From: Candidatus Zixiibacteriota bacterium
Lineage (GTDB): Bacteria; Zixibacteria; MSB-5A5; RBG-16-43-9
Assembly: GCA_022865345.1 (NCBI GenBank)
Contig: JALHSU010000026.1
Location: 1 to 34,296, forward strand
DNA: 34,296 nt
Reading direction: 5' to 3'
Shown here: positions 1 to 34,296 of the stretch, one piece after another
Layout of the letters: each line of letters begins with the position of its first letter
Position numbering within the stretch: position 1 is the first letter of the stretch
The notes under the pieces: model-generated
The model's input: only the letters and a program-made list of their open reading frames with translations
What the model was told of the DNA's origin: nothing
Databases searched by the model: none
Made by a program: the position numbers and the translations under genes

Positions 1-1
1 A

Positions 2-250
2 AAAGCAATCTGCTGCGGGACTGCTGGCTGGATAAACTGCGATGCTTATTCCAAAAAGATTCAGACTGAGAGATTAAAAGAGGCAAAATCTACCGGCGCG
101 GAGATTTTGGTTACTGCCTGTCCCAAATGTCAGATTCATTTTAAGTGTGCTCAATCTTGTACAGAAAAAGAAAAGGAAAAAAAGAAAGAAGAAATAACAA
201 TAGATATTATAGATTTAACTACACTTCTGGCTTTAGCCATAGGAGAATGA
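2..250 (+). CDS. HdrB-like CCG-domain iron-sulfur protein, 3' end only
   Basis: The frame is open from the window edge to TGA at 248-250 and gives 82 residues. It shows the cysteine-rich CCG-domain signature of heterodisulfide reductase subunit B/D and related (Fe-S) proteins: an ICCGTAGW motif near the start and ACPKCQIHF about 40 residues later. In this family the CCG cysteines bind an unusual iron-sulfur cluster at the site of disulfide or electron-acceptor reduction. The downstream hdrA-mvhD gene supports a role as the acceptor-side subunit of an Hdr-type bifurcating complex. The last codons (LALAIGE) lie inside an 18-bp sequence repeated just before hdrA. This suggests the original gene ended a few codons differently and abutted hdrA before a 1.7 kb segment was inserted. 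The exact subfamily cannot be settled because the N-terminus is missing. Confidence 0.75.
   Translation, partial: KAICCGTAGWINCDAYSKKIQTERLKEAKSTGAEILVTACPKCQIHFKCAQSCTEKEKEKKKEEITIDIIDLTTLLALAIGE
228..245 (+). repeat. 18-bp direct repeat, left copy, bounding an inserted segment
   Basis: The sequence TGGCTTTAGCCATAGGAG occurs here, in the last codons of the HdrB-like gene, and again unchanged at 1926-1943 immediately before hdrA. The two copies are 1698 bp apart and bracket the CPBP and HEPN-like genes. Confidence 0.85.
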
Positions 251-264
251 ATAGGACACAAGTT

Positions 265-316
265 GTGTCACGACCTTGTCCTGACACAAAAATAGCGTCA
301 GGAGTAGCTCCTGACG
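265..316 (+). repeat. Pair of hairpin repeats (GTCAGGA family)
   Basis: Two adjacent imperfect palindromes are present. The first is built on GTGTCA...TGACAC (265-287). The second is GCGTCAGGAG-TAG-CTCCTGACGT (295-316). A diverged copy of the same pair lies at 1021-1072 and a single related hairpin at 5062-5084. The second hairpin sits directly upstream of the CPBP start codon. Confidence 0.8.
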
Positions 317-330
317 TAGCAAGGAGAAAA

Positions 331-1011
331 ATGAAAGTTACTTTAAGAATATTTCTCTCACTTTTCCTCGGCCTATTCGTTCTAATACTCTCTAGTATGA
401 TTAGTTCCATTAACGTGTTAGTGTTATTACGTAAATCTTATTCCTGGCTCCCGCTTACTCACACAGTGATGTTGACTATTTCTTTCATCTTGATCTATTT
501 GTTGAGTAAAGGAAAAATATCTATCTATGGTTTAAGAATGATAGAGATAAAACACTTGAAACAGTCAATCCTGGCCGGTTCTGTTGGAGGGATTATCGTC
601 GGTGGCTTGAGTTTATTGCTCCCAGTAAGTGGATTTGATTTTATGAAAGAATTTTCTCTACTTCAAGTAGTGATTTTTGTGTGGGTTTGTGCCAGCATCA
701 GTGAAGAGTTCTTAACCAGAGGTTTAGTGCAAGGGTTTCTTGCTCCCCTAACCAAGTATAGATTTATGATATTTAATTTTCATATTAGTCTTCCGATACT
801 TGTGGGTGCGTTATTTTTTGGATTTATGCATATGGGCTTGTTGACAATGCATGTGGATAAATTCACAGTTTTTGCTGTGGTTTTCTTCGGGATCATACTC
901 GGAATTATAGCAGGATATTACCGTGAGATTAGCGGGAGTATTATATCTGCAATAGTCGTTCATATGTTATTTAATGTTTGGGGAACGATATTAGGATCGT
1001 TAAGGAGGTAA
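331..1011 (+). CDS. CPBP family intramembrane metalloprotease
   Basis: This is a 226-residue polytopic membrane protein. It has the three conserved CPBP (Abi/CAAX-type) motifs: EEFLTR at about residue 125, FGFMH with the His at about 167, and HMLFN at about 211-215. In this glutamic-type intramembrane protease family these residues form the active site within the membrane. The start at ATG 331 follows AAGGAGAAAA and gives a typical hydrophobic first helix. Earlier in-frame starts would translate through the hairpin repeat and are not credible. Substrates cannot be predicted; some family members mature prenylated or bacteriocin-like peptides or act in immunity. The gene is AT-rich compared with the Hdr genes on either side and lies within the segment bounded by the 18-bp direct repeat, suggesting acquired DNA. 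Confidence 0.85.
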   Translation: MKVTLRIFLSLFLGLFVLILSSMISSINVLVLLRKSYSWLPLTHTVMLTISFILIYLLSKGKISIYGLRMIEIKHLKQSILAGSVGGIIVGGLSLLLPVSGFDFMKEFSLLQVVIFVWVCASISEEFLTRGLVQGFLAPLTKYRFMIFNFHISLPILVGALFFGFMHMGLLTMHVDKFTVFAVVFFGIILGIIAGYYREISGSIISAIVVHMLFNVWGTILGSLRR

Positions 1012-1020
1012 TTCGAGTTA

Positions 1021-1072
1021 TGTCAGGATCTTGTCCTGACATAAAAATAGCGTCAGGAGTAGCTTCTGACAT
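1021..1072 (+). repeat. Second copy of the GTCAGGA hairpin pair
   Basis: TGTCAGGATCTTGTCCTGACA (1021-1041) is followed by GCGTCAGGAG-TAG-CTTCTGACAT (1050-1072). The order and spacing match the pair at 265-316, with mismatches. The two pairs bracket the CPBP gene. Confidence 0.8.
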
Positions 1073-1128
1073 ACAAGAGAACATAGTTGAGACTAAATTT
1101 ATTGAATAACTGATTACTTCATATATTT

Positions 1129-1902
1129 ATGCCTTGGCAATTCGCAAAATTCATTAGACGTCCTTTTCAGTCTCTATTCTATAGTATGGAATATTATTAC
1201 AAAGAAGCCACCGAATTGTATAAAAAGATTCATGAACAGGATGCATCAAGACCACAGGATTTCGATCAAGATCTATTTATGAAAGAAAAATCTGCATCAA
1301 GAGCTTCGTTTATAATGGGTGTTGCTGGAATCGAAGCATTTACGAATAATGTTTTAAGGGATTTTTCTGTCAGGACGAAAGATGATTTGCCTAAAAATCT
1401 ATTAAATAAGAAGCAGATAGAAAATCCCATCAATTACTGGCGTCTTGTAGATAAGGTTTATTTTCTACCGACTCTATGTAACCCTCAACTGGAGCCACCT
1501 CCTTTCTATTTTCAAGAGAATTCAAAAGAATTTAAGCTTTTCAAGGAACTAGTAGAAATAAGGAATTCTATTATGCATGGTAGACCTGAGCCTTTTTTAG
1601 TACTTGTTAAACTAAAGCCTGATAGATTTCATGAACTCACTGCCGACTTCCCTGATAATCTTTGGCCTATCTCAAGAGTACCAAAAGATTTTTCATCTTT
1701 TAACTATGAATGTGCAAAGACTGCTTACGAAAATATTATATGGGTTAGAGATTCCTTGGTCACTTTTTTGGAAAAAGTTGATGAAAAATATATGATGGAA
1801 GAAAAAATCGAGTTGATAAGCCCCGTCATTAACGATAACAATGTTAGTAAAGAGGAACTATTGAAAAATTCTGGGAAATATATAAACACGACAATAAAGT
1901 GA
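1129..1902 (+). CDS. Hypothetical protein with HEPN-like RNase motif
   Basis: This 257-residue, probably soluble and helical protein matches no named family I recognise. A helical stretch (SFIMGVAGIEAFTNNVLRDF, about residues 63-83) and the later EIRNSIMHG (R145 to H150) resemble the helical bundle and R-N-x3-H motif of HEPN domains. HEPN proteins are often metal-independent RNases of toxin-antitoxin, abortive-infection or stress systems. The charged C-terminus after residue 215 has no visible motif. No clear Shine-Dalgarno precedes ATG 1129, and an internal ATG at 1186 is an alternative. The gene is AT-rich like the neighbouring CPBP gene and unlike hdrA, and lies in the same bounded insert. 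No partner antitoxin such as an MNT nucleotidyltransferase is adjacent, so a toxin role is only a possibility. Confidence 0.55.
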   Translation: MPWQFAKFIRRPFQSLFYSMEYYYKEATELYKKIHEQDASRPQDFDQDLFMKEKSASRASFIMGVAGIEAFTNNVLRDFSVRTKDDLPKNLLNKKQIENPINYWRLVDKVYFLPTLCNPQLEPPPFYFQENSKEFKLFKELVEIRNSIMHGRPEPFLVLVKLKPDRFHELTADFPDNLWPISRVPKDFSSFNYECAKTAYENIIWVRDSLVTFLEKVDEKYMMEEKIELISPVINDNNVSKEELLKNSGKYINTTIK

Positions 1903-1925
1903 GATGGATAATCTGGAAATAACAT

Positions 1926-1943
1926 TGGCTTTAGCCATAGGAG
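1926..1943 (+). repeat. 18-bp direct repeat, right copy
   Basis: This is the identical partner of 228-245. It ends within the hdrA ribosome-binding site: the sequence continues GTGAATAAATTG, giving AGGAGGTGA five bases before the TTG start codon at 1953. Confidence 0.85.
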
Positions 1944-1952
1944 GTGAATAAA

Positions 1953-4403
1953 TTGGCAGTGTCTGGAGAGGAATTGAGAATTGGGGTTTTCGTGTGCGAA
2001 TGCGGGCTGAATATCGCCGGGTCTTTGGACTGCGAGGAGGTCAGAAAATATGCTGAGACCCTGCCGGATGTGAAGGTTTCGGTTCTGAACAAGTATACCT
2101 GCGCTGATCCGGGGCAGAATGAGATCAAAAGATACATCAAGGAAAATAATCTCAACCGGGTGGTGGTTGCTTCCTGCTCTCCCCGGATGCACGAGCCGAC
2201 TTTCAGAGCTTGCGTGGCAGATGTTGGAGTAAACCCATACCTTTTAGAGATGGTGAATTTGAGGGAGCATTGTTCCTGGGTTCACCTGCACGACAGGAAA
2301 GGCGCCACAGAAAAAGCTAAAGATATGGTGAAAATCGGGGTGGCCAGAGCAAGATTTTTGGAGCCGCAAATCGAAAAAGAGGTTCCGGTTACCAACAAAG
2401 CCCTAGTGATTGGCGGAGGTGTGGCAGGGATTCAGACAGCTTTAGACTTGGCTGATACCGGGTATCAGGTCTACTTGGTCGAAAAAGAGCCTTCCATCGG
2501 AGGGATAATGGCGCAGATCGATAAGACCTATCCCACGATGGACTGTTCCATATGAATACTCGGACCCAAGATGATGGATGTCGGTCGACATCCGAAAATC
2601 AAGCTCTACACCTACAGCGAAGTCGAAAAGGTCTCCGGCTACATCGGCAATTTCAAAGTCAAGGTCAGGAAAAAAGCCCGGTACGTGGATGAGACCAAAT
2701 GTAATTCCTGCGGCGAATGCGCCAAGGTCTGCCCGGTCGCGGTCCCGGATGAATACCAGATGGGATTCTCCTCACGCAAAGCGATTTATATTCAGCTTCC
2801 CCAGGCTGTACCCTCCTCTTATGTCATAAATATGAAAGACTGCCTGGGCAATAACCCGATCGCTTGCGGAAAATGTGCTGAGGTATGCGATAAAAAATGT
2901 ATCGATTACGACATGCAGGATAAATTCATCGATCTGGAGGTTGGGGCAATAGTCGTTGCCACGGGCTTAGATATCTATGACCCGACGCAGCTGGATGAAT
3001 ATGGTTACACCCAATTTGAAAATGTGATCACCAGCCTGGAATTTGAAAGGCTGATCTGCGCCGGAGGACCAAGCCAGGGGCATTTCATCCGTCCTAAAGA
3101 TCATCAGACTCCCAAGAGCATCGGGTTTATCCAGTGCGTTGGATCCCGCTCAGAAAAGAGGGGAAATCCTTACTGCAGTAACATCTGCTGTATGAATACT
3201 GTCAAAGACACAGTACTTTTAAAAGACCATTATCCGGAAATCGAGGCGAAAGTCTTCTATATGGATATTCGGGCATTTGGAAAAGGGTTCGAGGATCTCT
3301 TCAAAAGAAGCAAGGAATCAGGGGTAAAATATATCCGGGGGATTCCGGGCGACATAGAGCAAGACCCGAAGACCGGAAATCTTTTGCTGACAGTTGAGAA
3401 CACCACCACAGGAAAAATCGAAAAACATGACCTTGAGATGCTGGTTCTCTCAATCGGCTATGTTTCCAGATGGAATAATGATCCGATCCAGCCGCTTTTG
3501 ACCCTTTCCAGAACTCAGGATGGTTTTTACCTGGAGTCTCATCCCAAACTGAAGCCGATCGATGCACCAACCAAAGGAGTATTCTTCGCAGGAGTGGCAG
3601 AATCTCCCAAAGACATCAAAGATAGCGTTACCCAGGCATCAGCCGCTGCAGCCCGGGCTGGAATTATCCTGGCACAGGATAAGCTCCATGTCGAAGCTAT
3701 TACCTCTATGGTGGATAAAGAGCTGTGCACTGCCTGCGAGATCTGCTACAGAGCCTGTCCCTTCAAGTCCATAACAGTTGACAAGGAGAAAAAGATACCG
3801 GCTGAGATAATCGAGGCAGCGTGCGCCGGATGCGGAACCTGCGGGGCAGAATGTCCCTTTGGGGCGGTCACCATGCGGCATTTCACAGACAGGCAGATCT
3901 TTTCACAAATAGATGCCATCTTGGATGAAAATCCGGAGGAGAAAGTTGTAACCTTTGCCTGTAACTGGTGTTCCTATGCAGGAGGAGATATGGCAGGGAT
4001 CTCCAGGTTACAGTATCCCACGACTTCCCGCCTGATCAGAACTATGAGCTCTGGCAGGGTGGACGAGCAGTTCGTGTTATACTCTTTCCAGAAGGGTGCG
4101 CCTGTGGTTTTGGTTTCCGGGTGTCACTTTGCGGATTGTCACTATATAGATGCAAACAGATGGACCCAACGCAGGGTTGAAAGGCTCTGGGATAAATTAG
4201 AGAGAAAAGGGATACGTCCGGAAAGGCTGCAGTTGGAATGGATCAGCGCGGCTGAAGGTCAGAAGTTTGCCAAAGTGATGCGAGTGATGGAAGAGATGAG
4301 AAAGAAGGTGACTAAAGAGGAAATCGAGTTCACCAAAAAAGCTCTGTCAGACCTTAAGCCTAAAGGGACGAAGAAGGTGAAGGTAGCGGCCAAGGCGGCT
4401 TGA
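1953..4403 (+). CDS. hdrA: HdrA-MvhD fusion, probable selenoprotein (Sec at TGA 2553-2555)
   Basis: Read through the single in-frame TGA, this encodes about 816 residues, with Sec at about residue 201. Sequence on both sides of the TGA is HdrA in one frame: [11 protein letters not shown], then TGA, then [13 protein letters not shown]. HdrA homologues have Cys at that position, and HdrA is an established selenoprotein family in some methanogens and bacteria. Domains in order are an N-terminal HdrA region with Cys motifs, an FAD-binding fold with GGGVAG (about 152-179), a first ferredoxin motif [12 protein letters not shown] (about 250), more Cys clusters, two 4Fe-4S motifs ([12 protein letters not shown] about 592; [12 protein letters not shown] about 624), and a C-terminal MvhD/FlpD domain (from about 660; [20 protein letters not shown]). 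HdrA carries the flavin that bifurcates electrons, and MvhD passes them in from a hydrogenase or formate dehydrogenase. TTG 1953 is preferred because AGGAGGTGA lies five bases upstream; GTG 1944 overlaps that site. No hydrogenase, selA, selB or tRNA-Sec gene is in the window. Confidence 0.9.
2572..2601 (+). promoter_or_regulatory. Candidate bacterial SECIS element
   Basis: A perfect 7-bp stem GGATGTC (2576-2582) / GACATCC (2587-2593) closes a GGTC tetraloop whose first two bases are G. A lower TGAT/ATCA stem (2572-2575 / 2598-2601) adds a GAAA bulge. The loop starts 27 nt after the TGA. As I recall the bacterial SECIS model, the apical loop lies about 16-37 nt downstream of the UGA and has a G in its first two positions; this hairpin fits. 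It would direct SelB to decode UGA as selenocysteine. Confidence 0.75.
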
Positions 4404-4409
4404 GGTTTC

Positions 4410-4764
4410 GTAGTGCGAGGCTTCAGCCTCGCTTGAGCAACTGTCCAGGATAAAGGAAGATGTAAGACGGAAGACGAAAAAGACGTGAGCGTTGCTCGTT
4501 TATCGTGAAAAATGTAGGGGCGAGGTTTCCTCGCCCATTTGATAAAACAGGTTTGGTCTGTAGTGGCAGGCCCCAGTGCCTGCCCTACGTTTCCGTCATT
4601 GCGAGGAGTCCCTCTGGACGACGAAGCAATCCCTCCACTTGTATTAGACGGATTGCTTCGTTCCGATGAATCGGAACTCTCAATGACTGCACCATACTTG
4701 CTCTCTGTTGGTGTCCTCACCAACAGAGTTAGCATAATGGTTGTTGGTCAGGAGACCAACAACC
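4410..4764 (+). repeat. Cluster of six hairpin repeats between hdrA and the zinc-ribbon gene
   Basis: The 403-bp gap holds almost nothing but hairpins. Three are GTAG-type: 4410-4432, 4514-4536 (GGGCGAGG/CCTCGCCC) and 4560-4588 (GTAG...CTAC). One longer element with GTCATTGCGAG / CTCTCAATGAC ends spans 4595-4687. Two 11-bp-stem hairpins of the GTTGGT type lie at 4703-4728 and 4739-4764. Each family recurs elsewhere in the window. Confidence 0.85.
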
Positions 4765-4806
4765 AGCGAACAAACGCCAAACTTCAAACTTTTAAACTGT
4801 ATTCCT

Positions 4807-4953
4807 ATGCCAGAAGAAGCCAAATTCAAATGTTTGCGTTGCGGGAACGAGTTCAAAATGTCCTTTGACCCAAAAGCTCCTTTGATTGAACGCGCCTGCC
4901 CCAAATGCCAGTCGAATTCGGTTAGAAGGATTAAAGAGGAAGAGAAGAAATAA
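4807..4953 (+). CDS. Small FmdB-type zinc-ribbon protein
   Basis: This 48-residue protein carries two CxxC knuckles, CLRC (residues 9-12) and CPKC (31-34), and has a basic, charged C-terminus. That layout is typical of FmdB/regulatory zinc-ribbon proteins, which bind one zinc ion. Small proteins of this kind are often found near Hdr or formylmethanofuran-type redox genes, but their role is not established. The ATG at 4807 has no strong Shine-Dalgarno. A longer frame upstream would run into hairpin repeats, so the short form is preferred. A strong terminator follows the stop codon, suggesting this is the last gene of the Hdr transcription unit. Confidence 0.7.
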   Translation: MPEEAKFKCLRCGNEFKMSFDPKAPLIERACPKCQSNSVRRIKEEEKK

Positions 4954-4962
4954 TTAGGGTAG

Positions 4963-4988
4963 GGGAAGGGCTCGTCCCTTCCCTTTGT
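4963..4988 (+). terminator. Rho-independent terminator after the Hdr module
   Basis: An 8-bp GC-rich stem GGGAAGGG (4963-4970) / CCCTTCCC (4976-4983) with a 5-nt loop is followed by TTTGTTT. It begins ten bases after the zinc-ribbon stop codon. Confidence 0.8.
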
Positions 4989-5435
4989 TTAGTTGATTGG
5001 CTTGATAAATCAAGCCCCTACTCTCAGGGCTGTCGGGAGTTACCTCCCGATAGAGCTTTAGGCGTCAGGAGGGCACTCCTGACGTCACCATTAAAAGCTG
5101 CTAATCTCACTCTATCCCTCTCCTTTCCTACGGTGGCTACGCCAGACGTAGTCTCCGTTTAGGAAAAAAGGAGAGGGTTTTTTACTTGTCCGTTCAGGGG
5201 ACCTGTCAAGCACTGAGGGTGTATTTTACTACACCGATAGGTGTAAGAAATTACACCTGTTTTATCTCTCTCGGGAGTTACTTCCTGACAGAGCCTCAGT
5301 GGCAGAAGGAAATTCCAAAAAACAATTAAGACAATAACCGCTTGGTTATCAATAGGATGGCTGATTTATTCCTCGAAGTTCACTCAGTCCCTATTGCGTA
5401 TTTTTAATACGTAAAATGTATGTTATCAACTCGTA
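4989..5435. other. Gene-free stretch with hairpins and a possible second terminator
   Basis: No convincing gene was seen. It holds a GCGTCAGGAG-type hairpin (5062-5084), an 11-bp stem CCCTCTCCTTT / AAAGGAGAGGG followed by six T (5116-5183, with a long loop), the 40-bp element at 5218-5257, and AT-rich DNA leading to a promoter. Confidence 0.6.
5218..5257 (+). repeat. 40-bp double hairpin, copy 1
   Basis: Two short palindromes are in tandem, GGTGTA...TACACC and GGTGTAA...TTACACC, separated by GATA. A copy of the same length and layout lies at 6844-6883. The two copies bracket the cupredoxin and DUF-type small protein genes. Confidence 0.75.
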
Positions 5436-5463
5436 TTGACAAATCTGCGGTTGGTTTTATTAT
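5436..5463 (+). promoter_or_regulatory. Sigma70-type promoter
   Basis: TTGACA (5436-5441), a 16-bp spacer and TATTAT (5458-5463) predict a start near 5470. The transcript would run through the structured region before the cupredoxin gene. Confidence 0.65.
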
Positions 5464-5469
5464 GTGACT

Positions 5470-5760
5470 GCGTTTGATAATTTCTTATGTTAGTTTAAGT
5501 AAAGAGGTCTGGGCTAAGCAGGATAAGGGGTGTTGAATCGAAAAAGGGGGGAACTGGCGGGAAGAGTAGGCTTACTTCAGAACGCAGAAGCTGGCTGAAG
5601 AAAACAGGATGATTTGAAAATGCTGGTACAAACCGTGGGGGACGGGAAAAAGATACAGTAGTCCAGCTGCAGAAGTAAGCCTACTCAATAAAGAAAGTTT
5701 GAGGCAATGCAAATATTCCCGATGGGGGGCAAATTCTCAGCAGCGAAACTTTCTTAGATA
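5470..5760 (+). ncRNA. Candidate structured RNA or long 5' leader, class unknown
   Basis: No good reading frame is seen here, but the stretch is rich in possible RNA pairing. A 15-nt arm GAGTAGGCTTACTTC (5564-5578) is perfectly complementary to 5672-5686. Inside it AGCTGG (5589-5594) pairs with CCAGCT (5663-5668) and CCGT/ACGG closes a G5 loop near 5633-5645. A second domain is closed by AGAAAGTTT (5694-5702) / AAACTTTCT (5747-5755) and contains CCC-GATG-GGG. A strong promoter-like sequence lies just upstream. The cupredoxin start codon is about 100 bp downstream, so this may be a leader of that gene or a separate RNA. It did not match the riboswitch, RNase P, tmRNA, SRP or 6S signatures I could recall. 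Confidence 0.45.
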
Positions 5761-5856
5761 TTGGAAAGAACAAAGATTAAAAAAGATAATTACGTATTAA
5801 ATAAAGTTGACTTAATAGGTCAAGATTATCCTGATAAGTCAAAGGAGGTGAATTAA

Positions 5857-6222
5857 ATGCTAAAGAAATTTTTCCGGAGTTTGCTTGCTCTGACCTTTAT
5901 CTCGGCAGTTTTACTTCTGGCTCAGGGATGCAGCAAATCGAGTAGCCCAACTTCTCCCTCACCACCGCCGCCTGCTAATTCAGTTTCAATAGTCGATTTT
6001 GCCTTTAATCCGACTTCCTTAACGGTGGATTCTGGCGTGACTGTGACCTGGAAGAATAATGGAGCGGTTCAGCACACAGTGACCAGCGATTCAGGACTTT
6101 TCGATTCAGGTCAATTAAGCTCTGGTGCCACTTACCAGCACGCCTTTAACAAGAAAGGCACTTTTGGCTATCATTGTATAAACCACCCAACTCAAATGAT
6201 AGCCAGCGTTATAGTTAAGTGA
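5857..6222 (+). CDS. Cupredoxin (plastocyanin-like) lipoprotein
   Basis: This is a 121-residue exported protein. Its signal peptide ends in the lipobox LAQGC (Cys25), so it should be lipid-anchored. A Ser/Pro-rich linker (about 26-41) leads to a single cupredoxin domain. The type 1 copper ligands are visible: His73 in QHTV, then Cys107, His110 and Met114 in the motif YHCINHPTQM. Such proteins shuttle single electrons at the cell surface or periplasm; the partner is unknown. AAAGGAGGTGA is placed well before the ATG. The palindrome TTGAC-N7-GTCAA at 5807-5823 lies in the promoter-proximal region and could be an operator. The long structured stretch upstream suggests control at the RNA level. 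Confidence 0.88.
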   Translation: MLKKFFRSLLALTFISAVLLLAQGCSKSSSPTSPSPPPPANSVSIVDFAFNPTSLTVDSGVTVTWKNNGAVQHTVTSDSGLFDSGQLSSGATYQHAFNKKGTFGYHCINHPTQMIASVIVK

Positions 6223-6316
6223 ACGGGCTAGAGGCGAAACTGTGGAGTAACATTTTAGAAGTGACTTTAAAATTGATAAAGAAATCAAGGTCAAAAAGGG
6301 AAGGGGGTGAAAGAAA

Positions 6317-6589
6317 ATGGCAAACTACATGATCGAAACCTCGCATACCAAAGAGGAGTGCCTGAAGGCATTGGATGAGATGATGGAGTACAAGCCTGAG
6401 AATTTAGACAAGTTCCAATGGGGATGCTTAAGCGGAGTTCATACCGGCTGGGCAATGATGGATGCGGATGATGAGGCTGAAGCCCGGAATATGCTGCCAC
6501 CGTCAATGCGGGAAAAGGCACGCATAACTAAAGTGGATATCTTCACTCCGGAGCAGATCAAGAGTTATCATGAGAAAAAGCACGCTTGA
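6317..6589 (+). CDS. Small conserved-looking protein of unknown function
   Basis: This is a 90-residue soluble acidic protein with no signal peptide. It starts YMIETSHTKEECLKALDEMM and contains a central WGCLSGVHTGWAMMDADDE. The alternation of a short strand, a helix, a strand with GVHTGWA and a later KVDIFTP strand suggests a small ferredoxin-like alpha-beta fold (DUF3303/DUF4242-like); this is inference only. Translation is well supported by AAGGGGGTGAAAG before the ATG. It lies 94 bp after the cupredoxin gene and ends just before a strong terminator, so the two may be co-transcribed. Confidence 0.65.
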   Translation: MANYMIETSHTKEECLKALDEMMEYKPENLDKFQWGCLSGVHTGWAMMDADDEAEARNMLPPSMREKARITKVDIFTPEQIKSYHEKKHA

Positions 6590-6625
6590 TCTCCATTATG
6601 TCATCTCTTAAAGAGTAATCCTGGA

Positions 6626-6662
6626 AACAGGAGCAGACCTGTGAGTCTACTCCTGTTTTTTT
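6626..6662 (+). terminator. Strong Rho-independent terminator
   Basis: AACAGGAG-C-AGAC (6626-6638) pairs with GTCT-A-CTCCTGTT (6645-6657), a 12-bp stem with one mismatch and a 6-nt loop, followed by a run of T. It lies 36 bp after the stop codon of the 6317-6589 gene. Confidence 0.88.
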
Positions 6663-6738
6663 GTGATGGTATAACCCTTAGAATATGTATTCTGCGGGGC
6701 TGGGAGCCCCGCCTTCGGTTTAAACAAGAGAAAAATTC

Positions 6739-7015
6739 GTAGGGCGGGCACCCCTGCCCGACGACCGGTTGGGATGGGGGTTGCACCCTATCCCTACCTT
6801 TTTGCGGGCAGGGCAATTGCCCTGCCCGAGCAGAGGAATCATAGGTGTATCTTTTTACACCGATAAGTGTAATATATTACACCGGGCTTGCCAAAGATAA
6901 TTTGTTTTGTTTCAAACTAAATCGTCCGACACGATGGTCGGACGTTAGGAGTTGTAGCAGAAGGATCAATACCTTCCAGTGAGATCTGTAGGGGCACGTT
7001 GCAACGTGCCCCTAC
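6739..7015. repeat. Hairpin repeats between convergent genes
   Basis: Four elements fill the 365 bp after the terminator: a GTAG hairpin CGGGCA/TGCCCG (6739-6760), copy 2 of the 40-bp double hairpin (6844-6883), a CGTCCGAC/GTCGGACG hairpin (6923-6944), and a perfect 28-nt palindrome with GTAGGGGCACG arms (6988-7015). The last one lies 12 bp past the stop codon of the minus-strand protease and could serve as its terminator stem. Confidence 0.8.
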
Positions 7016-7027
7016 GGCTTTTGTCTC

Positions 7028-9175
7028 TCAACAGGCTGGCACTGGCCCGCCTTTGAAAAGATAATTTATCAAATAGATTACATCGCCAACGTTTACCTGC
7101 CCATCGCCGTTTACATCCGAGCCCTGAACCGGGACAGGAGCGGGTCCTCCCTTGAACAGGTAATTGACCAGATATATAGCGTCAGTTACATTAACATTTT
7201 GATCTACATTGGCATCGCCGCACAGGAAGCTCGGCTGATTTTTTAGATTCTTTATTATGGAAACGTTGCGGTTTCCTCTGTTTACCACGACTAGGTCAAC
7301 ATCTAAATCCTTATCTAAATCTGCACAGAGAATAGAGGCAGGAGAAACTCCGGTAGCATAGTTGACTCCAGGTTGAAAAGTCCCATTTCCATTGTTCTTT
7401 AATATTGAGAGATTATAATTCCAGTAATTCGCTACAGCTAAGTCCAGGTCTGAATCTCCATCTAAGTCATCACAGTGAACAGAATAGGGACCATTTCCTG
7501 AAGGATAGTCAGCCTTAGGCTGAAATGTGCCATCCCCATTGTTCTTCAAAATGGAAACGTTGTTGCCAATCTCATTGGCTGTGGCTATATCCAGATCTGA
7601 ATCCCCGTCCAAATCTGCACAGAAAACAGAATGGGTACCCTCTCCGGCGGCATAGTCAACTTTAGGCTGAAAAGCTCCATCTCCGTTGTTCTTAAAAATG
7701 GAGACACTACTGCTCAAATAATTAGCCACAGCTATGTCCAGATCTAAATCGCCATCCAGGTCCGCACAGAAAACAGATTGAGGTCCGTCTCCTGCCGGAT
7801 AGTTGACTGGAGGTTGAAAGGTTCCATTCCCGTTGTTCTTTAAAATGGAAATATTGTTGCTCGAATAATTGGCTACGGCTAAGTCAAAATCTAAATCTCC
7901 ATCTAAATCTGCACAGAAAACAGACTGAGGTCCATCGCCTGCGGGATAGTCAACTTTGGCTTGAAAGGTACCGTCGCCGTTATTCTTCAAGATGGAGACA
8001 TTGTCGCTTGCCTCATTGGTCACGGCTAAGTCTAAATCATGATCTCCATCTAAATCCGCACTGAAAACAGAAGTAGGATAACTTCCTGCAGGATAGCTTA
8101 CCTGAGTCTGAAATGTTCCTAATCCTTTATTCTTCAATATAGAGACATTATCGCTCCAGTAGTTGGCCACAGCTAAGTCCGGATAGGAGTTTCCATCCAA
8201 ATTTGCACAGAAAGCGGAAACCGGAGCATCTTCTGCATAATACTCTGTTTTATCGCCGAAGGAGGGGGTGTAGTTCACCAGTTGAGCATAATTCCCAATT
8301 TCGCAATTGAAGTATAAGATGTTAAAAAAACCGGCTTCTCCCCAATAGGGGCCCCAACTGTTCTTGACTATCCATCCACCCTGGCCGCCGCAGAAAGAAT
8401 CATCCCAGCCTACGATGAGAACGATGTGCCCTGCTTCTAAGACACCAGAGGCGTGAACATAACAACCACCAGAATACGAGAAGAAATCCGTATATACTCC
8501 CATATAGACTGCCACTGGTCCAGTTGCCAGAGCATTCTTGATGGCATTTGTATTGTAAGGGATGTTTTGCCAGCTCTGAAGGTTGACTATGGGTTGCCAG
8601 AGATTTTGAGTGCAGGGAACCTGGTCATCTGCTTGATAGGGCATATTCCCTTCCGCAATTGCTCCGTAGTCTCTGAAAAGCGCATAGACGTCTCCGGGCC
8701 AGCCTCCGGCACAACTGCTGCCTCCGGTATTACAGGAAAGACCCTGTTGTTCAGAAAGGTCCAGCTCAGTTCCAGCATTATAGATTTTCACCATAGACTC
8801 CAGAGCCCCAGTCGCACCGAAATCCCAGCAACTGCCACAATCTCCCTGATCCTTGACTGAGGTAACCCCGTTATGTTCTCTCCAGTCCCATCTGGTCTGC
8901 TGGCCAAACCCGGTAAGCGGAGGTGGAGGAACCGTTTTTAATCGTTCAAATCTTTCCTTGACCTCAGGAGGAATAATCGCCCCGCAGAGTTTTCTCTGTT
9001 CTTCTGGAGTTAAAACGGAAACAGACGTCTTGTCGGCAGTCCAGTGAAGCCCTTTTTCAGCGATAGCTTTTTGGATCTGTTCTAAGGTTAGTTTGCCATT
9101 ATCAGCTAAACAGACGCCTGAAAGATAAAAGCTGAGCAAAAACAAAATCGCAAAACCAATAAACTTTTTGGACAT
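7028..9175 (-). CDS. Secreted papain-like (C1A) protease with FG-GAP-type repeats and dockerin
   Basis: This 715-residue protein has a signal peptide (cleavage near CLA24). A short possible propeptide precedes a C1A peptidase domain (about 93-310). The catalytic set is visible: Gln110 and Cys116 in KDQGDCGSCW, His250 in GHIVLIVGW, and Asn272 in VKNSWG. Residues about 312-650 are seven tandem units of about 49 residues. Each has an Asp-rich DLDGDxDLD calcium-binding-type loop and SILKNNGxGTFQ, as in VCBS/FG-GAP beta-propeller repeats. The C-terminus (about 655-715) is a type I dockerin with two DxNxDxxVNVxDxIYLxNYLFKGG halves. It should be secreted and degrade protein outside the cell; the dockerin may anchor it. 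AGGAGGT lies just before the ATG. No cohesin gene is in the window. Confidence 0.92.
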   Translation of the reverse strand: MSKKFIGFAILFLLSFYLSGVCLADNGKLTLEQIQKAIAEKGLHWTADKTSVSVLTPEEQRKLCGAIIPPEVKERFERLKTVPPPPLTGFGQQTRWDWREHNGVTSVKDQGDCGSCWDFGATGALESMVKIYNAGTELDLSEQQGLSCNTGGSSCAGGWPGDVYALFRDYGAIAEGNMPYQADDQVPCTQNLWQPIVNLQSWQNIPYNTNAIKNALATGPVAVYMGVYTDFFSYSGGCYVHASGVLEAGHIVLIVGWDDSFCGGQGGWIVKNSWGPYWGEAGFFNILYFNCEIGNYAQLVNYTPSFGDKTEYYAEDAPVSAFCANLDGNSYPDLAVANYWSDNVSILKNKGLGTFQTQVSYPAGSYPTSVFSADLDGDHDLDLAVTNEASDNVSILKNNGDGTFQAKVDYPAGDGPQSVFCADLDGDLDFDLAVANYSSNNISILKNNGNGTFQPPVNYPAGDGPQSVFCADLDGDLDLDIAVANYLSSSVSIFKNNGDGAFQPKVDYAAGEGTHSVFCADLDGDSDLDIATANEIGNNVSILKNNGDGTFQPKADYPSGNGPYSVHCDDLDGDSDLDLAVANYWNYNLSILKNNGNGTFQPGVNYATGVSPASILCADLDKDLDVDLVVVNRGNRNVSIIKNLKNQPSFLCGDANVDQNVNVTDAIYLVNYLFKGGPAPVPVQGSDVNGDGQVNVGDVIYLINYLFKGGPVPAC

Positions 9176-9245
9176 CTTTACCTCCTTTTTTTGGATAATA
9201 GGATGGTAGCAAATTCTATATTTTGTCTAAAAATCGTCCAGTAAT

Positions 9246-9274
9246 ACAATAGCTCAAAAATCGATAAAGTCAAG
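9246..9274 (-). promoter_or_regulatory. Promoter of the papain-like protease gene
   Basis: On the minus strand TTGACT (9274-9269), a 17-bp spacer and TATTGT (9251-9246) match a sigma70-type promoter about 70 bp before the start codon. Confidence 0.6.
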
Positions 9275-9565
9275 GTATATTATCAAAAAAGACTGGGTTT
9301 ATCCTTTTCTTTGCCAGCAGGGACGTGGGTTTGAAATTTCAACCCTTTATAACCTGGTTCAAAGTAATGCAGAATTATTTTGTCTAATTTAATTGCAATA
9401 ACGACGGAAATAAATGAGACTGGTACATTATTTCACAATTTCAGCAGGATGATGCAGAAGGTCTCTGCAAATGCCTTTAATAGCATCCCCCTACGGGGGA
9501 TGGCACCCATATTATGTGGATCATAGGGGTTCAAAATTTTGAATCCCCTACTACTGCAAAAAGGC
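9275..9565. other. Divergent intergenic region with two palindromes
   Basis: No gene was seen. It contains a small hairpin ATCCCCC-TAC-GGGGGAT (about 9485-9501) and a near-perfect palindrome AGGGGTTCAAAATTTTGAA...CCCCT (about 9522-9550), between the divergent promoters of the protease and the ABC exporter. Confidence 0.5.
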
Positions 9566-9594
9566 TTGACTACTTATCGCAATCAGCATAGATT
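9566..9594 (+). promoter_or_regulatory. Promoter of the ABC exporter genes
   Basis: TTGACT (9566-9571), a 17-bp spacer and TAGATT (9589-9594) would start transcription near 9601, about 35 bp before the ATPase start codon. Confidence 0.6.
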
Positions 9595-9635
9595 ATTTCC
9601 TTCAGGCAAGAAAGATGGACACTTAATAGACAGAT

Positions 9636-10556
9636 ATGAGCTCAGAGGTTCTTATAAAGGCGGAGGGGCTGACCAAAAAATTTGACGATTTTCTGGCAGT
9701 GGATAATATCAACTTCCAGGTTCTCAAAGGGGAATGTTTCGGTTTTCTGGGACCCAACGGAGCTGGTAAGACCACCACTATGAGAATGGTTCAATGTGTT
9801 CTGCCCCTGACCGGAGGAAGTCTACGGGTTTCGGAGATGGACGTCACCATAGAAGGAAGAGAGATAAAGAAGATGATCGGGGTGGCCCAGCAGGAAGATA
9901 ATCTCGATCCGGACTTCACGGTTCTGCACAATCTGGTAGTCTATGCCCGCTATTTTGATATTCCCAAAAAAGAGGCAACACGAAGAGGTGAGGAGCTTCT
10001 CAGATTCGTTCAGCTGGATGAAAAGAAAGAGGTGATAATCGATGAGCTTTCCTCCGGGATGAAAAGAAGACTGATCTTAGCCCGGGCATTGATAAACGAG
10101 CCGAAGATACTGATCCTGGATGAGCCGACTACCGGACTCGATCCCCAAGCAAGACATCTGATCTGGGATAAGATCAGAAACTTAAAAAAAGAAGGAGTTA
10201 CCATTGTCCTGACCACGCATTATATGGAGGAAGCTGCCCAGCTCTGCGACCGGACAGTGATTATGGACTTAGGCAAGATAATCGAGGAGGGAAAGCCCCT
10301 TGAGCTCATCAAAAAGCATGTGGGTGAAGAGGTCTTGGAAGTTGCCTATGATGAGGAGGTTTTAAAATTCCTCCAGACAACATTCCCTGATGCCAGGCTT
10401 GAAGTTTCGGGAGACCGGATTCAGGTCTTTACCAACCAGGCCAGAGGGGTCTTCAGCCAGATTCTGAGCAAATACAGCTTCAAAGCGGCAATGATAAGAG
10501 ATGCAAATTTAGAGGATGTGTTCCTGAAACTAACTGGCAGGCGGCTGAAAGAATGA
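9636..10556 (+). CDS. ABC transporter ATP-binding protein (NodI/DrrA type)
   Basis: This 306-residue cytoplasmic ATPase has Walker A GPNGAGKT (39-46), the signature LSSGM (about 140), Walker B ILILDEPTTGLDP (about 160) and the switch His in TTHYMEEA. About 80 C-terminal residues form the accessory domain usual in DrrA/NodI-like exporters. It powers the membrane protein encoded next, with which it shares a 4-bp ATGA overlap that implies translational coupling. Substrates of this class include antibiotics, lipids and polysaccharides. Nothing nearby identifies the cargo. Confidence 0.93.
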   Translation: MSSEVLIKAEGLTKKFDDFLAVDNINFQVLKGECFGFLGPNGAGKTTTMRMVQCVLPLTGGSLRVSEMDVTIEGREIKKMIGVAQQEDNLDPDFTVLHNLVVYARYFDIPKKEATRRGEELLRFVQLDEKKEVIIDELSSGMKRRLILARALINEPKILILDEPTTGLDPQARHLIWDKIRNLKKEGVTIVLTTHYMEEAAQLCDRTVIMDLGKIIEEGKPLELIKKHVGEEVLEVAYDEEVLKFLQTTFPDARLEVSGDRIQVFTNQARGVFSQILSKYSFKAAMIRDANLEDVFLKLTGRRLKE

Positions 10557-11353
10557 AGGATAATTCGAAGACGACATATTTTGAAATTCCTCAGATAAGT
10601 TATCGTGCCTGGAAAGTCTGGAGAAGAGACCTGGAGGTCTTTATGAAGACCTATAAGGTCAATTTCTTTCCGCCCCTGGTCGAGCCGATTTTCTACTTAG
10701 TTGGATTAGGCTTTGGATTGGGCGGTTTTGTCCAGCCGCAAGAGGGTTTGCGTTACGTCGCCTTTATAGCTCCAGCTCTGGTAGCGATCTCAATGATGTT
10801 CTCCTCGTTTTTCGAATGTACTTATGCATCCTTTGTCAGAATGTATTATCAGAAAACCTTTGGCGCGATAATTGCCACGCCGGTGAGCTTGGAAGAAGTC
10901 ATAGCCGGAGAGCTTCTCTGGGGCGCTACCAAGAGCCTGATAAACTCAACCATAGTCTTAGGCGTAGTATTTGCCTTTGGACTGGTTTCCAGCCCATTGT
11001 TCTTACTCATTCCACCTTTGGCGTTCTTAGTAGGGCTTTTGTTCTCGGCAATGGCAATGTGTTTCACTGCCATTACTCCCAACATAGATTCGTTCAACTA
11101 TCCGTCATTTCTATTCATTACCCCGATGTTCATTTTAAGCGGCACCTTTTTCTCCTCCCATAATCTACCAGGCACAGTTCAAACTATCTCTAAAATATTC
11201 TTGCCTTTATACCACGCAGTAGAACTTACCCGCGGGCTGGCTATTGGCAGAATAAGCCCGTCCCTCCTGTTCAATTTAGCCTGGATACTGGTGGCTACAC
11301 CGTTTTTCTTGGTTCTTTCTATTAATTTGATGAAAAGAAGGCTAATAAGGTAA
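10553..11353 (+). CDS. ABC-2 type transporter permease (NodJ type)
   Basis: This 266-residue membrane protein has six predicted hydrophobic segments in the ABC-2 arrangement. An amphipathic N-terminal region (WKVWRRDLEVFMKTYKVNF) precedes the first membrane helix. The family motif region around FITPMFILSGTFF and LPLYHAVELTRGL is clear. It forms the export channel with the upstream ATPase. The gene starts inside the last codon of the ATPase gene. After the stop codon the DNA goes directly into hairpin repeats. Confidence 0.92.
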   Translation: MKDNSKTTYFEIPQISYRAWKVWRRDLEVFMKTYKVNFFPPLVEPIFYLVGLGFGLGGFVQPQEGLRYVAFIAPALVAISMMFSSFFECTYASFVRMYYQKTFGAIIATPVSLEEVIAGELLWGATKSLINSTIVLGVVFAFGLVSSPLFLLIPPLAFLVGLLFSAMAMCFTAITPNIDSFNYPSFLFITPMFILSGTFFSSHNLPGTVQTISKIFLPLYHAVELTRGLAIGRISPSLLFNLAWILVATPFFLVLSINLMKRRLIR

Positions 11354-11416
11354 ATAAGAATAAATGACGAATGTCGAATAAAGAATAAAAAGAGAAAAAA
11401 CGTGAGCGTGCAAAAT

Positions 11417-11578
11417 GTAGGGGCGAGGAAACCTCGCCCATCGGTCTCTCGGTCATGGTCATTGCGAGGAGTTCATCTGGCCGACGAAGCAATCCGTCTT
11501 CTGCAAGGTGTGCAGATTGCTTCGCCCAACTGGGCTCGCAATGACAGAAGCCGTAGGGGCAGACCCCCGTGTCTGCCC
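11417..11578. repeat. Hairpin repeats between exporter and paralogue cluster
   Basis: Two GTAG hairpins (11417-11439, GGGCGAGG/CCTCGCCC; 11553-11578, GGGCAGAC/GTCTGCCC) flank one longer element with GTCATTGCGAG and CTCGCAATGAC ends (11458-11545). That element contains GAAGCAATC/GATTGCTTC inner arms, as at 4595-4687. Confidence 0.85.
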
Positions 11579-11598
11579 GAAGTTTTTCATATCTAGCA

Positions 11599-12225
11599 TT
11601 AAAATCGTTTGACCACGAGACATTTAAGTTGCTGGTCCCTCTTATCAAGCTCCATATTTAACTCATCAGGAAAAGGTTTTTTCCCTAAGATTTTATCATT
11701 TTGATCCTTAACAGCAAAAGGAGACCCTACAACATCATATATCCAGGAACCGGCAAAAAGACCTAATCCGAGTGCTAGGACCACTTCTCCACCACCGCTA
11801 CTTTCACCTCCAGTGTCACCCCGTAAGCTTCCTAGCGCACCGAGAAAAGTCAATCCGGCTCCGATGATTTCTGCACCGAATAGCCCAATAGCGGTTTTTG
11901 TCTTACCCACATAAAAATGCCCTGCTCCGTGCACGATAGATCCTGGCACCAGTGCGATCACCAAGGCCGTAGTTGGTGATTTTAATTTCGCCGGCTTAGA
12001 CTCGTTAGTCTTTTCGTAACTCGTGTCAACTGCTATAGGTTCTTGGGCATACAAATAATTCAAGGAATTACTTCTTACAGCAAAATCCATAGAGTGCGCT
12101 ATATTTGTAGGTGAATAATAGAGACTCAGATTATTCTCTGCCTGAACATTATTTGACAGCACAAAAAAAATAATCAAAATCGCTGAAATAAAAATTATTT
12201 TCCTCATTTTAGAACAGTAGCTCAT
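11599..12225 (-). CDS. Exported/membrane protein, tandem paralogue 1 (DUF5683-like)
   Basis: This 208-residue protein has an N-terminal signal or anchor helix and two or three further hydrophobic segments. It shares with the next two genes the block YSPTNI..MD.AVRSNSL near residue 40 and a central PGSIVHGAGHFYVGKTKTA region. That region resembles small membrane proteins with a PG-x-GHFYxGK-type loop (DUF5683/TM2-like). It also shares GSWIYDVVGSP and NDKILGKKPF near the end. Function is unknown. Its ATG overlaps the TGA of the upstream paralogue (ATGA). An internal ATG at 12207 gives MRKIIF and matches the start of paralogue 3, so that start is possible. It has an extra C-terminal tail of about 20 residues compared with paralogue 2. 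Confidence 0.7.
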   Translation of the reverse strand: MSYCSKMRKIIFISAILIIFFVLSNNVQAENNLSLYYSPTNIAHSMDFAVRSNSLNYLYAQEPIAVDTSYEKTNESKPAKLKSPTTALVIALVPGSIVHGAGHFYVGKTKTAIGLFGAEIIGAGLTFLGALGSLRGDTGGESSGGGEVVLALGLGLFAGSWIYDVVGSPFAVKDQNDKILGKKPFPDELNMELDKRDQQLKCLVVKRF

Positions 12226-12785
12226 TGCTCAAAAGGTTCCTTCCCTAAAATTTTATCATTTTGGTTCTTGACGACAGAAGGAGATACTGCAACATCATAA
12301 ATCCAGGAGCCAGTAAAAAGACCTAAACCTAAAAACAAAACCACCGGCCCTGCAAGGCTGCCATCACCGCCTGTGTCACCCTGCACGCTCCATCCTGCAG
12401 CACCGAAAAAGGCCATCCCCGCTCCAATTATTTCTGCACCGAAAAGTACAAACGCTGTTTTTGTCTTACCCGCATAAAAATGCCCTGCTCCGTGCACCAC
12501 GGAACCAGGCACCAGGGCGATTACCAGAGCCTTAGTTGGTGATTTTAGTTTCGCCGGCTTACGCTCGACAACTTTTTTGTTAATCGTATCACTTGCTATA
12601 GTTTCTTGGACATATGAATAATACAAGGAATTACTTCTCACTGCCAGATCCATAGAGTGAGTTATATTCGTGGGCGAATAAGAAATAACTGACTTGTTCC
12701 CTGCATGCACAGCGTTTGGCATAATAATGATGGTCAGTATTGTTAAACTTAAAATCAATTTTCTCATATTAGAACAGTAGTTCAT
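12222..12785 (-). CDS. Exported/membrane protein, tandem paralogue 2 (DUF5683-like)
   Basis: This 187-residue protein is closely similar to paralogue 1 over most of its length. It has the same leader pattern, YSPTNITHSMDLAVRSNSL, PGSVVHGAGHFYAGKTKTA and a C-terminal SPSVVKNQNDKILGKEPFE. It begins with an ATG overlapping the TAA of a remnant paralogue 3' end (TAATG) and ends in an ATGA overlap with paralogue 1. The tandem copies are therefore tightly coupled. An alternative start at 12767 would give MRKLIL. The Gly-rich stretch after the GAGHFY block varies most between copies. Confidence 0.7.
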   Translation of the reverse strand: MNYCSNMRKLILSLTILTIIIMPNAVHAGNKSVISYSPTNITHSMDLAVRSNSLYYSYVQETIASDTINKKVVERKPAKLKSPTKALVIALVPGSVVHGAGHFYAGKTKTAFVLFGAEIIGAGMAFFGAAGWSVQGDTGGDGSLAGPVVLFLGLGLFTGSWIYDVAVSPSVVKNQNDKILGKEPFEQ

Positions 12786-12844
12786 TACTCAAAAGGTTCT
12801 TTCCCTAAAATGTTATCATTTCTGTTCTTGACGACAAATGGAGA
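12785..12844 (-). pseudogene. Remnant 3' end of a further paralogue
   Basis: Twenty codons read SPFVVKNRNDNILGKEPFE and stop. They are almost the same as the end of paralogue 2 (SPSVVKNQNDKILGKEPFEQ) but lie after the stop codon of paralogue 3, separated from any start. The likely cause is unequal recombination in the tandem array, leaving the tail of a lost copy. Confidence 0.75.
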
Positions 12845-12854
12845 TTCTGATTCT

Positions 12855-13388
12855 TCACTTGGCAGCCCTTTTCTCTGAAATCTTCTCATTCTCTTTTGCG
12901 ATTGTCAAGGGAGCAACTATAATATCATAAAGCCAGGAACCGAAGAAAAGAGTCGTGCCTATAAATGAGTCCTGCCTCTCTTGTTCAGGACTTCCAGTGT
13001 CGCTTAACCCCTGCCCAATTGCTCTAACGAAGAACACTAAGCTCACCATTTCGATCCCTAAAAGAGCTGCCCCCGTGACTGGTCTTCTCGCATAAAAATG
13101 GCCTGCTCCATGCACGATGGATCCTGGCAGTATAGCTATTACCATCGCTGTATTTGGATTCTTCAATCTGAGCGTGTCAGGTCGTACATATCCTTTACTA
13201 GCAGAATCAATCTGGCTTGATGTCAGCGTGTACAAATAACTCATAGAATTACTTCTCACTGCCACATCCATAGCCTGAGTTATATTCGTCGGAGAATAAG
13301 ATACAGTCGGATTATTCCCTGCCTGAGTAATATTTGACAGGACAAAAAGAATAATCAAAACTGCTGAGACTAAAGTTAGTTTTCTCAT
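12855..13388 (-). CDS. Exported/membrane protein, tandem paralogue 3 (DUF5683-like)
   Basis: This 177-residue protein is the most diverged of the three copies. It keeps the signal sequence (ending near TQAG), YSPTNITQAMDVAVRSNSM, PGSIVHGAGHFYARRPVTG and GSWLYDIIVAP. It differs after that, ending KENEKISEKRAAK rather than in the NDKILGK tail. It is the first gene of the cluster in the direction of transcription. Function is unknown. The shared motif suggests a small integral membrane protein whose conserved loop faces one side of the membrane. Confidence 0.7.
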   Translation of the reverse strand: MRKLTLVSAVLIILFVLSNITQAGNNPTVSYSPTNITQAMDVAVRSNSMSYLYTLTSSQIDSASKGYVRPDTLRLKNPNTAMVIAILPGSIVHGAGHFYARRPVTGAALLGIEMVSLVFFVRAIGQGLSDTGSPEQERQDSFIGTTLFFGSWLYDIIVAPLTIAKENEKISEKRAAK

Positions 13389-13503
13389 GTTGAAACCAAA
13401 GGCAAACCCTTCAGTTAATGCCCGATTGTTACTTGGCTATTTATAGAATAATAAAGGAGTAGGAAAAATCAAGGTAAATCTTTGGTGGATCGCACCGGCA
13501 ATT

Positions 13504-14163
13504 CTACTTTTTGCTTAAGGGAAAATGAAAATTTACGCCGAGGGAATATCTGGTCTTTTCCCTTTCTAACAGATGCTCAGTGGCAAGCCATCTTTCGACT
13601 TCAAATAAAGTTGAAATACTCTTGGTCAAATTTATCTCAGTGCCAAAGGTAAAAGCGGAGGTGAACCCGGATTCCGAGTCGCGCAAGGATAGGACATAGA
13701 AACTTGAAACCAGCCTGTACTGGCCATACAAAGTGAAGTATTTATTTATGTCCCTGCTTACTATCACGGAAAGACCGCTCGGGTAAAAAAGCCAGAATTC
13801 AGCAGTAAGAGCAAAATCAATATACCTGTTTTTGTATGCCTGAATCTTCAACTCCTCTAACTGAAACCACAAAGCGTGTTCCCCATCCTTATCGATTACG
13901 TCAGTTAAGAGTTTCAATCTCGCTTCTAAACCCATTCTATTCCTGGTAGCGGCTCTGCCTATGCTTGGAGCTAAGATCACGAAATAATGGTCCTCCCACT
14001 GATTAATCGAACGGCGGAAGTACTCGTACCTGTATACTCCAGTGGTAAATCCAAAACCATCCGTGGTCTTGGCGGTCTGCAAAGAGGAAAAACAGCTTAA
14101 GGAGGTTATAATTAAAATTGAAAAGAAAATATAGATTAGAGTTTTGATAAGATTCAGTTTCAT
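13504..14163 (-). CDS. Lipoprotein, outer-membrane-like, unknown function
   Basis: The chosen ATG at 14163 gives 219 residues beginning with a signal peptide and lipobox ITSLSC. Longer forms would start inside a hairpin repeat. After the Cys the protein is rich in alternating aromatic/polar strands (for example YIDFALTAEFWLFYPSGLSV and RYSLGVNFHFPL at the end), as in beta-barrel or beta-sandwich surface proteins. No catalytic motif was recognised. It follows the methyltransferase gene with about 80 bp of repeat-containing spacer. Confidence 0.65.
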   Translation of the reverse strand: MKLNLIKTLIYIFFSILIITSLSCFSSLQTAKTTDGFGFTTGVYRYEYFRRSINQWEDHYFVILAPSIGRAATRNRMGLEARLKLLTDVIDKDGEHALWFQLEELKIQAYKNRYIDFALTAEFWLFYPSGLSVIVSRDINKYFTLYGQYRLVSSFYVLSLRDSESGFTSAFTFGTEINLTKSISTLFEVERWLATEHLLEREKTRYSLGVNFHFPLSKK

Positions 14164-14180
14164 TTTCTTAGAACTACGCC

Positions 14181-14247
14181 TTGTTGGTATGGAGACCAAC
14201 AGAGAGCTTAACAATATGTCATGTGGGCGAGGAAACCTCGCCCCTAC
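14181..14247. repeat. Two hairpins at the methyltransferase 3' end
   Basis: A GTTGGT-type hairpin (14181-14203) is followed by a minus-oriented GTAG hairpin GGGCGAGG/CCTCGCCC (14225-14247). The CTAC at its right end supplies the TAG stop codon of the minus-strand methyltransferase gene. Confidence 0.8.
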
Positions 14248-15080
14248 GATTTTTTTCCCCACAACAAAAAGGTTGGTCCGACCTTTTGATTTTTCAATTC
14301 CAATTTATCTTCAAAATTTCTTAAAAGCTCTTCGGCTTCTTTTCTCAATTTAAACGATTTGATCTTTTTAATCAAGTTCTTTTCTTCTTTTAAGCGGGCG
14401 GCATGAATTTTATCTCTCAATTTTTCAGGAAATGGAAAAGAGTCAAAATTTATCACCTTAGATTTAATCTTTTTTAATCCTGCTTTTCTTAAGAAATTTT
14501 TATATATCTCTGGGTTTTTCAATCCGAGGAAACTTATCCCCTTGTCCCGGTAACTTAATTGGATTAACCGGTGATAGACATAGGCAGATGAATTTTCCCC
14601 TATATCATAATAAAAGGTCATGGCAATTAAAGGAGCTCCGGGTTTTAATACCCTGACCATCTCCTTGAATGGTTTTAAGAAATCCTTACTCTTTGAACGA
14701 AGTCCATGCAGGGTATAATGAGAGATAAGGGCATCAAAATGGTTATCCGGAAAGGGGATTTTCCAAAGGTCTGCTATTTGAGGATAAAAATTCCTTCTTT
14801 TGATTTTAGAACCGATATTCTTTATCATCTGAGGGGTAGAGTCGATGGTATAAAGTATCTGATCTGATTTGAGAAGATCCTTCACAAGGGTCTGGGTGAA
14901 TCTTCCCTGTCCGGTTCCATATTCTAAGATTAATCTCCCTTTTAAGAGATTTAACTTTTTGACTTCTGAGATTTCTTTACTTAATCTACGCTGGATGATT
15001 TTATGATATTGTTGAGCTTCTTTTTGGGTCAAAGAAAATTGTTGTTTTAAATTTTGGATTTCCTTAAGAGTAGAATTCAT
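14244..15080 (-). CDS. SAM-dependent class I methyltransferase
   Basis: From ATG 15080 this gives 278 residues. A helical N-terminal part precedes the Rossmann-type domain with motif I ILEYGTGQGRF, a motif II region YTIDSTPQMI, the post-II ADLWKIPFPDNHFDALIS, and VRVLKPGAPLIAMTFY. These are characteristic of UbiE/COQ5-like class I methyltransferases (Methyltransf_11). The Lys-rich C-terminal third is not typical and may bind nucleic acid or the substrate. The target is unknown. Earlier in-frame starts would translate through two GTAG palindromes and are rejected. The stop codon TAG is contributed by a hairpin repeat. Confidence 0.8.
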   Translation of the reverse strand: MNSTLKEIQNLKQQFSLTQKEAQQYHKIIQRRLSKEISEVKKLNLLKGRLILEYGTGQGRFTQTLVKDLLKSDQILYTIDSTPQMIKNIGSKIKRRNFYPQIADLWKIPFPDNHFDALISHYTLHGLRSKSKDFLKPFKEMVRVLKPGAPLIAMTFYYDIGENSSAYVYHRLIQLSYRDKGISFLGLKNPEIYKNFLRKAGLKKIKSKVINFDSFPFPEKLRDKIHAARLKEEKNLIKKIKSFKLRKEAEELLRNFEDKLELKNQKVGPTFLLWGKKS

Positions 15081-15097
15081 CGAATTTTGTGGTTGTG

Positions 15098-15197
15098 GTA
15101 GAGACGCATTGAATACGTCTCTACGGTTTTGTAGGGGCACGGCGCGCCGTGCCCCTACTACTGACTCCAATCGGACAGAACACTGTTCTGTCCCTAC
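15098..15197. repeat. Three GTAG palindromes
   Basis: The elements are 15098-15124 (GTAGAGACG...CGTCTCTAC), a perfect 28-nt palindrome 15131-15158 with GTAGGGGCACG arms, and 15173-15197 (GGACAGAAC/GTTCTGTCC ending CTAC). The second shares its outer arms with 6988-7015 but has a different, still self-complementary, centre. Confidence 0.85.
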
Positions 15198-15239
15198 ATT
15201 TCTCTTTCGCTCAGCGGCAAAGAGCGTTCATCCCTGCTT

Positions 15240-17126
15240 CTACAAGTGTTTTGCCAGGAATTTCTCCATAGCCTCGTAAAAGTCGAACCTGTTCTCCTCG
15301 TTGGCAAAGCCGTGACCTTCGTTATCTTTCACCATGTACTCGACTTCGATCCCCCTTTTTTTCAGGGCGTCTACTATTTGATTTGATTCATTTATGTTGA
15401 CGCGGGGATCTCTGGCGCCCTGGGCAACCAGAAGAGGTACTTTGATTCGTTCCACATGAAAGACGGGTGAAACAGATACAAACAGCAGGCTATCTTTTGA
15501 GGGATCGCCAACCATCTCATGGAACATATCGAGGAAAGGTTTCCAGTAAGGCGGAATCGATTTCATAAAGGTGAACATATTGGAAACTCCCACGTAATCC
15601 ACTCCGCAGGTATATAAATCCGGCGTAAAGGTGACTCCGGCAAGGGTGGCATACCCTCCATAACTGGCGCCGTAAATGGCTATGCGCTTTGGGTCTGCAA
15701 TCCCCTGCTCGATAATCCACTTGACACCATCCGTTATGTCATCCTGCATCTTTTGACCCCACTGCTTGAAGGAGGCTTCCCAGAATTTCTTCCCGTATCC
15801 GGTTGAGCCCCGGAAGTTCATCTGCAGTACCGCATATCCTCTGTTAGCCAGAAACTGGATTTCCGGGTTAAAGCCCCAGACATCCCTGTACCAGGGACCA
15901 CCATGGGGATTTATAACTACTGGAAGGTTTTTCGGGGCTTTCCCTTTCGGGAGTGTCAGGTAACCATTAATCGTCAGGCCATCTCTGGACTGGTAAGTGA
16001 TCGGCTTCATCTCAGCCAAATCATTTTCGTTGAGCCAGGGATTTCTATCTGCCAGCTTGGTCAATTTGCCAGATTTTTTCTCGTAAAGATAATATGAACC
16101 CAGGGTACGATCGCTCATTGTCCTGACGATGAAGACGTTTTCATTTTTATTGTTAAAAGTGACAAACACCTCGTAACCAGGGAGTTGTTTTTCCAATTTC
16201 TTATAAAGATCCTCGGTCTCTTTATCCAGGAATTTTCTTTGAGTTTTCCAGGTGACATAAGTAATCACGGTCGGCACCTTTCGCAGCCTGGAATAGGCCA
16301 TCCCAGCCACGTCCACCTCAGGGTTCTCATAGATCAGCTCCAGCTCTTTTGCAGTTGCCAGGTCGAACTTTACTATGGCGACTTTATCCCTCCCCAGATT
16401 TGAAGCCGCATACAAATTCTTGTTGTCAAAGGTGAAAAATTGTGGGGAGAAGCTTTCTTTAAAGTTAGTGGTGAGGATCACCTTAAATGTATCTTTTTCG
16501 TTTTCCCGATAGAGAAGACTGGTATTGACGCCGTCAGTGGTCGTGGCAACTCTAATCCCGCCAGTATGATCTGTGACCCAGCCAGTGATGTTGCCTGGAT
16601 TTTCAGCAATCAGCGTGAGATTCCCGGTGACAGTATTCAACCTGTAAGCGTCGAAGATCTCCCGTTTGCGTTTGTTCATGCCAATGATGACATCGGTGGG
16701 GTCATCCTTCAGGTCGTCGATCAGCATAACCCTGGTGCTGTCGAAGGGGGTCAGGTCTTTGACATTTCCGCCTTCCCGGTCTACGGCGAAGAGATGGAAG
16801 TTCTCGTCTCCTCCAAAATCCTTCGAGTAGATAAGCCGGTCATTTCCTTTCCAGAAATATTCTGCGATGTCCCGATCAGTTACTTCAGTGACCCTTTTTG
16901 CTTGGTTGGAGCCACGGGCCTGAACAAAGATGTTCATACGGTTTTCATAGGGCTGAGTAAAAGAGATATAATTTCCATCCGGTGATATCTGGAAGTAAGC
17001 TTTCTCCGGGTTCTTGAAAAAATCCCGAAGGGGGATTTGTTTGACCTGCTGGGCAAAACCAATTGAAGCCGCTAAGAATAGCAAAGTCAGGCAACTAAGG
17101 ACGTAAATCCGTATTATCTTTCTCAT
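15240..17126 (-). CDS. S9 family (prolyl oligopeptidase-type) serine peptidase, exported
   Basis: This 628-residue protein has a signal peptide (to about IGFAQ). An N-terminal beta-propeller region has repeats such as FQISPDGNYISFTQP (about 30-370). The C-terminal alpha/beta-hydrolase domain begins around NGYLTLPKG. The catalytic triad is visible: Ser488 in GASYGG, Asp573 in GARDPRV and His605 in EGHGF. The HGGPW oxyanion region is also present. It probably acts in the periplasm or outside the cell, trimming peptides as in the acylaminoacyl- or dipeptidyl-peptidase branches. The start is set by GGAGG just before ATG 17126; the 33 codons upstream lack signal character. Confidence 0.92.
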   Translation of the reverse strand: MRKIIRIYVLSCLTLLFLAASIGFAQQVKQIPLRDFFKNPEKAYFQISPDGNYISFTQPYENRMNIFVQARGSNQAKRVTEVTDRDIAEYFWKGNDRLIYSKDFGGDENFHLFAVDREGGNVKDLTPFDSTRVMLIDDLKDDPTDVIIGMNKRKREIFDAYRLNTVTGNLTLIAENPGNITGWVTDHTGGIRVATTTDGVNTSLLYRENEKDTFKVILTTNFKESFSPQFFTFDNKNLYAASNLGRDKVAIVKFDLATAKELELIYENPEVDVAGMAYSRLRKVPTVITYVTWKTQRKFLDKETEDLYKKLEKQLPGYEVFVTFNNKNENVFIVRTMSDRTLGSYYLYEKKSGKLTKLADRNPWLNENDLAEMKPITYQSRDGLTINGYLTLPKGKAPKNLPVVINPHGGPWYRDVWGFNPEIQFLANRGYAVLQMNFRGSTGYGKKFWEASFKQWGQKMQDDITDGVKWIIEQGIADPKRIAIYGASYGGYATLAGVTFTPDLYTCGVDYVGVSNMFTFMKSIPPYWKPFLDMFHEMVGDPSKDSLLFVSVSPVFHVERIKVPLLVAQGARDPRVNINESNQIVDALKKRGIEVEYMVKDNEGHGFANEENRFDFYEAMEKFLAKHL

Positions 17127-17588
17127 GATTATTCCCTCCAAATTGCTTATATGGTTTATGATACGTGGACAAAGGTAGATCTCGCATCTACCGATGAAAT
17201 CCAACTCGTTCCAGCTTCTATACATTCACGGACTAAAATTTTACTCCAACTTGCCACCTCCTTTGCTAATAACGTTCAAACCATCTCAGGTTCTTCCCAA
17301 TTTCATCCGCACCTTAATATTTATAGACGTTGAAATTCTGATTTTGTTTCTTTTTTCTTTCGGCTCTGTTGGTCTGGAGACCTACAGAGAGCAAATTTCT
17401 TTTTTTCGTAGGGGAGGGGTTTGTTGAGCTTGCGAAATCCCGCCGTGAGGGGTCCCCTCCCGAATTTCGGGAGCCCACACGGTTCAACAATTCGACAAGC
17501 TCATTGTGCTGAGCTTTGCCGAAGCACAAACTCACCGTCCTGAGTGAAATCGAAGGAAGGGGCTCCCCTACAACTACAACTGCACTTT
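17127..17588. other. Gene-free stretch with hairpin repeats
   Basis: No gene was seen. It includes a GTTGGT-type hairpin (17363-17392) and a larger imperfect GTAG element with GTAGGGGAGGGG and CCCCTCC arms (17408-17460). The DNA between 17460 and 17588 has an AAGCTCA/TGAGCTT-rich imperfect palindrome. Confidence 0.6.
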
Positions 17589-19052
17589 TTATTTCTTCTT
17601 CTCCGGGTCCGGGATTTCCTCTTCGATTCCGGCTAATCTTTTGGCGATCTGGACTTTTTTCTCCAAATCTGCATTTGCCCGGATGACTAACTTTGCTCCA
17701 TCCGGTGAGCCGCCGCCGTGCATACATCCGGGAACTCCAGCACCAATGGTTGCCCATTCGACTAACCTGGCTGCTTTTACCCTGGATTCAGCTGAGGAGC
17801 AGGCTTTAAGATACTTCTGGACTAAATGACCATATTTCGGGTCGAAGAAATCCTTGGACGAGGGCATGCAGCCGGTTTCTCCTATCCCTCCGGCAATATC
17901 CTGAGCTAAGACCGAGGTCTCGTAAGGCAAGGTGGCAACGTGAACCTTATTTACGTTGGAAAGAAGAGAATCTGGCTGCCAGACCCCGGAAGGATGGTTT
18001 TTTCCTAAAACCGCAGCCGCGATTCCGACTCCGTAAGTGGTCTCATTATTGATGTACATCTTAGTCAGTTTCTCATTGAAAACTTTAGAGGATAAACCAT
18101 TTGCCCTAGCAACTAAGATGGCTGCTCCGATTTTCACGTCACCCTGACCGGCAACGCATCCGCCAATGGCTGCCCGGTAAGGCAGGATGAAATTCATCAC
18201 CGCACTCAGAGCGTATTTGTATTCTCCACACATAAAGACTCTTTCTTTTGGGACAAAAACATCTTCAAAGAAAAGATAGGCCTGGGTTATTCCTCCTTTT
18301 TTGACCGGGATGTCAAACCCTTCTTCTTCCTCTCTGGTATCGCTGGGCCTTCTGGTTTCCACAATGGTCAATCCCTCAATATCCCTGGGAATGACGAAGG
18401 AGACCGCATAATCTTTATCCTGCTCCTTGTAAGCTGAGCCAGGAAGAACGAATATCTCATTGGAGGCAGCGACCCCGCAGATCATCACCTTGGCTCCCCG
18501 GACAACGATTCCGTCTTCTCTAACTTCCACTATATGTAAACTCATATCCGGGTCTTTTTGCTCTGTAGGGGATTTGGTGCGGTCGCCTTTAGGGTCGGTC
18601 AAAGCTCCGGATATGGTGATGTCGTTTTTCTGAGCGGCGATAAGCCAGTTTTTTAATCTTTGATGGTAATCGGTGCCGTATTCTTTATCCAGATCAAAGG
18701 TGGTCGCCCACATCGCATTGATCGAATTCCAGCCAACGCATCTTCCTCCGGTGCAGGTGCCGGTCAATTGAAAAAGAAGTCTTTTCATCTTAGAGTTGGC
18801 GATCAGGTCCTCAGAGGATTGAATCAACGATAAATACCTGGAGATTTTTTCACCGGTCAGATGTGAAGTTGTGGTCAAAAGCTCAGTATATTCCGGGTTA
18901 TTCTGGGCAGAGAAAATCTGGGCATGTCCTTCAATCGTATTTTTCGTAGCTTTATGGGTAGTCACATCCTTAATCAGCTCCCCGAACTTATAGATATTGG
19001 GGCGCATTTTTATTAGACTTTCCTTGTATTGTTCTGGAGTTTTTAAAGCCAT
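17589..19052 (-). CDS. 4-hydroxybutyryl-CoA dehydratase (AbfD)/HpaB-family homologue with altered ligands
   Basis: This 487-residue soluble protein aligns along its length with AbfD, a flavin and [4Fe-4S] enzyme that dehydrates 4-hydroxybutyryl-CoA to crotonyl-CoA. Shared landmarks are TTTSHLTGEKI, DPKGDR (153-158), DKDYAVSF (about 212) and FMCGEYKYA (273-281). From memory of AbfD, the cluster ligands are Cys99, Cys103, His292 and Cys299, with catalytic Glu257, Tyr296 and Lys300. Here the Cys pair is Cys100/Cys105 with an extra residue between, Cys299 is kept, but the other positions read Gln257, Tyr292, Ile296 and Val300. The protein may therefore bind flavin but catalyse a different reaction, or lack the cluster. 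AGGAGA precedes the ATG. It is transcribed alone, with the nuo operon divergent beyond a repeat-rich spacer. Confidence 0.85.
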   Translation of the reverse strand: MALKTPEQYKESLIKMRPNIYKFGELIKDVTTHKATKNTIEGHAQIFSAQNNPEYTELLTTTSHLTGEKISRYLSLIQSSEDLIANSKMKRLLFQLTGTCTGGRCVGWNSINAMWATTFDLDKEYGTDYHQRLKNWLIAAQKNDITISGALTDPKGDRTKSPTEQKDPDMSLHIVEVREDGIVVRGAKVMICGVAASNEIFVLPGSAYKEQDKDYAVSFVIPRDIEGLTIVETRRPSDTREEEEGFDIPVKKGGITQAYLFFEDVFVPKERVFMCGEYKYALSAVMNFILPYRAAIGGCVAGQGDVKIGAAILVARANGLSSKVFNEKLTKMYINNETTYGVGIAAAVLGKNHPSGVWQPDSLLSNVNKVHVATLPYETSVLAQDIAGGIGETGCMPSSKDFFDPKYGHLVQKYLKACSSAESRVKAARLVEWATIGAGVPGCMHGGGSPDGAKLVIRANADLEKKVQIAKRLAGIEEEIPDPEKKK

Positions 19053-19602
19053 TTTTTTCTCCTGTCTTCAAAGTTTATTTTCTCAAAACAACCCAGGTTG
19101 AAGGCAACCCTACGGGCAAGCTCTGGGTCTGCAAATTGTATGACATTCAGTTCAGCAGAGGTCTAAAATCTCTGCTACGCGAACTCTTCCAGAGAAAGCT
19201 ATCACAATTAGATTTTTTGTCAAGGGATTTCAATAGTCGTTAAAGGAGTGCATCAGCTTGTCGAATTTGACCTTGAGGCTGATGCTTAAAAATGCGGGGA
19301 AAAGCCCTACGGGCACTCCGGATAGTAGGGCAGGTTTCCTCGCCCTAAACCTCTTTTGGAATGGGCGGGGTAACCCCGACCCTACAAAACTTCCCGTTCC
19401 GTCAGGTCCAGGACCTGACGGAACATTCAAAAGCTCTGTTGGTCTGGAGACCAACAGAACAAGGCAAGTGTGTCAGACAAGAATGTCTGACCTACCAATC
19501 ATCATTCTGAGGAGGTTACTTGACCGACGAAGCCCAGATGGGCTTCGTTCTTTAAAATCGCTCGCAATGATGGCTCGGCATATTCAAAAACAAAATTTTG
19601 TA
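19053..19602. other. Repeat-rich spacer between abfD-like gene and nuo promoter
   Basis: No gene was seen. Elements in order are GTAG hairpins 19325-19345 (degenerate) and 19363-19385 (minus orientation), a 14-bp-arm palindrome GTTCCGTCAGGTCC/GGACCTGACGGAAC (19396-19424), a GTTGGT-type hairpin (19434-19458), a TGTCAGACA/TGTCTGACC hairpin (about 19471-19493), and a hybrid TCATTCTGAGG...CTCGCAATGA element (19501-19570). Confidence 0.75.
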
Positions 19603-19631
19603 TTGACAACTTTTACCTATCTTGTTATTTT
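19603..19631 (+). promoter_or_regulatory. Sigma70-type promoter of the nuo operon
   Basis: TTGACA (19603-19608), a 17-bp spacer and TATTTT (19626-19631) lie 75 bp before nuoA. Predicted start is about 19638. Confidence 0.7.
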
Positions 19632-19641
19632 CTTCACAATC

Positions 19642-19669
19642 TTGGCTGGTCTGAAATAAGACCAGCCAA
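19642..19669 (+). promoter_or_regulatory. 11-bp hairpin at the predicted 5' end of nuo mRNA
   Basis: TTGGCTGGTCT and AGACCAGCCAA pair perfectly around a GAAATA loop, within a few bases of the predicted transcript start. There is no T-run after it, so it is more likely a 5' stabilising or regulatory stem than a terminator. Confidence 0.6.
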
Positions 19670-19705
19670 AAACAAATTGGGTGAGAGAAAGTTTCTTTTT
19701 TAGTT

Positions 19706-20062
19706 ATGCTTGAATCTTATCTCGCGTTAGCGCTTGTAATAGTCATAGTCACAGGATTTGGCGTAGCCATTATCCTCGTATCGAAGTTTATTGGCCGAAG
19801 ACCACCTTTGCGGGAGAAGCTTCTACCTTACGAATGCGGCAACATACCGCAGGAGGATGCCAGGGGAAGGTTTCCGATTAAATTCTATCTAGTAGGGATA
19901 CTTTTCATAATCTTCGATATAGAAATAGCTTTCCTGTTTCCCTGGGCTGTCATATTCAGGGAGCTGAGGATTTTCGGGTTAATCGAGATGGGAATTTTTC
20001 TGGCAATCCTTTTAATAGGGTATCTATATATTGTCAAGAAGGGGGGACTGAAATGGGAGTAA
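19706..20062 (+). CDS. nuoA: NADH-quinone oxidoreductase subunit A
   Basis: This 118-residue protein has three membrane helices. The conserved loop [34 protein letters not shown]-like segment (from about residue 40) carries the Cys and Glu/Asp residues diagnostic of NuoA/ND3. It forms part of the membrane arm next to the quinone channel of complex I. It is the first gene of the operon, downstream of the promoter at 19603, and overlaps nuoB by 10 bp. Confidence 0.97.
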
Positions 20063-20613
20063 ACGATAGGATCTATAACCCGGGAATTAAAGTCTTCTCC
20101 TCAGATAGAGAAGAAGGGATAATCATAAATCCTATTAAGGAAGAGCAGATCCATCACGGGATAATCTTGACCACGCTGGATAAGGTAGTGGGCTGGTCCA
20201 GAAAATCCTCAATGTGGCCCTTAGGATTTGGCCTGGCCTGTTGTGCAATCGAGATGATGTGCACTGCTGCTTCCCGGTACGATCTGGCTCGATTCGGGAT
20301 GGAGATTTTCAGATCCTCTCCCCGACAGGCTGATTTGATGATCGTGTCAGGCAGGGTCTGTCAGAAGATGGGTCCGGTTTTAAAACAGCTTTATAACCAG
20401 ATGCCGGATCCCAAGTGGGTTATCGCTATGGGAGCTTGTGCGTCCACCGGGGGAGTATTCAACAACTATGCGGTTATCAAAGGGGTGGATAAAATCGTGC
20501 CGGTGGATATGTATGTGCCTGGATGCCCTCCGCGTCCGGAACAACTCATCGACGGACTGATGAAGTTGCATGAGAAGGTCAGAAAAGAAGGGTTGCATTA
20601 CAGAAGAACGTAG
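20053..20613 (+). CDS. nuoB: NADH-quinone oxidoreductase subunit B
   Basis: This 186-residue protein carries the ligands of cluster N2: Cys63-Cys64 in [10 protein letters not shown], Cys129 in GACAST and Cys158 in VPGCPPRP. N2 hands electrons to quinone. Its ATG lies inside nuoA, after GGGGGGACTGAA, so translation is coupled. The stop codon TAG is part of a GTAG hairpin repeat that begins at 20610. The C-terminus (HYRRT) may therefore have been reset by repeat insertion. Confidence 0.97.
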
Positions 20614-20698
20614 TTGCCCAATTTATTGGGCAATTTTTGCTCGATGGATTGTGCAACTACAAATCAGAAAGGCTATGCTCGATGAATCGAGCAACTAC
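20610..20698. repeat. GTAG hairpins with terminator-like stem between nuoB and nuoC
   Basis: GTAG (20610-20613) is followed by TTGCCCAA-TTTA-TTGGGCAA and five T (20614-20638), which looks like an intrinsic terminator inside the operon. A degenerate minus copy (about 20636-20660) and a clean minus copy GCTCGAT/ATCGAGC ending CTAC (20676-20698) follow. Confidence 0.85.
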
Positions 20699-20712
20699 AG
20701 AAGAAAGGTAAA

Positions 20713-21213
20713 ATGGAGAGCCTCACTTTAAGAAAACTGAAGGAGAATTTCCCCAGCTCGATTTTAGAGGTGGTCGAATATAAGGGTCAGCTTTCCCTGA
20801 CCATAAAAAAAGAGGACCTGCTTTTGATCTGCAGGTATTTGAAAGATGACCCGGAATTACAATACAACTTTCTTTCTGACCTCTGCGGTGTAGACTATCC
20901 CAAAAGGGATAAAAGATTCGATATCGTATACAATCTTTACTCTCTTCCCTATAGATGGAGGGTAAGGCTCAAAATCAGAGTGGCAGAAGGGGAATCTGTT
21001 CCTTCGCTTACTCCTATCTGGCACACTGCCAACTGGCATGAAAGGGAGGTATACGATATGTTCGGGGTGAAGTTCGATAACCACCCAGACCTGCAGAGGA
21101 TTTTGATGCCGGACGACTGGGTCGGGCATCCCCTAAGAAAAGATTATCCGCTGATGTTTGAAGAGGTGGCATTTACCCATAATAAGGATAAGCCGCCGAG
21201 GATAATAAAATAA
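20713..21213 (+). CDS. nuoC: NADH-quinone oxidoreductase subunit C
   Basis: This 166-residue soluble subunit has the 30-kDa signature WHEREVYDMFGVKFDNHPDL (about 113-132) and RILMPDDWVGHPLRKDYP. It braces NuoB and NuoD at the base of the peripheral arm. It is a separate protein, not fused to NuoD. AGAAAGG precedes the ATG. A GTAG hairpin spacer lies before it and a TIR-bearing element after it. Confidence 0.96.
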   Translation: MESLTLRKLKENFPSSILEVVEYKGQLSLTIKKEDLLLICRYLKDDPELQYNFLSDLCGVDYPKRDKRFDIVYNLYSLPYRWRVRLKIRVAEGESVPSLTPIWHTANWHEREVYDMFGVKFDNHPDLQRILMPDDWVGHPLRKDYPLMFEEVAFTHNKDKPPRIIK

Positions 21214-21258
21214 AAAGGAAGACGGAAGACGAGAAAAAGAGAGAGGATAAATTGGCAT

Positions 21259-21349
21259 TGTCATTCTGAGCCCTACGGGCGAAGAATCTCTCTGGAGGCT
21301 GAATTCAGTAGATTCTTCGGTCGTCCATTTGGACTCCCTCAGAATGACA
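21259..21349. repeat. MITE-like element, TGTCATTCTGAG ends (nuoC-nuoD)
   Basis: This 91-bp element has 12-bp terminal inverted repeats TGTCATTCTGAG / CTCAGAATGACA and inner arms GAAGAATCT / AGATTCTTC. Sister copies are 25311-25409 and 30580-30657. The rest of the 326-bp gap (21214-21539) is purine-rich DNA with no gene seen. Confidence 0.85.
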
Positions 21350-21539
21350 GAAGAGAAAAGTAGCGTCGGGCTTTATGCCCGACGAAAAATAACAATCAAA
21401 GTTCAAATGTGAGAAGAGAGGGAGTGTATTCCGCCGGAGGCGGGCTGAGTGAGCAAAAGCCTCAAGGTCAAATTCGACAAGCTTTTGCACTCCGATTCAA
21501 ACCGCGAATAGCCAATAGCGAAAACCGAACAGCGGAATT

Positions 21540-22730
21540 ATGCAGATAAAAAGGGAAAAACCAGATACCATGATTCTGAATATGGGTCCCCAGCATCCAG
21601 CTACCCATGGAGTGTTAAGGCTTGTTTTAGAGCTGGATGGCGAGACTGTGGTGAAGGCTACGCCGGATATCGGTTATCTTCATACCGGAATAGAAAAAAC
21701 TGCCGAATTCCGAACCTATTCCCAGAATATCACCCTCTGGGACCGGACCGACTACGTGGCTAACCTTTCGAATAATTTAGGTTACGTGTTAGCTGTGGAG
21801 AAGCTTTTGGATATTGAGGCACCTCCCAAGGCTCAATTTATAAGAGTTCTTTTGACTGAACTACAGAGGATTTCCTCTCATCTGGTCTGGGTCGGTTCTC
21901 ATGCTGCAGACATCGGCGCAATATCGATGCTCCTTTACGCCTTCAGGGAGCGCGAGATGCTCCAGGACATATTCGAAACCATATCCGGACAGAGGATGAT
22001 GACCTCTTTCATTCGGATCGGAGGTCTGGCAAAAGATTTACCAGCTTCAGGTGATTTCGAAAAAAGGGTCAGGGAGTTCATAAAAGTCTTCCCCTCCAAG
22101 ATTCAGGATTATGAGAACCTTTTGACCAAAAATAAACTCTGGCTGCAAAGGACAGTTGGGATAGGAACTATAACTTCGGAAGAAGCCATCAACTGTGGGC
22201 TTTCGGGTCCAATTATCCGGGCTTGCGGAGTGAAATGGGACTTGAGAAAATCCAATCCCTATTCCGGATACGAAAAGTTTGAATTCGATATCCCTACCGG
22301 GAAAAACGGGGACGTGTATGACCGGTATTTGGTCAGGGTTGAAGAGATGAGACAATCGTTAAGAATAGTCAAACAAGCTTTGGAAGGGATACCTGAAGGA
22401 GATTATACAGCCAGAATACCGGGGGTGGTTTATCCTCCAAAAGAGATAGTAAAGAAGGAGATGGAGGCATTGATCTATCATTTTAAGATTGCCCAGGAAG
22501 GGTTTACAGTTCCGCCTGGGGAAATCTACCATTCCATCGAATCGCCTAAAGGGGAGTTAGGATATTTTATTGTATCAGACGGCTCAAAAAAACCTTACCG
22601 GGTAAGGGTCAGGCCGCCTTCGTTTGTGAATTTAAGCGCTTTCAACAAATTAGTCGCAGGCAGACTGATAGCGGATGTGGTTGCGATTATAGGAAGCATA
22701 GATATTGTTTTAGGAGAGATTGACAGGTGA
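21540..22730 (+). CDS. nuoD: NADH-quinone oxidoreductase subunit D
   Basis: This 396-residue 49-kDa subunit is homologous to NiFe hydrogenase large subunits. Quinone-site features are present: GPQHPATHGVLRL (16-28), GYLHTGIEK (about 46) and the C-terminal DVVAIIGSIDIVLGEIDR. Length is normal for the stand-alone form. It sits with NuoB and NuoC at the quinone-reduction end. The transposase gene begins 72 bp after its stop codon. Confidence 0.97.
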   Translation: MQIKREKPDTMILNMGPQHPATHGVLRLVLELDGETVVKATPDIGYLHTGIEKTAEFRTYSQNITLWDRTDYVANLSNNLGYVLAVEKLLDIEAPPKAQFIRVLLTELQRISSHLVWVGSHAADIGAISMLLYAFREREMLQDIFETISGQRMMTSFIRIGGLAKDLPASGDFEKRVREFIKVFPSKIQDYENLLTKNKLWLQRTVGIGTITSEEAINCGLSGPIIRACGVKWDLRKSNPYSGYEKFEFDIPTGKNGDVYDRYLVRVEEMRQSLRIVKQALEGIPEGDYTARIPGVVYPPKEIVKKEMEALIYHFKIAQEGFTVPPGEIYHSIESPKGELGYFIVSDGSKKPYRVRVRPPSFVNLSAFNKLVAGRLIADVVAIIGSIDIVLGEIDR

Positions 22731-22802
22731 AGAAAGCTTGGAGCAGGTAGCAAGTAGCAAAAAAGAAAAATCTGGAAAGGTTTGAACAAAGGTCTCTGAA
22801 AA

Positions 22803-23396
22803 TTGAAACAGTATTTAGAAAAAGATGGGCGCAGTTCTTTCAGATTAAAGGACTACGATTATTCACAGGCGGGTGCATATTTTGTGACGATTTGCACGCA
22901 AAAAGGTAAATCAATTTTGGGAAAAGTAGTAGAGGAAGAAATGGTTTTAAATAAGTATGAACAAATTGTTGAACAATCCTGGAATGAATTATCGAGTCAT
23001 TTTTTGAATACGGAAATGGATTGGTTTGTTGTTATGCCCAATCATATTCACGGCATCATCGCCATAGATGACGAATGTAGGGGTGGGGTTTCCCCGCCCA
23101 TGGGCGAGTCCGCCTTTGGCGGATCGCCCCTACAAAAGCCTAGATTGGGGCAGATAGTCGCCTATTTTAAGTACCAAACGACTAAATTGATCAATGAGAG
23201 TCGCTCAACTCCTGGAATGAGGGTCTGGCAGAGAAATTATTATGAACATGTGATTCGGAATGAAAATAAGTTAAATAAGATCAGATATTACATCCAAACC
23301 AACCCTTTAAAATGGCATCTGGATAGAGAAAATCAACAAAGAGTCGGGGAAAATATGTTAGAAGATGAAATTTTTAATTCAAACTTGAAAAAATAG
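22803..23396 (+). mobile_element. REP-associated tyrosine transposase (RAYT/TnpA_REP)
   Basis: This 197-residue Y1 HUH transposase begins at TTG 22803. It has the family opening RLKDYDYSQAGAYFVTICTQ, the HUH pair His81/His83 in MPNHIHGI, and the catalytic region NYYEHVIRNE (Tyr146/Tyr147), then IRYYIQTNPLKW. Such single-copy domesticated transposases cut and move REP hairpins in single-stranded DNA. It lies between nuoD and nuoE in the direction of the operon and appears intact. Residues about 92-111 (CRGGVSPPMGES...GSPLQ) are encoded by a paired GTAG hairpin (23077-23133, 57 nt, 19 codons) that keeps the frame. The insert falls in a loop between the HUH strand and the helix LGQIVAYFKYQT, a place where family members vary. 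Confidence 0.92.
23077..23133 (+). repeat. Paired GTAG hairpin (BIME-like) inside the RAYT coding sequence
   Basis: The layout is GTAG (23077-23080), stem GGGTGGGG/CCCCGCCC with a TTT loop, AT, a second stem GGGCGA.../...TCGCCC containing TCCGCC/GGCGGA, then CTAC (23130-23133). Both strands thus start with GTAG. The same layout follows the gene at 23417-23464. Confidence 0.9.
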
Positions 23397-23416
23397 ATAA
23401 GCCAGGAAAAGTTAAT

Positions 23417-23464
23417 GTAGGGGCTGGGTTCCCCAGCCCATGGGCGAGGAGACCTCGCCCCTAC
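23417..23464 (+). repeat. Paired GTAG hairpin (BIME-like) just after the RAYT gene
   Basis: GTAG, stem GGGCTGGG/CCCAGCCC, AT, stem GGGCGAGG/CCTCGCCC, CTAC. It begins 20 bp after the RAYT stop and ends 15 bp before nuoE. Confidence 0.9.
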
Positions 23465-23479
23465 AATTGGATCAAAAAA

Positions 23480-23950
23480 ATGATCTCAAGGGAAACAGAA
23501 GAAAAAATTAGAAATCTAAAAGGAAAATATCCGAAGGTTAAAACCTGTGTCCTTCCAGCTTTTCATATCCTGTATCAGGAGGAAGGTTACCTCTCGCAGG
23601 AAGGGATACAGAAGGTGTCTGAGCTTTTAGGGGTTCCTCTTTTAGAGTTACATGAGGTTCTGTCATTTTACGTTTTCTTCCCCACCAGAAGGATCGGTAA
23701 ATACTGGATCAGGGTCTGCGATAACCTCTCCTGTTCCCTGATGGGAGCAGAAAGCATAATCAAGTATCTGGAGGAAAAGCTAAAAATCAGGGTTGGCCAA
23801 ACCACGCCAGACGGGCTTTTCACCCTGGGCACGGAGGAGTGTTTAGGCTCCTGCGGAACAGCACCAATGATGATGGTGAATGAGGAGTTTCACGAGAACC
23901 TGACCAGAGAGAAAATCGACAAGCTCATAGAAGAGCTTTCCAGAAAATAA
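23480..23950 (+). CDS. nuoE: NADH-quinone oxidoreductase subunit E
   Basis: This 156-residue thioredoxin-like [2Fe-2S] subunit has ligands Cys80 and Cys85 (VCDNLSC) and Cys121 and Cys125 (ECLGSC), the N1a cluster pattern. It pairs with NuoF in the NADH-oxidising module. No strong Shine-Dalgarno is seen because a hairpin repeat ends 15 bp before the ATG. NuoF follows after 3 bp. Confidence 0.96.
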   Translation: MISRETEEKIRNLKGKYPKVKTCVLPAFHILYQEEGYLSQEGIQKVSELLGVPLLELHEVLSFYVFFPTRRIGKYWIRVCDNLSCSLMGAESIIKYLEEKLKIRVGQTTPDGLFTLGTEECLGSCGTAPMMMVNEEFHENLTREKIDKLIEELSRK

Positions 23951-23953
23951 CTT

Positions 23954-25228
23954 ATGTCCACGAAAATAGTTTTCAAGCATATCGACGAACCAGAACAGCA
24001 CAGGATCGACACCTATTTGAAAAACGGAGGGTACCAGGCACTGCCCAAAACCCTGAGAGAGCTTTCTCCGGCTCAGGTGATCGAGGTTGTCAAAAAATCC
24101 GGATTAAGAGGAAGAGGTGGAGCAGGGTTTTCAACTGGTGCCAAATGGGGATTTGTGCCGGTTGATTCGCCCAAGCCACGGTTTCTAATCTGCAATGCGG
24201 ATGAAAGCGAGCCAGGTACTTTTAAAGACCGGGAATTAATAGAGAAAGACCCTCACCAGTTGATCGAGGGGATTATCATAGGAAGTTATGCAATAGGTGC
24301 GTATATCTCCTTTATCTATATCCGGGCTGAGTTTGGCTTCGGGGCAAAAAGGCTGGAGCAGGCTATAAAGGAAGCATACGATAAAGGTTATCTGGGCAAA
24401 AATATCTTAGGCTCAGGTTATGATCTGGACTTGATTTTGTATCGAGGTGCAGGTGCTTATATCTGCGGAGAGGAGACCTCGCTTCTCTCATCCATAGAAG
24501 GTATAAGACCTCTGGTCAGGCTCAGGCCTCCTTATCCGGCAGTGGCAGGATGTTACAACTGTCCCACTGCAGTGAATAACGTGGAGACTCTTTCCAACGT
24601 GCCTCACATCATACTTAACGGTGCGGAATGGTTTGCCAAAATCGGTACGCTCAAGAGCACAGGGACCAAGATATTCTGTTTATCAGGTCGGGTCAATAAG
24701 CCGGGGAATTACGAGCTTCCTATGGGAATACCTTTAAAAGAGCTGATTTACGACTATGGTGAAGGAATAAGAAACGGAAAGAAGCTAAAAGCCATTATAC
24801 CAGGTGGGGTTTCCAGTTGGGTAATGCCAGCAAGCAAAGTCGATGTGAAATTAGATTTTGAGTCTGTGGCTGAAGCAGGTTCTGCCTTGGGAAGTGGTGG
24901 GGTGATAATAATGGACGAGGATACCTGTATGGTGAAAGCTACCTTAAGACTGGTGAAATTCTACGAATTTGAATCCTGTGGAGAGTGCACTCCGTGCCGG
25001 GAGGGAACCTACTGGCTTTCAAAGATAATGCAGAGAATCGAGGATGGTAAAGGAAGGATGGAAGACCTTGACCTGCTCTTGGATTTAAGCGATAACATTT
25101 ACGGGAAAACGATCTGCCCCTTGGGCGAGTCTGCGACTATGCCGGTGACAAGCACCATAGAGCATTTCAGACAAGAGTATGAGGACCATATAAAGAATAA
25201 GCGGTGTCCTTTTGAAAAAAAGGTTTAA
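23954..25228 (+). CDS. nuoF: NADH-quinone oxidoreductase subunit F
   Basis: This 424-residue subunit oxidises NADH. It has the glycine-rich NADH loop GLRGRGGAGFSTGAKW (about 51-66), the FMN-site GAGAYICGEETSLL (about 170), and the N3 cluster ligands Cys342, Cys345 and Cys348 in ESCGECTPCREG plus Cys388 in TICPLGE. Length is normal. It is translated with nuoE and followed by a MITE-like repeat before nuoG. Confidence 0.97.
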   Translation: MSTKIVFKHIDEPEQHRIDTYLKNGGYQALPKTLRELSPAQVIEVVKKSGLRGRGGAGFSTGAKWGFVPVDSPKPRFLICNADESEPGTFKDRELIEKDPHQLIEGIIIGSYAIGAYISFIYIRAEFGFGAKRLEQAIKEAYDKGYLGKNILGSGYDLDLILYRGAGAYICGEETSLLSSIEGIRPLVRLRPPYPAVAGCYNCPTAVNNVETLSNVPHIILNGAEWFAKIGTLKSTGTKIFCLSGRVNKPGNYELPMGIPLKELIYDYGEGIRNGKKLKAIIPGGVSSWVMPASKVDVKLDFESVAEAGSALGSGGVIIMDEDTCMVKATLRLVKFYEFESCGECTPCREGTYWLSKIMQRIEDGKGRMEDLDLLLDLSDNIYGKTICPLGESATMPVTSTIEHFRQEYEDHIKNKRCPFEKKV

Positions 25229-25310
25229 AAGTTCAAAGGTTCAATGGTTCAAGGGAAGGAAAAAAAGAAGACGTAAGACGGGAGACGAAAAAATAAGAAC
25301 AACCATCATT

Positions 25311-25409
25311 TGTCATTCTGAGTCCCGTTGATGGCGGGACGAAGAATCTGCCGAATTTGACCTTGGAGGAGATTCTTCGGCCGTCCAAAGGGACTCCCTC
25401 AGAATGACA
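25311..25409. repeat. MITE-like element, TGTCATTCTGAG ends (nuoF-nuoG)
   Basis: This 99-bp element has ends and inner GAAGAATCT / AGATTCTTC arms like those of 21259-21349 but a different middle (GTCCCGTTGATGGCGGGAC hairpin in the left half). It ends 15 bp before the nuoG start codon. Confidence 0.85.
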
Positions 25410-25424
25410 TCTGAGAAATAAGAG

Positions 25425-28082
25425 ATGATAAGTCTAACCATAGATAATAAGCCGGTTGAGGTAGAAGAGGGGAAGACCATCCTGCAGGCGGCAAAGAAGG
25501 TAGGGGTCGATATTCCTACTTTCTGTTGGCATGAGAAGTTGAAAATCTTAGGTGGCTGCAGGGTCTGCTTGGTAGAGGTGGAGAAAGTGCACAAGCTGAT
25601 GATTGCCTGTAACACTCCAGTTACTCAGGGTATGGTGGTGTGGACCAATACGCCCAAAGTGATCAAAGCCCGCAAAGGAATAATAGAGTTTCTGCTGATC
25701 AACCATCCGCTGGACTGCCCCACCTGTGATAAAGGAGGAGAATGTGACCTGCAGGAGATCACCTTCAAATATGGGACTGACCGGAACAGGTTCGTTGAAG
25801 AAAAAAGAAGATATATCATAGACCAGACCTCCACTTTTGATGACCTGAAGATTGGGCCACAGGTAATCCGAAATCAGAACCGCTGCATATATTGTTTGAA
25901 ATGCATCCGCTTCTTAAAGGAAATTGCAGGCGAATACGATATGGGTGCTTTTATAAGAGGGTGGAGAAGCGAGATAAACGTCCTGCCTGCTATACCTATT
26001 GCCAATGTTTATTCCGGCAACACTGTGGAGATTTGTCCGGTTGGGGCTTTGACTGCCAAGTCCTGGCGGTATCTGATCAGGCCCTGGACTGCCAGTCAGG
26101 TAAAAAGCGTGTGTCCTTTCTGCGGGGATGGATGTAATCTCACTTTATGGGCAAGATTGAACAAGCTCTACCGGGGAACCTCCAGAAGAAACGATAAAGT
26201 GGATGAGGGTTTCATCTGCGATAAGGGGAGATGGGGCTATGATGTAGTCGGCAATCCGGAAAGGATAAAATTTCCCTGGGTCAAAAAAAATGGAAAATTG
26301 GCCGAGTCGAACTGGGAAGAGGCTTACGGTCTTCTGATCTCCAAACTGATAGAGATAAAAGAGAAATATGGTCCCAAAGCTTTAGCCGGTTTTGGCTCGG
26401 AAAGAGCAACTAATGAGGATAATTACATCTTTCAGAAATTCTTCAGAACGATTTTAGGATCAAACAACTTAGACTTCAGAGCAAAAACCAAGAAGGTGCT
26501 GTCTAGCCCTGCTCTTTTTGAATATTCGCAGGTTTACACAATGACCAATTCGATAGAAGGGATAGAAAAAGCAAAAACTATCTTAATTTTCGGCTCGGAC
26601 TTAAATTCGGAACATCCTATAATCAGCTTGAGGGTAAGGAAGTCAATCCTCAGAGAAGAAAATGGCGCCAGTCTACTGATAGCTAATCCAAAGAAGATAA
26701 AATTCAGCTCCATGGCTGAAAAAGAGATGATTTATAACTATGGGACCGAGGGCTTCTTGATCAATGGGTTACTAAAAACCATCTTCGATGAAAAATTAAT
26801 ATCCTCTAAGGTAAGCGAAAAAGAAATAGAAGGGCTGAAACAGAGTCTGGAGAACTATCCACTTTCTAAGGTGTCAGAATTGACCGGAGTAAGGGAAGAA
26901 AAGATTAAAGATTTTGCAAGAAAAATAGCCGCAAGCGAAAGCTTGATGATTTTCTGTGGCAGGTGGATTAGCGACAGTCTGCAGGCAGAAGCGATTTTAA
27001 AGGGATTCAATAATCTTCTGCTAACTACTGGAAAATGGGGAGAGAAATATTCAGGGTTTAATCTGCTGTGGGAAAACAATAACTCTCAGGGAGTTCTGGA
27101 TATGGGTCTTTTACCTGACAGGCTGCCTGGATTTGTTCCGGTTGAAGATGAAGTGGGAAGAGAAAGGCTGGAGAAAATCTGGAATTCGCCCATACCCAAA
27201 GAGAGAGGTTTGAATTATAATGAAATTTTATTAGGTATAAATGCTGAAAAGATAAAAGGGCTATATATAATGGGACAGGACCCGGTTGAGAGTTTTCCGG
27301 ATCGCGGGTATATCGAAGATACTCTGAAGAAATTAGATTTTCTGGTGGTTCAGGATATCTTCCTGACCGAGAGTGCAAAGTTGGCGGACGTGGTTCTGCC
27401 GGCCGCAGCTTTTGCTGAAAAAGAAGGGACTTTCACCAATGTGGAAAGAAGAGTGCAGAAACTCTGCCGGGCTTTAGTTCCACCCGGGGAAGCAAAATCT
27501 GACTGGGAGATAATCTGCGAGCTTTCCACCCTTATGGGGCATAAACAGCATTACCCATCGGCTTTCCAGATAACTGAGGAGATCGCCCAGGTCTCACCGA
27601 TCTACGGGGGAATAAAAGCTGACCGTCTGGACGACTGCGGCATTCAATGGCCCTGCCTGAATCTGAATGATCCGGGAACAACCGAGCTATTGCCGGATAA
27701 TTTCTTAAACAAAACCTCTCAACTTCTGCCAGTCGATTTTGAAGAGGTGCCTGTGGACGATGAATATCCCTTCATTCTGCTTACCGGAAGTCTGGCTCAT
27801 CATTCCGGAAAGCTAACCAACAAGTCATCCAACCTTTGTTCGATTGTTCCAGAAGGCTTCTGCCAGATAAATCCTCTGGATGCTGAGAAGCTCAACTTGA
27901 AAACCGGAGAGGAAGTCTTTGTAGAATCGCCCAAGGGGAAAATAAAAATAAAGGTAAAAACGGATGAATGCATAAACCCGGGAACGGTTTTCATTCCACA
28001 CAATTTTATGGAGATCAAAGTGAATGCTCTTTTGGACAAAGACAAGTTAGTTGACAGGGTGAAGTTGAACAGGGTAGGATAG
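25425..28082 (+). CDS. nuoG: NADH-quinone oxidoreductase subunit G
   Basis: This 885-residue subunit holds the chain of clusters of the peripheral arm. A [2Fe-2S] ferredoxin has Cys34, Cys45, Cys48 and Cys62. The His-ligated cluster uses His94, Cys98, Cys101 and Cys107. A 4Fe-4S cluster uses Cys154, Cys157, Cys160 and Cys204. An N7-type extra cluster is also ligated (Cys230, Cys233, Cys237, Cys265). A molybdopterin-oxidoreductase-like domain without visible metal function follows, ending in a C-terminal beta-barrel domain (from about 775, FILLTGSLAHHSGKLTNKSS). Retention of the N7 ligands is seen in a subset of bacteria. Confidence 0.97.
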   Translation: MISLTIDNKPVEVEEGKTILQAAKKVGVDIPTFCWHEKLKILGGCRVCLVEVEKVHKLMIACNTPVTQGMVVWTNTPKVIKARKGIIEFLLINHPLDCPTCDKGGECDLQEITFKYGTDRNRFVEEKRRYIIDQTSTFDDLKIGPQVIRNQNRCIYCLKCIRFLKEIAGEYDMGAFIRGWRSEINVLPAIPIANVYSGNTVEICPVGALTAKSWRYLIRPWTASQVKSVCPFCGDGCNLTLWARLNKLYRGTSRRNDKVDEGFICDKGRWGYDVVGNPERIKFPWVKKNGKLAESNWEEAYGLLISKLIEIKEKYGPKALAGFGSERATNEDNYIFQKFFRTILGSNNLDFRAKTKKVLSSPALFEYSQVYTMTNSIEGIEKAKTILIFGSDLNSEHPIISLRVRKSILREENGASLLIANPKKIKFSSMAEKEMIYNYGTEGFLINGLLKTIFDEKLISSKVSEKEIEGLKQSLENYPLSKVSELTGVREEKIKDFARKIAASESLMIFCGRWISDSLQAEAILKGFNNLLLTTGKWGEKYSGFNLLWENNNSQGVLDMGLLPDRLPGFVPVEDEVGRERLEKIWNSPIPKERGLNYNEILLGINAEKIKGLYIMGQDPVESFPDRGYIEDTLKKLDFLVVQDIFLTESAKLADVVLPAAAFAEKEGTFTNVERRVQKLCRALVPPGEAKSDWEIICELSTLMGHKQHYPSAFQITEEIAQVSPIYGGIKADRLDDCGIQWPCLNLNDPGTTELLPDNFLNKTSQLLPVDFEEVPVDDEYPFILLTGSLAHHSGKLTNKSSNLCSIVPEGFCQINPLDAEKLNLKTGEEVFVESPKGKIKIKVKTDECINPGTVFIPHNFMEIKVNALLDKDKLVDRVKLNRVG

Positions 28083-28127
28083 AGAATATATGGTCGAGTC
28101 TACGTTCATAATAGAGATAAGGTCACG

Positions 28128-28172
28128 TAGGGGTGGAGCTTGTCTCCACCCGTCCCCTAGGGCGTCCCTACG
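28128..28172. repeat. Paired GTAG hairpin between nuoG and nuoH
   Basis: GTAG, stem GGGTGGAG/CTCCACCC, then a second imperfect hairpin (CCCCTAGGG core) ending CTAC. The 180-bp gap holds no gene. Confidence 0.8.
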
Positions 28173-28262
28173 CGGATCTACAGGGCGTCCAGTTGTACGC
28201 CCATATGCATGTTCAAATCTGTTCTGAAATCGCGCCATAGCGATAAGGCAGGATAGGCAATT

Positions 28263-29246
28263 ATGCTTGAATTTCTGATAATAACGTCAATCAAGATAGC
28301 TGTTTTCCTGGCGATCTGGCTGGGGGGGATGGCTTATCTTACCTGGCTGGAAAGGAAGCTGTTGGGCGACTTTCAGGTCAGGCTTGGACCGGCTTATGTG
28401 GGACCTTTCGGGCTTCTCCAGCCGATTGCAGATGGTCTCAAACTTTTCTTTAAAGAAGATATTACTCCGTCGTCTGCTTCCAAGCTGGTCTACACAATTG
28501 CTCCGCTTTTGACTTTTGTGCCTGCCTTTATACTCTTCGGGGTCATTCCAATAGGTAACGAGATAACTTTATTCGGGAAACAGATACAGTTGGTCGTGTC
28601 TGACTTAAATGTTGGTGTACTGTATATCTTGGCAGTCTTCTCAGTGGCAGTCTACGGTATAGTTTTAGCCGGCTGGTCCTACAACAACAAATATTCGCTT
28701 ATCGGAGGGGTCAGATCAACTGCCCAGGCGATTAGCTATGAGGTCTCTCTGGGTCTTTCCCTAATCGGGCTTTTGATGATCTCAGGAAGTCTTGACCTGG
28801 TCGAAATTGTGAAATCCCAGGATAGTTTCTTTCACTGGTATATCTTCCGCCAGCCTTTGGGTTTCATACTTTTCTTAATCTGCGGCATAGCGGATAATAA
28901 CCGGGCACCGTTTGATTTGCCGGAAGCAGAAAACGAGTTAGTGGCTGGCTATTATACCGAGTATTCGAGTATGAAATTCGCCTTATTCTTCCTGGGCGAA
29001 TATGGGAATATGATCAACATCTCCGCGCTCACCACAACCCTGTTCTTAGGCGGATGGCAGGGACCTCTGCTGCCGTCATTTGTCTGGTTTTTCATAAAGG
29101 TTTTCGCATTACTTTTCCTTTACATCTGGATCAGGGCGACCCTGCCCCGGTTCAGGTACGATCAACTGATGAATTTCGGGTGGAAAGTCTTGTTTCCATT
29201 AGCTATACTTAACATTTTTATCACTGGAATAGTACTGGTATATTAA
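28263..29246 (+). CDS. nuoH: NADH-quinone oxidoreductase subunit H
   Basis: This 327-residue membrane subunit joins the two arms and forms the quinone channel. Conserved segments are WLERKLLGDFQVRLGP, LLQPIADGLKLFFKEDI, GIADNNRAPFDLPEAENEL and VAGYYTEYSS. About eight hydrophobic helices are visible. AGGATAGG lies before the ATG. nuoI follows directly after 1 bp. Confidence 0.97.
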   Translation: MLEFLIITSIKIAVFLAIWLGGMAYLTWLERKLLGDFQVRLGPAYVGPFGLLQPIADGLKLFFKEDITPSSASKLVYTIAPLLTFVPAFILFGVIPIGNEITLFGKQIQLVVSDLNVGVLYILAVFSVAVYGIVLAGWSYNNKYSLIGGVRSTAQAISYEVSLGLSLIGLLMISGSLDLVEIVKSQDSFFHWYIFRQPLGFILFLICGIADNNRAPFDLPEAENELVAGYYTEYSSMKFALFFLGEYGNMINISALTTTLFLGGWQGPLLPSFVWFFIKVFALLFLYIWIRATLPRFRYDQLMNFGWKVLFPLAILNIFITGIVLVY

Positions 29247-29247
29247 T

Positions 29248-29715
29248 ATGTTCAATTTTGTAAAATATATACTGGCATTGATCAAAGGTTTAAGCGTAAC
29301 CTTCAAGCATATTTTCAAAAAGCCGGTAACTGACAGATACCCAAAGAAAAAAAGGGAGATGCTTCCCCGCTATCGGGGACTGCATTATTTGGCACGGTAT
29401 GATGACGGAAAAGAAAGATGCGTCTGCTGCGGATTATGCGCAGCTGCCTGCCCGGTCGAATGCATTTATATGGAAGGAGAAGAGATCGAGGGTGGGGAGA
29501 GGTATCCCAAGGTTTATGAGATCAACGAGCTGAGATGTATCTTCTGCGGATGGTGCGAGGAGGCTTGCCCGGAAAATGCCATCTTCTTAGGCAGAGAATA
29601 TGAGTTCACCTATGATAACCGGAACGATTATATCTACACCAAGGAAATGCTTCTGGCACTTTTTCCAAAAAGCGTCAAAGACAGAAAAAAAGCTCTCGGA
29701 GGGGAGATAGATTAA
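29248..29715 (+). CDS. nuoI: NADH-quinone oxidoreductase subunit I
   Basis: This 155-residue protein has two 4Fe-4S ferredoxin motifs, CVCCGLCAAACPVEC (first ligands Cys58, Cys61, Cys64, Cys68) and CIFCGWCEEACP, which carry clusters N6a and N6b. The basic N-terminal helix contacts the membrane arm. It passes electrons from NuoG to NuoB. Confidence 0.97.
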   Translation: MFNFVKYILALIKGLSVTFKHIFKKPVTDRYPKKKREMLPRYRGLHYLARYDDGKERCVCCGLCAAACPVECIYMEGEEIEGGERYPKVYEINELRCIFCGWCEEACPENAIFLGREYEFTYDNRNDYIYTKEMLLALFPKSVKDRKKALGGEID

Positions 29716-29718
29716 GAT

Positions 29719-30222
29719 ATGGAACTTGCTCTTTTCATAATCCTGGCACTTGTGGCAATTGCCTCAGCTTTGATGGTTATCCTGCAGAGGAATCCGGTCT
29801 ACAGCGCCCTGTCTTTGATCGTGACTCTGGGTAGTATCGCCATCCTATTCATTTTGCAAAAGGCTTACTTCCTGGCTTTTATCCAGATCATCGTGTATGC
29901 AGGCGCCATAATGATCCTTTTCATTTTCGTGATTATGCTTTTGAACTTAAGAAAGGACGAGTTCGGTCCGGAAAAAAGGAAACTGCAGAGATTCTTCGGG
30001 CTGGTTTTCTCTCTCCTTCTGGTAGTGGAGCTTTTCTTTGTGGTCAGGTATGCACTTTTCGGCAAGACTGGAGAGTCTTTGCAAGTGGCAGAGGATTTCG
30101 GGACAGCCAGCGCGCTGGGCAGGCTCCTTTTCTCTACTTATCTTTTCCCCTTTGAGATCACCTCGATACTCCTTTTGATTGCGATGATTGGGGCACTTTT
30201 TTTAGCCCGGAGGGAAGAATAG
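29719..30222 (+). CDS. nuoJ: NADH-quinone oxidoreductase subunit J
   Basis: This 167-residue, five-helix membrane subunit has the ND6 signature NPVYSALSLIVTLGSIAILF and YAGAIMILFIFVIMLLNL, the segment with the pi-bulge helix that couples quinone chemistry to proton pumping. It is tightly packed between nuoI (3 bp) and nuoK (0 bp). Confidence 0.96.
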   Translation: MELALFIILALVAIASALMVILQRNPVYSALSLIVTLGSIAILFILQKAYFLAFIQIIVYAGAIMILFIFVIMLLNLRKDEFGPEKRKLQRFFGLVFSLLLVVELFFVVRYALFGKTGESLQVAEDFGTASALGRLLFSTYLFPFEITSILLLIAMIGALFLARREE

Positions 30223-30525
30223 ATGGTGCCGGTAACTTATTATCTGCTCTTGAGCGGGATACTCTTCTCTATCGGGGTTTTAGGGTTTTTGATCCGGAGA
30301 AACGTTCTGGTGGTTTTTATGTCAATAGAGATTATGCTGAATGCGGCGAATTTAGCTTTTATTGCCTTTGCCAGGGAGATGGGGTCTTTATCCGGGCAGG
30401 TAATAGTGTTCCTGGTTATGACTGTAGCGGCGGCAGAAGCGGGAGTGGGTCTGGCGATTATAATCCTTTTCTACAGAAATAAAAAAAGCGCTAACGTGGA
30501 TGATGGGAATTTGATGAAATGGTAA
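30223..30525 (+). CDS. nuoK: NADH-quinone oxidoreductase subunit K
   Basis: This 100-residue, three-helix ND4L homologue has the conserved Glu in [14 protein letters not shown] (helix 2) and a second Glu in [17 protein letters not shown] (helix 3). Both belong to the proton path. Its ATG directly follows the nuoJ stop codon. A 290-bp repeat-filled gap separates it from nuoL. Confidence 0.97.
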
Positions 30526-30579
30526 AAAAGGTTCAAGGGTTCAAGGGAAAAAAATGACGTGAGCCTGACGGAGATTAAT

Positions 30580-30657
30580 TGTCATTCTGAGTCCGCCAAG
30601 GGCGGACGAAGAATCTGAGATTCTTCGTCCGTCAAAATTGACTCCCTCAGAATGACA
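30580..30657. repeat. MITE-like element, TGTCATTCTGAG ends (nuoK-nuoL)
   Basis: This 78-bp element is the shortest of the three. Ends and inner GAAGAATCT / AGATTCTTC arms are kept, with GTCCGCC-AAG-GGCGGAC in the left half. Confidence 0.85.
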
Positions 30658-30669
30658 AATGAAGAGAAC

Positions 30670-30798
30670 GTAGGGCAAGGCTTCAGCTTGCTTCGGAATA
30701 CAAGGAGAAAATGTAGGGGCGAGGTTCCCTCGCCCATCTGGAGAAACGTAGCGCGAGGCTTTCAGCCTCGCAATGCGACCCTAAAAGGGTCGCGCTAC
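30670..30798. repeat. GTAG hairpins before nuoL
   Basis: Three elements are present: 30670-30691 (GCAAG/CTTGC), 30713-30735 (GGGCGAGG/CCTCGCCC), and a paired form 30748-30798 (GTAG, GCGAGGCT/AGCCTCGC, AAT, GCGACCC/GGGTCGC, CTAC). The last ends 17 bp before the nuoL start codon. Confidence 0.88.
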
Positions 30799-30815
30799 GA
30801 AAAACAGAGTAAAAT

Positions 30816-32723
30816 ATGATAGAATATATCTGGTTAATACCGTTGCTTCCCTTGATCGGGTTTGTCATCAATGGGATTTTGGGGAGAAAATTAGGGAAGA
30901 CCCTAGTTTCCTTGATCGGGTGTGGCACGATTGGGGTTTCGTTCCTTATCTCCGTTAAAATTCTCTTTGAGCTTCTGTTTCTCCCTGCAGAGCATAGGAT
31001 TATCGAGAGAGTTGTCTTCCCCTGGATTTATTCCGGACTTTTTAAGATCAATGTTTCTTTCCTTTTAGACCCCTTATCCTGTGTGATGATTTTGGTGGTT
31101 TCCGGAGTCGGTTTTTTCATTCACGTCTATTCAGTTGGCTATATGTCGGGAGATAAAGGTTTTGCCAGATTTTTCTCCTTTATGAACCTTTTCGTCTTCT
31201 TTATGCTGACCCTGGTTCTGTCCAACAACTTCCTTTTACTTTATTTAGGCTGGGAGGGTGTGGGTTTATGCTCTTACCTTCTGATAGGCTTCTGGTATGA
31301 AAAGAAGTCTGCCTCAGATGCGGCTAAAAAAGCTTTCATCGTCAACCGGATAGGGGATTTTGGATTTGCCCTGGGTATTATGCTTATCTTCTGGACCTTT
31401 GGTACGCTCAACTATTCAGAGGTATTCTCTCAAGCTCCTTCTCTTCTCACAGTTGGCGGCGGGCTGGCAACTGCAATCACCCTGCTTTTATTTATGGGAG
31501 CAGTGGGGAAGTCTGCCCAGATTCCGCTCTATGTGTGGCTGCCGGATGCGATGGAAGGACCAACTCCGGTTTCTGCTTTGATCCATGCAGCCACTATGGT
31601 GACTGCTGGTGTCTATATGGTAGCCAGATGTCACGTTCTTTTTCAGCTTGCTCCATTCACTATGGGTCTGGTTGCAGTCATTGGGGCTGTTACCGCACTT
31701 TACACCGCTTCAATCGGAATGGTGCAGAACGACATAAAAAGGGTTCTGGCTTATTCAACTATCAGCCAGCTTGGTTATATGTTCCTGGGATGCGGAGTGG
31801 GCGCTTTTGCCTCCGGGATTTTCCATCTGATGACTCATGCTTTTTTCAAGGCTTTGCTCTTTTTAGGAGCGGGAAGTGTGATGCATGCTCTATCAGGTGA
31901 GCTGAATATGCAGAAGATGGGAGAACTCAAGAATAAGCTTCCGGTTACTTTCTGGACGATGTTTGCCGCAGTTTTAGCGATTTCCGGGATACCTTTATTC
32001 TCCGGTTTTTTCAGCAAGGATGAGATTTTATGGAAAGCGTTTTCTCAGGGTAATTTAATTTTGTGGATTATCGGTCTGGTCACTGCAGGGATGACTGCTT
32101 TCTATATGTTCAGGCTTTTCTTCTTAACCTTCTTTGGGAAGTCAAGAGTGGATGAATCGATAAAATCTCATATCCACGAGTCCCCAAAGATTATGACTGT
32201 TCCTCTTGCCGTCCTGGCAGTCCTTTCAGTTATCGGTGGATACATAGGGATTCCCAAATCATTAGGAGGCGGAAACAACTTTGAGAGTTTCTTAAGCCCG
32301 GTCTTTGGTGAAAAAGGAGAGATGATTTTACATCCAGCTTCTACTGAATATCTTCTGATGGCGCTATCTGTTGTCGTGGCTTTGCTGGGTATCTTCTTTG
32401 CTTACAGATTTTATGTCAAGAGTCCGGACCTTCCAAAAAGCCTGGCACAGAGATTCAGTTTTCCTTATAAACTTCTTTTGAATAAATATTATGTGGATGA
32501 GCTTTATTTCAAGGTCGTTGTCAACCCGTTGCTTAAGTTTGCCACTTTCCTCTGGCAGTTCTTTGACGTGAAAGTAATCGATGGATTTGCCAACGGGTTA
32601 GCCAATACAGTTAACTGGTTTGCAGGTATAGGCAGAAAAGTCCAGACCGGGTACGTGCGTAACTATGCCTTAGGTATGGTTTTCGGAGTGCTCCTGATTC
32701 TGGCTTATTTCATATTGAGGTGA
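30816..32723 (+). CDS. nuoL: NADH-quinone oxidoreductase subunit L
   Basis: This 635-residue antiporter-like subunit has the conserved Glu in LGWEGVGLCSYLLIGFWY and the Lys in GAVGKSAQIPLYVWLPDAMEG of proton channels, followed by SALIHAATMVTAGVYMVAR. The C-terminal long lateral helix and anchor follow (about 540-635). It is the most distal proton-pumping unit of the membrane arm. Confidence 0.97.
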   Translation: MIEYIWLIPLLPLIGFVINGILGRKLGKTLVSLIGCGTIGVSFLISVKILFELLFLPAEHRIIERVVFPWIYSGLFKINVSFLLDPLSCVMILVVSGVGFFIHVYSVGYMSGDKGFARFFSFMNLFVFFMLTLVLSNNFLLLYLGWEGVGLCSYLLIGFWYEKKSASDAAKKAFIVNRIGDFGFALGIMLIFWTFGTLNYSEVFSQAPSLLTVGGGLATAITLLLFMGAVGKSAQIPLYVWLPDAMEGPTPVSALIHAATMVTAGVYMVARCHVLFQLAPFTMGLVAVIGAVTALYTASIGMVQNDIKRVLAYSTISQLGYMFLGCGVGAFASGIFHLMTHAFFKALLFLGAGSVMHALSGELNMQKMGELKNKLPVTFWTMFAAVLAISGIPLFSGFFSKDEILWKAFSQGNLILWIIGLVTAGMTAFYMFRLFFLTFFGKSRVDESIKSHIHESPKIMTVPLAVLAVLSVIGGYIGIPKSLGGGNNFESFLSPVFGEKGEMILHPASTEYLLMALSVVVALLGIFFAYRFYVKSPDLPKSLAQRFSFPYKLLLNKYYVDELYFKVVVNPLLKFATFLWQFFDVKVIDGFANGLANTVNWFAGIGRKVQTGYVRNYALGMVFGVLLILAYFILR

Positions 32724-32731
32724 TTACTTTC

Positions 32732-32980
32732 GTAGCGCGACCCTTATGCGTTCTAACTGACTTTAGTCAGGTTTTCCCCTCTCCTTTGCAAGGAGAGGGT
32801 TAGGGTGAGGTCACGCCACTAAAGTGGCTATGAACGAGGTATATTGAGGTGATTATAAAAGTAGCGGAAAGCTTTAGCCTTCCATAAAAGGTTTTTCGAA
32901 TTACGTAGCGCGACCCTTTCAGGGTCGCATTGCCCTACGGGCGCTACGGAAAGAAATGGAGGTCTTAAGACCTCCGCTAC
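32732..32980. repeat. GTAG hairpins between nuoL and nuoM
   Basis: The 269-bp gap carries a truncated GTAGCGCGACCC element (from 32732), a CCCTCTCCTTTGCAAGGAGAGGG palindrome-like stem (about 32778-32800), a paired element 32905-32947 (GCGACCCT/AGGGTCGC, then GCCC/GGGC, CTAC), and a palindrome GGAGGTCTT/AAGACCTCC ending CTAC (32958-32980). Confidence 0.82.
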
Positions 32981-32992
32981 ATTAAAATTAAA

Positions 32993-34296
32993 ATGGATAT
33001 GGCAGAATATATCTTATCCCTTTTGATCTTCATACCGATTATCGGTGCGCTTTTGCTCCTTTTGGTAAACAGGGAAAAGCACGGTCTGATAAAATCATTT
33101 GCCTTTGTGATAGCTTTAATAAATTTTATCCTGTCCCTTTACCTTTACTTTAATTTCATCCCTGAAAATGGGTTTCAGTTTGAGATCAACCGGACCTGGA
33201 TTCAAAGCCTGGGAATAAACTACCATCTGGGTATAGACGGGATTAGTTTGTTTCTGGTGCTATTGACCACTTTTCTTTCAGCCCTGGCGATACTTTCATC
33301 CTGGAGTGCAATTCAGGAGAAGGTAAAAGGGTACATGGTCACTATGCTTTTCTTAGAAGCCGGGATGATCGGCGTTTTTGTCAGCTTGGACCTGTTCCTG
33401 TTCTACGTTTTCTGGGAGGGGATGTTAATTCCGATGTATTTTCTGATAGGAATCTGGGGAGGTCCTCGTAAGATTTATGCTACCATCAAATTTATCCTTT
33501 TCACTATGCTGGGAAGCATTTTTATGTTAGTGGCTATTTTAGTCCTCTATTTTATGAACTATAGTTACACTGGTGAATACAGTTTCGATCTTCTGAAAAT
33601 TCTCCAACTTCCGATTCCCTTTGGGGCACAGTTCTGGTTATTTTTGGCCTTTGCCTTAGCTTTCGCCATCAAGGTTCCGATGTTTCCTTTTCATACCTGG
33701 CTTCCGGACGCTCACGTGGAGGCACCAACTGCAGGAAGCGTACTTTTAGCCGGGGTTTTGCTGAAAATGGGGACTTACGGTTTCTTAAGATTCTGTCTGC
33801 CCTTGTTCCCGAACGCTTTTATGAGCTTTGTTCCGCTTTTCTCCATCTTAGCGATTATCGGGATAATCTACGGGGCTTTAGTCTCCACCATGCAGAAAGA
33901 TATAAAAAGCCTGGTGGCTTTTTCCAGCGTGAGCCATTTGGGTTTTGTGATGTTAGGTCTTTTTGCCCTGAATATGCAGGGGATCTCAGGTGGGATTTTG
34001 CAGATGATAAATCACGGTATCTCCACAGGTGCTCTATTCTTAATCGTTGGAATGATCTACGAGAGAAGACACACCCGCCTGATCGAGGAATATGGAGGAA
34101 TCGCTAAAGTGGTTCCGGTTTTTGCGGCATTCTTTGTTATTGTAACTTTATCCTCTATCGGGTTGCCAGGGACAAATGGTTTTGTGGGGGAATTTCTAAT
34201 CCTCTTAGGTGTTTTTAAATCTAAAACAGTTTATGCTGTTCTGGGAGCTATTGGAATTATCTTAGCCGCAGTCTATATGCTCTGGATGATCCAGAG
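32993..34296 (+). CDS. nuoM: NADH-quinone oxidoreductase subunit M, cut by window end
   Basis: The frame is open from ATG 32993 to the window edge and gives 434 residues of a protein usually about 500 long. It has the antiporter-like subunit signatures: the conserved Glu in [19 protein letters not shown], the Lys in [40 protein letters not shown], and the later HLGFVMLG and [15 protein letters not shown] helices. A second in-frame ATG at 32999 is an equally good start. nuoN would be expected beyond the window. Confidence 0.95.

Follow-up and report, generated by a model that had tools for sequence, protein, structure and literature searches.

Introduction

According to passages of Quentin et al. 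(2018; PMC6006769), REPs carried in frame between the HUH motif and the tyrosine are a unique feature of TnpA_REP subclass 2.4, which is RAYT group 4 of Bertels. In the same passages the insert counts as a peripheral extension that probably affects activity little, and the median HUH-Y distance of subclass 2.4 is given as 88 aa, compared with 58–67 in most subclasses. A 2013 paper on GTAG and CGTC repeats (PMC3733652) described in-frame GTAG REPs in unrelated genes and cites the Rickettsia RPE. Except in E. coli and for a few group 3 enzymes, the way in which a RAYT picks its REP family out of many is for the most part not understood.

Here we describe a RAYT gene that carries a REP pair in its own reading frame. 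It lies in a stretch of 34,296 nucleotides (the window) from a 2.86-Mb draft genome of 275 contigs (G000). The in-gene REP is a phenomenon already known since 2018; what the literature searched did not give is its link with helix alphaC of the protein, which was not found in these papers, including the passages of Quentin et al. (2018).

Results

A RAYT gene between nuoD and nuoE

The features of the locus are as follows.

21540–22730, + strand: nuoD, upstream neighbour of the RAYT gene (NCBIfam TIGR01962, E 2e-170)
22765–23472, + strand: segment of the window that is missing between nuoD and nuoE in the sister species (ends approximate; comparison with L093)
22803–23396, + strand: RAYT / TnpA_REP gene, 197 aa, TTG start (ORF; PF01797; REP_Tyr_transpos; fold match 4er8)
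23043–23051, + strand: HUH motif H81-I82-H83, within PNHIH (histidines invariant in a 41-row alignment)
23077–23133, + strand: in-gene REP pair, encoding residues 92–111 (sequence; folding energy versus synonymous recodings; disordered in the model)
23109–23123, + strand: palindrome TCCGCCTTTGGCGGA, lying inside the second hairpin's loop (sequence)
23145–23204, + strand: helix alphaC, residues 115–134 (LGQIVAYFKYQTTKLIN...), putative REP-stem recognition helix (covaries with the in-gene stem; includes the counterpart of E. coli RayT K82)
23289–23291, + strand: Y163, candidate catalytic tyrosine (nearly invariant across the 41 aligned rows; placement within the Y1 transposase fold)
23417–23464, + strand: second REP pair, of the same stem class as the in-gene pair, between the RAYT stop and nuoE (sequence)
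23480–23950, + strand: nuoE, downstream neighbour of the RAYT gene (NCBIfam TIGR01958, E 2e-47)

The original prediction had placed a transposase with intact HUH and Tyr motifs between nuoD and nuoE. The ORF and the TIGR01962 and TIGR01958 matches of its neighbours confirm the location, and H81, H83 and Y163 are conserved in the alignment. In the sister species G001 (locus L093), whose nuoD is 97% identical, the nuoD-nuoE gap is 52 bp long, empty and without a RAYT, and a RAYT was found between these two genes in none of the 29 relatives examined. Because the sister species has an empty site, the RAYT was most likely gained recently in the window lineage, through either transposition or recombination. 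With the sister species and these 29 relatives for comparison, interval 22731–23479 offers a clean empty site for a RAYT gene.

No recognisable REP lies between nuoD and the RAYT gene, the only flanking REP pair being on the 3' side. Set against the end layout of IS200/IS605 elements, the insertion is about 0.7 kb that the sister species lacks; a REP pair lies on its right side, and none between nuoD and the RAYT. A REP-like inverted pair is also found between nuoB and nuoC (20610–20698); it is shared with the sister species (L093) and is therefore older than the RAYT insertion.

The protein matches Y1_Tnp (PF01797), as do all 41 aligned RAYT members, and NCBIfam REP_Tyr_transpos (E 5e-17), the latter with 62 bits, under the 80-bit cut-off of the model, and in a match split in two by the loop. 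Among solved structures the best fold match is 4er8 (E 1e-6), the complex of a RAYT with a REP hairpin. W142-Q143-R144 is conserved across the 41 rows, 80 residues lie between H83 and Y163, and the HUH-to-W distance varies from 49 to 114 among relatives. In the AlphaFold2 model (mean pLDDT 83), residues 89–114 form the loop that joins strand 81–88 to helix 115–134. Residues 93–101 and 103–107, inside the REP-coded stretch, have pLDDT values below 50, compared with about 97 in the middle of alphaC; the REP-coded stretch is therefore a disordered loop as modelled.

The in-gene REP pair

After the HUH motif, a GTAG hairpin (23077–23099), an AT spacer and an inverse hairpin ending in CTAC (23102–23133) form a 57-nt unit, GTAGGGGTGGGGTTTCCCCGCCC-AT-GGGCGAGTCCGCCTTTGGCGGATCGCCCCTAC, which in detail reads GTAGGGGTGGGG-TTT-CCCCGCCC-AT-GGGCGAG-TCCGCCTTTGGCGGA-TCGCCCCTAC. 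In frame it encodes CRGGVSPPMGESAFGGSPLQ. The unit, its limits and its reading frame had been predicted correctly, but not its extent of 19 codons: it starts at the second base of a codon and is therefore spread over 20. Its folding energy is -41.6, and 0 of 2000 synonymous recodings folded as low (mean -24.8, sd 4.1). This unit is certainly not due to chance; it is a REP inside a gene. Compared with the consensus of its stem class (class I), its 5' arm departs (GGGT, a wobble pair), and its 3' arm is interrupted by another palindrome. Palindromes CCCGCCAAAGGCGGG, similar to the one at 23109–23123, are nested in other REPs of G000.

The second unit, also foreseen, starts 20 nt past the RAYT stop, has the same layout and is 89% identical to the in-gene pair over the first 35 nt. 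Genome-wide, units of the form GTAGGGG-N10-40-CCCCTAC number 96 in G000, versus 6 for the reversed control, and have many different stems.

In-gene hairpins of related RAYTs

We examined 100 RAYT-like ORFs, from 80 loci of other genomes, from the G000 paralogues and from the RAYTs of G000 relatives. An in-frame GTAG hairpin was present between HUH and W in 80 of the 90 long-loop RAYTs, a frequency biased by the collection of relatives by similarity to the window RAYT, and in 0 of the 10 short-loop ones. A search of viral contigs for further RAYT relatives gave two hits only. The original prediction had proposed aligning relatives to see whether the REP-coded residues were absent: most long-loop RAYTs have a hairpin at the same place, and an empty version exists in L191. 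The stems differ among RAYTs, yet they recur across phyla as classes, each with its peptide:

CGGTTC: RGGSRTAPT
GGGTTT: VGAGFKPAPT
GACCCG: VGATRRVAPT
CAATTC: VGAIHELPL
CACGGC: RGTARRAPT
GRGG-T: RGGVSPP, GGETPPL

A conserved protein domain unrelated to REPs was considered as an identity for the loop and rejected, as the stem varies from one RAYT to another and is in most cases a perfect GTAG palindrome. In L025 and L035 the loop contains tandem peptide repeats (ARGAET, ADKGAET), as though a portion of a REP had been amplified in frame.

A RAYT could drop its own REP near or into its own gene without any function being served, the survivors being copies that fell in a tolerant disordered loop and in an open phase; the match with alphaC reported below would then be a by-product of action in cis. 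The predicted disorder of the loop agrees with this, and so does the phase of the REP feet in the genes: 51 and 25 cases fall in the two phases where TAG stays out of frame, and 0 in the third. Such an event also has its empty site: in genome G087, paralogue L191, which is frame-shifted, is without the entire REP block that L187 has, and the unit of L006 in G000 is flanked by TCATCT and ATGTC, which together make up the empty junction in L191. REPs within unrelated genes have moreover been published (PMC3733652). However, a single site occupied near-universally across phyla, and persisting with a matched alphaC, suggests more than occasional hits, and we consider insertion without function possible but not the favoured explanation.

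Covariation of the in-gene stem with helix alphaC

A stem could be read in 76 RAYTs, and for these we set the similarity of the five bases that follow GGGC against the identity of each protein part. Stem-core similarity rose with alphaC identity (r 0.44; partial r 0.44 with the remainder of the protein taken into account; reached in 0 of 2000 permutations) and was unrelated to identity in that remainder (r 0.03, partial -0.04). In 9-residue sliding windows the signal peaked in alphaC (z 17.5), was at z 1–2 in the adjacent HUH region and faded within about 10 residues past the helix; these permutation z-scores are inflated by sequence kinship, against which the absence of signal in the N and C parts serves as the principal control. 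Columns 85, 88, 89, 92 and 93 scored highest, and they are spaced like residues on a single face of a helix. With the set thinned to 32 non-redundant alphaC types, alphaC kept p 0.001, and the N and C parts gave no signal. Host lineage or overall phylogeny as the origin of the link is not supported, the N and C parts being without signal.

Two further candidates were discarded. One was another covarying patch, where helix alphaB ends (z about 8), which was lost after thinning (p 0.43). The alphaC segment could also have been partly REP-coded itself; in all rows but one, 18 nt or more separate the end of the last REP arm from the F of FK, so that the main scored columns (85 onward) lie outside the REP.

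The alphaC sequence was also predictive. In leave-one-out tests, the nearest alphaC gave 4.26 of the 5 stem nucleotides, versus 2.38 for the rest of the protein and 2.16 for random choice, and with 20 held-out RAYTs gathered afterwards it gave 4.05 of 5 versus 1.78 (p 4e-5). Column 92, just after the conserved FK (an I/F-K pair), aligns by eye and without gaps with K82 of E. coli RayT (W-R-E-I-K-K82), a residue that contacts a REP stem base in the co-crystal (PMC8266576). From these comparisons, the in-gene stem and alphaC are very likely linked in subclass 2.4 RAYTs, and this link likely reflects recognition.

Within the window lineage, C-terminal parts are alike, and alphaC and REP differ. 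The C-parts of L002 and L003 are 89% identical, versus 38% in alphaC; for L002 and L157 the values are 93% and 33%, and for the window RAYT and L002 80% and 33%. The reverse holds for L013, which belongs to another lineage: its alphaC is 76% identical to that of the window RAYT, and its C-part 67%. A tree of the N and C parts, weakly resolved and with many unresolved forks, groups RAYTs of different REP classes from one host lineage. It appears from these mosaics that alphaC and REP were exchanged together between RAYT genes as a cassette.

Exchanged middle segments are also what would be expected if recombination simply moved alphaC and REP together because they are neighbours, in which case their correlation would be uninformative on recognition. 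Proximity accounts poorly for a signal that is strongest on alternating alphaC columns, drops at the end of the helix, coincides with the stem-contacting residue of E. coli RayT and is weak on the equally near upstream HUH side (although the HUH part is highly conserved). Dispersed genomic REPs, moreover, match as well (see below). We therefore regard linkage alone as an unlikely cause of the correlation.

Dispersed and flanking REPs of the same class

For four stem classes, we counted dispersed copies other than the in-gene one in 51 genomes; for class I more than two copies were needed, because the in-gene pair itself gives two. Genomes with dispersed repeats were distributed as follows.

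Class A: 7 of 10 on-class genomes; 1 of 41 off-class
Class D: 2 of 4 on-class genomes; 3 of 47 off-class
Class F: 3 of 5 on-class genomes; 6 of 46 off-class
Class I: 4 of 5 on-class genomes; 2 of 46 off-class

Dispersed repeats of a class were thus associated with genomes whose RAYT has that stem class, with a pooled odds ratio of 29 over the four classes. Class I, that of the window RAYT, has 45 exact monomers in G000, four of them within the window, and class F, the in-gene stem of L002, occurs 26 times, the copy in L002 included. A REP of the same stem was present within 700 nt of the gene for 21 of 69 RAYTs, versus 0.9% for the stems of other RAYTs. In some genomes dispersed REPs of a class were found without a matching RAYT, as for class D in G000. 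The dispersed double-foot classes CAATTC, CGTATT and GTTCAAAATTTTGAAC of G000 likewise had no RAYT of matching alphaC type in the assembly; peptide IGVQNFEPP of L141, in genome G010, fits class GTTCAAAATTTTGAAC.

The prediction that the element had inserted a substrate into its own gene agrees with the in-gene REP matching its own alphaC type, with the dispersal of its monomer class (45 copies in G000) and with the existence of empty and filled paralogues. The in-gene unit is, however, no isolated accident: nearly all relatives of the subfamily carry a GTAG hairpin there, with stems of their own.

REPs are very abundant in G000, and any abundant REP might enter the loop passively, irrespective of the specificity of the RAYT. 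However, G000 has several stem classes, and in each of L001, L002 and L003 the in-gene class is the one that goes with the alphaC type of that RAYT; furthermore, alphaC predicts the stem across phyla in held-out data. Entry by abundance is thus highly improbable. The hairpin might otherwise work in the RAYT mRNA, as an autoregulatory or stability element, with no role as a DNA substrate required: it is very stable under RNA parameters, and REPs have been proposed to act in RNA (PMC3733652). The match of the stem to alphaC and to dispersed REP DNA points instead to DNA recognition, and we hold a purely RNA role to be improbable.

Discussion

We consider it probable, from comparison of the sequences, that a subclass 2.4 RAYT gene bears its own cognate REP beside alphaC, the two forming a linked specificity cassette. 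The window protein would be an HUH transposase of subclass 2.4 (RAYT group 4), and the part of its gene that codes for the disordered linker from HUH to alphaC would hold a copy of the REP recognised by the same enzyme. AlphaC would read the REP stem, a contact that we infer for subclass 2.4 from the E. coli structure, and the REP and alphaC codons would for that reason act as a linked cassette, swapped between RAYT genes in such a way that enzyme and site stay matched. The sequences support the in-frame REP, its position, its near-universality, the covariation with alphaC, the class-matched REPs, the mosaic genes and the recent gain. As to how this arose, either the enzyme or recombination may have placed the REP in the gene, the linker presumably accommodates it without loss of activity, and the cassettes were presumably exchanged by recombination.

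The more specific proposal, that the in-gene REP is the enzyme's own recognition site in an exchangeable cassette, and that sequences across phyla yield a code in which four or five alphaC residues correspond to about five stem bases, is one towards which we lean with some reserve. If true, each subclass 2.4 gene documents one protein-DNA pair, and many matched pairs of enzyme and site can be collected from public genomes; exchanging helices becomes a way to test the recognition code, and REP families become traceable in their spread and co-inheritance. These genes are also a case in which a repeat is regularly translated as part of the enzyme presumed to act on it.

Among known systems, TnpA of the IS200/IS605 family (IS608, ISDra2) shares with the window RAYT the HUH-Y1 fold and, probably, the recognition of hairpins, but the hairpins of IS200/IS605 are at the element ends, outside the gene. 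The intragenic GTAG and CGTC REPs and the Rickettsia RPE (PMC3733652) are similarly palindromic repeats carried in frame in genes that are not broken; they lie in unrelated host genes, whereas the window repeat is in the gene of its presumed user, with a class match. E. coli RayT (subclass 2.2, 4er8) is the closest solved fold, and its alphaC equivalent contacts the REP stem via K82; it differs by a short loop without REP, a bulged REP stem and a C-terminal tail that reads part of GTAG. The closest likeness examined feature by feature was to subclass 2.4: the window RAYT has the HUH and single-Y core with a W-Q motif, an insertion of variable length between the HUH strand and alphaC (residues 89–114), a frame-kept REP between HUH and Y (23077–23133), a canonical long or double-foot GTAG REP within 1 kb of the gene (23417–23464) and a long HUH-Y distance (80 residues, compared with the median of 88 aa in the passages of Quentin et al., 2018). 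Because it has every feature of subclass 2.4 tested, the window RAYT fits this subclass by sequence.
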